From contig CALDUT010000001.1 of the NCBI GenBank assembly GCA_937924775.1, positions 248,001 to 312,000 of the forward strand: 64,000 nt of DNA, in the 5' to 3' direction. Shown here in pieces: positions 1-64,000 of this stretch (the stretch's first letter is position 1; every line of letters begins with the position of its first letter). The stretch is from an uncultured Gemmata sp. (GTDB lineage: Bacteria; Planctomycetota; Planctomycetia; Gemmatales; Gemmataceae). The notes under the pieces are model-generated. The model saw nothing but the letters and a program-made list of their open reading frames with translations, did no database searches and was not told the origin of the DNA. The position numbers and the translations under genes were made by a program.

Positions 1-159
1 CAGCAAAAACGACCCCAAAATATTAATCAGCATGGTCGCAATCGGAAAAGCGACCGGGCCTTGGACGGTCCGCACGAACACGCCGATCCAATAGCGGGCA
101 TTGGCCCCCAAGCCACCGCCGAGCAACAACAATAATGATGAAAATACCCAATCGGCCAT
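1..159 (-). CDS. crcB: Fluoride ion channel CrcB/FluC, N-terminal part (cut by window edge)
   Basis: The first 53 codons of a small membrane protein read leftward off the window. They carry the family signature: GGGLGANARYWIG at residues 13-25, followed by a hydrophobic stretch and FPIATMLINILGSF, which matches the GAxxRY and N-x-xGSF motifs of CrcB/FluC. CrcB forms a dual-topology dimeric fluoride exporter in the inner membrane. The ATG at 157-159 is the natural start because the glycine-rich first helix follows directly. The 140 bp up to the divergent pxpA show no fluoride riboswitch that I can recognise. The remaining ~70 residues lie outside the window. Confidence 0.85.
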   Translation of the reverse strand, partial: MADWVFSSLLLLLGGGLGANARYWIGVFVRTVQGPVAFPIATMLINILGSFLL

Positions 160-299
160 GTCTTCAGAATAGGTGTTTGGTCTCCCTCGGCGACTACGAT
201 TTCAAGGCTTCGTCCCACGGTTTCTGTCACTATCTATAACCTTTAGGAATTATCGCCCCCGCCATAGCGGGCGAAATTCCGTCGGAGGAGCGACGCGGC

Positions 300-998
300 G
301 TGGAAATCGATTTGAACGCCGATTTGGGCGAGGGTAGCGGTAGCGACGCGGATTTGATGCCGCTCATTACTTCGGCCAACGTTTGCTGTGGGCTGCATGC
401 CGGCGGGCCGGGAGAAATCGCACGCACGCTGCAGTTGGCAAAGTCGTGGGGCGTTGTGGCGGGGGCGCATCCAGGTTACGCCGATCGTGATCATTTTGGC
501 CGACGTGAACACAATCTGGACAAGACCGAGTTTCTCGCTCTGTGCCTTTATCAAATGGGTGCCATCAACGCGGTCGCCCGGGCCGTCGGTTCGACGATCC
601 GCTATGTGAAGCCGCACGGTGCGCTGTACAACCAGGTGTGCCGCGAACCGACGCTGGCCAATTGGTTTGTCGAAGCGGTTGCCCCGTGGGGCTGGCCGGT
701 CGTGGGGTTGCCGCACTCGGCTCTTGCCGCTGTTTGTGACAAATTTCACTTGCCGTTGATTGCTGAGGGCTTCGCCGATCGCCGCTACCGGCCCGATGGT
801 AGTCTCGTGCCGCGGAGCGAACCCGGAGCTTTCATCGACGATCCGGAGGAAGCCGTGGAGCAGGTGGAGTGGCTCCTTCGCGAACGCAGTGTGCGAACCC
901 TCTGCATTCATGGCGACAATCCTCATGCGCTCGCCTTCGCCCAAGCGGTTCGCAACGCCTTACTGACCCGTGGCTACACGCTGCGGTCCTTTGCGTAA
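300..998 (+). CDS. pxpA: 5-oxoprolinase subunit A (LamB/YcsF family)
   Basis: A 232-residue protein close to the usual ~245 of PxpA. It opens with IDLNADLGEG and contains SANVCCGLHAGG, AGAHPGYADRDHFGRR and YVKPHGALYNQ, the hallmark blocks of the LamB/YcsF family. With PxpB and PxpC it forms the prokaryotic ATP-dependent 5-oxoprolinase, which opens 5-oxoproline (pyroglutamate) to glutamate in the cytoplasm. The start is GTG at 300, chosen because GGAGGAG lies at 283-289 and the family N-terminus begins here. The next gene on the same strand, 70 bp downstream, is pxpC; pxpB is not between them. Confidence 0.93.
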   Translation: MEIDLNADLGEGSGSDADLMPLITSANVCCGLHAGGPGEIARTLQLAKSWGVVAGAHPGYADRDHFGRREHNLDKTEFLALCLYQMGAINAVARAVGSTIRYVKPHGALYNQVCREPTLANWFVEAVAPWGWPVVGLPHSALAAVCDKFHLPLIAEGFADRRYRPDGSLVPRSEPGAFIDDPEEAVEQVEWLLRERSVRTLCIHGDNPHALAFAQAVRNALLTRGYTLRSFA

Positions 999-1068
999 GT
1001 TCACGTACACCAAGGCTTTCCGTCATTGGCTGCGAGCAGCACACTTCCGGAAAAGCGCCATCATCCGC

Positions 1069-2040
1069 ATGAGTTTGTTAGTGCGACGCCCCGGTTTATA
1101 TTCGCTCCTGGTCGATGAGGGACGACCGCGGAGCCGGTCCCTCGGCGTTCCGCTGGGGGGGCCGGCCGATCGGGCCGCGTTCATGTTGGGTAACGCGCTG
1201 GTAGGCAATCCGCCCAATACCCCGGCGCTGGAGATCGCTCTGGCCGGCCCGACTATCGAAGCTGAACATTCGGTGGCGTGCGTGCTTTTCGGTTCCCCGT
1301 GGGATTGCACACTCAACGATGCTCCGATCTCGATTGGGGTCACATTCACGCTGAGGCGCGGGGACGTGCTGCACCTGGGAGGAACCCGCGGGGGTGCCCG
1401 AGTGTACCTGTGTGTCGCCGGTGGGTTTGAAGCCCCGGTGATCCTCGGCAGCCGTTCGGCCTTCGAGCCGCTCCGCGCGGGCGACCGGCTTCACTGCCCC
1501 GCTAGCCAGATTGCGGCCCGCCGGTTGCCTCCTGCCATAAGTTCTTGTTGGGAAAAAACTTCCGACGAAAACTCTCCCTCAGGACCAGCCCGGACCACCC
1601 CAGTATGCCGCCTGCGTGTTCTCGATGGCCCGCAGCGGGATTGGTTTCCCGACGAGGTTTTCTTCACGCAAATTTATGACGTCGGCACGGCCAGCAACCG
1701 TATGGGGTTACGCCTGAAGGGTTCTCCTCTGTCCCGCCGCGCCGGCGAGCTAGTATCGGAAGCGGTTGCACCGGGTGCTGTACAGATCACCAACGACGGC
1801 CTACCGATTGTTTTGGGAGTTGATGGGCAGACAATTGGAGGTTACCCGAAGATCGCTCATGTGATCCGCGCCGATCAGGACACCCTCGGCCAACTGTGCC
1901 CCGGTGATCGGGTGCAGTTCGTTCGCGTCACGCTCCCCGAAGCCGAAGAAGCCGCCCTGCATCGGGAACGTGTGCTGCATCAATGGATCGAGCGGCTGCG
2001 GTATGCCGAACGGACTCCAGTGTTTGTGGCGAAAGAGTAA
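1069..2040 (+). CDS. pxpC: 5-oxoprolinase subunit C (biotin-dependent carboxyltransferase-like)
   Basis: A 323-residue protein starting MSLLVRRPGLYSLLVDEGRP, the typical N-terminus of the PxpC/KipA/YbgK family (cyclophilin-like AHS2 fold). Conserved blocks include GVPLGGPADRAAF, VCVAGGFE, SNRMGLRLKG and ITNDGLPIVLGVDGQTIGGYPKIAHV, which is diagnostic. A longer reading frame opens at 970 and overlaps pxpA, but its 33 extra residues resemble nothing in the family, so I chose the ATG at 1069. It should act with PxpA; the kinase-like partner PxpB (AHS1) is absent from this locus. It ends facing the rhodanese gene, with a small hairpin between them. Confidence 0.92.
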   Translation: MSLLVRRPGLYSLLVDEGRPRSRSLGVPLGGPADRAAFMLGNALVGNPPNTPALEIALAGPTIEAEHSVACVLFGSPWDCTLNDAPISIGVTFTLRRGDVLHLGGTRGGARVYLCVAGGFEAPVILGSRSAFEPLRAGDRLHCPASQIAARRLPPAISSCWEKTSDENSPSGPARTTPVCRLRVLDGPQRDWFPDEVFFTQIYDVGTASNRMGLRLKGSPLSRRAGELVSEAVAPGAVQITNDGLPIVLGVDGQTIGGYPKIAHVIRADQDTLGQLCPGDRVQFVRVTLPEAEEAALHRERVLHQWIERLRYAERTPVFVAKE

Positions 2041-2055
2041 CCGGAAGGCACTTGT

Positions 2056-2074
2056 AGCCCGGACAGCGCGGGCT
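2056..2074. terminator. Small hairpin between convergent genes
   Basis: AGCCCG at 2056-2061 pairs with CGGGCT at 2069-2074 around a 7-base loop, 15 bp after the pxpC stop. There is no T-run, so termination is only a suggestion from its position between convergent genes. Confidence 0.3.
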
Positions 2075-2149
2075 GGACGATATGGCTTAGGTGTTCGACC
2101 CCGTTCCCAAAAATCCCGACTCGCGGGAAATTCTCACAAATGGTCCCCT

Positions 2150-2473
2150 TCAATAGCGGGGCACAGAAGGATCGACGGTGAGCGACCAGCGGTCGATGCC
2201 ACCGGCGAGCGACACCGCGTCGATTCCCGCTTGGCGGAGAATTGCCGCCCCGCTGAGGCTCCGGACCCCATGATGGCAGTACACCACCACTGTGGCGCCG
2301 GCCGCCGGTTCCAGCTCTTCCAGGCGTGTAGGCAATTCGCCAAGAGGAATCAGTACACTGCCCGGCAGGGCACAGTAGGCGTGTTCTTCCGGCTGGCGAA
2401 CGTCGAGGAGAAACACAGGTTGGCCCGCGTCGAGCCAGCGTTTCAATTCCAGCGGGGAAATTTGGGGAATCAT
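2150..2473 (-). CDS. Single-domain rhodanese-like sulfurtransferase
   Basis: A 107-residue protein made of one rhodanese domain. LLDVRQPEEHAYCALPGSVLIP matches the first conserved half, and the active-site loop is YCHHGVRS with the catalytic cysteine at residue 66, followed by the usual LAGGIDRW near the C-terminus. Such single-domain cytoplasmic proteins carry persulfide sulfur between partners; the substrate cannot be told from sequence. It is monocistronic: 76 bp separate it from its hairpin on one side and 209 bp from ybeY on the other. The start is the ATG at 2471-2473. Confidence 0.9.
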   Translation of the reverse strand: MIPQISPLELKRWLDAGQPVFLLDVRQPEEHAYCALPGSVLIPLGELPTRLEELEPAAGATVVVYCHHGVRSLSGAAILRQAGIDAVSLAGGIDRWSLTVDPSVPRY

Positions 2474-2682
2474 GGGTGTGTACTCGCTGGCGAAATGATC
2501 ATTTTGGGGACAGTCTCTGCATTCCGGAAACGATTCCCGCTGGTTTCTACTCCGAGAGCTTCACGGAACCACGATTTTGTGAACTTTTGCACATATAAAT
2601 CCGTTCATTGGGTGTCGAATTTTGTACCGATTCTATTGGCGTCGCATGGATCGTTCGGCTCTCCGAATCGACTGCGCCGGGA

Positions 2683-3117
2683 TCAGGCAATGTCGGGTAA
2701 GCCCAAACGTTGCAGATATTCCCGTTCCTTGGCCCGCATCTGCCGCTCAGCCGCCGGGTTGGTATCGGTATAACCGCACAAATGCAAGCAACCGTGAATG
2801 ACATACAGGAGCAGTTCGAGGTTGGTGGCGTGCTGCCGTTCGGTCGCGTTTTCGTGGGCCACGTCATAGCCGATAACCACTTCCCCTTCGAGGATTTTGG
2901 CCGATGGCTCGCTGTAGGGGAAGGTCAGAACATCAGTGGGTTCATCATGCTGAAGAAACTGCTTGTTGAGGCGGTGAATGTGGGGGTTGTTGACGAAGGC
3001 CAGCGTGACGCGGCAGGCCTTCACCCCTTCACCGGTGAACACGGCTCGGGCCGCGTCCTTGAGTTGCTGAAACTCAAGGGGGTAGTCGTAAGGATTCGCG
3101 ATAGAAATCCGGTGCAT
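2683..3117 (-). CDS. ybeY: Endoribonuclease YbeY (rRNA maturation factor)
   Basis: A 144-residue protein of normal YbeY length. It contains DEPTDVLTFPY and a metal-site motif HGCLHLCGYTD at residues 108-118. YbeY is a zinc-dependent single-strand endoribonuclease used in 16S rRNA 3'-end maturation and ribosome quality control. The canonical motif is HGxLHLxGYDH; here the third ligand position is Asp118 rather than His, a variant I also associate with Bacteroidetes YbeY. I chose the ATG at 3117, which opens on the conserved N-terminus; an upstream start would overlap the parA stop. It lies 7 bp after parA and is probably cotranscribed with it. Confidence 0.9.
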   Translation of the reverse strand: MHRISIANPYDYPLEFQQLKDAARAVFTGEGVKACRVTLAFVNNPHIHRLNKQFLQHDEPTDVLTFPYSEPSAKILEGEVVIGYDVAHENATERQHATNLELLLYVIHGCLHLCGYTDTNPAAERQMRAKEREYLQRLGLPDIA

Positions 3118-3124
3118 GCAGCGA

Positions 3125-4048
3125 TTATACCACCGGTTGCACGGTTGTCTGTCGCGACACAACAGGGACGGGCGTTTCTAGCATGAGGCGGGCCGTTTCG
3201 ACACGCACTGGCGCGGAATCGCCCATCACTTCCATCGCCAACGCGGCATAGTCGGCCGCCCCGGTGCTTTTGGGGGCGTAAGCGAAGATATTCTGACCGA
3301 AACTGGGGCACTCGGCCAGTTTGATGTTGCGACGAATTTTGGTATGGAACACTTTCGCGGAAGCCCACGGCACTGAGCTGCCGCGGCTGCGACCGAGGAA
3401 GGCGTTGAGGTCGGTCACAACTTCCTGGGCCAACTTGGTCGTGGCGTCGTAAAGGCATATTACAACGCCAGTTACGACAAGTTGCGGGTTGATGCGCCGG
3501 GAAACCAGCGCCGTTGTCTCCAGCAGTTTTGACAGGCCGTGCAAGGCGAGAAAGTGGGGCTGCAACGGGATGAAGACCTCGTCGGCCGTCGCGAGGGCGT
3601 TGATCGTCAACACGCCCAGCGAGGGGCCACAATCCATGAGTAAGTAATCGTAAGAGTCATCGAGCGATTGCGGGGAGCTATCGCCCGGTGGCGACGAGGA
3701 GGAGTCGACCATCCCGGCCAGGGCTTCGCGGAGAATGACTTCGCGGCCAACGACGCCGGCCAGTTCCACTTCGGCCGCAGCTAAATTAATGTCGGCAGGG
3801 ATGAGAGTCAGATTGTCCCCCACCCGGCGGCGGACTTCGACCATCGGCCGGCCAGAAACGAGAACGTCGTAGAGCGAGGGTACCGTGCCGTCGAGTTCCA
3901 CCCCCAAATGCGTGCTGGCGTGCGCTTGCGGGTCCATGTCGATGACACACACCCGGCGGCCGGCCAACGCCAAGGCCGCAGCCAGATTCACGGTGGTGGT
4001 TGTTTTGCCGACTCCACCTTTTTGATTGATGATGGCGATTTTTCGCAT
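3125..4048 (-). CDS. ParA/Soj-family ATPase
   Basis: A 307-residue P-loop ATPase with the deviant Walker A motif KGGVGKTT at residues 10-17, the A' motif [10 protein letters not shown] and the Walker B region [11 protein letters not shown]. This is the MinD/ParA fold; the closest family is the chromosomal or plasmid ParA/Soj group, where ATP-dependent dimers bind DNA and work with a ParB-type partner. No ParB is adjacent; instead ybeY follows 7 bp downstream. A serine/proline-rich insert (about residues 113-132) sits before Walker B. Its role in segregation or in positioning some other cargo is unknown. It is divergent from glnN across 176 bp. Confidence 0.85.
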
Positions 4049-4224
4049 GGGGCGTGAACTCCTCGTTCCCTCGCGGCCATCCGGGGCTTCTTGCCGCCGT
4101 GGGAAACACGCTTATAACCAGAATAACCTCTCCGCGACTAGCCCAACCGACCTCCCGGCAGCGGCTTTCACCCCGACACTGTCTTGACCAGCGTCCGACG
4201 CACCCAACTAAGGAGCAATTCCCG

Positions 4225-6408
4225 ATGGCGACACTCCGGCAGAACGCGATTCAGGCCATTGCCACCACCGAGTACGAACTGAATCGGATCGATTTCCGCA
4301 CCGCGCACTTGGGGGAGTTGTTTGGCAAATTGGTCTTCAGCGAAGAAGTTCAGAAAGCCCGCTTACCCAAGCCGGTTTTCAAAGCCCTGCAGAAAACCAT
4401 CAAGCAGGGGGCGCAACTGACCGACCCGGCCATTGCCGAAGCTGTCGCCAGCGCCATGAAGGATTGGGCCATCGAACACGGCGCTACTCACTTCACCCAC
4501 TGGTTCCAGCCCATGACCGGGCTGACGGCCGAAAAGCATGATAGCTTCCTCTCGCCCACCGGTACTGGCAGCGCGATCGCCGAGTTCAGCGGGAAAGAGC
4601 TGATCAAAGGCGAACCGGATGCCAGCAGTTTCCCCAGCGGCGGTATCCGGGCCACCTTCGAAGCCCGGGGCTACACCGGCTGGGACCCCACCTCGCCCGC
4701 GTACATCCGCGAATCGCCCAACGGAGCCACACTGGTCATCCCCACGGTGTTTGTCTCGTGGACTGGCGAAGCTCTCGACAAGAAAACCCCGCTTCTGCGG
4801 AGTATGGAAGCTCTTTCCAGCCAAGCTTTGCGCATTTTGCGGCTCTTCGGGAATACCGAAGTCAAAAAAGTGTTCACCACCGTCGGCCCCGAGCAAGAAT
4901 ACTTCCTCATTGATAAGAATTTCCTGTACACCCGCCCCGATTTGCTCAACTGTGGCCGCACTCTCTTCGGGGCCAAGCCACCGAAAGGCCAAGAGCTGGA
5001 AGACCAATATTTCGGCACCATCCCCGAGCGGGTGCTGGCCTGTATGGCCGAATGCGAAGCAGAACTGTTCAAACTGGGCGTTCCGGTGAAAACCCGGCAC
5101 AACGAAGTGGCCCCCAGCCAATACGAAATTGCGCCCGTCTTTGAGGATGCCAACCTCGCAACCGATCATAACCAATTGTGCATGGACGTGTTACGGCAAG
5201 TCGCCGATCGCTACGGTCTGGTGTGTCTGCTCCATGAGAAACCCTTCGCCGGCATCAACGGCAGCGGCAAGCACAACAACTGGAGCATGTCCACCGACAC
5301 GGGCGAGAACCTGCTCAACCCGGGCGAAACCCCCCACGACAACGCCCAATTCCTCGTCTTTTGTGTCGCGGTGATTCGGGCGGTGGCCAAATATCCCGAA
5401 TTGCTCCGCGTCTCGGTGGCCAGTGCCGGCAACGACCACCGGTTAGGGGCTAACGAAGCCCCGCCGGCGATCATCTCGATTTTCCTCGGCGATCAGTTGC
5501 AAGACATCATGGATCAGTTGGAGAAGGGCAAACCAGAGAAAACGCTGGCCGGGGGCTTCATGGAAGTCGGCGTCAGCGTGCTGCCCCCTCTGCCCCGCGA
5601 CGCCGGCGACCGCAACCGCACCTCGCCCTTCGCCTTCACCGGCAACAAGTTCGAGTTCCGCGCGGTGGGCAGCAGCTTCAGCATCGCCGGCCCCAATACG
5701 GTTCTCAATACCATCGTCGCCGAATCCCTCGATTACATCGCCACCCATCTGGAGAAAGCGACGGCCAGCGGAACCCCACTCAACAAAGCGATTCAGGACC
5801 TCTTGCCGGGCATTCTCAAAGAATCGAAGAAGGTGATCTTCAACGGCGACGGCTACAGTGAAGAATGGCACAAAGAAGCGGAACGCCGCGGTCTGCCTAA
5901 TCTCAAGAACACGGTCGATGCCATCCCGGTCATCATTCGCAAAGATACGATCGAACTGTTCACTAAGTACAAAGTGTACAGCGAACGGGAACTGGTGGCC
6001 CGCCACAACATCTTCTCGGAAAAATACGCCAAGGAAGTGACCATCGAGGCCAACATGATGGTGCATATGGCTCGCACGATGATTCTGCCGGCGGCCCTGC
6101 GGTATCAAGGAGAAGTCGCCACCGCGGTCAACGCGACCAAAGCCGCCGGTGTGGATGCCAGCGCCCAGATGGAGCATCTCAAGGAACTGACGCGGACCAT
6201 CACCGAGTTCCAAGCCGCGTTGACCGAACTCGATCAGGAACTGCACCATACCCACGCCGGCGATCCCTACAGCCACGCCAAGAGCGTTCGCGACAACATC
6301 CTGCCGAAGATGACCCAATTGCGGACCTATGGTGATAAGCTCGAAACCCTTGTCGCCGACGATCTGTGGCCGCTACCGACCTACCGCGAGATGCTGTTCA
6401 TGAAGTAA
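4225..6408 (+). CDS. glnN: Glutamine synthetase type III
   Basis: A 727-residue protein, the size of GSIII and far longer than GSI or GSII. It makes glutamine from glutamate, ammonia and ATP. The N-terminal GSIII region ([20 protein letters not shown]), the GxExE-type catalytic segment [41 protein letters not shown] and the GSIII signature [16 protein letters not shown] are all present. I chose the ATG at 4225 because AGGAG lies at 4211-4215 and the family N-terminus starts there; a longer frame to 4054 is unsupported. There is no ammonium transporter or PII gene nearby. The 3' end carries a split palindrome (TGTTCA at 6395-6400, TGAACA at 6411-6416). Confidence 0.95.
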
Positions 6409-6562
6409 TATGAACATTCGGTTAGGTGAACCCGGGGTGACGCGGGACGGCAAGCACCACCCGCTTAACCCCGGTGACTTTTCGACAATCGTTCGCGGCC
6501 GGTCCGTCGTCTTAGGATTGTCGCCGATGTTGGCGATTTTCACTTCTGAGGGAGTTTGACTG

Positions 6563-7795
6563 ATGAACACGCTTTCCCGTCGTCAGATGTTGGCGGCTTC
6601 AGCAGCCATGGCCGCGGGCACACTGGCCCCGCGTTGGAGTGTGAGCCAGGAGAAGCCCGACACCGCGAAGCTGGTCGCGGGTAACACGGCCTTCGGTTGC
6701 GCCTTGTACGGCCAACTCCGGTCCGAACGCGGCAACCTGTTCTTGTCTCCGTTCAGCATCTCCACGGCCTTGGCGATGACCGCGGCGGGCGCCACAGGCA
6801 AAACCTTGGACGAAATGGAGAAGGTGTTGCACCTGCCCGCCCATGCCCCCGCCGCCTTCGGGGCGATTCTCAAAAGCCTTAACGCCGAATCCGATGCCCA
6901 AAAACGCGGCTTCACTCTCACAACGGCCAATGCCCTGTGGGCCCAAAAAGGGTATCCGTGGCGGCCGGACTACAAGAAACTGGTGGCCACCGATTTCGCT
7001 GCCGGTTTGTTTGATGTCGATTACCAAAGCGACCCGGAAACTGCCCGCGGCACCATCAATGCCTGGGTCGAAAAGGAAACCCGCGAAAAGATCAAAAACC
7101 TCCTGCCCCAAGGCAGCGTCACCCCGCTGACCCGTCTGGTCTTGACCAATGCCATCTACTTCAAAGGCGATTGGGACATTCAATTCAAAAAAGACGACAC
7201 CAAGGAACTGCCTTTCACCCTGGCCGACGGCAGTAAGAAAAACACCCCGCTGATGTACCGCGTCGGCGGTTACAACTACTTGGAAACCGATGGCTTCCAA
7301 GTACTGGATATGCCCTATGTCGGCAAACGCATCAGCATGACGGTGATTCTGCCCAAGAAACCCGATGGCTTGCCGGCGGTGGAGAAGGAGCTGACCGGCG
7401 GTCAATTGACCGCCCTGCTGCAATCGCTCCGCTACGAAAAGCAGGTCCACGTTCACTTGCCGAAGTTCAAAATAGAGAAATCCTTCACTCTCAATGAGCC
7501 ACTGAAGGCCTTGGGAATGAAGACCGCCTTCCAACGCGATGCGGACTTTAGCGGCATGCACACCGGCGGGGAAGACCTGCACATCACCGCGGTGTTGCAT
7601 AAGGCGTATGTGGATGTGAATGAAGAGGGCACCGAAGCCGCAGCGGCGACCGGTGTCGTTGTCGGCGTCACGAGCGTGGCGGAACCGCCCAAACCAAAGT
7701 ACTTCCGGGCCGACCGACCCTTCCTGTTCCTCATCCGCGACCACCAGACGCAAAGTGTGCTGTTCATGGGCCGCCTAACGGAACCGACCAACTGA
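6563..7795 (+). CDS. Serpin-family protease inhibitor with Tat-type signal
   Basis: A 410-residue full-length serpin. The N-terminus NTLSRRQMLAASAAMAAG is a twin-arginine export signal, so it should act outside the cytoplasm. Serpin landmarks follow: NLFLSPFSISTALAM, TLTTANALWAQKG, LTRLVLTNAIYFKGDWD and the C-terminal RPFLFLIRD. The hinge of the reactive-centre loop, EEGTEAAAATG (about 354-364), has the small-residue pattern of inhibitory serpins. The scissile bond is likely near VTSV, with a small or beta-branched P1, which would suit elastase- or subtilisin-like targets; that is inference. GAGGGAG lies upstream of the start. It is monocistronic. Confidence 0.93.
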   Translation: MNTLSRRQMLAASAAMAAGTLAPRWSVSQEKPDTAKLVAGNTAFGCALYGQLRSERGNLFLSPFSISTALAMTAAGATGKTLDEMEKVLHLPAHAPAAFGAILKSLNAESDAQKRGFTLTTANALWAQKGYPWRPDYKKLVATDFAAGLFDVDYQSDPETARGTINAWVEKETREKIKNLLPQGSVTPLTRLVLTNAIYFKGDWDIQFKKDDTKELPFTLADGSKKNTPLMYRVGGYNYLETDGFQVLDMPYVGKRISMTVILPKKPDGLPAVEKELTGGQLTALLQSLRYEKQVHVHLPKFKIEKSFTLNEPLKALGMKTAFQRDADFSGMHTGGEDLHITAVLHKAYVDVNEEGTEAAAATGVVVGVTSVAEPPKPKYFRADRPFLFLIRDHQTQSVLFMGRLTEPTN

Positions 7796-7884
7796 TGGAG
7801 CGTTCCATCCGTTGCTATCGTCCCAAGTGTCGCTCTGCGGTTGGCGAGCCGCACGTTGTGTGTGGCTCGCCACGATGCGTAGCT

Positions 7885-9330
7885 TCAACTGCTGAGGGCT
7901 TCGCCGACCTCTTTGAGGTCGGCGCGCTTGCCTTCATACGTTTCACAAAACGCCAGGACGGCCGGATCGGGTTCTTCCTGGGCCGCTTGGCAGGCCATGG
8001 TGTAGACCGCCGGCCACCAATTCTCATGCTGCGTAAGCCCTTTCTCTTTGACCGTCACCCAGTTGGAAAGAATCTTCGACCACGCCACATCGCCATAGTG
8101 CAGTGCTTCTTGCAGATTGCGAAATGCCGGGACATACCACTGCCGGCCGATTTGCGAATGCAGCACTTCGTCGGCCCAATCGAAGTCTTGCAGCGTGGCC
8201 ATCAGGGGAAGGCCCGATTGCTGCGCTACCTCGAATTCGTAACGCTTGCCGGTCCGCGGCATCAGCCCTTGCTCGATGAAGTACAACACGCCGTGGGCTT
8301 CCAACGGGGTGCATTCCGTGTTGAGCCGGTATGACCAGTTGAGGGTCACTTTCGCCTTCGTCCAATCGACACCGAGAGCCACGAAGCCCACTTCGCCCAT
8401 CATGGCATGCCGGGCTTCGTCCCACAGTTGCCGGCTCATGTCGCGGTAGTAGCCCCAGGGCTTGCCGGGGGTTTGTGTGATGATGCGGGCCATCATTTCG
8501 GGCACGTCGATTTCGCGGAGGCGTTTGTAGAGCATCATGAGAGCTTTCGCCCGAGCTGGGTAAGTTTCGTTGTAAAGGAAGCTCTCGGCATTCACGCCCT
8601 GATTCCACGGATCGGTGAACCGTTCATCGCGTTGGGGGATGGGATCATAAACATACGGTTTCGCGGAGTAGTGCCGCGGCGGCAGTTCGTCGGTAGCGGG
8701 GGTGGTACCATCGAGGCCCCCCGCGGCGGCCAGCAGTTGGCCGAGCAATTCTGCCCATGCTGAAAATCGCGAGCGTATCGCGGGGGTGATCAAGGCCGCG
8801 GTGGCCTGGCGGCCCCAATCGAGACAATCCTTCAGTTCGAGCTGGGCAAACCGCAAAACGCGGACGCTGGGGGCATCGGTGAGCCGATTCGTATCGCCCA
8901 GGTAAGCCGCAATGGCCCCGGCCAGAGCAGGCATGGCCACTTCGTAAATCCCGTACAACAATTCTTCGGTAGTGGGTGTGTTGCGAATTTCATCGAAGAA
9001 CATGGCCAAGGCCGCATGGGGCACTTCCTCCAACCCCAGCGGCGGTTCACGCATCTCACCGATCCGCGTGCGCAGTGCGGTGACGTGTTCCGCACACAGA
9101 TACGCGTGATGAGCAAAGCCGGTTTTCAGCTCGTAAATCGGCTCCGCGGTGATGCGGGCGGTGAGGATCTCATGCAACCGTTGGAAGGCATAGTGGCAGC
9201 GCTTCAACCGGCGCACGCACTCTTCCACCAGCAAGCCGGGTCGGGCTGCTTCTTCGAGGGAACAAAGCCCAGCGAGCGGCGGCAGGTTCTTGTACGGCCG
9301 ATAGTTAGCTAAAGGTGTGGGTGCGGGCAT
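7885..9330 (-). CDS. Unrecognised 481-residue protein with ferritin-like metal motifs
   Basis: I do not recognise the family. The protein is mostly helical and soluble, with no signal peptide or membrane segment. Two regions look like a ferritin-like di-metal helix bundle: ELKTGFAHHAYLCAEH (residues 67-82), and NETYPARAKALMML (254-267) together with the ExxH box DEARHAMMGE (304-313). Further acidic and histidine clusters occur at LELKDCLDW and EVLHSQIGRQW. Codon use is like its neighbours and the frame is uninterrupted, so it is a real gene. It stands alone between the serpin and a zinc-ribbon membrane gene. A metal-dependent oxygenase or storage role is a guess from the ExxH pattern. Confidence 0.75.
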   Translation of the reverse strand: MPAPTPLANYRPYKNLPPLAGLCSLEEAARPGLLVEECVRRLKRCHYAFQRLHEILTARITAEPIYELKTGFAHHAYLCAEHVTALRTRIGEMREPPLGLEEVPHAALAMFFDEIRNTPTTEELLYGIYEVAMPALAGAIAAYLGDTNRLTDAPSVRVLRFAQLELKDCLDWGRQATAALITPAIRSRFSAWAELLGQLLAAAGGLDGTTPATDELPPRHYSAKPYVYDPIPQRDERFTDPWNQGVNAESFLYNETYPARAKALMMLYKRLREIDVPEMMARIITQTPGKPWGYYRDMSRQLWDEARHAMMGEVGFVALGVDWTKAKVTLNWSYRLNTECTPLEAHGVLYFIEQGLMPRTGKRYEFEVAQQSGLPLMATLQDFDWADEVLHSQIGRQWYVPAFRNLQEALHYGDVAWSKILSNWVTVKEKGLTQHENWWPAVYTMACQAAQEEPDPAVLAFCETYEGKRADLKEVGEALSS

Positions 9331-9657
9331 AGTTCCTCACTCACAACTACGAGGCGAGCGATTGATATGGTTTAGTACAAGCATCGACGACATCGCGAGC
9401 CGCTCTTAGCGAGGGGCCCCCCCCCGAAGGCCCTCGCTATCTCCAACTATTTGTAGAGTATTCTCAAATATGGCGATGAACAAGCTCATTGAACCAACAG
9501 TGATTGCATCACCAGGCCGTGTTCGTTGTTGTCAAACCCGTGAACTGCTATCCGCGCTGAGACGCGCGGGCTGGCCAGAGAACGAATCCGTGCGATTAGT
9601 CCCAGGAATCTTTGGCTTGTCCGCCGCGCGGGGAACCGGAGGCCCCCGCAAAGCAAA
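9331..9657. other. Intergenic stretch with one strong hairpin
   Basis: These 327 bp separate two leftward genes. The only structure I can support is the hairpin at 9407-9439. A 63-codon frame on the plus strand (9470-9661) has no ribosome-binding site and unconvincing composition. The rest holds the presumed promoter of the 481-residue protein, which I cannot place. Confidence 0.5.
9407..9439. terminator. GC-rich hairpin, likely terminator
   Basis: TAGCGAGGGGCC at 9407-9418 pairs with GGCCCTCGCTA at 9429-9439 with one bulged G. It sits about 220 bp downstream of the zinc-ribbon membrane gene on the minus strand and upstream of the 481-residue gene. No T-run follows, so intrinsic termination is likely but not proven. 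Confidence 0.4.
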
Positions 9658-11007
9658 CTAACGCACTCGACGGGCACACGCGGTCGACACACTCAGTGAT
9701 ACGATCGCCGGCAGAACCAGAGCCGCCGTGTGCAGGAGATAAGCAATCAACTCCCCCGCGACGAGCCAATTCTGCCGCCCCAAAGTCATAGTGTCCCCCA
9801 ACTGGATTTTGCTGGGCTTGGTCTCGTTGAGGATCACCATCACAATCACCAGCACAATCGGTGCCGCCACCGTCGCTCCACCGGCGATGAAGGTGCTGAT
9901 GAATGCCTGTTGTCGCAGGCCAAGTTCCTTGGCCGCCGCTGCCACCGAGCCGACCAGAAGAATCAGCAAAATGAGCCGGGCCACCTCCACAAACCCCGCT
10001 AACATCGGCAAGATGAAGTCGCTGAAGTGTTTGGAATTGTAAATCAGGTGCCCCAGCCACCAATCGGCCGTGGGGCTGAGTGTCGCTAAGTCGCTCCAGC
10101 GCATCTCATCACGCAGAGTGAATCCGGCGAGAGAAAAATCGCCTTCACTGTCTCGATATCCCTGCAGTTGGTTTTGCAATTGGCGGATTTTTTCCGGGTC
10201 TGTCTCTTTCTCCATTTGTTTCTTGAGATTAGTGAAATTCGCCATGCGATTGAAGGCATTCAGGGCGCGGAGACTCGGTGTACTCAGCAAACCGGCCATC
10301 CTATTGTTGGCCACCACAAATCCAAGAACCAAATGGACAGCCGCCACCACGGTAGCGGCAATCGCCAATCCGCGTGCACGGGCCGGGCCCGCAATACAGA
10401 AGGACGTACCGACGAGCGCTACAATCCAATTTGCCAACCCCAGCAAGCCCAAAAGGATCATCAAACCGTTAGGAATAACCGCCCCCAACCACCCGATGAG
10501 TAAGAAGAACGTCAGGAACGCAAACGTGCCCAAATACATCCACAACGAAATGGAAACCAGCAACATACCGACTTTCGCCGACTTCCAACCGCCCGGGACG
10601 CGGGGCCGCCAATCGTCGGCGTCGTCATCCTCATCGGAGCGGGGCGGCCTTTTCCCCGGCTTCTTGCGTCGCGGATAGTCTTCGTCATCGTCAAAATCAT
10701 CCTCCGCGTCTTCCCTGCGAGCCACAGCGGCTTTCTTTTTCGGCGGAGGTTCCTCATCGTCGATGATTTCGAAATCGGGCTGTTCGGCTTTCGTCGCAGC
10801 TTGGGGGGGGCGCGAAGGAGCCGCGGGTTTTTGTGCCGGTGGCAGCGATGCTGGCTCATCCTCCACCAGTTCAAAAGCCGGTGGAGACGGGGCCGGTGGA
10901 GTCGCCACACGGAAGACCGTACTGCACTTGGGACACCTGACGTGCCCTGTGACGCCATCGGGAACTTTCAACTTGGTCGGACACTTCGGGCAAGCCCAAA
11001 TGGGCAT
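9658..11007 (-). CDS. Zinc-ribbon (MJ0042-type) multi-pass membrane protein
   Basis: A 449-residue protein. It opens with CPKC at 6-9 and CPKC at 25-28, a zinc ribbon of the MJ0042 type common at the start of planctomycete membrane proteins. A Pro/Ala-rich and then strongly acidic/basic linker (about 35-140, EDDFDDDEDYPRRKKPGKR) precedes at least six hydrophobic segments from about residue 145 to the end. The middle contains a charged helix (LKKQMEKETDPEKIRQLQNQ). The function is unknown; the layout suggests a cytoplasmic sensing or tethering domain on a membrane core. There is no operon partner. Confidence 0.75.
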   Translation of the reverse strand: MPIWACPKCPTKLKVPDGVTGHVRCPKCSTVFRVATPPAPSPPAFELVEDEPASLPPAQKPAAPSRPPQAATKAEQPDFEIIDDEEPPPKKKAAVARREDAEDDFDDDEDYPRRKKPGKRPPRSDEDDDADDWRPRVPGGWKSAKVGMLLVSISLWMYLGTFAFLTFFLLIGWLGAVIPNGLMILLGLLGLANWIVALVGTSFCIAGPARARGLAIAATVVAAVHLVLGFVVANNRMAGLLSTPSLRALNAFNRMANFTNLKKQMEKETDPEKIRQLQNQLQGYRDSEGDFSLAGFTLRDEMRWSDLATLSPTADWWLGHLIYNSKHFSDFILPMLAGFVEVARLILLILLVGSVAAAAKELGLRQQAFISTFIAGGATVAAPIVLVIVMVILNETKPSKIQLGDTMTLGRQNWLVAGELIAYLLHTAALVLPAIVSLSVSTACARRVR

Positions 11008-11271
11008 AACACATCCTCACCCACAGTTAGGGTCGACCGCTGTTTACCGTTTGTATCGCGTGGGATGCTCGCTCTGCAATCTCGGTTGAATAAAATGCCT
11101 CAATTTCGTTACGGAAATTATGAACAATTGATGAATTCCGGCGATGGGTCATCGACCCCGGGAAAGCCGGGCGTGGGCTTGGGTATTCCCTCCAGGTATT
11201 CGCCCTTGAGCAGACACCACGACCCCGGTCGGGATAACATGTTACCAATTGCTGGCCTCCGGAGGTGAACA

Positions 11272-13113
11272 GTGCCCTATCAACCGATCGAGAACTACGG
11301 GATCATCGGCAACATGCGCACCGCGGCCTTGGTGGGGCTCGATGGCTCCATCGACTGGCTGTGTTTGCCGCGGTTTGATTCTCCGAGTGTCTTTGCCGCC
11401 ATTCTCGACGATGTCCACGGCGGCCGTTTCCGGATTGCCCCCACCCTCGACGGAGCCCGTCACAAGCAGTTCTATTGGCCGGAAACGAACGTTCTGGTCA
11501 CACGCTTTTTGCACCCTGATGGCATCGGGGAAGTCATCGACTTTATGCCGATTCCACAACCGGGCGATGAATGTGAACATCAGATCATTCGACGGGTGCA
11601 TGTGGTCGCCGGGGAACTGTCGCTGCGGGTGGAATGCCGCCCGGCCTTCGACTATGCCCGGGCCACGCACACAACACGGCCCGACGATTGCGGCATCCGT
11701 TTCGATGGGCCGGACCTGACTCTCGTTCTCACTACCCCCATCGCCCTGCGGATCGAACCCAATGGCGGTGCCGTCGGGGAAATGACGTTACGGGCGGGGG
11801 AAGAACACACGTTCGTGCTACAGATGCTCGAACGCGGCCAAAAACCGCTCGCCTGCCCCACCCCCGCAGGCGTGGCGGCCCTCTTCCAACGCACGGTGGA
11901 TTATTGGCAACGCTGGCTCCGCAAATGCACCTACACCGGACGCTGGCGCGACTATGTCTACCGCTCGGCCCTGGTGTTGAAACTCATGACCTACGAACCC
12001 ACCGGAGCGATCATCGCGGCACCCACCACCAGCCTGCCCGAAGGCATCGGCGGGGTGCGCAACTGGGACTACCGCTACACCTGGATTCGGGACGCCGCCT
12101 TCACACTTTACGCTCTGCTCCGCATCGGCTTCACCGAAGAAGCGATGCACTTCCAGGAGTGGCTGCGCGAACGCTGGCGTCATCCCGATTCCCACAGCGA
12201 TGGGCCATTACAACTGATGTACGGCATCGACGGTTGCTCGGAACTCGATGAGTTCGAATTGCCCCATCTCGATGGCTACCGCGGCTCCAAACCCGTTCGC
12301 ATTGGCAACGGTGCCCACGGGCAATTGCAGCTCGATATCTTTGGGGAACTGATGGACGCTGTCTACCTGTACAACAAATACGCCAGCCCCATCAGTTACG
12401 ATGATTGGACGCAACTGCGCGATATGATCGATTGGGTTTGTGACAACTGGCAAAGGCCCGATGAAGGGATTTGGGAAGTCCGCGGTGGGCGACGCGATTT
12501 CGTCTATTCCCGGGTGCTGTGCTGGGTCGCTCTGGATCGCGGCTTGCGCCTGGCCGACAAACGCTCGTTCCCCGCCGACCGCAGCCGCTGGCTGGCCACC
12601 CGCGATGCCATTCTCGAAGAGGTGATGGTCCAAGGCTGGAATCCGACGCGAAAATCGTTCGTGCAAAGCTACGGTTCCGATGCCCTCGATGCGTCCTTAC
12701 TGCTGATGCCACTAGTGTTTTTCACAGCCCCCAACGATCCGCGCATGCTGCAGACGCTCGAAGCCATCCGTAAGCCGCACCGGCTGGGCGGGCTGGCCCT
12801 CGACGGCCTGGTCTATCGCTACGACCCCCAAGAAGCCCCCGATGGCTTGCCTGGCGAAGAAGGCACCTTCAATATGTGTACTTTTTGGCTGATCGAAGCC
12901 CTCACCCGCGCAGGCCGCACCGACCCCCGACTGCTCGACGAAGCCCGCCTCCGCTTCGAACAAATGCTCGGTTACGCCAACCACCTGGGCCTCTACGCCG
13001 AACAAACCGGCCCCAGCGGTGAAGCCCTCGGCAACTTCCCGCAAGCCTTCACCCATCTGGGACTCATTTCGGCCGCCTTCAACCTCGACCGGGCCCTCAG
13101 CGGAAAGTGGTGA
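11272..13113 (+). CDS. GH15 family glycosidase (glucoamylase/trehalase-like)
   Basis: A 613-residue cytoplasmic-looking enzyme of glycoside hydrolase family 15. The N-terminus [21 protein letters not shown] and [20 protein letters not shown] is the classic start of bacterial GH15 proteins. The (alpha/alpha)6 catalytic part has [22 protein letters not shown], the general-acid region [11 protein letters not shown] and the general-base region [17 protein letters not shown]. Members hydrolyse alpha-glucosidic bonds in maltodextrins or trehalose; the exact substrate is uncertain. The start is GTG at 11272, preceded by GGAGGTGA at 11261-11268. It is followed by the AtuA-like unit 55 bp downstream, possibly in the same transcript but functionally unrelated. 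Confidence 0.92.
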
Positions 13114-13168
13114 CCGTTTCCCCCCCGCAAGCCCCGAGCGTACAATACCTCAACCACACAGGTGCATC

Positions 13169-14524
13169 ATGAAGCGAATACGCATCGGCAACGGGTGCGG
13201 GTTCTGGGGGGACAACCTCGACGCCCCCGTTCAGCTGGCGGAAACCGGGCAGCTCGACTATCTGACGCTCGAATACCTCGCCGAGCTAACCATGTCGATT
13301 CTCGCCCTCCAAAAGGCCAAAAACCCCGAGGCCGGCTTCGCCACCGATTTCCTGGAGGTTCTGCATCGGCTCGTTCCCATCCTCCGCAAACAACCCGGCC
13401 TCATCATCGTCACCAACGCCGGCGGGATGAACCCCCGAGCCTGTGCTATACAAGCCCAACACCTCCTCGCCCACGCCGGGCTGCCCCGCCGTATCGCCAT
13501 CGTTCACGGCGACGACCTGCTGCCACAGCTCGACAACCTGTTCGCCACCGGGCACACCCTCAACCATCTCGACAACGGCACCCCCCTGGAAGCCATTCGC
13601 GATCAGGTCGTTTCCGCCAACGCCTATCTGGGAGCCAAACCGATTGTCGAAGCCCTGCGACAGGGTGTACAAATTGTGATCACCGGTCGAGTGGCCGATG
13701 CATCGCTAACCGTCGGGCCAGCGGTGCAGGAATTCGGCTGGGGGTTTGGCGTCGCCGATCTCGACCGGCTGGCCGCGGGCACGGTCGCAGGACATCTCAT
13801 CGAATGCGGGGCACAAGCCACCGGCGGCCTGTGGATCAACGCCAACGATTCCACACATTTGGAAAACGTGGGTTACCCGATTGCGGAAATCGCGGAAGAT
13901 GGCACCTTCACCATCTCGAAACCACCCCACACCGGCGGCGCGGTGAATATTGAAACGATCGCCGAACAACTGCTTTACGAAGTCGCGGACCCGCGGCACT
14001 ACTACACGCCGGACGTTGTCGCAGATTTCACCACCGTGGAGCTCAAGCAAGTGCAGCCGGATGTTGTGGCGGTCCGCGGCGGTACCGCCAATGGGGTGAC
14101 CGACACTTACAAAGTGTCGGTGTCGTACCGCGATGGCTACATGGCCGCTGGTACGCTGGTGATTGCGGGTCCCAACGCGGTTTGGAAAGCCCGCCGGTCG
14201 GGGGAAATCATCCTCGCGAAGCTTCGGCAAGCGGGCCTCACGTTCGCGCAAAGCGATATCGAAGTGCTGGGTGCTGGCGACTGCGTGCCAGGGGTAATCC
14301 CGGCCGCGACCGACCCGCCGGAGGTGGTGTTGCGCGTCGCGGTTCGTGATCCGCGCAAAGCCGCGGTGGAACGCTTCACCAAAGAATTCGCGCCGCTTGT
14401 CACCAGTGGCTTCCCCGGCACCACCGGTTACACCACAGGCCGGCCACCGGTCCGCGAAGTTTTCGCCTACTGGCCCGCATTGATCGCCAAATCCGCTGTC
14501 AAACCCATCGTGGAGATCCTCTGA
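13169..14524 (+). CDS. Acyclic terpene utilisation AtuA-like protein (DUF1446)
   Basis: A 451-residue protein of the AtuA/DUF1446 family: KRIRIGNGCGFWGDNLDAP, LDYLTLEYLAELTMSIL, VTNAGGMNPRAC, ITGRVADASLTVGP and HTGGAVNIETIAEQLLYE are diagnostic. The name comes from Pseudomonas citronellol/geraniol catabolism, though the same family sits in many acyl-CoA degradation clusters. The catalytic role is not settled. I chose the ATG at 13169 because the upstream part of the frame overlaps the GH15 gene and lacks similarity. It ends by overlapping the next start (TGATG), so the two are translationally coupled. Length matches the N-terminal module only; the C-terminal domain is the next gene. Confidence 0.9.
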   Translation: MKRIRIGNGCGFWGDNLDAPVQLAETGQLDYLTLEYLAELTMSILALQKAKNPEAGFATDFLEVLHRLVPILRKQPGLIIVTNAGGMNPRACAIQAQHLLAHAGLPRRIAIVHGDDLLPQLDNLFATGHTLNHLDNGTPLEAIRDQVVSANAYLGAKPIVEALRQGVQIVITGRVADASLTVGPAVQEFGWGFGVADLDRLAAGTVAGHLIECGAQATGGLWINANDSTHLENVGYPIAEIAEDGTFTISKPPHTGGAVNIETIAEQLLYEVADPRHYYTPDVVADFTTVELKQVQPDVVAVRGGTANGVTDTYKVSVSYRDGYMAAGTLVIAGPNAVWKARRSGEIILAKLRQAGLTFAQSDIEVLGAGDCVPGVIPAATDPPEVVLRVAVRDPRKAAVERFTKEFAPLVTSGFPGTTGYTTGRPPVREVFAYWPALIAKSAVKPIVEIL

Positions 14525-14841
14525 TGGCCCGTTTCCGTCTGCTCGACATCGCCCATGGCCGCAGTGGTGATAAGGGGAATCATGCCAATATCGCGATCAT
14601 CGCGTACACCGAGGCGGATTTCGCATGGCTGCAGCAGCACCTGACCGCCGAAGTGGTGGAACGCTACTTTGCACCGCTCCAACCGTCACGCGTGGAACGG
14701 TACGAAGTCCCTAACCTCCGCGCCTTCAACTTCGTGCTGTACAATGTGTTAGCCGGCGGCGCCAGCCGGTCCTTGCGCAGCGATACCCAAGGGAAAGCTC
14801 TTGCCTTGGCGTTGTTACAAATGGAGTTGGACCGCGCGTGA
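14524..14841 (+). CDS. AtuA C-terminal-like small domain, separate gene
   Basis: A 105-residue protein starting FRLLDIAHGRSGDKGNHANI, the hallmark of the domain that forms the C-terminus of full-length AtuA proteins (ferredoxin-like fold). Here it is a free-standing gene overlapping the larger subunit by one base at TGATG, so the two products probably assemble in equal amounts. It is followed 110 bp later by an enoyl-CoA hydratase gene. Function follows the partner: an acyl-CoA linked step, substrate unknown. Confidence 0.88.
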   Translation: MARFRLLDIAHGRSGDKGNHANIAIIAYTEADFAWLQQHLTAEVVERYFAPLQPSRVERYEVPNLRAFNFVLYNVLAGGASRSLRSDTQGKALALALLQMELDRA

Positions 14842-14951
14842 ACCGGCCTCGCAACGTGCCGGGGCTCGTCCCGCGTCTTGGCCGAAGAGGATCGTTGCCT
14901 CATCCCACGCCCTACGCCTTTGAGCAATTCGCTCTCTCTAGGAGGTCTGCC

Positions 14952-15731
14952 ATGTCCGACATTGTGCAATACCTGCACCGTGGCCCAGCAGCCCTGATCA
15001 CTCTCAACCGGCCCGACAAGCGGAATGCTCTTTCGCGGGACTTGATCGCGGCCCTGTCGGACGCCTTCAAACGGGCCGCCGATGATCCCACCGCGCGGTG
15101 CGTGATCCTGACCGGCCACGGCCCGGCCTTCTGTGCCGGAATGGACCTCGAAGAACTGCGCGGTACCCTCGGGGCCGATGCCACCCTAGTGTGGGACGAC
15201 GCGAAGAAACTCGCCAGCCTGTACGATTTCATCTACACCTTGCCCAAACCGACGATTGCCGCCGTCAACGGGGCGGCAGTCGCCGGGGGGGCGGGGTTGG
15301 TCACCGTCTGCGATCTGGCGGTCAGCGTCCCCGAAGCGAAATTCGGCTACCCCGAGGTGCGGCGGGGCTTGGTCGCGGCCATGGTGATGCCGCACCTGCT
15401 GCGGCATGTCGGTGAACGGATGGCCCGCTGGCTGCTCCTGACTGGAGAATTGATCGACGGCATCACCGCTCTGCGGGCTGGGTTGATCAACCAAATCACC
15501 ATGCCCGAAACGCTACTAGAAACCGCGGATGCCTGGGCCTGTTGCTTAGCCGAAGGCGGCCCGCAAGCCCTCGCTCAGACAAAAAAGCTCCTGCACCGTT
15601 GTTCGCTGCAGAGTCTGTCGGTCGAAGAACTCGCGCGTGGGAGTGCGGAACCCCGGCTCACCGACGAGTGCCGCCAGGGGCTGACCGCGTTCTTCGAGAA
15701 GAAGCCGACGCCGTGGGCGTGTCGTTCGTAA
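14952..15731 (+). CDS. Enoyl-CoA hydratase/isomerase family protein
   Basis: A 259-residue crotonase-fold enzyme. ALITLNRPDKRNALS, the oxyanion-hole segment GPAFCAGMDLEEL, and AVNGAAVAGGAGLVTVCDLAV with PEAKFGYPEVRRGLV are typical of enoyl-CoA hydratases; the glutamates that activate water are hard to assign without an alignment, and related methylglutaconyl-CoA hydratases look similar. I chose the ATG at 14952 because TAGGAGGT lies just upstream (about 14939-14946). Together with the two AtuA-like genes it makes a short catabolic operon for an acyl-CoA, possibly branched-chain or terpenoid. Confidence 0.92.
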   Translation: MSDIVQYLHRGPAALITLNRPDKRNALSRDLIAALSDAFKRAADDPTARCVILTGHGPAFCAGMDLEELRGTLGADATLVWDDAKKLASLYDFIYTLPKPTIAAVNGAAVAGGAGLVTVCDLAVSVPEAKFGYPEVRRGLVAAMVMPHLLRHVGERMARWLLLTGELIDGITALRAGLINQITMPETLLETADAWACCLAEGGPQALAQTKKLLHRCSLQSLSVEELARGSAEPRLTDECRQGLTAFFEKKPTPWACRS

Positions 15732-15817
15732 GATCCGAGTGAAAAATTTCGCTGGAGCGCGAAATCCTCCGCTGACGCGAGGGGAACCTGTCCAAAAATT
15801 CCGCCGCCGGCGTGCCA

Positions 15818-17245
15818 TCACCCGTGGCCGAGCTTATCGAGAACATTCTGGGTGATGCGGGTGATCGCGGGATCGTTGCCGCGCAGGCCGAGGCTCCAAT
15901 CGGTGCTGCCAACGGTCACTACGGTACCACCGCGGGTGTAACAGCCCAAGACCGCGTACCCGGTGCGCCCCTTCTCCCATTTCTCATACCATTCGCAATC
16001 GTCCGGGTGCCACCGGGCTGGAGCTGTGGCCAGAACCTCAAAGTTGGGGGGTGTGCCATCAGCGTGGGTCGGGAAGGGTAAAGCGTCTTTCCACACCAGT
16101 TCGCAGCCATCGCACTCATACCCCACGACTTTGTACTCCGGCAGTTTGGCGCCGAAGCTGGCGCCGCGTTTGAGGTTGGTCCCCGCGAACAGCCAATGTT
16201 CGGGGCGATGGAGGGTGTAGGCTCCGCTGCCATCCATGAATTGCCCGTGGCTGCGATGATAACCGCCCCAAAGAAACCCGACCCCGGTGAGCGTATTCTC
16301 CGGACGGTTCACCAGATAATGGCTCCACAGTGTGCTGAGCGTTTGGTAATTGCCAGTTTTGTAGACGGGGTCGTCGCCGAAATTTTGCTTCCAGCAGACC
16401 AGCGCTCGCCCGTGTTCTTCAGTGCGCACTTGCCAGCAGCAGGTGTTGCCGCTGAAAAACGCAACATTCCCGCCGTGGCCGATGAATGCCTCCAGATGAT
16501 CCCGCATCGGAGCCGACCAATATTCGTCGTGCCCCACGCTCAAGACCAGCTTGTAGTGTTTCAGTAACTCAGGATGAAATTCGAGATCGGAATTCACGCA
16601 GTAATCGAGGGCATAACCGTTGCGTTCCGCCCACTTCACGAATGGCTCTTCCCAGCGGGAAAACTGCGAATACTGCGGCCGGTTGAAGGACACACGCCGG
16701 CCCTGGACTTTATGCCGCCCGTTGTAGGCGTACAGACTATAACCGCCCCAATTCGTATAAGCGTTGTAAGTATTGGTCGCCAGTTGCAGGAGGATTTTTG
16801 CGTGTCGCCCCGGCTCTTTGGGACGGACCACGAAGAAAACACTCCCGATCACAGGGGCGGGTTTGGTGCCGGCATCGTGGAACTGTACGAGGTAGTAACC
16901 CGATCGCCAGTTCTCGTCCACAGGGAAACTCGTGGTGATCGGCCAGCGGCAGCCATGCGACGAAGCCTCTCGAGGCACCGGCTGCGGCTCAACCTTCACG
17001 GCCTGATCGGCCAACACCGGCTCCGGCTGGTCTCCCACCCGGATCACGGTGAAAGTGGCCGCCGTGGGGGTTGCAGCGGATAAATGCAGGTTCACTTTCT
17101 CGCCAGCCCGGTAGCTGAGCTGATCGGTATAACCTTCGATAGTCCGTTTCGGCGGTTGCGCAGAAGCCGATTGCGGCCAGGTGGTCGCAACAGCCACAGC
17201 AGATGCCGATTGCAGCGCTTCGCGGCGAGTCAAGAGGTGGTTCAT
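15818..17245 (-). CDS. Exported protein with N,N-dimethylformamidase large-subunit-like domain
   Basis: A 475-residue protein. The N-terminus has TRREALQSASAVAVATTWP, a Tat-like signal ending near SASAQ. A beta-sandwich-like region (30-135) precedes the C-terminal domain known from the DMFase beta subunit (DmfA2): NTYNAYTNWGGYSLY, VSFNRPQ, LDYCVNSDLEFHPELL, LSVGHDEYWSAPMRDHLE and VAFFSGNTCCWQVR. True DmfA2 works with a small DmfA1 subunit; none is near. Many planctomycete and actinobacterial proteins share this domain without known DMF activity, so I would not name the substrate. It is convergent with the enoyl-CoA hydratase gene and divergent from the next gene by 60 bp. Confidence 0.85.
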   Translation of the reverse strand: MNHLLTRREALQSASAVAVATTWPQSASAQPPKRTIEGYTDQLSYRAGEKVNLHLSAATPTAATFTVIRVGDQPEPVLADQAVKVEPQPVPREASSHGCRWPITTSFPVDENWRSGYYLVQFHDAGTKPAPVIGSVFFVVRPKEPGRHAKILLQLATNTYNAYTNWGGYSLYAYNGRHKVQGRRVSFNRPQYSQFSRWEEPFVKWAERNGYALDYCVNSDLEFHPELLKHYKLVLSVGHDEYWSAPMRDHLEAFIGHGGNVAFFSGNTCCWQVRTEEHGRALVCWKQNFGDDPVYKTGNYQTLSTLWSHYLVNRPENTLTGVGFLWGGYHRSHGQFMDGSGAYTLHRPEHWLFAGTNLKRGASFGAKLPEYKVVGYECDGCELVWKDALPFPTHADGTPPNFEVLATAPARWHPDDCEWYEKWEKGRTGYAVLGCYTRGGTVVTVGSTDWSLGLRGNDPAITRITQNVLDKLGHG

Positions 17246-17305
17246 GATCGAAGGGCCATGAGGTTACGAGGGTCATTTTCCACTATTTAACCACCGAGGA
17301 GTCCT

Positions 17306-17701
17306 GTGAGCAAAGCGATTCTTTTCGTGTACGGTACGCTCAAACGCGGTGGCCATCATCATCGGTTGTTGGCGGATCAAGAATTTTTGGGCGCCGCGGT
17401 CAGTGAGCCACGCTATCGCCTCATCGACCTGGGCCGCTATCCGGGATTGATCCCCGATGAAGCAACCGGGCTGGCCATTGACGGCGAGTTATTCGCGGTC
17501 AGCGAATGTTGTTTGGCCGAATTGGACGACTTCGAGGAAGTTCCGGAGTTGTTCCTCCGCCGACCGATCGCGGTGGTGGGCTGGGGAGTCGTGTGGGCTT
17601 ATTTTTGGAACCGCGAGGTTCCCGCGGAGGCCCGCAGCGGTGGCCGCTGGCCGTTCGATCCGGCAGTGGGAACCGATCGACGCGAGAAGCCTGTTCAATA
17701 A
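17306..17701 (+). CDS. Gamma-glutamylcyclotransferase-like (AIG2/GGCT) protein
   Basis: A 131-residue single-domain protein. VYGTLKRGGHHH is the conserved loop of the gamma-glutamylcyclotransferase fold; ELFAVSECCLAELDDFE carries the family's acidic catalytic residue in LDxFE. Such enzymes release 5-oxoproline from gamma-glutamyl peptides or amines, which would feed PxpA/PxpC at the start of this window; that link is inference. The GTG at 17306 follows GAGGAG (about 17296-17301). The stop TAA sits inside the palindrome at 17692-17708. Confidence 0.88.
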   Translation: MSKAILFVYGTLKRGGHHHRLLADQEFLGAAVSEPRYRLIDLGRYPGLIPDEATGLAIDGELFAVSECCLAELDDFEEVPELFLRRPIAVVGWGVVWAYFWNREVPAEARSGGRWPFDPAVGTDRREKPVQ

Positions 17702-17708
17702 TTGAACA
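17692..17708. repeat. Palindromic motif TGTTCA-N5-TGAACA, copy 1
   Basis: A perfect inverted repeat, TGTTCA-ATAAT-TGAACA. It spans the stop codon of the gamma-glutamylcyclotransferase gene and lies 19 bp before the dapB stop, between convergent genes. The same motif recurs at 23464, 55766, 57039 and 57136. Confidence 0.7.
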
Positions 17709-17726
17709 CTTTGTTAGTGAAAACGC

Positions 17727-18518
17727 TCACAAGCCGAGGACATCGTCCATTGTGTAACGACCCGCGGGTCGGTTGGCGATGTACTTGGCCGCCAGCAAAG
17801 CCCCTTTGGCGTAGCTATCGCGGTTGTGGCCTTTGTGGACCAGTTCCAACGTTTCGCCGATGGTGGTGAAGATGATGGTATGTTCGCCGACGTTGTCGCC
17901 GCCTCGAACCGCGTGAATGCCGATTTCGCTGGGTTTGCGCTCGCCGATGAGGCCTTCGCGGCCGTGAATGAATTCCCCGCCCTGCACTTCACGAACAATC
18001 TCGGCGAACCGCAGGGCCGTTCCACTGGGGGAGTCTTTCTTGAAACGGTGGTGCCGTTCGATAATTTCGACGTCAAATCCTTTGCCCTTGAGCACTTCGG
18101 CCGTCAGCCGTACCAGTTGGAACAGCAAGTTCACAACGAGGCTCATATTCGGGGCCAGAAGAACTGCGGTGTGGTGGGCAGCCGCCTCGATCTCGGCTTT
18201 TTGCTCGGGGGTGTGGCCGGTGGTCGCGATCACGATGGGAATTTGCCGATCGACACAGACCGGCAGGACCGCCATCGTTCCCGCGGGGGTTGAAAAGTCG
18301 ATGAGGCCATCGACGCGCAGGCCCAACGGCAGATCATAGCGAATAGGTACACCGATTTTCCCCACGCCCGCGACCTCCCCGGCGTCCGAGCCTTGCAGCG
18401 GGTTGGTCGGGGCATCGATCGCCGCCACCACGAGCAGTTCAGGATCGTTCTTGGCCAAAGCGATCAGGCGTTGGCCCATGCGTCCGCAGGCACCGTTAAT
18501 CGCAAGATGGATATTCAT
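17727..18518 (-). CDS. dapB: 4-hydroxy-tetrahydrodipicolinate reductase
   Basis: A 263-residue enzyme of lysine/diaminopimelate synthesis that reduces the DapA product with NAD(P)H. The Rossmann motif GACGRMG opens the protein, IATTGHTPEQ follows, and the catalytic segment ERHHRFKKDSPSGTAL contains the His pair and Lys of the family; DNVGEHTIIF is also typical. I chose the ATG at 18518 because it sits just before the nucleotide-binding motif; a frame extending to 18614 adds 32 unrelated residues. It lies 179 bp downstream of thrC on the same strand, an aspartate-family pair. Confidence 0.95.
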   Translation of the reverse strand: MNIHLAINGACGRMGQRLIALAKNDPELLVVAAIDAPTNPLQGSDAGEVAGVGKIGVPIRYDLPLGLRVDGLIDFSTPAGTMAVLPVCVDRQIPIVIATTGHTPEQKAEIEAAAHHTAVLLAPNMSLVVNLLFQLVRLTAEVLKGKGFDVEIIERHHRFKKDSPSGTALRFAEIVREVQGGEFIHGREGLIGERKPSEIGIHAVRGGDNVGEHTIIFTTIGETLELVHKGHNRDSYAKGALLAAKYIANRPAGRYTMDDVLGL

Positions 18519-18697
18519 GGGTGGAAACGACCTATTCAGAACTCCAGACGGCCCGTGGCGTTGCGTCGGAATCGTTTCGCCACGGTCAACCGCCAGCAAC
18601 TGGGGTTCGGTCACGCGATCTTCCAGGGGTGTTGAAACCCTCAGAACAGATTCCCAGGCAGTGGCCGGGAACCCTGTCTGTTGGCTATTGTACTAGG

Positions 18698-20092
18698 TTA
18701 AGCGTTCTGTTCGATGGCGTGGATGATCGCGTCCAGATCGTTGGGTACCACCACCGCGTGATTGGCAAACGCCACGCTCGGAATGCCGCGGCGGCCGAGC
18801 TTGGCGTCAAAAACCGCCCGATCGGTGGTGTGGTAAGCCACGGTTTCATCGGGGTCTTTCAGCACATGACCAGTCAGCACGCACACCACCTGTTCCTCGG
18901 GGTGGATCACGCCTTCGCGAACCAACTGCCGCAGCCCAGCGACACTCGCGGCACTGGCCGGTTCGCACCCCAGCCCACCAGCTCCGATTCGGGCTTTCGC
19001 GTCGAGGATTTCCGCATCGGGAACCGCGCGAACCACCCCATGGCACCACGCCATCGCCCGAAGAGCTTTCGGCAGATTGACCGGGCGATGAATTTCGATG
19101 GCACTGGCCAGGGTATCCGGTTTGCGACCGCTGGCGTCTAACTCCCGGTAGTAGGCGTCGATGGCCGCGGCGTCGTACTGTCCCTGACGCCAGCGGAGGC
19201 CCCATTTCTCATACAGTTGAAAGAACGTATCCGCCCCGGTAGAATGAATTACCGCTAAGCGAGGTTTACGCGGAATCAGCCCCAGTTCGAAGAGTTCCTG
19301 AAACGCCTTGGCAAAGCTCGACACATTGCCCAAATTCCCACCAGGCACCACCACCCAATCCGGTAGCTGCCAACGCAGTGCCTCCAGCACCCGCAGCATG
19401 ATCGTTTTTTGGCCCTCCAGGCGGAACGGATTGACACTGTTGACCAAGTAAATGCCCAACTGCCGGCTCACTTCGCGGACACGCCGCAAGGCATCGTCGA
19501 AATCCCCATGAATTTGGATCGTTCGCACCCCATGTTCCAGCGCTTGCGAGAGCTTGCCGTAGCTGATTTTTCCACTGCCGATGAAGATAATACCCCGCAT
19601 CAGTTGTGTGGCGGCACAATAGATCGCCAGACTTGCAGAGGTGTTGCCGGTGCTGGCGCAGGCCGCTCGGGTCGCTCCTGTTAGCCGAGCATGTGTGAAC
19701 GCGGCACACATGCCGTTGTCTTTGAAGCTGCCGCTGGGGTTCATCCCCTCGTATTGCAACCACAGCCGCCCGGGGTGAAGCCCCACATACCGGGCCACGG
19801 CGTCGGCAGGCTGGCAGAGTGTTTGGCCCTCACCGATGGTCACGAAGCTCGGCTCAGGGGCAAACGGCAACAATTCACGGAAACGCCACACCCCGGAGAA
19901 GTTCAGCGGGTGGAAACGATCGGCCCATTTCGTTTCAAAGTGCCGCAGGGACGCTGGCACCGGCACGCGGTCCCAATCATACGCGACATCGACCAAACCG
20001 CCGCAACGGGGACAAGCAAAGGCGGTCGCGGTCAATTCCGCCGTGGCCCCACAGCCGGGATGGATACATTTCTGATAAACCACGTCTCGCAT
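18698..20092 (-). CDS. thrC: Threonine synthase
   Basis: A 464-residue PLP enzyme converting O-phosphohomoserine to threonine. It begins with a Cys-rich segment (C9, C14, C27, C30: CIHPGCG...CPRCGG) like the zinc ribbon of many bacterial threonine synthases. The PLP lysine lies in NPSGSFKDNGM, the phosphate-binding loop in STGNTSASLA, and PGGNLGNVSS and GLGCEPASAASVAGL complete the family pattern. Length is normal for the longer subtype. The start is the ATG at 20090-20092. It is followed by dapB, so both enzymes draw on aspartate semialdehyde metabolism. Confidence 0.95.
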   Translation of the reverse strand: MRDVVYQKCIHPGCGATAELTATAFACPRCGGLVDVAYDWDRVPVPASLRHFETKWADRFHPLNFSGVWRFRELLPFAPEPSFVTIGEGQTLCQPADAVARYVGLHPGRLWLQYEGMNPSGSFKDNGMCAAFTHARLTGATRAACASTGNTSASLAIYCAATQLMRGIIFIGSGKISYGKLSQALEHGVRTIQIHGDFDDALRRVREVSRQLGIYLVNSVNPFRLEGQKTIMLRVLEALRWQLPDWVVVPGGNLGNVSSFAKAFQELFELGLIPRKPRLAVIHSTGADTFFQLYEKWGLRWRQGQYDAAAIDAYYRELDASGRKPDTLASAIEIHRPVNLPKALRAMAWCHGVVRAVPDAEILDAKARIGAGGLGCEPASAASVAGLRQLVREGVIHPEEQVVCVLTGHVLKDPDETVAYHTTDRAVFDAKLGRRGIPSVAFANHAVVVPNDLDAIIHAIEQNA

Positions 20093-20256
20093 ATGGGCTT
20101 TTGTAGCACATCCACCCCGGAAACATCAGAGGAAACATCAGAAGAATTGGGCCACGGCAACCTCCACCAGGGTTGGGACCAAACCCGGGGAACTCTATTG
20201 TTGGATGAAAAACATTGGGAAGTCTTTGCCAACCGGGCCAGGGTTGGGAAAAGCAC

Positions 20257-20284
20257 AGGGGAACTCCGCCAACGGAGTTCCCCT
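20257..20284 (-). terminator. 12-bp perfect stem terminator of the DUF1549 gene
   Basis: AGGGGAACTCCG at 20257-20268 pairs perfectly with CGGAGTTCCCCT at 20273-20284 across a 4-base loop. It lies 25 bp after the DUF1549 stop on the minus strand and is followed in that direction by GTGCTTTTCCC, a short T-run. This fits an intrinsic terminator insulating thrC. Confidence 0.65.
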
Positions 20285-20308
20285 GAAGTGTAACCGCACA
20301 GCGGCCGT

Positions 20309-22204
20309 TTAGTGATTCAGCATGAATTCGTTGGTGTTCAACAAGGCCCACAGGACATCGACGTAAAAGTTGACGTCGTTGGGTAACGCCCCAGGAACCG
20401 GTACGCCGGTATTGGGTTTCTTCGTGTCGGAAGGACCGAGGTTGATGCGGTCAAGCCCGTTGCGAATCCGTTCGAGTCTGGCGATCTCTTCGCGGGTGGG
20501 GTGACGGCTGACCGTCATGAGGAACAGCTCATCGTAAACGGCCGCCGGAATCACATTGCCCCCGCGAGTGTGCTTCTTCATCACCTCGGTGACCACACCC
20601 TTGGTATTGTCGGAGCGGATCTGATCGTTCAGATCACGGCCGTTCATCATCAGGAGGGCTTGGACAATCGTACCGTTGAAGTTGGATTCGTTACCTTCAT
20701 CATCGCCGAAATTGCGGACCAGGCGATCACTCCAGCTCCGTTTGAGGTTCTTGAAAGCTTCGTCGGTCATACGAGCCCGCGCCCGGGTGGCGATGGCCAA
20801 CGATTCAAAGATCACTTCGGGCGTCATCGCCTTCAGCGGCATGCGTGCGAAGTATGGGTCGAAATCGACTTCCGTGATCGACTTACCGTTGACCTTTTCT
20901 TTAGAAGCGACGTGGCTGAGCTGATAAACATCGCTGGTGCAAATCCATTCGAGCAATTTCTTGGAATCATGATTGTAGTTCTTGAATTCCGTGGCCAGAT
21001 AATCAAGCAATTCGGGATGCACCACAGGGTTATCGAGGCGGAAATCGTCCACACTCGGCTCCCGGTTCAGTCCGCGGCCAAAGAGGTGCCCCCAGATGCG
21101 GTTAACGTAGGCACGCTCGAAGTTGTCGTGTTGGATAATCCACTCGGCCAACAGTTGCCGCCGGGTTTTCTTACCCAAGACCGAGGGATTGAGCAGTTTG
21201 GTGGATTTCTCCTCATTTTCCGCTTGGGCCAAATCTTTGAGCATCACGCCATAGGTGGCTTTGCGTTGCCCATCGCGGCGTTCGTAAAGAATCAGGCCGT
21301 CTTTATTCCAGTTGGGCATATCGATCAGTTCCACGGCATTGGCCACGCCGGCCATGCCTTTTTTGCCCATCGCACTCTGTTGGCCGATCTTTTCCGTTTG
21401 TCGGAAAAAGACATTCATCCCCCAGAAATCGGCTTGCACCCATTCTTTGGCTTGTGGGTGGTCGTGGCACTGAGTGCATTGGGTTTGAATGCCCAAGAAA
21501 ATCCGCGTGACCCGGGAGGTGATCGGAACGTTGTCGTACTTACCGAAGCGCTCCAGATCGACCCGTTGGCCTTGTTGATTCGCTTGCAGCGGATCGCCCA
21601 GGTGCCGGAAGACGAAGTGAACAGCCCCGTTTTCGTTGCTTTTGCCGGTGGCAGTGATCAGGCCCGTGACGAAATCCCGATAAGGCACGTTGGCATCGAG
21701 TTGTTCTTCCAGCCAGACCTGAAATTGCTCGCGGTAGATTTCATCCACCCCGCTGCGGGTCAGAAGCCACACCGACCACAAATCCGCAAAGTTGCTAGCA
21801 TACTGAGCGGAATAGTCGATCGGGACTTTTCGCAACGCGGGAATGTCGGTCACCGGTTTGCCACCGGGGCCTTTGGGCGTGTACTTCTTTTCATACAAAA
21901 GACGCTGGACGAGCTTGATGCGCTTGTTGGGGGATTTGTCGTTCTCAAAATCGTAGATTTCTTCGACGGTGGGGATACGGCCGATCAGATCGATGAAGAC
22001 CCGCCGCATGAATTCCAGATCGGTGGCTCTGGCTGCCGGTTTCTTGATCCCCGCGGCTTCGTACCCTTTGGCGATGAATTCGTTGATTTTTTGCGTCTGT
22101 TCGGAAATGCCGCCCATCGGTGCGGGCGGCTGACCATCGGCCGTGCGGCCAATCACCAACAGTAGGAGCAGAGCCAAACTGGGAAAAAGCATATGGCGGA
22201 TCAT
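20309..22204 (-). CDS. DUF1549/DUF1553 domain protein (planctomycete cytochrome-associated family)
   Basis: A 631-residue exported protein with an N-terminal signal peptide (LFPSLALLLLLVIGRTADGQ). The DUF1549 part contains EFMRRVFIDLIGRIPTVEEI and the Cys-His motif GIQTQCTQCHDHPQAKEW, reminiscent of a c-type heme site (CxxCH). The DUF1553 part has RRQLLAEWIIQHDNFERAYVNRIW and GRGLNREPSVDDFR. These proteins are hugely expanded in planctomycetes, usually paired with a DUF1501 gene; no DUF1501 partner is present here. Function is unknown. GAGGG precedes the ATG at 22204. Confidence 0.9.
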   Translation of the reverse strand: MIRHMLFPSLALLLLLVIGRTADGQPPAPMGGISEQTQKINEFIAKGYEAAGIKKPAARATDLEFMRRVFIDLIGRIPTVEEIYDFENDKSPNKRIKLVQRLLYEKKYTPKGPGGKPVTDIPALRKVPIDYSAQYASNFADLWSVWLLTRSGVDEIYREQFQVWLEEQLDANVPYRDFVTGLITATGKSNENGAVHFVFRHLGDPLQANQQGQRVDLERFGKYDNVPITSRVTRIFLGIQTQCTQCHDHPQAKEWVQADFWGMNVFFRQTEKIGQQSAMGKKGMAGVANAVELIDMPNWNKDGLILYERRDGQRKATYGVMLKDLAQAENEEKSTKLLNPSVLGKKTRRQLLAEWIIQHDNFERAYVNRIWGHLFGRGLNREPSVDDFRLDNPVVHPELLDYLATEFKNYNHDSKKLLEWICTSDVYQLSHVASKEKVNGKSITEVDFDPYFARMPLKAMTPEVIFESLAIATRARARMTDEAFKNLKRSWSDRLVRNFGDDEGNESNFNGTIVQALLMMNGRDLNDQIRSDNTKGVVTEVMKKHTRGGNVIPAAVYDELFLMTVSRHPTREEIARLERIRNGLDRINLGPSDTKKPNTGVPVPGALPNDVNFYVDVLWALLNTNEFMLNH

Positions 22205-22512
22205 CGGGAGTCCCTCAAGTTCCGTCGAATATTGCAGGGCTGCAGGTACGCTTCCGGGGGGGGCTACGGGGTTGGACTTCCTGTAGTTTAGACCCGTTCG
22301 CCGCGACGGGCCTATGATATTTTACGCTCGCGGCACAAGTTTCTAATATATCTGACGCATCCGACCCGGATGAAGTTCCCGAACTCGTTGGATCCTGAAG
22401 CCCGGGGGTTATCCGATAGCGGCGGGGTGAATGCCTTTTATCGCCAAATTCCCGAAGTCGTTTGACCATAAGTCAATCCGTCGAAGTGATAAGATAAAAA
22501 TGGGTTGAGCCG
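22205..22512. other. Divergent intergenic region
   Basis: 308 bp between the DUF1549 gene (leftward) and the small zinc protein (rightward). It should hold both promoters. AT-rich patches occur near 22315-22355 and 22485-22500, but I see no convincing palindrome or gene. Confidence 0.4.
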
Positions 22513-22938
22513 ATGGAATTCCACCTCAAACGGGTCGCCGAATACATCCGCCGCGCCGACACGGAGGAATTGCTCGACCGAGTCACCATCTACCGAGCCG
22601 GCATGGAACCGGCGGCCCTCGACCTCATGGAAGGTGAACTCGACCGCCGCGGGCTTTCCCCCGCCGACATCCGCGCGCACGACGCCCAGCGGCGAGCCAC
22701 TGCGATTTTTCTCCCTGACGGAACTGCTTTGCGGTGCAGCTTTTGCGACCGACCGGCCATTCAACAAGCCCGCGGCTGGCACAAACTCCGCCTGCGGGCC
22801 CCCTTCACCAGCCGTTCGTTCAACATCGCGTTGCCACTGTTTCCCCGTCTGTTCGCCTACTGTGCTATCCATCTGGAATCGCCGTCCCCTCCCTTGCACA
22901 CCCCCGACGAAAATCCATCTAACACCGAAGATCAATAG
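22513..22938 (+). CDS. Small conserved-looking zinc-binding protein
   Basis: A 141-residue protein of unknown function. The N-terminal half is helical (HLKRVAEYIRRADTEELLDRV). The second half has CSFCDRPAIQQARGWHKL (cysteines near residues 76 and 79) and PLFPRLFAYCAIH, so a CxxC plus CxxxH site could bind one zinc. Codon use matches the chromosome and the frame is clean, which favours a real gene. The ATG at 22513 is the first in frame with the helix. No neighbour suggests a pathway. Confidence 0.65.
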   Translation: MEFHLKRVAEYIRRADTEELLDRVTIYRAGMEPAALDLMEGELDRRGLSPADIRAHDAQRRATAIFLPDGTALRCSFCDRPAIQQARGWHKLRLRAPFTSRSFNIALPLFPRLFAYCAIHLESPSPPLHTPDENPSNTEDQ

Positions 22939-22999
22939 CAATTTACCTTTACGCAATAACAACTTACCTTTCCACGCAGCCGGTCCGTCTGTCGTCTAC

Positions 23000-23400
23000 A
23001 TGGCTGGCAAGTCCCGCACATCTGCGGATTCTTCTTCCGCTGGCAGCAGAAATGTGCTGTCTCAAAAGATAATCCGGGAAGGCGGAGAGCCTACGGCTGA
23101 TACCAACCGCCAACCCGCCGGTATCGACATCACCCTGTTCCATTCAATCAAATCAATCCCATCAACCGTGATCGAATTAGCAAGTTGTACGGCAGCTACG
23201 AACCCCTCCGCGACGGCCTGAAACTGATCCTTGGCCTGACCGGCAAGCGGGCGGCCGGCCCCATGGACTTCAACCCACCCCAGGAGGATGCCCCCACGAG
23301 CGGATGTACTTCGAGTTGTCATGGGCCCAACAGCGACCAGGCGAATCCTCCCCAACGGCCTGGCAGCCTGAAACGAAGTGGATTCCAGGGCCTCCGCGAT
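23000..23400 (+). pseudogene. Frame-disrupted gene remnant, unrecognised
   Basis: Three successive plus-strand frames look coding by third-position GC. The first runs from the ATG at 23000 to about 23145 (NVLSQKIIREGGEPTADTN). The second runs from about 23150 to 23290 (RISKLYGSYEPLRDGLKLIL). The third runs from 23291 to about 23390 (HERMYFELSWAQQRPGESS). The changes fall in a CAATCAAATCAATCCC microrepeat (23143-23166) and in a run of five C (23291-23295), both slippage-prone. I cannot identify the family. It may be a decayed gene, a homopolymer sequencing error, or coincidence; the ATG has no ribosome-binding site. Nothing else is visible in 22939-23466. Confidence 0.3.
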
Positions 23401-23463
23401 GTCCGCCCCGGTTCCCCCAATACCGCGGCGGACATCGCGGCCACAGACGAAAATGCAAGAGGT

Positions 23464-23480
23464 TGTTCAAACTTTGAACA
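23464..23480. repeat. Palindromic motif TGTTCA-N5-TGAACA, copy 2
   Basis: A perfect inverted repeat, TGTTCA-AACTT-TGAACA. It includes the stop codon of the uronate isomerase-like gene, which ends at 23467 on the minus strand. See copy 1 at 17692. Confidence 0.7.
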
Positions 23481-24723
23481 CCTCTTTCACATTATCGCGG
23501 AGAAGCCGGGTCCCCAGAGCGACCGCGTCGGTTTCGCTCAGCACCCCGGGGCGAACAAACTCATCGGCCAGCACGTTCGCCAAAATCCGCCGGTACATCG
23601 CGTACTTCGGTTTCACAAACTCCAGCTTGTACGCATCGGAGTAATAGCCAATCAGCTTGGTTTTGGGCACCGCGGTGAGCCGCTCGATCAGGTCCTTCTT
23701 GATATACGGTGGCGTGTTCGAATACCACCAATGGCCATTGGGCAGCACATTGGGGAAAATCCACGCATACGCGACCAGTTCCTGATTCTGGGCACTGGTA
23801 AGGACCGAGATGGGGAAGGTCACATCGGGGAAGGCGTTGAACAGATCTTTGTATTGCAGCAAGCTAGTCCGCTGGTCGAACAGGTCTTGCCCTTGGTAGA
23901 CACCCTTCTGATACACGCGGCGGTTGACACCGATCATCAAGTCAAAGGGCAGTTTGAAGTCGCAGCAGAACTCGGCGATCTGCCAGAAGATGCCTGGGGC
24001 CAGATCGTGGAAATCGTGAAACTGCATCTGTTCGTAGAAGTGTTCGTCGTCGAACTTCGCGGGATGGAAGTTGGGCGGTAGCGAGATGGCACAGGCTTTG
24101 GCACCGTGGCGGGTGAAGTGAAGGAAGATTTTCGCCAACGCTTGCCGGAGCGTGGCGGCGTCGCGAATACCAATGCCGGTCATCACTTCGACCCGCCGTC
24201 GCGTCTCGGGCTTGTCCATGTGAAACACCAACGTATCGGTACGCAAGCAGGGAACGTAGCGGGTGGTGTCGAACCCCGTGAGCGGATCGTCGAATTCATT
24301 GGTGAGAAAAATCTTCTCCAGTCGGCTTTTCTCAAAAACTTGTGTCTCCCAATCGGGTTGGGAAAAAGTTTTTTGGGCGGCCTCGAAAAGGGTGTCGGCA
24401 TCGGCCGCACTAATCTGGCGTTCCTCCTCCCATCCCAGGAACGTGCGGGCAATGTCCAGAAACCACCCGTATTGCGCGGTGTTGTCGTAGCGATCCATGA
24501 AGCGCACAATCTCGCGGACCCGTTCGCGGGGATCGGCCTGGGGGGCCAGCAGGGTTTGGCTCATGCCCGCGGCGTGCGCCAGTTCGGTGTAGTAGTGATA
24601 ACCGAGAAGGTCGTCGAGGGATTTCGCTACAGGGGCTAAAGGGTCGATGTGCGAATGCGGGTCGATCAACGGAATTTTGGAGAGCGCGGATTCGAGATTT
24701 TGCACCAATTGATCAGCCGGCAT
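23467..24723 (-). CDS. Glucuronate/uronate isomerase-like (UxaC family) metal-dependent enzyme
   Basis: A 418-residue amidohydrolase-superfamily protein. The metal site IDPHSHID (HxH) is near residue 22. NGHWWYSNTPPYIKKDLIERL and KLIGYYSDAYKLEFVKPKYAMYRRILA are typical of the uronate isomerase branch. UxaC interconverts D-glucuronate with fructuronate. This copy is shorter than E. coli UxaC (~470), so a different sugar acid or a promiscuous hydrolase is possible. I chose the ATG at 24723; the frame continues upstream to 24795 but adds unrelated residues. No uxaA/uxaB or transporter is nearby. Confidence 0.78.
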   Translation of the reverse strand: MPADQLVQNLESALSKIPLIDPHSHIDPLAPVAKSLDDLLGYHYYTELAHAAGMSQTLLAPQADPRERVREIVRFMDRYDNTAQYGWFLDIARTFLGWEEERQISAADADTLFEAAQKTFSQPDWETQVFEKSRLEKIFLTNEFDDPLTGFDTTRYVPCLRTDTLVFHMDKPETRRRVEVMTGIGIRDAATLRQALAKIFLHFTRHGAKACAISLPPNFHPAKFDDEHFYEQMQFHDFHDLAPGIFWQIAEFCCDFKLPFDLMIGVNRRVYQKGVYQGQDLFDQRTSLLQYKDLFNAFPDVTFPISVLTSAQNQELVAYAWIFPNVLPNGHWWYSNTPPYIKKDLIERLTAVPKTKLIGYYSDAYKLEFVKPKYAMYRRILANVLADEFVRPGVLSETDAVALGTRLLRDNVKEVFKV

Positions 24724-25310
24724 AAATAAAGCTCTCCGTAAAAATGGGCGAACTTTGTCATTTTTACCAGCCAAGCGGCGACAGCGACCGAGCAAAATTT
24801 ACAATTTGCTCGCCCCGGCGGCCCGATCGCTGCCGAAGTTCCCGCGTGGTCGAGGGCATGAAGTTTTTTTAAGTGCAATTCACGAAAGATGATATGTCCA
24901 ACATCAGCAATAGACAACCGAGTTGCGTCCCTGATTGGCACGGGTAGTGCACAAGAAACTCGCGTCCGCGACAAGCGATCCCCCAGCGAATCGCGGATCG
25001 GTGCCGGGTCGCCTTCACGGAAACTTTCCCCCGAGTTTCCGGCATCCCCCACGGCGAGCCAGCACCGTCACAACTGGAAAAGGCCCCAACGACCCTTCCC
25101 CCGGTCGCGGGCCCAGGAGAGAGTTCCCCCCTCTCCTGAACCCTTCAGAACGCATCTCCGTTCCCCTGTCCCCCGTACACTCCCCCTGCCGCCGCCTTCC
25201 CCCAAGGCGGCGGTTCGTCTTTTTTGCTCAAGCTGCACCAATCGCCTTCACCTCCGGGGGCCGCTCGGTGTATGTCGTGGTCCGGGCTAATCGGGAGCGC
25301 CAGCGAGGGT
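24724..25310. other. Long intergenic stretch, possible non-coding transcript
   Basis: 587 bp between two leftward genes. Open frames exist on both strands but none has a start signal or family similarity. The stretch contains several stems: AGGAGAG/CTCTCCT at about 25117-25139, CGGAAACT/AGTTTCCG at about 25018-25042, and the terminator-like hairpin at 25189-25213 oriented to the plus strand. A rightward transcript of about 300 nt ending there is possible. It did not match tmRNA, RNase P, SRP or 6S RNA by eye. Confidence 0.3.
25189..25213 (+). terminator. Intrinsic terminator-like hairpin with T-run on plus strand
   Basis: CCGCCGCCTT at 25189-25198 pairs perfectly with AAGGCGGCGG at 25204-25213 across CCCCC, followed on the plus strand by TTCGTCTTTTTT. 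This is the best-formed rho-independent terminator in the window. No plus-strand protein gene lies upstream of it; the adjacent kinase gene runs the other way. Confidence 0.6.
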
Positions 25311-27521
25311 TCACGACGACGCAATGGGCAATTCTAAACGGAAGCAAGCCCCTACGCCGCCTTCGGGTTGGCGATAGCTAAGTGAGCCGCCGAGGACTTC
25401 CGCCCACTGTTGCGCCAGCGACAGCCCGAGTCCGGCACCGCCCGTCGAGTCGGCGTTGGCCCCCCGTCGGAATGGCTGGAATATGGCTTTGCGTTCCCGC
25501 GGCGGCACTCCGGGGCCCCGATCTTCCACTTCAATCGCCACCCGACCGTCCTCCGCCGGCTTCGCGGACAGCCAAATGCGACGGTCCTTGGCTTCCCGCG
25601 TGTACTTGCGGGCATTGTCGATCAGATTCGCGACAATCTGATAAACAATCGCTGGATCAGTCTGCACTTCGAATTGGGGCGGCAGGGCGTAATGGACGAT
25701 CAGCTCGTGGCCGTCGGTGGCGAGTCGTTGTTCCCACGTCAATTGGAGATGATCGAGCAGATCCCGCACAATCACCGGTTTCAGGTCGTGGCGTTTGCTG
25801 CGTTTTTCCAGTTTTGCAAAATCCAGAACGTTGTCGATCAGCCGGTGCAAGCGATCGGATTCCAGCGACAGCGTGTGCAGGTACTCTTGGCGTTTGGCTT
25901 CGTCCCGGATCAGGCCGCTGGTGAGTAAATCGAGATACAAGCGTAAGGACGTCAGCGGGGTGCGAAGTTCATGCGTCACCGCCGAGACAAAGCGAATCCG
26001 CCGGTTAGCCAAATCGACGAGCGACCAACTGCTGAAGCCAATCGCGGCAAACGCGATGACCGCGGCTCCCCATGCCAATACCAAACCGATCCGCAGCGGG
26101 GTCCAACCGGGGGCCGGTAACGGCGGCGCTTCACCGATGTCGAGCTGCACAGGCAGGATGGTCATGGTGCGATCGGGCGTGACCCGCGCCGAGTCGGTGA
26201 TCGCCACCAACTTCGCCTGCGGAAAGATGTCTTGCACTTCCTGCTTCAAGAGGGCCTGCAGGTGCGGCCAGCTGAGAATCACCCCCTGATACACGATTTG
26301 TTCATCGAGCCGGACCGCCCGGACCACGGCTAATACTTCCGAACCATCGGTGGTTGGCAGCCAGCTGGGCCGCATCGAACCCAGATGAATGTTGTGCGGC
26401 CGTCGCAAGGCGGCATCGTCATCGAACGGTGTCATTGGCAGTGGACGATCCCCCCCCGGAGCAATGGCCGCAGGCGTATCGGTTCCACCCAATGCCCCCA
26501 GCGCAACCCGCCACGCCCAGCCCAGCACAACCACCGTAGCTCGCGGCACAACCCACGGTGGCGGGGTGGGGTTAATATCGCGACCTGCGGAGGAGAATTC
26601 CTGCCCGGCATTTTTGGCTTCTTGCACTGCGCGTTGGTTGCTGAGGGCGCGATGGCGAAACTCGAGCCAAAGTCGTTCGTTATCACTCCAGGGAGAAGCG
26701 GGTCGGCCCACGGCTCCCCCGGGAGGGGGCGTTGCCGGCGGGAACGCCGGGGGTTTGGTCACCGCGGCAGATGGATTCTCCAAGGTCTCGGGTTTGGCCC
26801 TATCCCGAACTCCGGAGGGCCCGCCCCCGCCGCGGACAGGGGCGGAATCGGCCGGTACCGCGACGGGCCCCATGTCGGGTGGCGGCGGCGGTTTGGGGGC
26901 GGACACGGGGGGTCGCGGCGGCAGGGGCGAATCCAGCGGCCGAACCGGATCCAGCCATGGTGCCGCGAAGGGGCGTTCGTCAGGCGGCCACGTTCGTTCG
27001 CGGGTGGCGAGGAATTCGCATGTGCGCGCCGGGGGAAATTGGTCCTGAAGCCGCTGGAGAGCCGCAGCCCGCTGTGGCGTGTTGTTCCGCAGGGGGAAAT
27101 CCGGCCACAACAACGCGATCCGCCCGGCCGCGTGGGGTGTCAGCACTTGCGGCGAGGTCCAACCGTTGACTGGGTCGAGTTGAAAGTGCAGCGTCATCCA
27201 CTCCGGCAGCGGAGCCGCCAGAAGCGGCGTGGGGGCCGCATAACGACCGGCCGGCCCGGCCAATGGTTCCAAGCGTTCGAACGACAAGTAGTGATGATAC
27301 GGGCGGCTGTCTTCGACACTGAAGACGGGGAGCATACGGCCGTCCAGCCGCCAGAGTGCCAAGCGTAGGTTGCGATCCAATTCGGCGAGGGCTTCGGCCT
27401 GGCGATGGGCCGCTTCCACGCGTAAGGCCACCACCGTGACCCAGGCCAACCCGGCGAAGACCAAAGCGGCCACCCCGCCGACCATCAGCGGGCCGCGCAT
27501 CCAGCCGAACGAACTCCGCAT
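25311..27521 (-). CDS. Membrane sensor histidine kinase with large Pro-rich sensor region
   Basis: A 736-residue kinase. TM1 is about 12-33; a very long extracytoplasmic region follows, with an extreme Pro/Gly-rich stretch at about 190-290; TM2 is about 478-500. The HisKA H-box SAVTHELRTPLTSL places the phosphorylated His near 517. The N box NLIDNARKY (632-640), VEDRGPGVP and GGAGLGLSL complete the ATPase domain. It phosphorylates the OmpR-type regulator encoded 62 bp upstream on the same strand. The sensor region does not match a known input domain that I can name. Low-complexity codon runs explain the frame's many antisense open frames. Confidence 0.92.
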   Translation of the reverse strand: MRSSFGWMRGPLMVGGVAALVFAGLAWVTVVALRVEAAHRQAEALAELDRNLRLALWRLDGRMLPVFSVEDSRPYHHYLSFERLEPLAGPAGRYAAPTPLLAAPLPEWMTLHFQLDPVNGWTSPQVLTPHAAGRIALLWPDFPLRNNTPQRAAALQRLQDQFPPARTCEFLATRERTWPPDERPFAAPWLDPVRPLDSPLPPRPPVSAPKPPPPPDMGPVAVPADSAPVRGGGGPSGVRDRAKPETLENPSAAVTKPPAFPPATPPPGGAVGRPASPWSDNERLWLEFRHRALSNQRAVQEAKNAGQEFSSAGRDINPTPPPWVVPRATVVVLGWAWRVALGALGGTDTPAAIAPGGDRPLPMTPFDDDAALRRPHNIHLGSMRPSWLPTTDGSEVLAVVRAVRLDEQIVYQGVILSWPHLQALLKQEVQDIFPQAKLVAITDSARVTPDRTMTILPVQLDIGEAPPLPAPGWTPLRIGLVLAWGAAVIAFAAIGFSSWSLVDLANRRIRFVSAVTHELRTPLTSLRLYLDLLTSGLIRDEAKRQEYLHTLSLESDRLHRLIDNVLDFAKLEKRSKRHDLKPVIVRDLLDHLQLTWEQRLATDGHELIVHYALPPQFEVQTDPAIVYQIVANLIDNARKYTREAKDRRIWLSAKPAEDGRVAIEVEDRGPGVPPRERKAIFQPFRRGANADSTGGAGLGLSLAQQWAEVLGGSLSYRQPEGGVGACFRLELPIASS

Positions 27522-27583
27522 GCCTCGCCCTTTGCAACTCCACCCCAGAACAGCAAACGCGGCGGCAAGTCGCCTCGCCTGCC

Positions 27584-28324
27584 TCAGGGCCCCACCGGCG
27601 ACGATTCCGCGACCACAACCAGAGCCGGCCCGGCCATGTAACCGTGGGAACGCACCGTGACGATGGCTTCTGGCGGATCATCGGGACAAGCGGGATCCCG
27701 CAGCTTCGCACGCAAACGGGCCACATGCATATCCACAGTGCGGGTTTCCAGACCGGCGGTTCCAATCCCCCAAATGCGTGTCAGCAACTCCTCGCGGGAA
27801 ACCGCCCGTTCACGGTTGGCCACAAGGTATTTTAACAATGCCGATTCGGTTTCTGATAAATCGGCTCGCGAACCATCGGCCCACCGAATCTCCCGCCGGT
27901 GCAAGTCGATGATACCGCTGCCCAACTCCACGAGGCGTACTTCGGGCACCGGCTTCATGGTCCGCCGTAACACCGCTTCGACGCGAGCAATTAACTCCTT
28001 GGCTGAAAAGGGTTTAACGACGTAATCATCAGCCCCCATCTTCAAGCCGCGAACCCGATCCTCTTCACTACCGCGAGCGGTCAGCAGAATCACCGGCCGT
28101 GTGGGGTCGATGCGGCGGAGTTCGCTCAGCACTTCTAAGCCGTCTTTCTTGGGCAGCATGATGTCCAGCAGCACCAAGTCCACCCCGGCGGCGGTCGCTT
28201 CCCGTAACCCGGTGGGCCCGTCGGCAGCTTCTGTCACTTCATAACCGCTCAGCCGCAGGGCATCGGCAACCCCGCGGCGTATGGCCAGTTCATCTTCGAC
28301 AACAACAATTCGGGCTTTCGGCAT
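27584..28324 (-). CDS. OmpR/PhoB-family response regulator
   Basis: A 246-residue regulator. The receiver domain (3-118) has the acidic pair VVEDE, the phosphoacceptor Asp in VLLDIMLP, the Thr in LLTARG and the Lys in VVKPFSAKEL. The winged-helix output domain (about 135-235) contains LSETESALLKYLVANRERAVSREELL and RTVDMHVARLRAKL, with VRSHGYM at the wing. It binds DNA as a dimer on direct repeats. It is the first gene of a two-gene operon with the kinase. An 11-bp-periodic GTAACAA repeat at 28679-28696, upstream in the divergent region, is a candidate target. Confidence 0.94.
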   Translation of the reverse strand: MPKARIVVVEDELAIRRGVADALRLSGYEVTEAADGPTGLREATAAGVDLVLLDIMLPKKDGLEVLSELRRIDPTRPVILLTARGSEEDRVRGLKMGADDYVVKPFSAKELIARVEAVLRRTMKPVPEVRLVELGSGIIDLHRREIRWADGSRADLSETESALLKYLVANRERAVSREELLTRIWGIGTAGLETRTVDMHVARLRAKLRDPACPDDPPEAIVTVRSHGYMAGPALVVVAESSPVGP

Positions 28325-28901
28325 GGGGGAGCTCCCAGCAGACCCTCAGCAGGGTGAACCAACGCCGGCGGGCCGATCCTTTCCACCGGTGCCCACGAAT
28401 CCTGGTTGGCCACATCCCGCGTTGTGGCCCAGAGATGCAGAATTCACCTCTTCACCGGCTTTGTCCCCGTGGACGCTAATACGACGAAGCGAAACGCTCT
28501 ATCGTTTTTCCTTCCATAGACTTTCGCCCGATTGCCGACTTCTCCGAGCGGCCCGACCTTCCCACAGATCGTCGGCCGGGAGGGCAGAGGGATATTGTTC
28601 AGACGACCGGGCCAATTCGAAACAACCCAGGCAAATGACGAAAAGGCCGGGAATGGCTCGGTGACCGCGACTGATTTTGTAACAATTCCGTAACAACTAG
28701 CGGTTGAATCACCTGACCGAATGCTGGAAATGGGACAAGCTGGACAATCCGGTGAAGCTGCCTTCATGTTGTGGCGATTTTCGGAATTGTGCCGGGGAGT
28801 TTTATTCCGGCGCGAATTCCGAGTTTGCCCAAAGTTTCAGTGCTACAGATGCCGAAAGTTGTGCTGATGTTCGACATCATCGCACTTAGTCGGGGGGAGA
28901 C
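28325..28901. other. Divergent regulatory region between response regulator and lipoprotein
   Basis: 577 bp without a protein gene. It separates the two-component operon (leftward) from the envelope lipoprotein (rightward) and contains the GTAACAA direct repeat. The open frames inside it are short and lack start signals. Confidence 0.45.
28679..28696. promoter_or_regulatory. Direct repeat GTAACAA with 11-bp period (OmpR-type operator candidate)
   Basis: GTAACAA at 28679-28685 is repeated exactly at 28690-28696, an 11-bp spacing centre to centre. OmpR/PhoB/PhoP regulators bind such one-turn direct repeats, and the TAACA core resembles a Gram-positive PhoP box. It lies 206 bp before the lipoprotein gene and 355 bp before the response regulator gene. 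Confidence 0.35.
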
Positions 28902-30230
28902 ATGAAGCGAACCGCGACCACGTTAATTCTCTTGGCCGGATTGGGGGGCGGTGGCTGCGTCAGCTCCGACACCCATACCCACGGCAACTACGCCCAAACC
29001 ACCCACCGGGGCGGGTTCGGAACAGTCACACGCGGGCAACCGGTACCATCGGTCCAAGGCCCCCTGGGCGAACCGGTGATGCAGACGCAAGCTCGCGGGG
29101 CGACCCCCGGCGTCAGCGGCCCCAGCGGCGTGATGCCAGCCGGCGGCGCCGCGACGCTGATCGGCGAGGAAGGCGTTTTTCGTCCGGTTGGGGCTTGGGG
29201 CAGCCGTCGCCTCATTTCAGGTGAAAGCTGTACAAATTGTTCGGTCCCGGGCATCGGCGGTCGGATCCTCAACGGCGGCGGTCGCATGCCGGCGGATGGC
29301 TATGGCATGCCTGATGGCTATGGCAAGACGAATATTCCCTACGATCCAGGCATTCCGGCGAAGTACGGCCCGCAAATGCCGCATATGCCGCGTTACGGTA
29401 TCCTGCCAGTACCCGGCCAGGGCGTTCCCGGGGCTGTGGCGGCTTATGGAGCGTTGATGCCCGGTCAGCCCGGGGGCATGATGAGTCGCCCCGGCGTGGG
29501 TAGCGGTCGCACGTCGATCAACTTCACCGGTCCGGCCGGGATGAAGATCACATGGCAGTTGCCCGATGGCAACTTCAACGACGAGAAGGACGGCCTGACG
29601 GCCCCGAAGGAATACAACTTCGTACAGGGGCAAGTGTACCGCCTGCGGCTGACGCAGATTCTACCTGATTTCCCCGGACGCGCCTTCTACCCCACCTTGG
29701 AAGTGGCTCCGGCGACACCCAAAACCCTCACTTTCCTGTCGCACTCGTCGGTGCCGATCACATTCACCGCCGACGATTTCGCCCAGGCGAAAGCGGGCAA
29801 CCTCGTGGTGAAAGTGGTGTATCTGCCGGATCCGGCCAACCAAGACTTTAGCACGATCATTGGTGCTGAAGAAATTGTCTCCACCCGTTTGGAACCTGGT
29901 GCCGATCCAATCGCCGAAGCGCAACGGCGGGGAACGATCCTCGCGATTGTGCGCATGGGGAACATCGACCTGGAGAACAAATCGTCGCCCCCGATGACGG
30001 CTCCACCGCCGGGTACGATGCCGCCAGGTGGCATGCCCTTGCCAGGTCCTAAACCGCTGCCCAATTCTGGACTGGGGGATTTGCCACAGGCTCCATTAGC
30101 TCCACTCAATCCCCCAGGTACCGCGACGGTGAATCCGCCGGTGTCGCTGCCGCTGCCGCCTCAAGGGCCAACCGATCTTCCGCCGGCGCCCTTAGCTCCG
30201 CTGCCGCCAGCGGCACCCAAGGCAAAATAA
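28902..30230 (+). CDS. Envelope lipoprotein sharing a domain with the next gene
   Basis: A 442-residue protein with a lipoprotein signal (LILLAGLGGGGCVSS, Cys near 19). The N-terminal third is Gly/Pro/Met-rich. A folded domain spans about residues 205-355 (YRLRLTQILPDFPG, FYPTLEVAP, VVKVVYLPDPANQ, AIVRMGNID). The tail is Pro-rich. The folded domain is clearly homologous to one in the following gene, with the same landmarks in order. GGGGGAG precedes the ATG at 28902. Function is unknown; its place opposite a two-component system and its Pro-rich tail suggest a cell-surface structural role. Confidence 0.8.
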   Translation: MKRTATTLILLAGLGGGGCVSSDTHTHGNYAQTTHRGGFGTVTRGQPVPSVQGPLGEPVMQTQARGATPGVSGPSGVMPAGGAATLIGEEGVFRPVGAWGSRRLISGESCTNCSVPGIGGRILNGGGRMPADGYGMPDGYGKTNIPYDPGIPAKYGPQMPHMPRYGILPVPGQGVPGAVAAYGALMPGQPGGMMSRPGVGSGRTSINFTGPAGMKITWQLPDGNFNDEKDGLTAPKEYNFVQGQVYRLRLTQILPDFPGRAFYPTLEVAPATPKTLTFLSHSSVPITFTADDFAQAKAGNLVVKVVYLPDPANQDFSTIIGAEEIVSTRLEPGADPIAEAQRRGTILAIVRMGNIDLENKSSPPMTAPPPGTMPPGGMPLPGPKPLPNSGLGDLPQAPLAPLNPPGTATVNPPVSLPLPPQGPTDLPPAPLAPLPPAAPKAK

Positions 30231-30402
30231 CGGTTTGCCAAAGCAGGGCCTGTGGGTCCCGCATTCTGGAGGCTCACAGGCCACGACCCTGTTCCAAGTG
30301 GAAGCACTCTTATCGGGTCTTCTCCTTGGAACTTGTGCATTCCACTGAGTGGAAATACCGAAGTGGAAAGTGAGAGCCTCGCGAACGGAAAGCGGAGTTG
30401 CC

Positions 30403-31959
30403 ATGAACGTGAAACCACTCACTCTCCTTGGCTTGCTCGCGGTGGGGGCCTCGATCGCGCCGGGGCAACCGCGGCCGTTCGGCCCCATGCCGGTAGCTGG
30501 CTCGGGTATGCCTGCGGGCGTGGCCGCGTCTAGTGGAATGCCGGTTCGAGCGAGCAACGCTCCAGTGATGGAACCGGGGGTGAGTCATCCCATTCCAGCT
30601 CCGCTGGTGGCTGTGAAGTTTCTAGTGCCCAAAGGGGTTCGCGTCACGGCGTACCCGGGCACAACCATGAGCCGCATTTACGAAGCGCCGGTGGTGATGG
30701 GGCTTCGTCCCGGCTATGTGTACCGTTTCGAGTTCAGTAATTTGCCGTTTCGGCCCGGGCAATCGATTTTCCCAGAGATCGAAGTTCGTGGGACACTGGT
30801 CCCGCGTGCGGGCATGAAGTACATGGACTACCCTATTCCCCTCGCACTTTCCGAAGCCGACATTGAGCGCGTCTTGAAGGGCGTTGTCATCACTAAAGTG
30901 GTCTATTTGGAAGACCCCGAGAAAGCTCTGCCGGCGGAAGTCGGTCGCGATGCGGCCATCGAGATGCCCGATACGACCGAAGCCGACGCGATCAAAGAAG
31001 CTCTGGCCAAAGGCCGGCTTATGGCCATCATGCGCGTGGGGAATCTAAAACCGACTGCAGAACAGCTTCAGCCGTTTGCGGTCGATGGCACCATCCTTCT
31101 GCCTGGGGAAAAGCGTCTGAAATCGCCAGCACTTCCCCCTTCGCTGCCGATCGGCCTGTGCCCGATGTACGATCCGCTTGGGGGGCCCAAAGGACCCAAG
31201 GAAGAGTGCTTCGTCGATGGTGGCGACAAAGAATTCCCACTGGGCATTGGCCGCAACGGGCAACTCGGAGGCCTCGACCCCACCGATGTGGCGGTTGAGT
31301 TCACCGTGGGTGGCAAGCGTCAGGTGACAACTTCTAACGTTGTGTGTATTTGCTCGCCGCGATTCATGATTCGTCGGGCCGAGCTTCTTCCCAGCGGTTT
31401 TGAACACGCGCAGTTGTTGGCGGCCAACGTTGGTGTGCAGGGGCCCGGTTTGTTCCGCGATCGGCAAGCCGCGATGCTGGGCATCGGTTCTGTGCGCACC
31501 GGGGGGGTGCAAGGGAGTGTGCGGCCGTCGGGGTATGTCGGCAAAGTCGGCTTGTCCTTCTATATCGGCAGTACGCGGCCCTCGGTTGTGGGGCAAGTGG
31601 ACGGTGTGAAGATCACCGCGGCCGTTGTGGAACCGGAGCAACTGACCGCGTATCCCACGCTCTGCCCGCTGACTGTGACCAAGAGTGTTGATCCACCGGG
31701 ACCCAAAGAACCAGGCGAAGTGGTCACTATCACCATTCGCTATGCCAACACTGGATCCAAGCCGGTGAGCGATCTAGTTGTCAGCGATAGTCTCAGTCCG
31801 CGGTTGGAATACATTCCCGGGTCGGCTCAGACCGACCGGCCTGCGAACTTCTCCGCCGCCGATAACGAAGTCGGTTCCATGATTCTCCGCTGGGAATTGC
31901 CTGGTGTGCTGTTACCCGGCCAAACCGGTACCGTGAAGTTCAAGGCGAAAGTCCGATGA
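30403..31959 (+). CDS. Exported envelope protein: shared planctomycete domain plus DUF11-type repeat
   Basis: A 518-residue protein with a signal peptide (LTLLGLLAVGASIAPGQ). The domain shared with the preceding gene occupies about 75-210 (YRFEFSNLPFRPG, IFPEIEVRG, ITKVVYLEDPEKA, AIMRVGNLK). A middle region with cysteines (VVCICSPRFMIRRAELL) follows. The C-terminus (about 425-518) is a DUF11-like conserved-repeat domain: LTVTKSVDPPGPKEPGEV, VTITIRYANTGSKPVSDLVV and a final KFKAKV. DUF11 domains form surface beta-sandwiches. I chose the ATG at 30403 because GCGGAG precedes it and the signal peptide starts there. Confidence 0.8.
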   Translation: MNVKPLTLLGLLAVGASIAPGQPRPFGPMPVAGSGMPAGVAASSGMPVRASNAPVMEPGVSHPIPAPLVAVKFLVPKGVRVTAYPGTTMSRIYEAPVVMGLRPGYVYRFEFSNLPFRPGQSIFPEIEVRGTLVPRAGMKYMDYPIPLALSEADIERVLKGVVITKVVYLEDPEKALPAEVGRDAAIEMPDTTEADAIKEALAKGRLMAIMRVGNLKPTAEQLQPFAVDGTILLPGEKRLKSPALPPSLPIGLCPMYDPLGGPKGPKEECFVDGGDKEFPLGIGRNGQLGGLDPTDVAVEFTVGGKRQVTTSNVVCICSPRFMIRRAELLPSGFEHAQLLAANVGVQGPGLFRDRQAAMLGIGSVRTGGVQGSVRPSGYVGKVGLSFYIGSTRPSVVGQVDGVKITAAVVEPEQLTAYPTLCPLTVTKSVDPPGPKEPGEVVTITIRYANTGSKPVSDLVVSDSLSPRLEYIPGSAQTDRPANFSAADNEVGSMILRWELPGVLLPGQTGTVKFKAKVR

Positions 31960-32049
31960 GTTTTCGCTAGCCACTGTCGTGGCGGTGTCACACTCTCTCT
32001 GGCTTCAGTACTTCCTCTTGCAGTGGTGCCGAAGCCATTCCCAGCGAGC

Positions 32050-35000
32050 CTATTTCGGGGGCCAAAGGATGCGGCCTGGAGTGGTGGTGCGGATGCTATA
32101 GAGCGTGCCGCCACCGGTGATGTAGAGCGTTTTCCGGTCGTCGTCGCCGAAGGCGCAGTTGGTCACTTCATCGGTAGGCACAGCGAGAAACGCGAGCAGC
32201 TTCCCTGTTTCGGGATCGATCACATAGATTCCGCCTTTCACATCAGTCGCTGGTTCTGCGGGGGGATTGGGTTTATTCAACCCCGCGGCGACATACAACC
32301 GCCCCCGGAGGTCTTGCTTGACGCCGTCAGGTCCACGGCCGGTGCCCCAATCGTAGAGGAGCTTCTGGCTTTTCGGATCGACCGAGCCATCAGCTTTCAA
32401 ATCAAAGCGCCACAACTTGCGAGCCCCACCCACTTGATTGTTGTTGTTATCGGCGACGAAAAGATACTTATCGTCGGCAGAAACCAGAACACCGTTGGCC
32501 CGTTGGACTTCTCGACCGATCACGCGATGAACTGTGCCATCGGGGTCGATACGATAGACGCCTTCGATCGTTCGGCCCTGCTCGTCTTTCTGCTGCATGT
32601 CGTCGCGGTTGCCGTAGCGTGGATCGCTGAAGTAGATACGGTTTTTACTGTCGATGGTCAGATCGTTGGGGGTGTTGTATTTTTTGCCGTTGAAGCGATC
32701 GGTCAGTACCGTGCGTTGGCCGTCGCGAGTGATGCGGCTGACAGAGCGTGTCGCCGGCTCGCAGCACACCAAACGGCCTTCACGATCGAAAAGCAAACCA
32801 TTGGTGCCGGCATTTTCTCGCCACACTTTCGCTTCTCCTTGGGGGGTGAATTGATGGATGCCGCGCCGGCCGCTGGTGAGAACCCCCAGTTCTTTGTCCC
32901 AGGCCGGGCCCTCGCCCGCGGCTCCTTCCCCGACGAGTTTCTTCAACTCGGCTCCCGGCTCGAAAATCGGCTCAGGTTTCTCATCTTGGGCTCCAATCAG
33001 ACCAAGTTCTTTCAGCACCTGCTCGGGCGTGGTGATGACAATTCGTCGCCCCAGGCCCAGGGCTTGCGCGGAATCGAAGGCCGGTTGATACAGCTGGCGC
33101 AACTGCTCGGCGGAAAGTTTCTGCCCATCGCCGCTGACTCCACCGCCAATGACCAGCGGCGTGGACGCATCAAGCGACGCGAAATGGCCAATATCACCCC
33201 AATCGCGGAGAAAACCAGGTGCGAGAATCCCCAACCGCTGATCGGTGTAGGGGCGATCGGTCACCAGCGTGGCCAAGGTGTTGACCATGCCCACCCCGCC
33301 GACGATACCATCGGGCGTCCATGCCGACGTGGCAAGCGCCACCAATCCTGCGGGTCCTTCACCGATCAGAATGAACTCTCCTTTCTGTGACCGGTCCTTG
33401 TGCTTTTGGTAGGCCCGCATTACCTGTTGCACATCGCCGACCCATTGCACTAACAGCGGCCAACCCAGCCATAAGGCCCACTGGGCCGCATTGTGATCGA
33501 CGGCGCGGCCCACGCGGTTACGTTCCGGAGCCAAGGCACCGGTCCCGCGCAGGTCGAAGGTTATCACCCGCACGTTGGCTTGCCGCAGGGCAGCGTAGAG
33601 TTCGCCTCGGCGGGCGGTTTCGGCCCCGTCGAGGTGGAGCAGCACCACAACCGGTCCCTCGTCGTGACTGTCTCCTTCCACGATGGCTGACAGCGTGATG
33701 CCAGGGGCACTTGGAATGGTGGCTTTCCAACGTCCGTTGGCTTCTTGCTTCCACACCGGGGGGGGTAAGCCTGGCGGAACCACGTCCGCGCCGCTGGTCA
33801 TCCATCGGCGATGCCGTTGCCGCAGTGCCGCGTGGTTATTGTTCTGGCCGAACCATTCGGCTTGGTCGCGGAGTTTCTTGGCTTCTTGGGCTGCAAATTG
33901 CGGCAGGGTCAGGAAGTCTTTGGGGCGAGTATTGCCGGGGAAGCAGCGGAGGTCTTCGGGGTTTTCGGTTTTCAGCTCGGGTTCTGGGATCGGTTCGCCA
34001 TTCCCTTCGCCTTTCAGATGCCGCGTCATGAAGCCATACATCGCTTCGCGCATTGGCTTGTTGTAGTCGTGCTGGCTTTCGATGATGGTGTGAACGAGAT
34101 GATCATCTTTGCCATAAAGCTTGTAGATGGGGCGAGTCAGGGCGAGTGTTTTTTTCGCTTCGGCAACCGAAAACTGAATGCTGTCGCCGGTGGCGTTGAT
34201 GACCATGAGCGGCCGTGGCGCGATCAAGCCGAGTACGGCCCATTCTTCCGTGAACTGCAATGCTCCGGGCACCACTTCACACATGCAACACGCTACCTGC
34301 AAATACGCTTGGTAGCTGCCCACCGAACAAACCGGGACAACGCATTTGAAGCGCTTGTCCCAGGCTCCGGCGTACATCGTCTGGTTGCCACCTCCGCTGG
34401 CCCCGGTGATGCCGATACGGGTTTTGTCTACCTCCGGCCGGGTTTCCAGATAATCGACCGCCCGCATGTTCTCGTAAACTTGTAAACCGGAGAGTGTTAA
34501 CCCCAGCGGCCAAAGTGTCGCAGCGGTCATTTCGCCATGATATTCCCCTAACGCCGTGCCAATACCGCGTTCGCCAGCCCCGAACGCATCGACGCACAGC
34601 ACCACGAAGCCCAACTTCGCCGCCCCAATACACCGGGCTTGCACCGTGGGTTCTTGTTTGGCTCCACGCCAATGGCCGTGCACCATGAGAATGGCCGGAG
34701 CCGGCTTTTTCTTGGCCGCATCGGGAACGTACAAGTTCGCGGTCATGCGAAGGCCGGGCCGTGTTTGAAACGTGATCTTCTCCACGGTGTAGCCATCACG
34801 CCGGAGGGGTTCGCCATGGGTTTGCGGCTCAAGATCGCAGGGGGTTTTGAGGAAACACGCTTCCCCACCCCACGCGGCGTAAAGCTGTTGCCGCAGTTTC
34901 CCTTCATGCTGGGTCCATTCGTCGAGCGTAGCGGGGGCTTTGTCGTTTTGGCGTAGCTGCGCGGCGTATTTCTGAAGGAAACGCTGGTACTGCTGCTGAG

Positions 35001-35079
35001 GCGGAATCTCATCCGCCGCTGGAACCCAGGGAACCACTCCCACGACAGCAACCAGGCCCAGAAGAACCATTCGCGACAT
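32050..35079 (-). CDS. Giant exported hydrolase: acetyl-xylan-esterase-like domain fused to SMP-30/gluconolactonase-like propeller
   Basis: A 1009-residue protein with a signal peptide (RMVLLGLVAVVGVVPWVPAAD). Residues about 60-370 form an alpha/beta hydrolase like acetyl xylan esterases, with nucleophile GASGGGNQ and a His in KDDHLVHT. Residues about 440-690 look like a second hydrolase fold whose nucleophile elbow is GEGPAG, so probably inactive. Residues about 720-1009 are an SMP-30/gluconolactonase-type beta-propeller (GEGPAWDKELG, GTNGLLFDREGRLVCCEP, NDLTIDSKNRIYFSDPRYG). The long frame continues to 35307, but I chose the ATG at 35079, where the signal peptide begins. Polysaccharide deacylation or lactone hydrolysis is inferred. 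Confidence 0.85.
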   Translation of the reverse strand: MSRMVLLGLVAVVGVVPWVPAADEIPPQQQYQRFLQKYAAQLRQNDKAPATLDEWTQHEGKLRQQLYAAWGGEACFLKTPCDLEPQTHGEPLRRDGYTVEKITFQTRPGLRMTANLYVPDAAKKKPAPAILMVHGHWRGAKQEPTVQARCIGAAKLGFVVLCVDAFGAGERGIGTALGEYHGEMTAATLWPLGLTLSGLQVYENMRAVDYLETRPEVDKTRIGITGASGGGNQTMYAGAWDKRFKCVVPVCSVGSYQAYLQVACCMCEVVPGALQFTEEWAVLGLIAPRPLMVINATGDSIQFSVAEAKKTLALTRPIYKLYGKDDHLVHTIIESQHDYNKPMREAMYGFMTRHLKGEGNGEPIPEPELKTENPEDLRCFPGNTRPKDFLTLPQFAAQEAKKLRDQAEWFGQNNNHAALRQRHRRWMTSGADVVPPGLPPPVWKQEANGRWKATIPSAPGITLSAIVEGDSHDEGPVVVLLHLDGAETARRGELYAALRQANVRVITFDLRGTGALAPERNRVGRAVDHNAAQWALWLGWPLLVQWVGDVQQVMRAYQKHKDRSQKGEFILIGEGPAGLVALATSAWTPDGIVGGVGMVNTLATLVTDRPYTDQRLGILAPGFLRDWGDIGHFASLDASTPLVIGGGVSGDGQKLSAEQLRQLYQPAFDSAQALGLGRRIVITTPEQVLKELGLIGAQDEKPEPIFEPGAELKKLVGEGAAGEGPAWDKELGVLTSGRRGIHQFTPQGEAKVWRENAGTNGLLFDREGRLVCCEPATRSVSRITRDGQRTVLTDRFNGKKYNTPNDLTIDSKNRIYFSDPRYGNRDDMQQKDEQGRTIEGVYRIDPDGTVHRVIGREVQRANGVLVSADDKYLFVADNNNNQVGGARKLWRFDLKADGSVDPKSQKLLYDWGTGRGPDGVKQDLRGRLYVAAGLNKPNPPAEPATDVKGGIYVIDPETGKLLAFLAVPTDEVTNCAFGDDDRKTLYITGGGTLYSIRTTTPGRILWPPK

Positions 35080-35277
35080 AGTTACACCACCCAAAGACCA
35101 CGGACCGATGGCCATAGTTTGATGCGATTCGATTCGCGGTGCAACGAAGTTTCGGAAGCATCGCTTCACGGCCCCGCAAAGGGACCAGAAAACTTTTTGC
35201 TTACGCCCTTTTTCGCCGAAGTTTTCGAGTAATATAAGTGTTCGTTCGCCCTTCTTGGCTTGTCGCAATGTCTGGTC

Positions 35278-36057
35278 ATGTCGGCACTCTCTGATACACA
35301 TGTTCATTTACTCCCTGGGATGGACGACGGCCCCGCAAATGCGGAAGTGGCCCTCGCGATGTGCCGCATGTTAGTGAACGAAGGCGTCACCCACGCGACC
35401 GCACTCGCCCACCAAAACCGCGACTACCCCGATAACACCGCCGACCGGGTTTATGCGTCGGCGATGTTTTTGCGGGCCATACTGGCTGACAAAAAAATTC
35501 CTCTGGCTGTCTATCCCACCGCGGAGATCATGCTCTCGTGGAACACGGTGTTCGAATGGCGAGCCGGTGGGTTGCTATCGGTGGGCGATCATCAGCAGTG
35601 GTTGCTCGTCGAAATGCCCCCCGGGGAGTTCCTCGATGTCCTACCCTTCGCAGCATCGCTGGCAGCCGATGGTGTACGCCTGATTATTGCGCATGCGGAA
35701 CGCTATGAGCCACTGCTGGACAATCTGGAACTGGCCCACAAGTGGATCGCCGCGGGGTGCTTGTTTCAAGTTACAGCGCGAGCGTTAGCCGAACCGCGAG
35801 ATGAACACCACGAATTCGCCCTCAAACGCTGGGCCCAAGGCGGCTTCATCCACCTACTGGGTTCCGACGGGCATGGCATCGACCACCGGCGACCGCAAAT
35901 GCGTGCCGGGTACCGTCGGTTGGCCCGGTGGGTGGGCCGGACCCAAGCCGACCGTATCGCCGGCGAATGGGGCCGCGCTGTGCTCCGCGGGCAGCCACTG
36001 AATGTTCCACCCCCGCAACCCCGGCGTGTCAGTTGGTTCACCCGTCTGTTTGGCTGA
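35278..36057 (+). CDS. PHP-family tyrosine-protein phosphatase (CpsB/CapC/YwqE type)
   Basis: A 259-residue metal-dependent phosphatase of the PHP superfamily. DTHVHLLPGMDDGPAN supplies the first metal ligands, AHAERYEPL the middle His and LGSDGHGIDHRRPQM the final Asp/His, the same order as in CpsB/YwqE. These enzymes dephosphorylate tyrosine kinases that control exopolysaccharide chain length. No such kinase or Wzx/Wzy gene lies in the window. I prefer the ATG at 35278; a TTG at 35260 in the same frame is possible. The 198 bp upstream are shared with the divergent hydrolase gene. Confidence 0.88.
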   Translation: MSALSDTHVHLLPGMDDGPANAEVALAMCRMLVNEGVTHATALAHQNRDYPDNTADRVYASAMFLRAILADKKIPLAVYPTAEIMLSWNTVFEWRAGGLLSVGDHQQWLLVEMPPGEFLDVLPFAASLAADGVRLIIAHAERYEPLLDNLELAHKWIAAGCLFQVTARALAEPRDEHHEFALKRWAQGGFIHLLGSDGHGIDHRRPQMRAGYRRLARWVGRTQADRIAGEWGRAVLRGQPLNVPPPQPRRVSWFTRLFG

Positions 36058-36391
36058 TTGGGCCTGGGTGCTTCGAACCGTTCGGCGTGTGGAACTTTTT
36101 GGTCACTTCGGCGACAAAAAAACCGGGCAACGGACATTCTTTTCTTGGGCGGAATTTGTGAAACTTATAGCCATATTTGCACTCCAATCTGCGGCGGGTG
36201 TCATGGGCCTTGCCGCAACCATTAATATACTTTTATTCACTGAACATAAAGATTCTGCGCAATCCCGAGCGAAAGTCAAATAGGAATTTTCTCGGTTTGT
36301 GGAATTTTGTGTTTTTTCCGGAATAAAGGATTGGTGGACGGTTTAGACAAGCGGTGATATTAGTTACCCAACGATAATACCCGGTGGGAGT

Positions 36392-36510
36392 CGTACCATA
36401 GTCGCCTATGTCAAGTACCCTTGCTGCAACCAATTGATTCCGGTCAGTCCCGACGACTTTGGCTTGGCCGTCTTATGCCCGCGGAGCAAACAACTTATCC
36501 CCGTGAATGG
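36392..36510 (+). pseudogene. Zinc-ribbon domain remnant
   Basis: The frame reads IVAYVKYPCCNQLIPVS followed by DFGLAVLCPRSKQLIPV, the two-knuckle pattern of planctomycete MJ0042-type zinc ribbons (CPxC...CPxC). Two of the four expected cysteines are replaced (Tyr and Ser), and the downstream sequence loses coding character. It has no clear start codon. I read it as the decayed start of a zinc-ribbon protein. Confidence 0.4.
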
Positions 36511-36719
36511 GAAAACTCTGCATGGGAAAACTCTCCTCACCGAGTCGTCATCGACCCCGGCTAGGACTCCCTCTGCTTCACCGACAGGGCCTCCCGCGCT
36601 ATGTGGGTGGCCTTGTTCCTCACTCCATCAGGAACGGGGTGAATCATGGCCTGGCTCCACGGCGATGTGTTGCGGGAGCGATGGGAGTGTCCACCGCGTG
36701 AAGCTCTTGTTTCCTCGTA

Positions 36720-36926
36720 CTACCGCCGCGTGGTGCGGGCACGCAGGAGGTACCGCACCTCCTCCACATCAATGTGGCCACTCACCAGCTGATTCAGTAA
36801 GCGACCGTGTGAAACCACCGCGACCAACTCACAGCGGTCGTTGACCACCGCTCCACCGCTATCGTCCGGATTCACGGGGGCGTCGGTTTCCAGAATCATA
36901 CAATCGAGAAGACCAAAATCGGCGTT
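36720..36926 (-). pseudogene. Trypsin-like serine peptidase C-terminal remnant
   Basis: Between an in-frame stop at 36927-36929 and the stop at 36720-36722 the minus strand encodes about 68 residues: ILETDAPVNPDDSGGAVVND, then ELVAVVSHGRLLN and IDVEEVRYLL. This matches the end of trypsin-like (S1C/HtrA-type) peptidases, where the consensus is TDAxxNPGxSGGPvxN. The catalytic Ser is kept, but the preceding Gly is Asp. The rest of the protease is missing upstream, so this is a fragment. Confidence 0.5.
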
Positions 36927-37015
36927 TTACCGCCGCTGCACTCGGCCCCACACTTCTGTTCTTATGATCATATTAAGTATCTTGGCATGACGTTCTGACA
37001 GAGCCCGATGTGCCA

Positions 37016-37036
37016 TGTGAAACATCTCACATGTGA
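37016..37036. promoter_or_regulatory. CRP/FNR-type palindrome
   Basis: TGTGA-AACATC-TCACA at 37016-37031 is an exact match to the two half-sites and spacing of the CRP consensus. An overlapping perfect palindrome, TCACATGTGA, occupies 37027-37036. It lies 90 bp upstream of the peptidase remnant (minus strand), so it may be the relic operator of the lost gene. Confidence 0.4.
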
Positions 37037-37091
37037 AGCATTCTAGCCCAAGTGGGTATTGGTCGCCGCGGCAACGGAGAAACGGCTATAT

Positions 37092-37128
37092 GGTCGAGCC
37101 GCTGTTTCACATGACCAGCGGCTCGACC
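37092..37128. repeat. 13-bp perfect inverted repeat
   Basis: GGTCGAGCCGCTG at 37092-37104 pairs exactly with CAGCGGCTCGACC at 37116-37128 around TTTCACATGAC. It lies 102 bp downstream of the LarA-like gene on the minus strand. No T-run follows in either direction. Confidence 0.6.
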
Positions 37129-37229
37129 GAACGGTGTGTAGCTATTGTGGGAGGCTGCCGGTGGTTTACTTCACGCTCCGAGCCTGGCGGGGCGTTCAGA
37201 CATCGACTACGTCAGGCCCCCCCTTTCAA

Positions 37230-38528
37230 TCAATGCTGGCCGCGGCGGGCCCGGACACTGTGGGGGAAGAGCTTTTCTTGCACCAGATTCCCGTGGCTAT
37301 CGAACGGAATGGGGATCGGTTCCCCGACCAATTCGAGGTGGGGCTGGCCGTAGGCGTCGGCCGCTAGCGGTGGGGAAACCCAGATCTCTGCGACTTCCAA
37401 GGTATTGGGGATGATTCCGAGCTTGACCGCGTCATAGTCGGGCTGCCAGCAGGTTTCGATGCATTTTTCGATCACTTCGCGGTCGGTGTCGAAAGCAAAG
37501 GGGAGTTTGCTCCGCCACAGCGAGCGGGCGGTGAAGTTGTTCATCCGGAAGGGGATGGGGTCGATGGCGTGGATGGCCCGGGTGGTGGTGATGTCAGCCA
37601 GGCCGATGCCGGTGGCGTTGCCGTGGCTTTCGGGCGAAACATCCAGCACCGCGATGCGCACGATCCGCGGGTCGTTGGTTTCGGCTTCCGGTGTCGCTTC
37701 GATCAGCATGCGGCCAATGACGTTGGGATCGAGCCCCGCCCCGGAGTAGTTTTTGCCGCATTCGCCGACAATCAGCACATCCATCCCTTTGAAGGGAAGC
37801 CGGCCCATCATGCGGGCGGCCTGTTGCAGCAAAACGGGTTCGCGTTCGTAGAGATCGTCGCGATCGATCACTTCAAGATGAGCGGTTTGTTCGTGAGCGT
37901 TCTCCAGGATGGCCAGGCCGCCCAGAAACGGAGTTTTTTCCAGAATCACACGGCCCGACTCGGGAATCATGTCGCGCAGGCCGCGGGTTCCGAAGCTATG
38001 CACCTGATCGGCCCCGCGTTGCTTCCCCAAACCGATGACGAGCATTTTGAGAATGCCGCTTTCGAAGCGGCCGCGGAAATCCGTGTGGGGTTTGATGCGG
38101 GAAACCGTGACCACGCCATCCGCAACGAGGGCGTTTTTGTCCCACCACACCGGTTGGCCCCACGAATTGGTACCGATGTTCACTACGTCCATATCCGTGA
38201 CGACGGGCACACCCAGGTGGGCTTCGTCGATGTTGTAGCTGGCAAGCAGTTCACGTTGCCCTTGGGGTGTCGCGCCACCGTGCGAACCCATCGCCGCCAC
38301 GATGAACGGCTTCGCACCCAGTTCTTTCAGAGCTTCCACCGTGGCCCGCGTGATCGTCAAATAATTGTGAATACCGCGACTGCCACAGCCCACGGCTAAG
38401 CGCATCCCGGGCCGGATCCGCGTAGCGGTTTTCGAGTTGAGCCACTGTCGCCGGACTTCGCCAGCGACATCCGCCACCATCGGCTGCGGAGCGGTCTGTC
38501 GAACCAGCTGAATGAGTGGAAGTTTCAC
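37230..38528 (-). CDS. LarA-like (DUF2088, nickel-pincer lactate racemase family) protein
   Basis: About 432 residues. GCGSRGIHNYLTITRATVEA, FIVAAMGSHGGATPQGQ and SRIKPHTDFRGRFESGILKM follow the LarA N-domain, including the His of GSHGG and a Lys-x-His segment that in LarA carry the pincer-nickel cofactor. Other racemases and epimerases use the same fold, and no larB/larC/larE cofactor genes are adjacent, so the substrate is open. The start is uncertain: I prefer the GTG at 38528, where family similarity begins; the frame stays open to a TTG/ATG at 38645/38642 with low-complexity residues. Confidence 0.78.
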   Translation of the reverse strand: MKLPLIQLVRQTAPQPMVADVAGEVRRQWLNSKTATRIRPGMRLAVGCGSRGIHNYLTITRATVEALKELGAKPFIVAAMGSHGGATPQGQRELLASYNIDEAHLGVPVVTDMDVVNIGTNSWGQPVWWDKNALVADGVVTVSRIKPHTDFRGRFESGILKMLVIGLGKQRGADQVHSFGTRGLRDMIPESGRVILEKTPFLGGLAILENAHEQTAHLEVIDRDDLYEREPVLLQQAARMMGRLPFKGMDVLIVGECGKNYSGAGLDPNVIGRMLIEATPEAETNDPRIVRIAVLDVSPESHGNATGIGLADITTTRAIHAIDPIPFRMNNFTARSLWRSKLPFAFDTDREVIEKCIETCWQPDYDAVKLGIIPNTLEVAEIWVSPPLAADAYGQPHLELVGEPIPIPFDSHGNLVQEKLFPHSVRARRGQH

Positions 38529-38733
38529 GGTCGTCTCAATTACGTTCTCGGGAAGATTCACCACAAAGGGGGGAGTTGTGTGGCCCGCGGAGGCAATCCG
38601 CGGAAGGAATCGCCCCCCCCCGGGAACACCCCGCCGTGGCATCAACCCGGTGGCAGTGGTGGTTCGCGGGGGGTGGCACCAGGCCCCTTAGTTCCGATGG
38701 TGGCCGCAGGCCAATTGCAGGAATTTCAGGGCA

Positions 38734-40638
38734 CTATTCCAATTTGGCTTTGAGGGTCAGTTTCTTGCCCGCGCGGTCGACAACGATATCGATGGTTTCG
38801 CCGGGCCGCTTTGTGCCCATCGCTTCCATATATGCTGTGATGTTCGGCACCGGTTTGCCCCCGATTTCGACGATCACATCGCCATCCTTGAGGCCGGTTT
38901 TCTCGGCAATACTGCCCGGGGCGACACCTTCCAGCCGTACACCGGCTCCTTCGTAAGCGTAATCAGGAAGAATTCCCAGCCGCGGACCGGTCCGTTTGGG
39001 TTCCGGCTGCGGCGTGGTGGGATCAAGGGGGGCGCTTTCGCGCACCGCCGTGAACTTCGGCGGTGTTTCCCGGGTCAAGAGTTCGTGGACAATCTTCTCG
39101 GCCAAATCCACCACTTTTTTCATCCCGGGAATGTCGATTTTTTCGGGCACGTCGGTGGGCCGGTGATACTCCGGATGCAAACCGGTAAAGAAGAACAGCA
39201 CCGGGATTTTCTTCATATAGAAGGCGTGGTTGTCGCTGTTGCTGGCACTGGCCCGTACTTTGTAGAGCCGGAAGTCGGCCCCGCGGCTGACGTCGTTGAC
39301 CAGCCCATCGAAGTAATCCCCGGTGCCTGTCCCGTAGATCACCAAGCGATCTTTCTTGCCAAATAGCCCCAACCAATCGATCGGTACCGGTTTGGTGCGG
39401 CCGATCATGTCCATGTTGACCATGGCCACGGTCTTTTCCAAGGGAAAAAGCGGCTCTTTGCAGTAGTGCAACGACCCCAACAGGCCAATCTCTTCGCCCG
39501 AGAAGGCGATGAAGACCAGCCGTCGGCCTTCGCGGTTGGGAATGGCTCCGAAGCGACGGGCCATTTCGATAAGGCCGGTGGTGCCGCTGGCGTTGTCGTC
39601 GGCCCCGAAGTGAATCTTGCCGCGGGCACTGGGGCCACCAGCACTGCCGAAGTGGCCGTAACCCACATGGTCGTAGTGGGCTCCGATGATCACGGTTTCA
39701 TCTTTCAGCGGACCGGCTCCTTCGAGAACCCCCACAACATTTTTGGCGTCCACTTGCTTGCGCTCGAGAGAGACTGTGGTTGCGGCCGTCCACCCTGGGA
39801 GCGGGAAGACAACGGGGCGAAGCTTGTCGTTGATGGCGTCTTCAATCTCTTTGAGCGACTTCTGACCAGCGGCGGCGAGAATCTCGTCGATAATCGACCG
39901 TTTGAGGAACAGTACCGGGATTTGTGCCGGCGTGGTACCGCTGGCGTGCAGTTCATACGCGGGCAGCGGGTCGGTGCGGCCGGCCGCGGTGGAATCGTTG
40001 ACGATAATCACCCCGGCGGCTTTTTTCTTCGCTGCCAGTTCGATTTTGGTGGCGAATGCGGCATGGGGGCTGTCGTCGTCCCGGGCCACGGTGGTATCGA
40101 ACCGCCGCTCACCCTTCTCCCCATAGCGGGGCGTACGACGAAGAATGACTACGAACTTGCCGTCCACAGCCACACCCGCGTAATCATCGTACTCCAGAGT
40201 TGGCGCGCTGATGCCATAGCCGGCGAAGACCAGTTCCGCTTGCACCTGGCCGGCCCCAGTGTAGCCCATGGGCGTATAATCGGTGCGGAGTTTGGGTTCG
40301 AGTTTCTGGCCCTTGGGGCCCGTCAAGGTGAGGCTATTCTCCTTTCCCAACTTGGATGAGAGGGTGATTTTGAACGGTTGAAAGAATGTCCCATCCTTGC
40401 TCGCAGGTTGCAGCCCCGCGGCCTGGAAGGCCGCGGCAATGTGGTCGGCGGCTTTATCGATCCCGGGCGTATCGACCCCGCGGCCTTCACATTCGGGGCT
40501 GGCCAGGAAGAATAAATCCTTCTGCATCCGTTCCAAGATCGGATCGTCCAAGGGTTTCTGAGCCATCACACGGCCGGCGAAAGCCCAAACGGCGATGAGA
40601 ACGAAACTGCTGGCAACCCGTCGCGTGAGTGGGGACAT
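38734..40638 (-). CDS. Exported M28-family zinc metallopeptidase with PA and PDZ domains
   Basis: A 634-residue protein. A signal peptide (SFVLIAVWAFAGRVMAQ) is followed by a protease-associated-type insert (about 120-270, VFAGYGISAPTLEYDDYAG). The M28 catalytic domain has GAHYDHVGYG, FGADDNASGTTGLIEMARR, FSGEEIGLLGS, NMDMIGR and LHPEYHRPTD, covering the two-zinc site. The C-terminal PDZ (about 545-634, GAGVRLEGVAPGSIAEKTGL, KDGDVIVEIGGKPV) may position substrate. It is an aminopeptidase-like enzyme acting outside the cytoplasm. I chose the ATG at 40638, ahead of the signal peptide; the frame extends to 40734 without similarity. Confidence 0.92.
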   Translation of the reverse strand: MSPLTRRVASSFVLIAVWAFAGRVMAQKPLDDPILERMQKDLFFLASPECEGRGVDTPGIDKAADHIAAAFQAAGLQPASKDGTFFQPFKITLSSKLGKENSLTLTGPKGQKLEPKLRTDYTPMGYTGAGQVQAELVFAGYGISAPTLEYDDYAGVAVDGKFVVILRRTPRYGEKGERRFDTTVARDDDSPHAAFATKIELAAKKKAAGVIIVNDSTAAGRTDPLPAYELHASGTTPAQIPVLFLKRSIIDEILAAAGQKSLKEIEDAINDKLRPVVFPLPGWTAATTVSLERKQVDAKNVVGVLEGAGPLKDETVIIGAHYDHVGYGHFGSAGGPSARGKIHFGADDNASGTTGLIEMARRFGAIPNREGRRLVFIAFSGEEIGLLGSLHYCKEPLFPLEKTVAMVNMDMIGRTKPVPIDWLGLFGKKDRLVIYGTGTGDYFDGLVNDVSRGADFRLYKVRASASNSDNHAFYMKKIPVLFFFTGLHPEYHRPTDVPEKIDIPGMKKVVDLAEKIVHELLTRETPPKFTAVRESAPLDPTTPQPEPKRTGPRLGILPDYAYEGAGVRLEGVAPGSIAEKTGLKDGDVIVEIGGKPVPNITAYMEAMGTKRPGETIDIVVDRAGKKLTLKAKLE

Positions 40639-41094
40639 AGCGTGTCCTTGTGGAAGGCCAGATCTTGGAAAGATGAAGGTATTATGGCGTCTCCACGCCC
40701 GGCGGGGCAAGAGCCGCCGCGGAGGGACGCACAACTCCCGGCGATTCCTGAAAATCGAGGGCGTTCTCGAGCGAAAGAATGAACGGTGGGAAAAAAACGA
40801 AAAAAAATTGCAAAACAGGTGAACCGGAGCGTCCCGAAAGTGTCTAATTCAGTAGCCACGGCTGAGAGAGCCTCAGTGTGGCTATTGGGCTTGCAGGAGA
40901 ATACGAGAAAAAAACGCCATAAGCCTCTTTTCTGAGAGACGCAACCCAGTTGCATCCTAAGAATTTGGCGGTTTTTCTCGAAACGAATCCGATTGGGGTT
41001 TGTATTATTCCTCGAACCGGATGAGATGACAAACTCTTCCCTTTTGGGCGGTCGCTTCTAGAGGACCGCCTCGAAAGTCTGCTGGAGGTGTGTG
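40639..41094. other. AT-rich intergenic region with a structured segment
   Basis: 456 bp between the M28 peptidase (leftward) and an orphan ORF (rightward). The first 200 bp include poly-A tracts near 40785-40815. The remainder is the structured leader described separately. No protein gene is supported on either strand. Confidence 0.5.
40853..41070 (+). ncRNA. Candidate structured RNA / 5' leader
   Basis: Several stems lie in a row upstream of the ORF at 41095. Stem 1: TAGCCAC 40853-40859 with GTGGCTA 40878-40884, enclosing CTGAG 40862-40866 with CTCAG 40872-40876. Stem 2 is long range: CGAGAAAAA 40904-40912 and CGCCA 40915-40919 pair with TGGCG 40966-40970 and TTTTTCTCG 40972-40980, 14 base pairs with a small internal loop. 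It encloses GCAAC/GTTGC at 40941-40953. Stem 3: GGCGGTC 41047-41053 with GACCGCC 41064-41070, 13 bp before the ribosome-binding site. I do not recognise a known riboswitch class. Confidence 0.4.
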
Positions 41095-41553
41095 ATGACC
41101 CTGACCAACCACAAGACCGTGAAGAAGACCGCGACGGTAACCGGCGTTACGCCCGTCGTCCCGGCCGATCGCATCGGTCTGGAGTTGGGCATGGGTTATG
41201 CCTATCCGGCGGATGTCCTGTCCCCCGGGGCGTTCTTCATGCCCCCCCAACCAGAGCCTGAACAACTCTGGTCACGGCAGAATCTCGCCACGATGCGAAT
41301 GCGCACGCCGACGCACGCGGCGGTCACAGTCGATGTAACGGATGCCGTGCCGGCCAATTGGGCCGGAAGTTTATCCCTCTCGGCAGATCGCAATGGTGGA
41401 GCCAACGTCACCTTGCGCGTCCGGTCGGGTCGGAGCCAAGCCACCACAATAAGCCGCTGGCGTAACCGCTGCGATGGCCACCAGCCATCCCAACCGCGGT
41501 GCGACTGTCAACCCGGCCTAACGTCTGGCCTAGCCACGACCGCCAAGAGCTGA
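41095..41553 (+). CDS. Orphan small ORF, unknown function
   Basis: A 152-residue product with no recognisable domain. A strong GGAGGTG (41084-41090) precedes the ATG at 41095, better than most genes here; a GTG one codon earlier is too close to it. Residues 1-110 are ordinary (VPADRIGLELGMGYAYPADV, AAVTVDVTDAVPANWAGSL, ANVTLRVRSG), whereas the last 40 are Arg/Cys/Gln-rich and may come from read-through of a frameshift. No signal peptide. It sits behind a structured leader, so it may be a regulated gene; it could also be spurious. Confidence 0.45.
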   Translation: MTLTNHKTVKKTATVTGVTPVVPADRIGLELGMGYAYPADVLSPGAFFMPPQPEPEQLWSRQNLATMRMRTPTHAAVTVDVTDAVPANWAGSLSLSADRNGGANVTLRVRSGRSQATTISRWRNRCDGHQPSQPRCDCQPGLTSGLATTAKS

Positions 41554-42157
41554 GGGGACTATCGGCTCAACCGCAACACACCATCGCCAGAACAACCCCG
41601 GTTCTTCCCACCGGCTGTGTTCATGAACGATGCTGTGGCGCGTTGGCATCGATAGCTGTCACTCGGTAATCAAAAGTTCATCAATCCCTGGGTTTGGGAT
41701 GGCGTCTCCGGGCCGTGTCGGTTCGCACGGTGCGTCGGGAACCTCGAAGCAGACGGAAGGCAACCGTTTCTTCCAGTCGCTTCCGGATCCTCACCGGCGC
41801 ATGTGACGAACCTCCGCTGAGCCGGAGGAGCCACGACACAGGGGAAATGCCACCGCGGCATTTCCGGTGTTCGCTCCCGCCGGTCCTTCGCCGCGAAACC
41901 TCCCCCACGGAGGGCGGTGAATCCGGCTGGTTGAGCGAACACTGGCCGCCGCCCGGTGTGAGAAACGCCTGGTTCTCTTTTCCGATTCGAGGTGAACCGC
42001 GTTCTCCCCGGTCAGACGCTGGCACAAACTCTTGGAAGGCAAGGTTCCTGAGGAAAAGTTCCACCGAACAACCGCAGCGGCTCGCCCCTGCCCCGTTCGC
42101 TTTTCCCAGTGCGACTTTGACACTTCCCCTCACCCGGATCGGGACAGGAACCTCTTC
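41554..42157. other. Intergenic region upstream of the sigma-factor gene
   Basis: 604 bp with no supported gene. It contains a 10-bp palindrome GTTCATGAAC (41619-41628) and a 9-bp stem GGAAATGCC/GGCATTTCC (41843-41851/41857-41865). A long plus-strand frame (41694-42161) is Arg/Ser/Pro-rich without similarity and I do not believe it codes. Confidence 0.4.
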
Positions 42158-42754
42158 ATGAACCTGACGGATTTGACGATTCTGGTACAACGCGCCCAAA
42201 CGGGGGACCGGGAAGCCTACGGCGTTTTGGTTCATCGGTTCTACGACATCGTTTACGCCACGGCCCTGGGCCGACTGCGGGACCCCGGCGAAGCCCAAGA
42301 ACTGACACAGGATGTCTTCGTTCACGCGATGCAGAAACTGCCGCAACTGCTGGATGCTCGTTGCCTCGGCGGCTGGTTACGTCAGATCACCGCGCGGATG
42401 GCGATCAACCGTCTGACGCGGCGTGCCCGATGGGTCGGGACCGATCCGGAATTTCTGGATGTGGTTGAAGCCAAAGGGCAAACCGCTGATGAAACCTACA
42501 ACATCCAGGAAGCCATCGAACAGCTGAAACACGGCTTGGCCCGGTTGAAGCTGCTCGATCGGCAGACGCTCGAAGCCTACTATCTGCGGGGCCGCAGCCT
42601 CAAGCAGATGGCAAAGGAGTTCGCGGTTCCCACGGGGACCATCAAGCGGCGGTTGCACACCGCCCGCTTGCGGCTGAAGAAAAAGCTGGAAGAGATGGAC
42701 CCGCTACTGGCGGAGCAATTCGCCGGCAACGCACTGGAGGCAGTCGCCGTGTGA
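42158..42754 (+). CDS. ECF-type RNA polymerase sigma factor
   Basis: A 198-residue sigma-70 family protein. Region 2 is about 8-85 (YGVLVHRFYDIVYATALGRL, EAQELTQDVFVHAM, LGGWLRQITARMAINRLTR). Region 4 is about 128-185 (LKLLDRQTLEAYYLRGRS, MAKEFAVPTGTIKRRLHTAR). There is no region 3. ECF factors redirect RNA polymerase in response to stress or surface signals and usually pair with an anti-sigma factor, which is missing here: the next gene is on the other strand. AGGA lies 10 bp upstream of the ATG at 42158; the longer frame is unsupported. Confidence 0.92.
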   Translation: MNLTDLTILVQRAQTGDREAYGVLVHRFYDIVYATALGRLRDPGEAQELTQDVFVHAMQKLPQLLDARCLGGWLRQITARMAINRLTRRARWVGTDPEFLDVVEAKGQTADETYNIQEAIEQLKHGLARLKLLDRQTLEAYYLRGRSLKQMAKEFAVPTGTIKRRLHTARLRLKKKLEEMDPLLAEQFAGNALEAVAV

Positions 42755-42779
42755 GCGGTTCGCGCCCGTGAGCAACCGC

Positions 42780-43106
42780 TCAGGTGCCGGGAGTCATTCC
42801 CGGCATTTTTTGATTGGTCTGAATCGCTGGGCTGTGGGGCATCGTTACGAGCGGGTCGTCGGTGGGCTGGTGCAACGGACCTTCCGCCGCGGGATCGTCG
42901 GCGGGATGGGCAATCGGCGTCATCGTGATCGCATCGGCAGGGCAAATCTCTTCACACAGCGAACAACTGATGCATTCTTGCGGCCGGGGCAACCACGGCT
43001 GCAAGCCCGCTGTCGCCAAGCAATCGGCGGGGCAGACCGCGACGCAATCCCCGCAGCCAGTGCAGCGGCGACTATCCAACTGCGGTAGGAACCCGAAGCG
43101 ATTCAC
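42780..43106 (-). CDS. 2[4Fe-4S] ferredoxin-type protein
   Basis: A 108-residue protein with two CxxCxxCxxxCP motifs, CTGCGDCVAVCP (about 15-26) and CISCSLCEEICP (about 46-57), each binding a [4Fe-4S] cluster. The last ~45 residues are Pro/Asp-rich and unstructured. It is a soluble electron carrier or a small subunit of a redox complex; no partner oxidoreductase is adjacent. The start is GTG at 43106. It is convergent with the sigma-factor gene, leaving only 25 bp between stops. Confidence 0.88.
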   Translation of the reverse strand: MNRFGFLPQLDSRRCTGCGDCVAVCPADCLATAGLQPWLPRPQECISCSLCEEICPADAITMTPIAHPADDPAAEGPLHQPTDDPLVTMPHSPAIQTNQKMPGMTPGT

Positions 43107-43253
43107 CCGACCACACCATCCACAACACGCGGCAACACCATTATTCCCAGGAGTGCCTGTTGCTTAACACCCAAAACGCATATGGTCTCGTTACCGGCTC
43201 CTCGGCTGGCTCGCTTGATCCGCAAACCTCATCGGCGGCAGCCAGTCTCCAGC

Positions 43254-43754
43254 TCATTCGTACACCTCCTCGTCGGCCAGATCAATGACTTCGTCCGGCT
43301 CGGGGGGAGATTTCGTCGCGGTGGTTCGGCCTGCCGGGATGGCCTCTTCGCCCAGGGTGCGGCGAATCGTGGCGGTCATCAACCCGCTGACGACATCTTC
43401 CAACACCGGGCGGGTGAGCGGGGGAAAGAGAACAAAGCGAGCCCCCAGTTCAAAGAGCGTGGCCGTCCACGCCACCCGATCCGCGTCGTTCAATTTCGTT
43501 TCGCTGACCACGACGATTGCCACATCTGGAACGTTGCGCCGTACTTCCGCCAGGAATTGAAACGGCAAAAGCTGCTCCTCGCTCAATTCCACTTGCACTA
43601 GAAGAACACACGGCTGCCGATCGTTCACCAGCGATCGAGCCGTCGCCACACTCCGGGCGCGCCGGATCAACCAGCCGCCTTCAGCGGCCAGATCACCGAG
43701 GTTGCGGGCGATCCAGCCATCGGGTTCAAGAACCACCACCTGCGGTGTTCGCAT
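43254..43754 (-). CDS. Degenerate receiver-domain protein
   Basis: A 166-residue protein with a CheY-like fold pattern: VVVLEPDGWIARNL at the acidic-pocket position, VLLVQVELSEEQLL where the phosphoacceptor Asp should be (Gln54 instead), VVVSET for the conserved Ser/Thr, and FPPLTRP where a KP would be expected. The phosphoacceptor and the Lys are both absent, so normal phosphotransfer is unlikely. The C-terminal tail (about 135-166) is acidic (EPDEVIDLADEEVYE). It starts 5 bp after the NtrC-like gene and is surely in the same operon, possibly acting as a phosphorylation-independent partner. Confidence 0.75.
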   Translation of the reverse strand: MRTPQVVVLEPDGWIARNLGDLAAEGGWLIRRARSVATARSLVNDRQPCVLLVQVELSEEQLLPFQFLAEVRRNVPDVAIVVVSETKLNDADRVAWTATLFELGARFVLFPPLTRPVLEDVVSGLMTATIRRTLGEEAIPAGRTTATKSPPEPDEVIDLADEEVYE

Positions 43755-43759
43755 GGTTC

Positions 43760-45145
43760 TCAGCCTTCGTGAGTCTTACGCGATTCTTCAGTTTTCGGTG
43801 TTTCCTCCGTTTTTCGCGATTTGAGCGATGGCTGGCCGGAAATCCCCAACGCCTCCAATCGCCGGTTGAGGCGGCTGCGAAAGACACCGAGCAATTCCGC
43901 GGCCTCGGTTTGGTTCCCCCGGGTTTTCTGAAGGGCGAATTCGATAATCCGCCGTTCCACCGTTTGCAACACGCGATCGAGTTGGAAGGATTTATTCGGT
44001 GGAAGGCGGGGCGATTCAGCCCGAAGGCGAAGGGCCAACGGCAGATGCTCACGGAGGATCGGACCGGCCGGAGCGACAGTCGCGGCTTCCTGGAGAATGG
44101 TTCGGAATTCCCGCCAATTGCCTGACCACGGGTGCATCCGCAACACGGCCAGTGCCGCGGCGTCGAGGGGGCGATGCGGCAGCCATCGGGCGGCACTCCG
44201 GGGCAAATCGTCGAGGCGTTCCCGCAGGGGCGGAAGGCGGATTTCCAACGCACAGTAGTGCGACTGATACAGCGGTACCAGTTTTCCGGTAGCAACGGCT
44301 TCGGTAGCCGCAGAATACGACCCGCACATCAACCGCGGCTGGGTCCGATCGGCGAATTCCTCGGCCAAACGCTGCTGCAAATCCCGCGGGAGAGCGGAAG
44401 GTTCCTTGAGATAAATCGTTCCAACTCGATCCGAAAGGGCCAGGCCGCCGTGACCAAACAGAAGCCCTTCGATCAAGTACGGCTGCAGCCCGGCACAGTC
44501 GATGGCCACGAACGCTCGTTCTCGCGCAGCGCTGGTGGCATGGATAACGCGGGCCGCGGTTTCTTTGCCGCTACCCGGCTCACCGACCAACCACACCGGT
44601 ACCGTGACCGACGCAGCCAAGCGAACCTGCGCCACCAGACGCTCGGCCGCCAGGGATTCCCCAGTCAAAAGATCAATATTGTAATATTTTGTACACTCTT
44701 CCCGCAACGTCACGACCTTCGGGGGGATTTTCTTGGCCGCGGCCGGCACGGCCTCCCCAACAACGGTGATAAACCCCACAATCCCGAAAAGCCCCTCGGT
44801 CGTCTGCAGGGGAATAAATGCAATATCCCACCACGGTGGGCCATTGCGGTGTGGAGCGGCCGGACGCCGGGCGGAGTCGACCTGCCCGGCTAACGCCGCC
44901 GGGGTGGGGGCGAGGGCCGCTTGCAGCGGTGTGCTGCTTTTCCGAAGAGAGCACACCATGCCCAAGGCCTCGTCCCGTGTCAGGCCGGTGAGCTTTTCCC
45001 ACGCGCTATTGGCGTAGCGAAGCCGCCGATTTTTTCCCAGAACGAACAGCGGGGTGGTCGTATGTTCAAAAAAGGATCGCCACGCGAAACTGCTTGTCCC
45101 GCGCGGGCGGCCCCGGTTCGGCGGTGGTTGTGATGGCGCAGGCAT
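43760..45145 (-). CDS. PAS-AAA+-Fis protein, degenerate NtrC-like activator
   Basis: A 461-residue protein. PAS domain about 24-130 (FFEHTTTPLFVLGKNRRLRY). AAA+ region about 155-370: Walker A GEPGSGKE at 188-195, RLPPLRERLDDLP at 303-315 and PWSGNWREF at 339-347 are standard for sigma-54 activators. The L1 loop is not: GLLFGHGGLALSD (227-239) lacks GAFTGA. Walker B reads GTIYLKEP (242-249), with Lys where GTLFLDE has Asp. The Fis-type HTH is about 396-434 (LQKTRGNQTEAAELLGV). It may bind DNA but should not hydrolyse ATP or remodel sigma-54 normally. It precedes the degenerate receiver gene. Confidence 0.85.
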   Translation of the reverse strand: MPAPSQPPPNRGRPRGTSSFAWRSFFEHTTTPLFVLGKNRRLRYANSAWEKLTGLTRDEALGMVCSLRKSSTPLQAALAPTPAALAGQVDSARRPAAPHRNGPPWWDIAFIPLQTTEGLFGIVGFITVVGEAVPAAAKKIPPKVVTLREECTKYYNIDLLTGESLAAERLVAQVRLAASVTVPVWLVGEPGSGKETAARVIHATSAARERAFVAIDCAGLQPYLIEGLLFGHGGLALSDRVGTIYLKEPSALPRDLQQRLAEEFADRTQPRLMCGSYSAATEAVATGKLVPLYQSHYCALEIRLPPLRERLDDLPRSAARWLPHRPLDAAALAVLRMHPWSGNWREFRTILQEAATVAPAGPILREHLPLALRLRAESPRLPPNKSFQLDRVLQTVERRIIEFALQKTRGNQTEAAELLGVFRSRLNRRLEALGISGQPSLKSRKTEETPKTEESRKTHEG

Positions 45146-45348
45146 ACAACAGCAATCATCCAGTCGAGAGCGTTGCCATCAGCCTACACCAACGGCCAGC
45201 AAAAACCAATCGCAGGTCGAAGTTCGCCGCAAGCGCAGTATTCGCCAGCCGCTGCACAAGCAGTCCCAAAGGGACCAGGAACGGAGGTAGAAGTTTGTTT
45301 CTACTATGGCCCAGGATGAGGTTCGCCTCATGCACCGGGGCGGAAAGG

Positions 45349-45379
45349 AAACGCAGGGAGAAGTTGCCTTCTCCCTGCG
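45349..45379 (-). terminator. Strong intrinsic terminator of the PQQ-type gene
   Basis: CGCAGGGAGAAG at 45352-45363 pairs perfectly with CTTCTCCCTGCG at 45368-45379 across a 4-base loop. On the minus strand it is followed by TTTCCTTTCC. It lies 37 bp after the stop of the upstream minus-strand gene, which it should terminate, separating it from the PAS-AAA+ operon. Confidence 0.75.
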
Positions 45380-45416
45380 GAAGATGGGGAAGACGATTAC
45401 GACGCGTTTCCTTCGC

Positions 45417-46169
45417 TTACGGAGGCGGCGGGCTGAAGGTGTTGCCGGCCAGCTCCCGTTTCCAGAGGTCCTGGCCGTTCTTCCGGACGATGAGGATGAC
45501 TTTGGTCATCATCCCGGCCCCGGGGCGAAAACCGGGAATTTCCTCGTTGAGAACAAATTCGTAGTCCTGGATTTTGTCGCGGAAAGAGCCGGGACCGTAC
45601 TCGAAGTCCTCGTCTTTGGGCTTGGCCTTGGTAAGGGTTGTTTTCCCGGTTTTGAAGTCGATTTTCGTAACTCCGGATTCGTTTTTGCGGGCCGCGGCTT
45701 CGATCTCCGGGGAGGGGCGGGCACCGCCGGCGTAGAAGGCTCCAGCGTGCCAGTACACCAGCGTCCCGTCGCCGTCCGCTTTCGCCGCGATGCGGAATGT
45801 CCGCCCCCAGGTTTTCTGCGTGGACGCCCACTCCGGCAGAATGATCGGGTCCGACTTGCCGATGGTTTTGCCAGTGGCGGCATCCACCGCCAGGACGTGG
45901 AAAACATTGGCCTTCTTGTCGTCACCGGCCCATGTGAAGACGAACTTGTCGGTAACGCCAGCCAGTTTGTGGGCGTCTTTATTCGTCCAAAGGACTTTAC
46001 CGGTCGCCAGATCCAGGGCTTCGATGCCGCCGGCTTTCGCCGGTGCGTAAATCACCTTCACATCGGGGGAAACCATCGCCACCCCGACGGGCCAGCCCGG
46101 CTTGGGATCCGCAGCCAGCAGCGGACCAGCCATCACCCAGGCCGCGATAACGCTCAGTCGCCATCTCAT
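45417..46169 (-). CDS. Exported PQQ-type beta-propeller-like protein
   Basis: A 250-residue protein with a signal peptide (WRLSVIAAWVMAGPLLAAD). IEALDLATGKVLWTNKDAH and VLAVDAATGKTIGKSDPI are PQQ-enzyme-like repeats (xxDxxTGKxxW), followed by IDFKTGKTTLTKAK. Only three or four blades are evident, so it is shorter than a whole eight-bladed propeller and unlikely to be a dehydrogenase by itself. Function is unknown, probably periplasmic scaffolding or binding. The ATG at 46169 opens directly on the signal peptide. It ends at the intrinsic terminator. Confidence 0.75.
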   Translation of the reverse strand: MRWRLSVIAAWVMAGPLLAADPKPGWPVGVAMVSPDVKVIYAPAKAGGIEALDLATGKVLWTNKDAHKLAGVTDKFVFTWAGDDKKANVFHVLAVDAATGKTIGKSDPIILPEWASTQKTWGRTFRIAAKADGDGTLVYWHAGAFYAGGARPSPEIEAAARKNESGVTKIDFKTGKTTLTKAKPKDEDFEYGPGSFRDKIQDYEFVLNEEIPGFRPGAGMMTKVILIVRKNGQDLWKRELAGNTFSPPPP

Positions 46170-46360
46170 GATTGATCCTCCGCGTTCGAAATGCCGGGGA
46201 TAGTGTATGGCCCGCCGCGATCAGGAAAGACCGAGTTGTGTAACAAGCGAGGCCACAAAGCCGAATCGAGGATCACCAAACCAGCCCCCCAAATACAGTC
46301 CAAATACAGTCGGCTGGGGCGGTATGGTCGCTTTTCGCGGAAGCGGTACAGCAAACTCTT

Positions 46361-46549
46361 TTAGAGGTAGGTAGACAGCAAGTACAGCCCCAAACCGATA
46401 CCGGACAGAAACACGGCGATCCGCAGACCCCAACCGATCGCTTCGTGAACGATTTTGTCCCACCGGTCGTGCCGCGTGGCGGCATAGACGAAGCTGACCA
46501 CCACGAGCAAAACTGGTAAATCCCAGTAAATACTCATCGCCAACAGCAT
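46361..46549 (-). CDS. Small two-helix membrane protein, translationally coupled
   Basis: A 62-residue protein (starts MLLAMSIYWDLPVLLVVVSF) with two hydrophobic helices (about 8-24 and 41-60) around a charged loop, RHDRWDKIVHE. The ATG overlaps the stop of the upstream gene by one base (TGATG on the minus strand), so the two are coupled and probably form a membrane complex. No family is recognised. Confidence 0.7.
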   Translation of the reverse strand: MLLAMSIYWDLPVLLVVVSFVYAATRHDRWDKIVHEAIGWGLRIAVFLSGIGLGLYLLSTYL

Positions 46550-47244
46550 CAGGAACCTCCCGGAGCGGGGGATGAAGGCGGTAAAAGCGGTGGTAACGGG
46601 GCGGGCGACCCGGCCATCGGCGGGGTTTCGGGCGAATCCGCTGCACCCAAGGGCAGGAGGTTCTCGCCGGCTATGGTGTGGCTCGGTTCGGGGGAGGGGT
46701 GTACCGCCGGTGGGTCGCGGAACATCGGTCCGGCCAGGGCATCGTAGATCACCAGCAGGTTCAACACCCCGGCAATGACGGTGTAAACCCAGCCGAGGTC
46801 CCACCGCTTATTGCCGTTGCGTTGCAGTTCGTTCAGTTCCTTCTCCTCGGGCATGCGTTGGAATTTCCCAAAAATCGGCCCAGCATCCTGGGTTTTGTCG
46901 AAAACGGCATATTGGTAAACAGCGGGCCACGCCGCGACACCGATCCAAAACTGCCCCAAAAACTGCCAACGGTACGCGAGGGATTTGGCCGCCCCGCCCA
47001 AATTCTGACCGGCGATGGCCACATCGGGAAGGTCGGTGGCATCGGGCATCCAGACGTTTTTCCACTGCCCCATCCACATGCCGTAGAAAAACAGCAGATA
47101 CAGCCCGGTGAAAAACAGCAGCCCTTTGCCCACGCGGCCCTGATAAACCTGCCCCAAACCGGGAATCAGATAGCTGAGGAGAGCCGCGAGTGGGTCGAGC
47201 TTGACAGGGGGCAGCGGTGGATCGGAACTTGGCGTCGAAGCCAT
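46549..47244 (-). CDS. Planctomycete multi-pass membrane protein (TM2/DUF6677-like)
   Basis: A 231-residue protein. LSYLIPGLGQVYQGRVGKGL and LFFTGLYLLFFYGMWMGQ form a glycine-punctuated helix pair like that of TM2/DUF5683-type proteins; further hydrophobic segments lie at about 85-110 and 148-170. The C-terminal 60 residues are Pro-rich. Function is unknown. It is the first gene of a pair with the 62-residue membrane protein. I considered DUF6677 by pattern only. Confidence 0.7.
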   Translation of the reverse strand: MASTPSSDPPLPPVKLDPLAALLSYLIPGLGQVYQGRVGKGLLFFTGLYLLFFYGMWMGQWKNVWMPDATDLPDVAIAGQNLGGAAKSLAYRWQFLGQFWIGVAAWPAVYQYAVFDKTQDAGPIFGKFQRMPEEKELNELQRNGNKRWDLGWVYTVIAGVLNLLVIYDALAGPMFRDPPAVHPSPEPSHTIAGENLLPLGAADSPETPPMAGSPAPLPPLLPPSSPAPGGS

Positions 47245-47342
47245 CAGTCGCTCTCAACAAGCCGTTAGACAACACCCCCGACCACGCGCCGATTCGCTCG
47301 CGGTCGGGCGGTATTTCCAATTCCCAAATTATAGGATTTGGT

Positions 47343-48212
47343 TCACTCCGGCCAAGGGAGTTGCACGGGCAGAGTCAACCATCCGTTCACCTGGGCGATG
47401 TATGCGCCCGTGTACAGCAAGAGGGCGATCCCGGCCACACCGTAAAGCTGTTTGCAGAAGGGTGAACGTAGCACCCGGCCGGGGGGCCCCAACACGCCGC
47501 AGAACGCATCGAACAACACGGTGATGGCGATGAGCGGCCAAAAGATCACCGGGATCGGCGGTGTCGCTGGCGGCGGCGTGAGTGGCCGGGGCGGCTTGGA
47601 TACACTCGAAGTCTTTGTATTTTCAGAACTTACAGCCGATGGAGCAAAGGAGAGGGTGTCAGCAGCCACAGCCGGACGGGAATTGCCCGCGGCTGGTCGA
47701 GTCGGTGGAAGGGGAGGGGCCGAAGCTGCAGCGGACGTCGGGTTTGCAGTGACCGGCCATGATATTTCCGCGGCGGAGGTAGCGCTAGCTGCCAGTACTG
47801 AGGGGGGCGGAGCCGGTGGGTATGGCGCGGCCGTGTCGGCCGAGCTTGTGGGGGCCGCAGGAGTCGGCGAAGTCGCCGGCGCTGCCGGCTTATGACCTGG
47901 AGGATGAAGTGAAGACTGGGGCGGAGTGAGTGGCGGCAACGGCGGCGGGTCCTCGATTTTGATCGAACCCGATGACGGCGCTTCGGCCAACGTCAAATGC
48001 GGGGCGGGAGCACTGGCTGCAGCGGAAACCGCATCCACCCGCCAATTCGCGGAAACGCCCGGTGGCAGCGGCGGAGCGACCGCCGACGTCGCCAAGGGTG
48101 GCCCGGGCAGCTCCGCCGTTGTCAGCGGCAGCGATAACATCCGTTGCAGCAAAGCATCCAATTCGTCGAGTTGTTGCCGCGTCAGATCGTTGGGGCTGGG
48201 GGCGGTGGCCAT
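47343..48212 (-). CDS. Pro/Ala-rich protein with C-terminal membrane anchor
   Basis: A 289-residue protein. A short helical N-terminus (NDLTRQQLDELDALLQRML) is followed by ~170 residues of Pro/Ala/Ser linker. The last ~80 residues hold two hydrophobic segments (PVIFWPLIAITVLFDAFCGV and LYGVAGIALLLYTGAYIAQV). No known domain. I chose the ATG at 48212 because AAGGAA precedes it and similarity to coding composition starts there. It could tether something to the membrane through its N-terminal helix; that is inference. It lies 98 bp upstream of the previous membrane pair and may be in the same transcript. Confidence 0.7.
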   Translation of the reverse strand: MATAPSPNDLTRQQLDELDALLQRMLSLPLTTAELPGPPLATSAVAPPLPPGVSANWRVDAVSAAASAPAPHLTLAEAPSSGSIKIEDPPPLPPLTPPQSSLHPPGHKPAAPATSPTPAAPTSSADTAAPYPPAPPPSVLAASATSAAEISWPVTANPTSAAASAPPLPPTRPAAGNSRPAVAADTLSFAPSAVSSENTKTSSVSKPPRPLTPPPATPPIPVIFWPLIAITVLFDAFCGVLGPPGRVLRSPFCKQLYGVAGIALLLYTGAYIAQVNGWLTLPVQLPWPE

Positions 48213-48403
48213 AGTATTCCTTCCGTAGACAACGACCGACCCACAGTTTAGCTTGGACGAGGCCACGAAAAAAGTGCAAGTGTCCGCCGTGGGCTCTGCG
48301 GGGGCAAAAGTCAAGTTCCGCTTGCACAAGACAGCAAACTCGGCATATCATCGCGCCACGCGGGTGGACCCGCGGACAGGAATGGGACTGGGAAGGAACC
48401 CAC

Positions 48404-49594
48404 ATGGTCCGGCCGCACCCGCCAGACAACCCTGCCACGAACACTTCTTCGCATCCCGGCGTTGCAGTGGCGATCGAGAAACCCACGGCGGCCGAACCCA
48501 CGCCCCGCCGTTCCCGCAACACCACAGCTCACTCGAGTAACCCATCCCGTCGCGAATCCGGTAGTGTGCCCACACTGGCTGTTGTGATCGTCAACTTCTG
48601 CCAGTGGAATAATACCGCCCGGCTGGTGGAACAATTACGGCGATCCTCCGCCATTGCCGGGGAGACCGCGCACATTCAAATCATTGATAATGGTTCGCCA
48701 CTTCATCCCTGGGCCGCGACGTTGGCGAAACGACCGGGTGTTTCGATCCACCGGTTGGAGACGAATCACGGTTTTGCCGCGGCCGTGAATTATGCCAGCC
48801 GGTTCACCCGCGGTTCGTGGCTACTGCTGCTGAACCCGGACATCACCGTAGCCCCCGGGTTCCTCGATAGTGTCCAGAATCTGATCACGCAGGCAGAAGT
48901 TTCACCGCAAGTGGGCATTATTGGTTTGGGCTTGCGTCACCGCGATGGTTCACCACAACCGTCGACGGGCGTTTTCCCCACCCTCGGGGGAACGCTCACC
49001 GGCTTGTTCCGTCCCCGCGAGCGGCGCAAGTGCCAATCCTATCGCACTGCTCAGCGTCGGGAAGTCGATTGGGCCACGGGCGGCTGCCTGTTGATTCGCC
49101 GGGAATGCTTTGAGCAGTTGGCGGGGTTGGACGAAACATTTTTTCTCTATTACGAAGATGTCGACTTCTGCCACCGCGCCACCCAAGCCGGCTGGGAAGT
49201 GTGGTTCGACCCACGGTTGCATGTAACGCATCATTGGCCGCTGCATGCCCGCTCTGTTCCGGCACCGCTGCGGCTGATTACGCGGCATGCCCTACTCACT
49301 TACGCTGACCGCTACTGGCCCCGGTGGCAAGTCTATATCCTCGCCGGACTGATACGGATTGAAGCCGCTTGGCGACAACTGGTAACCGCGGTGTACGGCC
49401 AGAAACTCCCTGCGGAGATTTACCGCGAGCTGCGGCGACTGGTGAGGGATGTTATCGCGGGCCGCAAAACGGAGCAGGCCGTGCGGCTGCGTTTCGCCGC
49501 CGGTTTTCTTCCCCCCATCGCGGCCGAGCAAGACAACCGGGTCTACGAAGCCCCGGTCCCGCCAGCTCCTGGGACCTATGAGAACGGAGAGTAG
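48404..49594 (+). CDS. GT2 family glycosyltransferase (rhamnosyltransferase-like)
   Basis: A 396-residue protein. After a ~55-residue Ser/Pro-rich N-terminal extension, the GT-A domain starts at LAVVIVNFCQWNNTARLVEQL. IIDNGSPLHPW, LETNHGFAAAVNYASRF, LLLLNPDITVAPGFL (NPD is the DxD-type metal site) and FFLYYEDVDFCHRATQAGW are standard for RfbN/WsaF-like rhamnosyltransferases. It should transfer a sugar from a nucleotide donor during polysaccharide or glycan assembly on the cytoplasmic side of the membrane. AAGGAA precedes the ATG. A second GT2 gene follows after 5-11 bp. Confidence 0.9.
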   Translation: MVRPHPPDNPATNTSSHPGVAVAIEKPTAAEPTPRRSRNTTAHSSNPSRRESGSVPTLAVVIVNFCQWNNTARLVEQLRRSSAIAGETAHIQIIDNGSPLHPWAATLAKRPGVSIHRLETNHGFAAAVNYASRFTRGSWLLLLNPDITVAPGFLDSVQNLITQAEVSPQVGIIGLGLRHRDGSPQPSTGVFPTLGGTLTGLFRPRERRKCQSYRTAQRREVDWATGGCLLIRRECFEQLAGLDETFFLYYEDVDFCHRATQAGWEVWFDPRLHVTHHWPLHARSVPAPLRLITRHALLTYADRYWPRWQVYILAGLIRIEAAWRQLVTAVYGQKLPAEIYRELRRLVRDVIAGRKTEQAVRLRFAAGFLPPIAAEQDNRVYEAPVPPAPGTYENGE

Positions 49595-49605
49595 CTCTCT
49601 TGGAA

Positions 49606-50520
49606 ATGTCGGTAGTGATCCCCTCGCATGCGCGGGTGGACCTTCTGGAATCATGCCTGATAAGCGTGAAACGTTTCGCCCCACCCGGTACGGAAGTGAT
49701 TGTCGTAGACGATGGGTCGCGGAACGGATGTATTTCGCACAAGGCGGCGGCTATGGGCGGAGTAACGGTGGTCCGCCGCTCGCAGCCTGGCGGTTTTTGC
49801 ATCGCGGCCAACGCGGGCATCGCCGTGGCTTCGGCCCCGGTGGTGGAATTGCTCAACGACGATGCCGAAGTGACGCCGGGCTGGGCCGAAGCCGCTTTGG
49901 CGTGGTTCGCCGATCCCCGCATTGCCGCGGTCGCCCCCCTGGTGCTGCAAAACGACCCGGTCCGCCGCCAACACGGACTACCGCCGCGGATCGACAGTGC
50001 TGGCGACGACTACGATTTCGGGGGCTTTGCCCGCAAACGCGCTCACGGGTGGCTCTGGCCACTGTCGGATTTTCGGACAGCCCCTGCCCCCAGCGACTCG
50101 TCCGCTCTGGCCCCGTTGCAAACTCCGCAGTGGGTCTTCGGCGCTTCGGCGTGTGCCGCGTTCTACCGACGGGAAGCTCTGCTGGCTGCTGGTGGCTTCC
50201 CAGAACATTTTGGAGCATACTTCGAGGATGTGGATTTGTCGTTCCGCTTGCAGCGCCGCGGCGGGGCGATCGTTTATGAACCCCGTTCGGTCGTGTGGCA
50301 CCGGGTCTCCAGCAGTTATGGCCGAATCCCGTCGCGGCGAACTTTGGAACGGCAATCGTGTAACGAAGAACGGGTGTTCTGGCGAAACGTCCGCGGGCGC
50401 TTGCGCTGGAAGTACTTGCCCCGCCATGCCGTGGTTTTAGCCGGCAAAGCCTTGAAACGATTGGAAGAAGGAACCTTGGTCCCCTGGCTGATGGGCCGGG
50501 TCCGAGCCCTCGCGGGATGA
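49606..50520 (+). CDS. GT2 family glycosyltransferase
   Basis: A 304-residue GT-A fold enzyme: SVVIPSHARVDLLESCLISV, EVIVVDDGSRNG, GGFCIAANAGIAVASAP, VELLNDDAEVTPGW (NDD metal site) and AYFEDVDLSFRLQRRGG. It lies 11 bp after the previous glycosyltransferase, so the two form an operon and probably add successive sugars to the same glycan. The ATG at 49606 is preferred; a TTG at 49600 in the same frame is closer to GGAGAG (about 49586-49591) and may be used. The tail has a basic helix. No polymerase or flippase is nearby. Confidence 0.9.
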   Translation: MSVVIPSHARVDLLESCLISVKRFAPPGTEVIVVDDGSRNGCISHKAAAMGGVTVVRRSQPGGFCIAANAGIAVASAPVVELLNDDAEVTPGWAEAALAWFADPRIAAVAPLVLQNDPVRRQHGLPPRIDSAGDDYDFGGFARKRAHGWLWPLSDFRTAPAPSDSSALAPLQTPQWVFGASACAAFYRREALLAAGGFPEHFGAYFEDVDLSFRLQRRGGAIVYEPRSVVWHRVSSSYGRIPSRRTLERQSCNEERVFWRNVRGRLRWKYLPRHAVVLAGKALKRLEEGTLVPWLMGRVRALAG

Positions 50521-50532
50521 CGTCGGATCGCC

Positions 50533-51546
50533 TCAGGGACGCAGCGACGGGGTATCCAGAGGGTGATCCGCCGCAGCAGCGTCCTGCCGGGGCGGTGGTT
50601 GCACCGCGGCCGTGGAGCGGGGGTTCCCAGGGATCTCGATTTTTGTGAGAATATTATGAGAAACGGGAGGCTTCGGTTGCATCAACAGCCACGCCGTCGG
50701 CGCCACCACCAAACCAGTCCCCAGAAGGGCTAGCCCATTCACCGAGTGGCCGAAAATCACGATACTCATCAGTAAAACGAAGACTATCTGCATCAGCCCG
50801 ACAACGGATACCTTCGCCGGCGCGCCGCGGCCAAACGCGAGGGTCAAGAAAACCTGTCCAATCGTCGCGGAAATGCCAATCCCCACGAGCATGAGCGCAA
50901 CCCGATAATCCATAAGACTTTGTAGCGAGCAGACATGGGGTGTCAGCCAATAAGTCGCAACACAGAACACGGTGGCCACCACGGAGAAATGAACCACCAC
51001 GGCCCGGGGGTCGATGTCGTGTAGGCAATGCAAGCCCAGCATGGCGATCGCGGTGAAGGCGGCCGCCGCCAAGGCCGCGACGACGCCCCAATTCCCCGAT
51101 TCCAAGTGCGGCTGTTCAACCAGAGCGACACCGATCACACCGGTGAGAATGGCCAACAGGGTCTTCCCGTTCGGTAAACGGCCGTACAAAGGCCACGACA
51201 GCACCGCAACCCACAGTGGAAAGGTATTGCTGAGCGTCACCACGTCGCTGGATCGCAAATTCCCAAAAGCATAAAACGTACAAATCATGCTACAGCTACC
51301 AGCGATGCTGCGCACCCATAACCGCGCCGGTTGCCACCACACCAAACGCACGCCCGCGTACTTGGCCAGCAGGGCCGCGAAAAGGGCCACCAAGCCCGCG
51401 CGGAATACGGCCACCGTTTGCCAATCGCATAACGGGGGCGATTCACCACTCGCATGGGTGAGGGCTTCGGCCAATATGGCCATCACGGCAAAAGAAAACG
51501 AACCACACAACATCCAAAGGTACGGCCGTGCGTCAGTCGGAGACAT
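50533..51546 (-). CDS. EamA/DMT-superfamily membrane transporter
   Basis: A 337-residue protein with about ten transmembrane helices in two homologous halves of five, as in EamA (DUF6) transporters. LRSSDVVTLSNTFPLWVAVL in the first half and GRGAPAKVSVVGLMQIVFVLL in the second are typical repeat positions. It exports or imports metabolites such as amino acids or nucleotides; the substrate is unknown. The C-terminal ~45 residues are a hydrophilic tail. It is convergent with the glycosyltransferases (12 bp between stops). Confidence 0.88.
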   Translation of the reverse strand: MSPTDARPYLWMLCGSFSFAVMAILAEALTHASGESPPLCDWQTVAVFRAGLVALFAALLAKYAGVRLVWWQPARLWVRSIAGSCSMICTFYAFGNLRSSDVVTLSNTFPLWVAVLSWPLYGRLPNGKTLLAILTGVIGVALVEQPHLESGNWGVVAALAAAAFTAIAMLGLHCLHDIDPRAVVVHFSVVATVFCVATYWLTPHVCSLQSLMDYRVALMLVGIGISATIGQVFLTLAFGRGAPAKVSVVGLMQIVFVLLMSIVIFGHSVNGLALLGTGLVVAPTAWLLMQPKPPVSHNILTKIEIPGNPRSTAAVQPPPRQDAAAADHPLDTPSLRP

Positions 51547-51641
51547 ACAGGAAACCTTACACAGTCACGGCTACCGTGGGTAGGCGACTTCGACCCCACG
51601 GCGATACAATCCACCGACAGACCACTTCGGGAGATAGCGGG

Positions 51642-51986
51642 ATGTATCCATCCGGGCGATGGGACGGCTTCTGGGTTCAGGACGGCTGGGGTCGGCAGGC
51701 CATGACCCCCTTCACCCTCGAATTTGCCGCTGGCCGCGTCACCGGCGAAGGACGCGACATCGTCGGCCGGTTCACATTTCACGGAGAATACAACCAGGCC
51801 ACGGGGGAAGTGCGGCTGATCAAGCAGTACTTCGGACGACACCGCGTGCTTTATGTTGGCCAGCCCGACGGAGAAGGCAGTATCATCGGCCACTGGTCGA
51901 TCGGCGAACTCCAAACCGGGCCTTTCTTACTTCGCCCGTGCTGGCCCAAACCCACCGGAACCGAGCCGATCCACGACATCGGCTGA
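51642..51986 (+). CDS. Conserved-looking small beta-rich protein, unknown function
   Basis: A 114-residue protein. It alternates short beta strands: GFWVQDGWGRQAMTPFTLEF, GEGRDIVGRFTFHGEYN, GEVRLIKQYFGRHRVLYVG and GSIIGHWSIGE. The pattern looks like a small barrel of lipocalin or avidin type, but I cannot name the family. No signal peptide. I chose the ATG at 51642 because GGGAG lies at 51629-51633; the longer frame upstream lacks similarity. The next gene starts 9 bp after its stop, so they are cotranscribed. Confidence 0.7.
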   Translation: MYPSGRWDGFWVQDGWGRQAMTPFTLEFAAGRVTGEGRDIVGRFTFHGEYNQATGEVRLIKQYFGRHRVLYVGQPDGEGSIIGHWSIGELQTGPFLLRPCWPKPTGTEPIHDIG

Positions 51987-51994
51987 CACTCACG

Positions 51995-53854
51995 ATGATC
52001 GCATCCAACGATCCGAGCGCATTGTTGGCGAAGTGGGTCATTCAACTGCGTTCCGCCGCTACGGACCAGCGGCCCGCGGTGGTCGAGCGATTGCTCCCGC
52101 TCTTAGCGCTAGAAACCATCCCCTACCCAGTGCGATTGGCGGCGGCCGCCCGGGCCGTGGAATCTCTCCCAGATTCGATCGACGCCATTCGTGACGTGGT
52201 CGCCATCTTCATCGACAATTTACCACCTCCTCAGAAACTTCAGCGCTTGCGCGACCTTCAGAATCATGTTGTGACCAGCGACGCGCTCGATGCTCTGGTA
52301 GAACGGGAGGCGACGGCGTGGGCGTGGAGCTGCCCCCGCTGCGGGGTGGCCTTGCCGCATGCCGACATGGTGAAGCATCTGTGGCACGACCACCGCTTGT
52401 GGTTGGTGGATGGGAAAACCCGCACGCTGGCCCGCGTCGCGCAGACGCTCTGTGACGAATACGCGCGCCACAACGACCCAGAGTACTTCGAAGCCGTCGC
52501 GGCGTTAAGCGAACGGGTTCTGGGGGAGTGGGCCGCCACAACCGCCACTGCCGACGAAACCCATTCCCTGCTCGCCGCGGCCCGTGAACGCGGTGTGGCT
52601 CTGTGCCCCACCTGCCTGGCCGATGTACCCCCTGCGGTACCGCCACTGCCGCCCCCCTTTGCCTTAGCTCACGGTCGGCTCGCGGGAGATGGACACGCAG
52701 TGAGTGTTCAGCCGGCGGTTCCTCCCCGACTGACCGCGACGCTGGTGGCCGCCGCAATGTTGATTCTCATTGGCGGATTTCTTCATTTGGGCCTTGGGAT
52801 CGTTTTGGCACTGGGGGCTTATGGGTTCACTTACTTTTTCTGTTCGCCTGGTCAATCTCCCGACGATGCCGCCATCACCCGTGCATGGAAGACGCTTGCC
52901 CCGCGATGGGTGGAGCGCCGCCGGGCTGCCCGCTGGCTGACGCGGTTGTGCCTGACGAGTTTAGGTCGCGGCGACCCCATGGAACGAGCCCATATTCTCC
53001 CCATACTCATAGAACGGGCCCGGTCGCAACCGGAGGAATTGCCACTTTGGGCCGCGGCACAAACGTTGCAAATCGCCGACAGCACCCACTACGGCCGCGA
53101 CGGCCCCAAAGGCTTGGCCCAGCTCGTCGCCCGGGCCCTCCGGGGTGATCGCCCCCCGGCATTCGCCGAATATGTCCTGGCGGCGTATCTGAGCCAGCCG
53201 CACCCAGCGGCCGAATGGGAACGGTTACGCATTCTGATTCTCGCCGCAGCCTTCACGGCTGGCCTAACCCCCCGCGATGTCTGCGAATTCGCGTCGGCAG
53301 CACCCCACCTGGCCCAAGTGTTCGCATGGCCCCCCCATCACCTCGCGATGCTGTACGGAATTTGGACACACCAAACGACCCGGCCCTGGCGGCGAATCGA
53401 CGAAGCTCAAACCGTGTTCGAAATGGCCGAACGATCTCCCAGCCGGATCGGCCGTCTTTTGCTGGAGGAACCAGGGCTTTTGCTGGTTTGTAGTACCCCG
53501 CCAGGGCTTGAAGAAACGCTCGGCCCGGTGCTGGTCACGCTGGGCGGCGTCCGCATCGGCCAGGAAACACTCTTGGAACCCAGTTCCGATGTACGGATTG
53601 TGAACAATGGTGGGGAATTGATCTTCGGCGCCAACCGTTACCGTCTGAGCCGGCCGCTCCTAGGGGAGTTTGCGAACGTGATCAAGGGGTGGATCCGGTT
53701 CCGATCCATGGTGTTGAGCGAATATCCCAGTATGTATTGGAACGACGAAGTCCGCTGGGCGTCGCAGTTACTGGCACCGTTTGTCGCGGCGTGCGGGCAA
53801 TGCGGAACCCGTTGCCGGCCAGTCGTCGGTACTATTGCCCGCCGGATCGATTGA
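51995..53854 (+). CDS. Unrecognised 619-residue protein with C2H2-like finger and membrane helices
   Basis: A protein of unknown family. An alpha-helical N-terminal region ends in a zinc-finger-like motif CPRCGVALPHADMVKHLWHDH (about 112-132), with the C-x2-C...H-x4-H spacing of a C2H2 finger. A second cysteine pair CPTC (about 207-210) follows. Two hydrophobic helices are at about 252-290 (TATLVAAAMLILIGGFLHLG). The C-terminal half is helical and soluble, with a pair of cysteines near the end (CGQCGTRC). The ATG at 51995 is the first after the preceding stop. The frame is uninterrupted and codon use is normal. Confidence 0.72.
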   Translation: MIASNDPSALLAKWVIQLRSAATDQRPAVVERLLPLLALETIPYPVRLAAAARAVESLPDSIDAIRDVVAIFIDNLPPPQKLQRLRDLQNHVVTSDALDALVEREATAWAWSCPRCGVALPHADMVKHLWHDHRLWLVDGKTRTLARVAQTLCDEYARHNDPEYFEAVAALSERVLGEWAATTATADETHSLLAAARERGVALCPTCLADVPPAVPPLPPPFALAHGRLAGDGHAVSVQPAVPPRLTATLVAAAMLILIGGFLHLGLGIVLALGAYGFTYFFCSPGQSPDDAAITRAWKTLAPRWVERRRAARWLTRLCLTSLGRGDPMERAHILPILIERARSQPEELPLWAAAQTLQIADSTHYGRDGPKGLAQLVARALRGDRPPAFAEYVLAAYLSQPHPAAEWERLRILILAAAFTAGLTPRDVCEFASAAPHLAQVFAWPPHHLAMLYGIWTHQTTRPWRRIDEAQTVFEMAERSPSRIGRLLLEEPGLLLVCSTPPGLEETLGPVLVTLGGVRIGQETLLEPSSDVRIVNNGGELIFGANRYRLSRPLLGEFANVIKGWIRFRSMVLSEYPSMYWNDEVRWASQLLAPFVAACGQCGTRCRPVVGTIARRID

Positions 53855-53941
53855 GGTTTTTGGTAAAACCCTTCTCCCAAAAGGGTGAATAACACCGGTG
53901 GAACGGTTGGCCCACGACCGGGAGAAATTGGGGGATCGGCA

Positions 53942-54703
53942 TTATTCTGGGTCGTCGGGTAGCCGTTTGGGGAGTTTCACGGTGAAAGTCGAACCTTTAC
54001 CAACGATGCTCTCCACGCGAATGCGCCCGTGATGCTGTTCGATGATCTGCCGGCAGACGCTCAAACCCAAACCGGTCCCCCCCCGGCCGTACTCATCGGG
54101 CTGTTTGGTGGTGAAGAAGGGTTCAAAAATCACGCGGAGTTGCTCGGGGGGAATCCCCACGCCCGTATCGGAAACTTTGATTTCTACCGTATCTGCTTCC
54201 GCATTCTCACGCACTTCAATGCGTAACCGGCCGCCGTTGGGCATCGCTTGCCGGGCGTTGATGATGAGATTGATGAGAATTTGCTCGATTTGCCCCGGCA
54301 ATACCCACGCGACAGGTCGGTCATGGAACTTCGTTTCCACGGCCACGCGGTGTTTGGCGAGGTCTTTTTCCGTCAGAATCAGCACTTCCTCCACCAGTCG
54401 GGCGATGTCGGTGCGTTGCCGGTGGGTGCCACTTTTCCGGGCATACCCGAGCATGCCCGCCGCGATGGCCGCGGCCCGCTGCCCGGCTTTGATGATCCGC
54501 TCAAAGGCTTGCTGTTTCTCCTGAACATCGGGATTCCGACTGCCGAGTTTCGCCGAATTAATAATGGTCGTGAGAATGTTATTAAATTCGTGGGCGATGC
54601 TGGAGGCCAGTTCCCCCACACTACTGAGCCGCTGGGCTTGCAACAGCTGCTGCCGCAGTGTTTCGGCTTCATTGGTGGGAGCGAGAAGCTCTTCGCTGGT
54701 CAT
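53942..54703 (-). CDS. Soluble histidine kinase (HisKA/HATPase_c)
   Basis: A 253-residue kinase with no membrane segment and no obvious input domain. The H-box ELASSIAHEFNNILTTIIN is of the NtrB-like HPK4 type; LINLIINARQAMPNGG is the N box and VSDTGVGIP, FFTTKQPDEYGRGGTGLGLS the D/F/G boxes. Such kinases are often fed by a separate sensor or attach to a complex. A short coiled-coil (EAETLRQQLLQAQRLS) precedes the H-box. I chose the ATG at 54703 because GGAGG lies 7 bp before it; the frame extends to 54727. No response regulator is adjacent. Confidence 0.9.
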   Translation of the reverse strand: MTSEELLAPTNEAETLRQQLLQAQRLSSVGELASSIAHEFNNILTTIINSAKLGSRNPDVQEKQQAFERIIKAGQRAAAIAAGMLGYARKSGTHRQRTDIARLVEEVLILTEKDLAKHRVAVETKFHDRPVAWVLPGQIEQILINLIINARQAMPNGGRLRIEVRENAEADTVEIKVSDTGVGIPPEQLRVIFEPFFTTKQPDEYGRGGTGLGLSVCRQIIEQHHGRIRVESIVGKGSTFTVKLPKRLPDDPE

Positions 54704-54984
54704 TGCCACGCCTCCGTGCCGGCTCATCCCAACTTCACGCCGTTGTCGGCATCAGGACTTAGGCGGTTGCCGCCATCCACCGCCACCTATCAATCCGACG
54801 GCCAGTCCAGACCATTCTCCGCTGAGAACAGGTATCGTCTTCACAAACCCGGCGTCTTCATACGAAGCGCACAATCGGAACAGATCGCAGAGTTCCATCG
54901 AAAAAAATGTCGGTAAAGTTCAATGGTGAAGGAAAACTGGTGAGTTTGCAAGTTCCGTTACTATCTCGACTCGGGGGGAGCGTT

Positions 54985-55656
54985 TCAGGCTTCGGTGGTC
55001 GGGACAGTGTTGACCCGCTCGGCATCAACGGCTTGCACCGGCGGCGGCACCATCAGCAGGTGCCGGGCTTGCCAGCCGTCGGCCGTGGCGAGCAATTCAC
55101 TCACCGCAACGTTCTTGGCCACCCCGATGCGTAGCCAATCGGCCGCTGAATAGCCCGGCACTAGCGACAGAAGCAACACCTTGCACACCACACCATGACT
55201 GACCAGAACTATCCGGCCCCCCGAAAATGCGGTCACCAGGCGTTGCAACGCGGGGAGGGTACGCTCCCGGATCGCATCGAACGATTCCATACCCGGGGGA
55301 GCATAGCCCGTCGCGCCGCTTCGCCACTTCGCCAGAGTTTCTTGCCAGATCGGTTCGCCTTGGTCGCGTGGGCAACCCGACAGCGGACCAACGAAACGTT
55401 CGTGCAAAAGCGCTTCAATCACATGAGGAACGCCGCATACCGCGGCAATTGGTTGGGCGGTTTGCACCGCGCGACGCATAGCCGACGACACCACCACGGT
55501 CGGTTGCCGCTCGCGAAACCATTGCGCTGCCGCGTGGGCCTGCCGATGGCCGTGGGCCCCCAATTCCACATCCGATTCGGCCCCGTGGAAAAGCGTGGGT
55601 GTGGCACTTTCTGCATGCCGGACCAACCAGAGTGTTGTCGGTTCGCTGGGCAACAT
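54985..55656 (-). CDS. Histidine phosphatase superfamily protein (phosphoglycerate mutase-like)
   Basis: A 223-residue protein of branch 1. LWLVRHAESA carries the phosphohistidine (RHG/RHA motif), VVSSAMRRAVQTAQPIA the second Arg, LLHERFVGPLSG an acidic site and VLVSHGVVCKVLL the second His. It may dephosphorylate a small metabolite or a protein; specificity is not visible. I chose the ATG at 55656 because the upstream part of the frame (to 55845) is unrelated. It is monocistronic, 281 bp downstream of the soluble kinase gene. Confidence 0.9.
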   Translation of the reverse strand: MLPSEPTTLWLVRHAESATPTLFHGAESDVELGAHGHRQAHAAAQWFRERQPTVVVSSAMRRAVQTAQPIAAVCGVPHVIEALLHERFVGPLSGCPRDQGEPIWQETLAKWRSGATGYAPPGMESFDAIRERTLPALQRLVTAFSGGRIVLVSHGVVCKVLLLSLVPGYSAADWLRIGVAKNVAVSELLATADGWQARHLLMVPPPVQAVDAERVNTVPTTEA

Positions 55657-55765
55657 CCGCCGTGTGGACCTGGGACACCTCAGATGGCAGTTTTCTCTCA
55701 ATCTATGAGATGCCAGGGCAAAAGAGGAAACTTTCGCTTCCGATACATCAGGAAGGGTCGACGCG

Positions 55766-55782
55766 TGATCAAAAATTGAACA
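55766..55782. repeat. Palindromic motif TGATCA-N5-TGAACA, copy 3
   Basis: TGATCA-AAAAT-TGAACA, one mismatch from the perfect form. It lies 75 bp downstream of the TIGR03000 gene and 110 bp upstream of the phosphatase start. See copy 1 at 17692. Confidence 0.6.
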
Positions 55783-55856
55783 GGGCCCCCAGGTATTTGG
55801 TGTTTGAGGACCCTGTTCACCCGCATCTGCTAGACCCGTTTCCACGGTCTAGGTTC

Positions 55857-56834
55857 TCATTTGCCGGCCACGCTATTGGCCTTAGACACCGCCGCAAGCA
55901 AAACGGTGAATTCTTCGGTGATATGGGCCCCCGCTTCAAGGATGACTTTCTTCTCTTCCGTGATGGTTTGGCCATTGAGGACCATTTCGGCTTTCACTTC
56001 ATAGTAGAACTTCTTTCCGCGTTCCAGTGGCGGGGTGTAGAAGGTCCGTTCCGGGCCGGTAGAAGTCGTGAGTTGGCCATCGACGTAGAGTTTGGCATCC
56101 GCGGGAACTTTGAACTTCAGGTTCGCCCCCATCGGCGAGCTATCCGAGCCGGGTTTCTTCATCGGTTCTGGCGGAATCGTCACTTCGGGTGGTTTATTAG
56201 GGTAATACGCGTTGCTGTTGGTTTCCGGCGGATCGGCCAACCGACCGACCACCACCGGGGCTCCCGCCCCCCACACCGGAGCCACAGGTGTGTAATAGCC
56301 CCGCGGACTCCACGCCGGGGCGCCCATCGGCGGCCCTGACTCCGGCGCGTAGATCACCAACGCCCCACCGTGGCAGCTGCCCGCGCACGAATAGCCCAGC
56401 GGATACTGGCCACGGGTGATGTTGGTCCCATGCCAATAGCCAGGCACGACAAATCCAGTTTCCACCCACGACCCATGCCAGCCCGTACAACCTAAGCACG
56501 AGCTGAAGCAGTTGTACCCGGCACAAGAATAACCGGCACAGCCTAAGCAACCCTTGCGGAAATGCTTCCCGAATAAGCCAACGCGGTGACCAACACAGCC
56601 ACAGCCAAAACATGAACCATAGCAGGCACCGTAACACGAACCATAGCAGGAACCGAAACACGAGCCCATGCACGAACCGAAACACGCACTGTAACAACCC
56701 CCACAACCAGCCATTACGACACCGCCATAGCCCATGGCCATCGGCGCGGGCTCGGTCGGGCGTGGCGAGGGCGCTGTCGGCGGCGTCACGTCGGAGCCGA
56801 CCGATAGCGCGGTAAGCATCACGATGCTGTACAT
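55857..56834 (-). CDS. Cys-Gly-repeat protein with TIGR03000 domain
   Basis: A 325-residue planctomycete-specific protein. Residues 44-80 are a repeat of the type CFGSC/CYGSC/CYGAC, followed by more cysteines to about residue 150 (about 25 in total). The C-terminal domain (about 240-312, LKFKVPADAKLYVDGQLTT, RTFYTPPLERGKKFYYEV) is TIGR03000. In Gemmata-type genomes this domain often stands behind low-complexity Cys-rich or Gly-rich stretches. The N-terminus has only a weak signal (MYSIVMLTALSVG). A cross-linked envelope protein is plausible but inferred. Confidence 0.85.
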   Translation of the reverse strand: MYSIVMLTALSVGSDVTPPTAPSPRPTEPAPMAMGYGGVVMAGCGGCYSACFGSCMGSCFGSCYGSCYGACYGSCFGCGCVGHRVGLFGKHFRKGCLGCAGYSCAGYNCFSSCLGCTGWHGSWVETGFVVPGYWHGTNITRGQYPLGYSCAGSCHGGALVIYAPESGPPMGAPAWSPRGYYTPVAPVWGAGAPVVVGRLADPPETNSNAYYPNKPPEVTIPPEPMKKPGSDSSPMGANLKFKVPADAKLYVDGQLTTSTGPERTFYTPPLERGKKFYYEVKAEMVLNGQTITEEKKVILEAGAHITEEFTVLLAAVSKANSVAGK

Positions 56835-57038
56835 GTCTTGTCCTCACGAAGCCAAACGGATCGGGCGCAACACGCAAGAAGCACGTTAACGATGGTAGAA
56901 CTGGAGAAAAAATCCGTCAAAGGTAAACCACGGAAACTGGGCAGATTGGACAGCCCATGCCGTCGTTACGACCCGAACCGCGCCCAGGATCGCCATTCGG
57001 GCACCACTGGAGCGGTTTGGCGAAAAAACCGAGGCGAA

Positions 57039-57055
57039 TGCTCAAAAAGTGAACA
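57039..57055. repeat. Palindromic motif TGCTCA-N5-TGAACA, copy 4
   Basis: TGCTCA-AAAAG-TGAACA, one mismatch from the perfect form. 97 bp from copy 5, in the region between the FG-GAP gene and the TIGR03000 gene. Confidence 0.6.
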
Positions 57056-57135
57056 ACGACTCACTTCCTCACCATCTTCTGACTCGCTCCAGAACGGCGG
57101 CTGGTGCGGGCAGGGCAACGGTCGCGGAGATCAGA

Positions 57136-57152
57136 TGTTCAAAATGTGAACA
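57136..57152. repeat. Palindromic motif TGTTCA-N5-TGAACA, copy 5
   Basis: A perfect inverted repeat, TGTTCA-AAATG-TGAACA, 73 bp downstream of the FG-GAP gene stop. See copy 1 at 17692. Confidence 0.7.
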
Positions 57153-57224
57153 GCCACCCCGAGCGGAGTGGTGGTTGTGAGTTGGGGTGATCCCCATGCG
57201 GAGAATTTGACTGACGGTCAACGA

Positions 57225-58526
57225 TTATGGAGGCCCATTCAACCCGGCCGGCGAGCCTACCCGGCCCAAGAACAGCCGCGGACGTTGTTCAAATGGTCCA
57301 TCGCCGGCGACCACGGCGAGGTCTTGAGTGTTGAAGAACGGGTTGCCGTTGTTGCCGAAACCGGGGGTGTCGTCATCTTGCGGATCGTAGTTGATGACAT
57401 TGCCGATAGCCATATTCACCACCCGCGAGTAGTTGGGGGGGAACGCGAAGAATTCGCCCCGCAGTACCCGGGTTTCGCCATTGAAGATGCGAATCGGAGC
57501 CCCAATGGTGTAATCGGCCCCGATGAGGGCAGCGTAGATTTCGGCTCCGCGGAGGCCGTCGGTACTGCCGGCGGCCACCGTAACCCCCATCCGCAAGTTG
57601 GGGTCGAATGCGTAGTACGACTGCAATTCGCGTGGGGTATCACTTTCCCAAACGCTGAAGACTTTGATATGGGGTGCCGTAACTGTAGCCCCGACAATGA
57701 TTTCCGCATAGGAGTTGGTATCACGGGGACGGTTTTGGTTGCCCCCCCCGAACCCCCCCCCACCCCCGGTCGAGCCCGGTGTCCGGGTGGTGTCGATACT
57801 GGCTGCGGCCACTGAAACGCCGCCCAAATACCCTCCGACGAATGGATGGAAGCTGCGGAACTCGTTGCCGTTGCCGTCGAAGACCTTCACATGGCCTTGA
57901 ACGCCGCCGCCCGCCGAGCCGACGATGATTTCCGCTTTGAAGGAGGCATTGTTACCACCGAAAAAGCCGCCGGAACCCACGCCCCGGTCCGGGCCGCCGG
58001 GGCCTTCATTCAGCACGTTGCCGACCGCGATATTCAAGCCACCGTTGTAGTTCGGATTGCCCGCGGCATCAGTGAAGGCATAAAAGCTGGCCAACTCGTC
58101 GCCGTTGACAGTGAAGACCTTCACATGAGGCGGGCCGTTGGAAGCGACCGCGACGATGATTTCCGGGGCCCCATCCCCCAGCACGTCGCCCACCGCGACG
58201 TTGATACCCCCTTTGAAGCCTGCAAAGGGGACAAACTGTCGCAGCAGGTTACCGTCGAGGTCCCAAACGCGAACCAGACCCTCACGCCCCGGGCCGGTTC
58301 CGGTCACATATTCGTTGCGGGCCACATTGGTTCCTTCCGGTATGAGATTCCCAATCGCGATGCTCAGCCCGCCGCTGGGTACCGCAACCGGCTGCACTGG
58401 CGTACCCAAGGCAAAATTGATCGACGCAGGATCACCGCGTGGCAAAAAGACGGGTGTAATTCGGTCCTCCAACGCTTCGAGGCCCCGCCGCAAACTGTGC
58501 CTGAGCCGAGGCGACGAGTCGGACAT
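57225..58526 (-). CDS. FG-GAP/VCBS-type repeat surface protein
   Basis: A 433-residue protein. Its N-terminus RRGLEALEDRITPVFLP has the LEDR-type motif found at the start of many planctomycete surface proteins. Repeats of about 60 residues follow, such as AVGDVLGDGAPEIIVAVAS, GPPHVKVFTVNG, AEIIVGSAGGGVQGHVKVFD and AEIIVGATVTAPHIKVFS: a beta-propeller of FG-GAP type that may bind calcium. A Gly-rich loop breaks one blade. I chose the ATG at 58526 because AGGAGG lies upstream. It should be secreted or on the cell surface. Confidence 0.85.
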   Translation of the reverse strand: MSDSSPRLRHSLRRGLEALEDRITPVFLPRGDPASINFALGTPVQPVAVPSGGLSIAIGNLIPEGTNVARNEYVTGTGPGREGLVRVWDLDGNLLRQFVPFAGFKGGINVAVGDVLGDGAPEIIVAVASNGPPHVKVFTVNGDELASFYAFTDAAGNPNYNGGLNIAVGNVLNEGPGGPDRGVGSGGFFGGNNASFKAEIIVGSAGGGVQGHVKVFDGNGNEFRSFHPFVGGYLGGVSVAAASIDTTRTPGSTGGGGGFGGGNQNRPRDTNSYAEIIVGATVTAPHIKVFSVWESDTPRELQSYYAFDPNLRMGVTVAAGSTDGLRGAEIYAALIGADYTIGAPIRIFNGETRVLRGEFFAFPPNYSRVVNMAIGNVINYDPQDDDTPGFGNNGNPFFNTQDLAVVAGDGPFEQRPRLFLGRVGSPAGLNGPP

Positions 58527-58776
58527 ACCATTCCTCCTGATGAGTCGTGACACACAAGCGAGCCGTTCTGGTGATGTTCGTTGAATAATGAAATCTTACC
58601 CGGTCACAATGAGGGCACAACACAGCAAACACTTTCAGGATACCGGCGGTTTCTCGGCATTTTATTAAGAAAAGATGAGAACAGACCATCCGGACGGGGA
58701 AGTCCTAAGGAAAACCAACAATCGTGGATTATTCGCGCCCCAGTGGCTATGTTCAACTGTCTGGGATTAAGGATTA

Positions 58777-59337
58777 TTAGCCCAACACGCTGCCCAACGA
58801 GGCTCTGAACCGCTCGACCGAAGCCCGAACTTCGGCGGTACCGTCTTCGGTGGAATCCCAACCAATCGGTTCAATCGTTACCCCTTCCAACTGTTTATAG
58901 GTTGTGAAGAAGAATTCGACTTCGCGGACGAAATGAGCTGGCACGTCCGCCAGTTGGCGAATGTGAGCAAAGAGGGGATCTTTGTGCGGGACAGCGAGGA
59001 TTTTGTAGTCGTTTTGCCCCTTGTCGCGCATGCGGAACATACCGACGACCCGAGCTTCGATCAGGCAGCCGGAAAACGTGGGTTCATTGACCATCACCAA
59101 GGCATCGAGCGGGTCGTTGTCTTCGGCTAATGTTTGCGGGATGAAACCGTAGTCCCCAGGGTAAACGGCAGAACTGTACAAATACCGGTCGAGTTTGATC
59201 AGACCTGTAACTTTGTCCACTTCGAATTTATTCCGCTTGCCTTTAGGGATTTCGACGATGACGTTCACCACTGCGGTCTCACCGGTTCCAGGGGGAATCA
59301 TCATGTAATCGCGGATATAGTCGCGTCGAGCAAACAT
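58777..59337 (-). CDS. ppa: Inorganic pyrophosphatase (family I)
   Basis: A 186-residue soluble enzyme hydrolysing PPi to two phosphates. VEIPKGKRNKFEVDK, YPGDYGFIPQT and the active-site DNDPLDALV are the family I landmarks, with the metal-binding aspartates in the last. Length is normal. I chose the ATG at 59337, preceded by AAGGA. It is essential for driving biosynthetic reactions. It lies downstream of the Hsp20 gene on the same strand, separated by 232 bp with a strong hairpin, so it is probably transcribed independently. Confidence 0.95.
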   Translation of the reverse strand: MFARRDYIRDYMMIPPGTGETAVVNVIVEIPKGKRNKFEVDKVTGLIKLDRYLYSSAVYPGDYGFIPQTLAEDNDPLDALVMVNEPTFSGCLIEARVVGMFRMRDKGQNDYKILAVPHKDPLFAHIRQLADVPAHFVREVEFFFTTYKQLEGVTIEPIGWDSTEDGTAEVRASVERFRASLGSVLG

Positions 59338-59497
59338 GGCTGTTCCTTGACCAAGGCGATGCACCGTGCTGATAGAGTACGGGTTTCACCGGCAAGAAAA
59401 TGCCCCCGGAAATGGAAAGGCTCCGGTCGCAGCCCAACCGGCCAGGATAGCCGTGGAAGGAAGATAAGGGCGGTGAGAGACGAAATGACGGGTAACC

Positions 59498-59540
59498 ACG
59501 CTCGGGGGTCTCCATTAGTAGGATGGAGGCCCCCGAGCGT
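59498..59540. terminator. Very strong hairpin after hsp20
   Basis: ACGCTCGGGGG at 59498-59508 and CTCCAT at 59510-59515 pair with ATGGAG at 59523-59528 and CCCCCGAGCGT at 59530-59540; 17 Watson-Crick pairs plus one T-G, with a 7-base loop. It begins 30 bp after the hsp20 stop on the minus strand. No T-run follows, so it may be a processing or stability hairpin as well as a terminator. Confidence 0.6.
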
Positions 59541-59569
59541 AGCTCCAAAGTCCGCTGCAGCCGCGTCAC

Positions 59570-60010
59570 TTAGTCGCCGATCGTGACCGGAACAGTCCGT
59601 GGTTTCACGGCCGCAATCTTTGGCAGGGTGACTTTCAAAACGCCGTTGGTGTAAGTCGCCTCCACCTTCTCGGCATCGACGGGGACCGGCAGCGGGATGA
59701 CTCGGGCGAATTCGCCGGTGGCCCGCTCCCGCCGGAGCCAGGTTACATTGTCGGCCGGGGCCGGAGCGGGCCGTTTCGCCTTGATCAACAACTCATCGCC
59801 CCCGGTGACCGTGACTTCCAACGAAGCCCGATCCACGCCTGGCAGGTCCCCTTCGACGTAAATCGCATTTTCGTCGTGCCAAATGTTCAGCGGAAAGCTC
59901 CCGGCATCGGGATGCCCGGACAACCGTCCAAACAAGGAAGCGAATTCATCGCCGACAGCGGAAAATTCATTCAACAGTACGTTAAATGGATACCGACGGG
60001 TACGCGTCAT
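59570..60010 (-). CDS. Hsp20/alpha-crystallin family small heat-shock protein
   Basis: A 146-residue chaperone. The alpha-crystallin domain spans about 42-132: IWHDENAIYVEGDLPGVDRA, LLIKAKRP, RRERATGEFARVIPLPVPVD and the signature NGVLKVTLPK. The C-terminal VPVTI resembles the IxI/V anchoring motif. It holds unfolded proteins in the cytoplasm without ATP. GAGGTG lies just before the ATG at 60010. No CIRCE or ROSE-type element is visible; two palindromes at 60252-60280 lie between it and the divergent CPBP gene. Confidence 0.94.
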   Translation of the reverse strand: MTRTRRYPFNVLLNEFSAVGDEFASLFGRLSGHPDAGSFPLNIWHDENAIYVEGDLPGVDRASLEVTVTGGDELLIKAKRPAPAPADNVTWLRRERATGEFARVIPLPVPVDAEKVEATYTNGVLKVTLPKIAAVKPRTVPVTIGD

Positions 60011-60361
60011 AGGTCACCTCGTTCATGTTTCCCAAAAGAAAGTTGGTTCAACTTATCAATTGAGAGGAACCCCACCCGAAAAACGATTCAGGTTTTATTG
60101 TCGTCGCCGCGATCAGAATCCCCGCTTCAAGCGGCGTGCCAAATTCCCACTCACTGACGACAAGGACGTGATTTTCTTACGGTATCGCCCCAAAACACCC
60201 TCGAAAAATGGAAATCCCGTTTGAACGAATCATCCCGAAGGAGTGGCCCGAAACTGCCAATTTGGCAGTTGTTGCAACAAAATCGACCCGGATGGATCGG
60301 CTTGTGGAGTAAAATTCCTTGGCATCCTCAGAAATTGCCCTGGTGGTTCGGTTGTAGACGC
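60011..60361. other. Divergent intergenic region of hsp20 and the CPBP gene
   Basis: 351 bp. It holds two adjacent perfect palindromes (60252-60270 and 60269-60280). No protein gene is supported. A plus-strand frame beginning at 60221 continues into the CPBP gene but lacks similarity before 60362. Confidence 0.45.
60252..60280. promoter_or_regulatory. Two abutting palindromes, operator candidate
   Basis: AACTGCCAA-T-TTGGCAGTT (60252-60270) is a perfect 19-bp inverted repeat with a single central base. It overlaps TTGTTGCAACAA (60269-60280), a perfect 12-bp palindrome. They lie 82 bp before the CPBP gene and 242 bp before hsp20. Confidence 0.45.
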
Positions 60362-61285
60362 ATGATTCCAGAATCCCGCGATCCTTCGGACCCGGATTTC
60401 CCTCGCCCTTGGGATTCCGGAGGACCTCCGCGGCGACCAGGGGCCGGCCCGGCGACGATGCTTTGCCCACGATGTGGGGAAATCGCCGTGCCGGTGACTG
60501 ATTGTTGCCCCGCGTGCGGTTATCCGGTGGTTGGTATCCGGCCGCAGCCGCGACCAGTGGCTCGGCCCGTGGGCACCGCCCCGGAAGCCGATTGGTACTT
60601 CAAACCGATCCGCGACAATTTCGACGCCCCGCGGCCCTCGTTTTCTCCCCTATCGACGCAGCCGCTGATGGTCGTCATGGTGGCTTATGGGCTCCTGTTG
60701 GCCGGCCTGATCGCGGTGGCTTTTCTGGCCGCCGTTTACGATGCCACGACCACAGAAGAACTCTCCGAGTGGATGGTCGGAGCCGGGATTGTCAGTACGC
60801 TATTGACCGCGATCGCTTGGTGCTGGGTTTGGCGGGAAGCCCAACAGCCCGTTCCCGCGAGTACCCGCAGCATCGCGTGGCTAGTTTCTTTTCCCGCGCT
60901 GGCGTTGCTGGTGGGCTTGAACATTACCTTCATCACCATCTTACGGGAACTGTTGCGTCCCTTCGGAGTTCCCGATGGTCCACGCATCGAACTGACGTGG
61001 TTCACCGTGCTGCTGATGTGTGCACAACCCGCCGTTGTAGAGGAGCTGTTCTTCCGGCAGATGGTGTTGGGGGTTTTCCGCAAGCGGATGAGTTTGCATT
61101 TGGCCGTGTGGCTAACGGCTCTGATGTTCGCGCTGGCCCATTTGGGGCAAATTGTGGCCATGCCGTATTTGCTGGTGGCCGGGGGCCTGTTCGGTTATGC
61201 CCGGGTGTATGGGGGGCTTCCGCTCGCCATGCTGTTGCACTTTGTCCATAATTTTGTGGTGATTGTCTACGGGGCTTGGGGTTGA
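60362..61285 (+). CDS. Zinc-ribbon CPBP-family intramembrane metalloprotease
   Basis: A 307-residue protein. An N-terminal zinc ribbon (CPRCGEIAV...CCPACGYPV, about 34-55) is followed by six or more hydrophobic helices. The CPBP/Rce1 motifs are present: EELFFRQ (EExxxR), FALAHL and HFVHN. Such proteases cleave or process membrane substrates within the bilayer; many bacterial ones have unknown targets. I chose the ATG at 60362 because the N-terminal extension of the frame has no similarity. The next gene also begins with a zinc ribbon. Confidence 0.85.
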   Translation: MIPESRDPSDPDFPRPWDSGGPPRRPGAGPATMLCPRCGEIAVPVTDCCPACGYPVVGIRPQPRPVARPVGTAPEADWYFKPIRDNFDAPRPSFSPLSTQPLMVVMVAYGLLLAGLIAVAFLAAVYDATTTEELSEWMVGAGIVSTLLTAIAWCWVWREAQQPVPASTRSIAWLVSFPALALLVGLNITFITILRELLRPFGVPDGPRIELTWFTVLLMCAQPAVVEELFFRQMVLGVFRKRMSLHLAVWLTALMFALAHLGQIVAMPYLLVAGGLFGYARVYGGLPLAMLLHFVHNFVVIVYGAWG

Positions 61286-61457
61286 GCGAGGTTTCCGGTT
61301 CGCCCCACCCCGTACCATTTCCGGCCACGACATTCCTTCTTCCGCGCCGGCCCCTTTCGGAACGACGTTCGGCACCCATGGTTCGATCGGCTGAACCGCA
61401 GGTCCCACGCTCCGCGCTAAAATTCGGCGCGGAGGGAAATTTCGTACTACATTGCGC

Positions 61458-62579
61458 ATGAGTTCGCTCGATGGCATCGGAATTGCCTTCATGCAGTTAT
61501 TTTGCCCCACTTGCCAACTGGCCACAGCAGCCGCCCAGAGGTGCCCCCGGTGCGGTGGACTGCTGTTGTTGCCCCATGAAACGGGCGATGGGTGGGGAGG
61601 CCGATCCCGCGTGGTGCCGCCCCTGCCGCCGCAACCTCCATCAATCCTTCAAGTTGCGATCGGCGTGGTCTTAGCCGTGGGTTTGTACGCCGGTCTGCAT
61701 CGCATCGTCGGGGGGGTGGCAACCCTCATTCAACTGCCGACCGACAGCGAATGGTTTATCGGTTATCAGAATCATGGCTGGCTCACTTGGGGCTTGCAGG
61801 GGTTTGCCGTGGCCTTTGGGGCACTGATCGCGGCGGCGGGGCGTATCTCGGGCGTCGCCCTCGGGAGCGTGGTGGGGGCCATCTGCGGTGGGCTTTTTCT
61901 GGCTGGGGAATGGTTCCTTTGCAGGACCGTCGACGTCAGCCGGGCGTGGCCGCTGGGTGTATCACTGGGCAGTGGCAGTCTGGCCGGGTGGATGGCCACT
62001 CGGGTTTGGGGAGCGATCCCCTCGTTAGAAATGCCGGTGTTGGAACACAATCGCCTCAGTTCGTCGGTTCTGGCGTTACAAAAAAAACCGCAGTCGCAGC
62101 GGCCGACGGCGTGGTTGCGCATTGTGATCGGGGCCGCGGTGATGGTTGTGGCGGTTGTGATGGCGGATGCTATTCGCAGCGGGGCGCAGAAATACTCAGG
62201 GGGAATGTTGAAGGTCCACAGTGTGGGGCAGGCGCAATTCCTGACGTGGCAAATCGCGGTGTTAGGCATTCTGGGGGGGGCCGCGCTGGCGGGAGCGAGT
62301 ACCGGGTCGGGAATCCGTCATGGCTTCATCACCGGGGTGCTCGGTGCTGCCGGCGTGTTGGCACTGACCGCGACGCAGGGGGAAAGTTTCCGCCCGGTGA
62401 AGTATTGGCTCAACCAACTGCAACTCGGCGGTGTCGCTCCCCACGACCCCGCCGCGCTGATCGCCACCACCCTGTGGCTTGTCCTGTTGGGTGTTATCGG
62501 CGGCTGGTTCGGCAACATGCTCTTCCAACCGATCGCTCCACCGCACATGCGGCAGCGGCTGCGCAGCGGCTGGGATTAA
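61458..62579 (+). CDS. Zinc-ribbon multi-pass membrane protein
   Basis: A ~373-residue protein of unknown function. CPTCQLATAAAQRCPRCGG is a zinc ribbon at the N-terminus. About eight hydrophobic helices follow from residue 55 to 365. The start is uncertain: ATG at 61458 opens MSSLDGIGIAF, whereas ATG at 61491 opens directly on MQLFCPTC, which is more typical of these proteins. It lies 172 bp downstream of the CPBP gene on the same strand and may share its transcript. Confidence 0.72.
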   Translation: MSSLDGIGIAFMQLFCPTCQLATAAAQRCPRCGGLLLLPHETGDGWGGRSRVVPPLPPQPPSILQVAIGVVLAVGLYAGLHRIVGGVATLIQLPTDSEWFIGYQNHGWLTWGLQGFAVAFGALIAAAGRISGVALGSVVGAICGGLFLAGEWFLCRTVDVSRAWPLGVSLGSGSLAGWMATRVWGAIPSLEMPVLEHNRLSSSVLALQKKPQSQRPTAWLRIVIGAAVMVVAVVMADAIRSGAQKYSGGMLKVHSVGQAQFLTWQIAVLGILGGAALAGASTGSGIRHGFITGVLGAAGVLALTATQGESFRPVKYWLNQLQLGGVAPHDPAALIATTLWLVLLGVIGGWFGNMLFQPIAPPHMRQRLRSGWD

Positions 62580-62675
62580 GCCCGCGGGAGGGTAGCCCGA
62601 GTCCTCATTTCTTCCCATCAGGGGGGCTATTCTGCCGGTGGGTGCTGGGTGGCTTTGTAACCCCGCTGGCGATCG

Positions 62676-63992
62676 TCATTTCTCCCAACGGAGGAAGCGT
62701 TGGTTGGGGTCGAAACGGCCGGCGAAGGCTTTATCGTGCAGGTAATTGGCGCGGGTGTGCCGCATGGTGGTGCCACCGGTGATCGCCACCAGCATTTCGT
62801 CCGGGTGCAGTTCCGACGCCAGTTGCGCGTCTTCGCCCAGGATCAATTGCCAACTGTGCCGCGACGCATGCCCTGGTACACCAAAGGCTTGCAGCACCGC
62901 GGCATTGTTGACCAGCGATTCCCAATGGTGGGGATAGAGTTTCATCATCTGGCTGAGGTCTTGCCAGAAGGTCCACACCTGCATGCCATAGCCGCGCAGC
63001 AGGGAGACGGCTTGGGGTAAGAGGTCGAGGGACCCCAGTTGTGCGGCTTCATCGAGTAAAAACAGGGTGCGGCGTTGCGGCAGCCGCGTGCGCCGCATCA
63101 CCACCGTCATGAGGGTGACCACCCACAACCGCAACAACGCCCGGTGGCTGTGCAATTTCTCTGGCGGCAGCACCAGATAGATCGTCATCGGTTTGTTGTT
63201 GAGCAGATCGTTGAGCGAAAATGTCGAGCGCTCTAAACAGCGGGAAACGCTGGTGCTGCCGAGGCATTTCACGAACGTTGTCGCGGTGGTGCGAATGCAC
63301 GGCCGGGTTTTGTCCGACGGCGCAGCGAGGTAAGCAATGAACTCGTCGCGGGCCAGGGGCGACATGGTTTTCTTGCGGGTATCCAAGGCCACGGCCATGG
63401 TGTAATCGAGGTCATCGTTGTAGAGGAGTTCGCGTAAGGTGCAGAGATTGCGTTTTTCAGGGGGAGAACTGGTAGCGACATCAGCCAACAGTCCCGAAAC
63501 CAGGCCGCGCCCGGTATCTTCCCAGTAGCGATCGGTACTGAACTCATGCCCCACGGCCAATTGGGCCGCGAGCATCTCCGCGTCCGATTCCACATCCGAA
63601 CCGGGAATAGTAAACAGGTCGAAGGGATTCAGTTTGTCGGTTTTGTCCTTGGGTGTAACCAGGCTGAACGGATCGAGTACGACCACCTGTTGACCGATTT
63701 CCCGGCGGTAACGGGCAGTGACTTGATAATTCTCCCCCTTGATGTCGGTCACGATAATCGAACCGGGGTAAGTGAGCAGGGCGGGAATGATCGCCCCCAC
63801 ACCCTTGCCGGCCCCGGTCGGGGCGATGGTCAGCAGGTGGCCATCGCCGCTGTAGGTGAGCGGTTCGCGGAGATCGTGGACCGCGGCCGGGGGGCGGAAA
63901 CCCAGTTGCGGCTTGTGGGCGGTGCCTTTCCAGCCCAGAAAGAGAGCCGAGCCATCATCCGGCAGAACGCGGGAAGCCTTGGGTCGGCGCAC
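62676..63992 (-). CDS. VirD4/TraG-type (TraM recognition) conjugation ATPase, possibly truncated at window edge
   Basis: At least 438 residues of a type IV coupling-protein ATPase. Walker A is APTGAGKGVGAIIP near residue 60; SIIVTDIKGENYQVTARYRR, LNPFDLF, RTLFLLDEAAQLGSLDLLP (Walker B) and VWTFWQDLSQM match TraG/VirD4. These proteins pump DNA through type IV secretion systems. No relaxase, mobilisation or VirB gene is near, so its role in transfer is unclear. The GTG at 63992 is the first start in the window, but the frame stays open to 64000, and no N-terminal membrane helix is visible, so the protein may be longer. Confidence 0.85.
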   Translation of the reverse strand: MRRPKASRVLPDDGSALFLGWKGTAHKPQLGFRPPAAVHDLREPLTYSGDGHLLTIAPTGAGKGVGAIIPALLTYPGSIIVTDIKGENYQVTARYRREIGQQVVVLDPFSLVTPKDKTDKLNPFDLFTIPGSDVESDAEMLAAQLAVGHEFSTDRYWEDTGRGLVSGLLADVATSSPPEKRNLCTLRELLYNDDLDYTMAVALDTRKKTMSPLARDEFIAYLAAPSDKTRPCIRTTATTFVKCLGSTSVSRCLERSTFSLNDLLNNKPMTIYLVLPPEKLHSHRALLRLWVVTLMTVVMRRTRLPQRRTLFLLDEAAQLGSLDLLPQAVSLLRGYGMQVWTFWQDLSQMMKLYPHHWESLVNNAAVLQAFGVPGHASRHSWQLILGEDAQLASELHPDEMLVAITGGTTMRHTRANYLHDKAFAGRFDPNQRFLRWEK

Positions 63993-64000
63993 GCGGGGGA

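Follow-up and report, generated by a model that had tools for sequence, protein, structure and literature searches.

The locus described here raises the question of what becomes of an NtrC-like protein when the parts with which such proteins drive sigma-54 are missing, and of what a neighbouring receiver without its phosphorylation residues may do beside it. It lies in a 64,000-nucleotide stretch of DNA from an uncultured Gemmata sp. (contig CALDUT010000001.1, positions 248,001 to 312,000), termed the window below; coordinates count from the first letter of the window, and all features given with coordinates are on the minus strand.

The larger gene (43760..45145) is delimited by its open reading frame, Pfam and alignments, and encodes a 461-aa protein with a PAS domain, a degenerate AAA+ domain and a Fis-type HTH, referred to here as motorless EBP. 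The Pfam scan assigns PAS_4, Sigma54_activat, AAA_lid_14 and HTH_8 to it, every one over the curated cut-off. The PAS domain (residues 22-131; 44753..45082) scores 25.9 bits against a cut-off of 23.1, and its N46, G87 and P112 are invariant in the 44 aligned rows; the search for a PAS ligand through solved relatives gave weak matches alone (best E 0.0014), and no ligand is claimed. The Fis-type HTH (residues 394-432; 43850..43966) reaches 39.9 bits against a cut-off of 22. Ahead of the PAS domain lies the sequence RGRPR (residues 11-15; 45101..45115), which we take to be AT-hook-like. A (K/R)GRP or GRPR motif in this place is found in 20 of the 67 orthologs of the window's family, mostly in the window's genus (g1) and a sister genus (g37).

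Loops L1 and L2 of canonical activators are the parts that may deliver the power stroke to sigma-54, according to the available part of the source (PMC7175178). In the window protein, alignment places an intact Walker A, GEPGSGKE, at residues 188-195 (44561..44584), and the sensor II segment WSGNWRE (residues 340-346; 44108..44128) is also kept, with its Arg345. The comparison of loop lengths puts the site of the deleted L1/GAFTGA loop at residues 231-242 (44420..44455). Directly after it follows Walker B, TIYLKE (residues 243-248; 44402..44419), where the alignment has Lys247 (codon AAG) for the Asp, so that the segment reads GTIYLKE against forms like GTLFLDE in paralogs of the same genome. 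The initial annotation had listed Walker A and the Fis HTH as kept, GAFTGA as missing and Lys in the place of the Walker B Asp, and these points hold in alignments with the same-genome paralogs and 116 orthologs. It had also proposed an alignment with sigma-54 activators, which was run and reveals further losses. The arginine-finger region (residues 289-297; 44255..44281) has lost both Arg, with V290 and H296 at positions that are R in 21/21 canonical rows, the switch Asn (N in 17/21 canonical rows) is replaced by D216, and the L2 loop is shortened.

The extent of these losses was followed through the family and the class. Families carry anonymous labels, f1 being the window's family, then f2, f3 and so on. 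Within f1, motorless EBP was searched at E <= 1e-30 and the receiver-like partner, or pseudo-receiver, at E <= 1e-3. The former is present in 69 of 95 genomes, as a single copy save for split fragments, and the latter in 68 of 95. After two genomes with split fragments (G003, G025) were dropped, 67 f1 loci were left, with the partial loci L033, L037 and L112 retained. A profile of 44 orthologs matches relatives from PAS to HTH across the class, whereas most canonical activators match from AAA+ onward only, and at least about 100 genomes outside f1 (counted by eye) have full-length matches. The class alignment took in 55 further loci (L144-L198), 49 of which are motorless by the same signs; the other six (L191-L193, L196-L198) have a canonical GAFTGA loop and were shifted to the controls, so the absence of the loop in the 49 is partly due to that choice. 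The ortholog set thus comprises 116 sequences (67 from f1 and 49 from the class), and the canonical comparison set has 21 rows.

In the alignment the GAFTGA loop is missing in 67/67 f1 orthologs, and when the loop region was scanned for the motif, GAFTGA turned up in 0/116. The L1 segment has a median of 10 residues in the motorless orthologs against 22 in the 21 canonical rows, and the insert before sensor I, which corresponds to the L2 loop, has a median of 11 against 22. Five of the 116 orthologs retain the Walker B Asp and one of the 116 a full DE (L158, where it stands beside a good Walker A), and Lys or Arg takes the place of the Asp in 56/116. Arg296 and Arg290 of the arginine fingers are present in 22 and 26 of the 116, respectively. 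Other parts are better preserved: Walker A GxxxxGK is kept in 90/116 orthologs, its lysine being lost in 26 (20 with Arg), and the sensor II Arg is kept in 70/116. The HTH is among the best-conserved parts of the family (A416, R423, R428, R429), and its Arg423, Arg428 and Arg429 are conserved among motorless orthologs. Position 425 of the HTH is R in 51/67 family and 38/49 class orthologs, and Thr in canonical proteins (16/16 rows with a letter there).

These changes are old. In a quick tree search with 109 rows (39 of the 67 f1 orthologs, the 49 others and 21 canonical rows), the 88 motorless rows form one side of a branch with an SH-aLRT value of 100. A comparison of the window gene with its closest ortholog gives dN 0.129 and dS 1.0, a dN/dS of about 0.13 (one pair, simple counting method). 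For the same pair, the segment from Walker A to Walker B has dN 0.065 and dS 0.71 (dN/dS 0.09), PAS has dN 0.096 and dS 0.93, and the HTH has dN 0.114 and dS 1.05. The constraint on the "dead" AAA+ core is therefore close to that on the sensor and on the HTH. Losses that recur in this way in orthologs under purifying selection are beyond chance, and recent decay or sequencing error is rejected by the shared losses together with dN/dS. The sigma-54 gene is found in 88/95 f1 genomes, the window's genome included, which rejects an explanation of the loss by absent sigma-54. The same genome has 11 paralogs, every one with GAFTGA or a close variant, and with sigma-54 and canonical paralogs in one genome the loop loss is specific to the motorless lineage. 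A search of the genome's contigs with the single protein led to four remote loci, whose loops are all of the GAFTGA type. An extension of the family beyond the class was considered and rejected: the two near-full-length matches listed outside the class among 199 phylum genomes (L208, L209) are canonical, with GAFTDA and GAFTGA loops and DE in Walker B.

The regulator gene is followed head to tail by the gene of a stand-alone pseudo-receiver of 166 aa (43254..43754), assigned by alignment and predicted fold, with a gap of 5 nt (the stop of the first ends at 43760, the ATG of the second starts at 43754). The initial annotation had described this partner as lacking the receiver Asp and Lys, and this is confirmed. 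Gln stands at position 54 for the Asp, Pro at 111 for the Lys, and E10/P11 at the acidic pair. The predicted structure is a (beta-alpha)5 fold (pLDDT 89.3), for which Foldseek returns receivers of the NtrX, PhoB and LuxO type (E about 1e-6), and profile matches include TadZ (4e-7) and the NtrC1 receiver (7e-7). In the family alignment, neither residue occurs in any pseudo-receiver (Asp 0/74, Lys 0/74), whereas the seven canonical receivers that serve as controls, all of them situated within other proteins, keep both. Profile matches in three loci (L179, where the match is on the opposite strand, L196 and L203) were excluded from this count by manual judgement as ordinary or unrelated receivers not adjoining the regulator, and matches below 40 bits (e.g., L176) lie outside the residue count, yet are counted as neighbours.

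A pseudo-receiver gene directly follows the regulator gene on the same strand in 65/116 loci from several taxonomic families, namely 52/67 in f1, 2/2 in f2 and 11/17 in the f6-type loci (f6, f8, f9, f13, f14, f17), two of the 11 being weak matches at E 3e-5 and 1.4e-4. No adjacent pseudo-receiver was found in f3 (12 loci), f4 (15) or f5 (3). In two genomes regulator and pseudo-receiver are separated, by about 15 kb in G009 (L199) and by megabases in G051 (L201), and the pseudo-receiver stays beside a ferredoxin gene. The idea that two neighbours have lost catalytic residues while keeping their folds thus stands, in a form that is old, conserved and linked in more than half of the loci.

A further feature of the locus is its neighbourhood, which together with the loss of the arginine fingers goes beyond the initial annotation. 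In the window, the third gene of the row, which recurs in other genomes, encodes a 2x[4Fe-4S] ferredoxin-like protein of 108 aa (42780..43106; domain scan and neighbourhoods). By the same means, a gene for a DUF6677 protein (46549..47244) is identified upstream of the regulator, a position in which it recurs among genomes of the window's family. Also upstream, on the same strand, is a gene whose match to PQQ_2 stays below the threshold. A ferredoxin gene lies downstream in 40 of the 66 f1 loci in which the sequence extends 1 kb or more beyond the regulator, and in both f2 loci regulator, pseudo-receiver and ferredoxin follow one another. The eight genomes searched have between 9 and 18 Fer4_7 matches each, so a ferredoxin neighbour by chance should be uncommon, with an estimate of a few per cent. 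Five of the same eight genomes have a pair of FeS_assembly_P copies, and each of the five has one of the pair no more than about 2.5 kb from the regulator; the eight were picked after the neighbourhoods had been seen and are not an unbiased sample.

Other families have other partners. In f6-type loci, a same-strand Mrp/ApbC gene of the NUBPL family with a FeS_assembly_P domain follows in 12/17 and NuoN precedes in 8/17, and in five of the 17 (L171, L172, L175, L176, L179) NuoM and NuoN are united with regulator, pseudo-receiver and Mrp. Around the regulator gene of G105 (f6), NuoN gave no match, and no ferredoxin was matched in the DNA examined of f6-type loci. In f3, a SufT-type gene is found upstream in 10/12 loci and SufE in 9/12. 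In G224, the row opens with a MarR-like HTH gene, an ABC ATPase and two SufBD, and continues with rhodanese, SufE, Rieske and SufT up to an HTH/S24 gene; the ATPase, for which Pfam gives ABC_tran only, is called SufC by position. In G115 (f3), unlike in G224, inspection by eye found no SufB/SufC-like frame further upstream. In L150 and L154, 38 and 6 nt, respectively, separate the regulator from the end of a rhodanese-SufE-Rieske-SufT-HTH/S24 row upstream of it, and in the other eight of the ten f3 loci with an HTH/S24 gene, that gene ends 308 to 2108 nt before the regulator. A DGOK gene on the opposite strand sits in the gap between suf genes and regulator in both f3 genomes scanned (G224, G123), and with the wide gap it makes the suf row in most of f3 a matter of proximity rather than of one operon. 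In f4 (15 loci) and f5 (3), no gene for Fe-S assembly or ferredoxin was found within roughly 4 kb on each side; two f4 loci have a NuoN-type match near the regulator.

Whether the regulator itself belongs among Fe-S proteins was considered as well. The domain scan of the 461-aa protein gave no Rrf2 match. Its conserved Cys are only those at 65 and 217, and both are present in canonical rows too, which leaves no sign of an Fe-S cluster of its own. Motorless EBP as a stand-in for a missing IscR is rejected, as Rrf2 (IscR-type) regulators are found in 117/118 class genomes searched; their presence nearly everywhere leaves no vacancy for an Fe-S regulator and counts against an Fe-S role. A palindrome scan of upstream regions for an autoregulatory operator found no conserved operator, and the best palindrome (CCGACCC-N3-GGGTCGG type) is inside the coding start, where it reflects the conserved GRP codons.

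Without L1, the Walker B Asp and the arginine fingers, a sigma-54 remodelling cycle is not plausible for the window protein. Motorless EBP is almost certainly independent of sigma-54, and it very probably carries out no productive ATP hydrolysis. The conserved HTH with Arg for the canonical Thr points to DNA binding as the function that has been kept. In the best reading, motorless EBP would be derived from sigma-54 activators and would have given up both sigma-54 and ATP-driven remodelling. Its PAS domain would sense a signal, the AAA+ domain would be an oligomerisation and possibly nucleotide-binding scaffold and no motor, and the Fis HTH would bind DNA and either repress ordinary (sigma-70/ECF) promoters or activate them by contact. 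The pseudo-receiver may be a non-phosphorylated protein adaptor that binds the regulator or its input partner, putatively the small ferredoxin. We consider this combination, in which a hydrolysis-dead, sigma-54-independent regulator binds DNA, receives its input through PAS and is joined by an adaptor that is not phosphorylated, to be reasonably probable with the Fe-S part excluded, and it is likely that regulator and pseudo-receiver act in one pathway. It agrees with the earlier suggestion of PAS sensing without sigma-54. The claim of a new signalling mode made alongside it fares less well: the losses on which it was founded are real, but the wording is too strong for sequence alone, as NtrC-like proteins without GAFTGA and pseudo-receivers have already been described.

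The regulon, as a weaker guess, would most likely consist of Fe-S cluster or electron-transfer functions, a theme that we hold tentatively, with doubts slightly outweighing the case for it. A fuller version seems unlikely as a whole: a class-wide device for Fe-S or redox control without phosphorylation, ATP hydrolysis or sigma-54, in which ferredoxin or Mrp/ApbC would set the state of the dead receiver and the receiver would serve as an adaptor on the motorless regulator at suf, nuo or ferredoxin promoters. Some observations run against the best reading or its generality. L158 retains DE beside its good Walker A, and Walker A conservation at large could mean that ATP is still used. Links of the kind seen in the window are not universal, with f3, f4 and f5 devoid of an adjacent pseudo-receiver and f4 and f5 of an Fe-S neighbour, and the pair model has to accommodate G009 and G051, where the pseudo-receiver remains with the ferredoxin and the regulator is elsewhere.

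Other readings of the ATPase domain start from what it has kept. As a nucleotide-switch activator, the protein would bind ATP with little or no hydrolysis, and binding would drive oligomerisation on DNA and activation with sigma-70. This fits the GxxxxGK and sensor II Arg present in 90 and 70 of the 116 orthologs, and R. capsulatus NtrC, in the accessible text of the source, needs ATP binding and not hydrolysis (PMC10274813). However, the Walker A Lys is lost in 26/116, the Walker B Asp in 111/116 and the arginine fingers in most, which makes sensing of nucleotide between subunits hardly possible in much of the family, and the switch is left as a lesser though real possibility. It is very unlikely that the protein is a still-hydrolysing AAA+ with an altered active site acting at sigma-70 promoters. 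Caulobacter NtrC would be the precedent (PMC10274813, as far as its available part goes) and one ortholog retains DE, but Caulobacter NtrC has its Walker B Asp, D235, where Lys or Arg is found here in about half of the orthologs, and the window protein is without either arginine finger. More improbable still is a poison subunit that would form mixed rings with canonical activators and so tune sigma-54 promoters. Both canonical paralogs and sigma-54 are at hand in the genome, but motorless EBP has its own distinct conserved HTH and its own conserved PAS, and the arginine fingers of the interface are gone.

The remaining explanations concern the pair rather than the ATPase. The pseudo-receiver could be tied functionally to the ferredoxin and not to the regulator, the row being a loose operon, as the two genomes with a distant regulator (G009, G051) would suggest; in f6-type loci, however, it still follows the regulator and no ferredoxin is matched in the DNA examined, and we regard this explanation as rather unlikely. 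That both genes are decaying pseudogenes, as the loss of several catalytic residues might imply, is refuted by class-wide orthologs and by dN/dS, which is near 0.13 overall and 0.09 for the segment between the two Walker motifs, and its probability is negligible.

If the best reading of a DNA-binding regulator without hydrolysis is true, the fold of an ATP-driven sigma-54 activator has become that of a plain DNA-binding regulator across most of a bacterial class, and a dead receiver has been kept alongside it in many lineages. The pair would then offer a natural test bed for the roles of AAA+ and receiver folds once their chemistry is gone, and for how pseudo-receivers switch, their mechanisms being called a mystery in the available part of the source (PMC12632262). 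Motorless EBP could, in addition, regulate Fe-S and respiratory genes, a role that would so far have gone unrecognised. Among the literature matches listed, which cover titles and the starts of abstracts and lie mostly outside subscription papers, no published description of the motorless EBP family was found.

Compared with canonical sigma-54 activators (NtrC, ZraR, NtrX, FleQ), motorless EBP is alike in predicted fold and in the order from AAA+ to HTH, and differs in the absence of GAFTGA, the Walker B Asp and the arginine fingers. Some NtrC-like proteins whose GAFTGA is not intact work, or probably work, independently of sigma-54; they are known from the accessible portions of two sources and include TyrR, DhaR, HupR, the NtrC proteins of R. 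capsulatus and Caulobacter, and VpsR (PMC10274813, PMC3162934). According to the same portion of the first source, growth of Caulobacter on ammonium needs both Walker A and Walker B residues of NtrC, and VpsR (printed there as VspR) acts without ATP (PMC10274813). As far as these texts describe them, motorless EBP resembles such proteins as an NtrC-like protein with L1 changed or deleted. In a comparison by description only, it differs in the further loss of the Walker B Asp and of both arginine fingers, in a shortened L2, and in forming a set of class-wide orthologs with PAS and with the receiver-like partner on a separate polypeptide.

Pseudo-receivers (PsR) are defined, in the available part of the source, by the lack of at least one of five catalytic residues, and ALR by the lack of the Asp (PMC12632262). 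The window partner, with its predicted receiver fold and missing catalytic residues, falls under both definitions; it differs from the proteins described there in being stand-alone and encoded beside a motorless NtrC-like regulator. It also differs from the Cys-based redox pseudo-receivers of that text (PMC12632262), as no Cys is in the majority at any column of the alignment of its family. With the Rrf2 Fe-S regulators IscR and RisR (PMC9973013, available in part), a possible common output is Fe-S genes, by neighbourhood only, and motorless EBP differs from them in having neither an Rrf2 match nor a family-specific set of conserved Cys. Each half of the system therefore has published relatives; what is unusual is the class-wide orthologous pair, with the additional loss of Walker B and the arginine fingers, and its neighbourhood of Fe-S and electron-transfer genes.

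The pseudo-receiver, a partner of the PAS-AAA+-Fis regulator with a predicted receiver fold that lacks the phosphorylation Asp and the receiver Lys, is found next to the ferredoxin gene and distant from the regulator in two genomes, G009 (locus L199, 7364–7939) and G051 (locus L201, 4241–5290). The dead receiver and the ferredoxin can thus persist as a separate unit (G009, G051). In the window, the ferredoxin gene is convergent with an ECF-type sigma factor gene (42032–42754, plus strand). An M28 peptidase carrying PA and PDZ domains is encoded at 38734–40734 (minus strand), and a short tandem repeat of period 24 (3.3 copies) lies at 56608–56686.

In family f3, a gene for an HTH and S24-peptidase-like protein follows the suf row, as seen at L204 (12436–13272) and also at L144 (1984–2820); of the 12 f3 loci, 10 have this gene on the upstream side of the regulator. 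At locus L080, frames of 296 and 845 aa lie upstream on the same strand and were grouped with the regulator by neighbour clustering; at L078 the open frame that contains the regulator is 2196 aa long.

At its N terminus, the regulator carries an AT-hook-like RGRPR segment (window 45101–45115, minus strand), which mimics a DNA palindrome in the regulator coding sequence. Among the family orthologs of the regulator, 20 of 67 have (K/R)GRP or GRPR.
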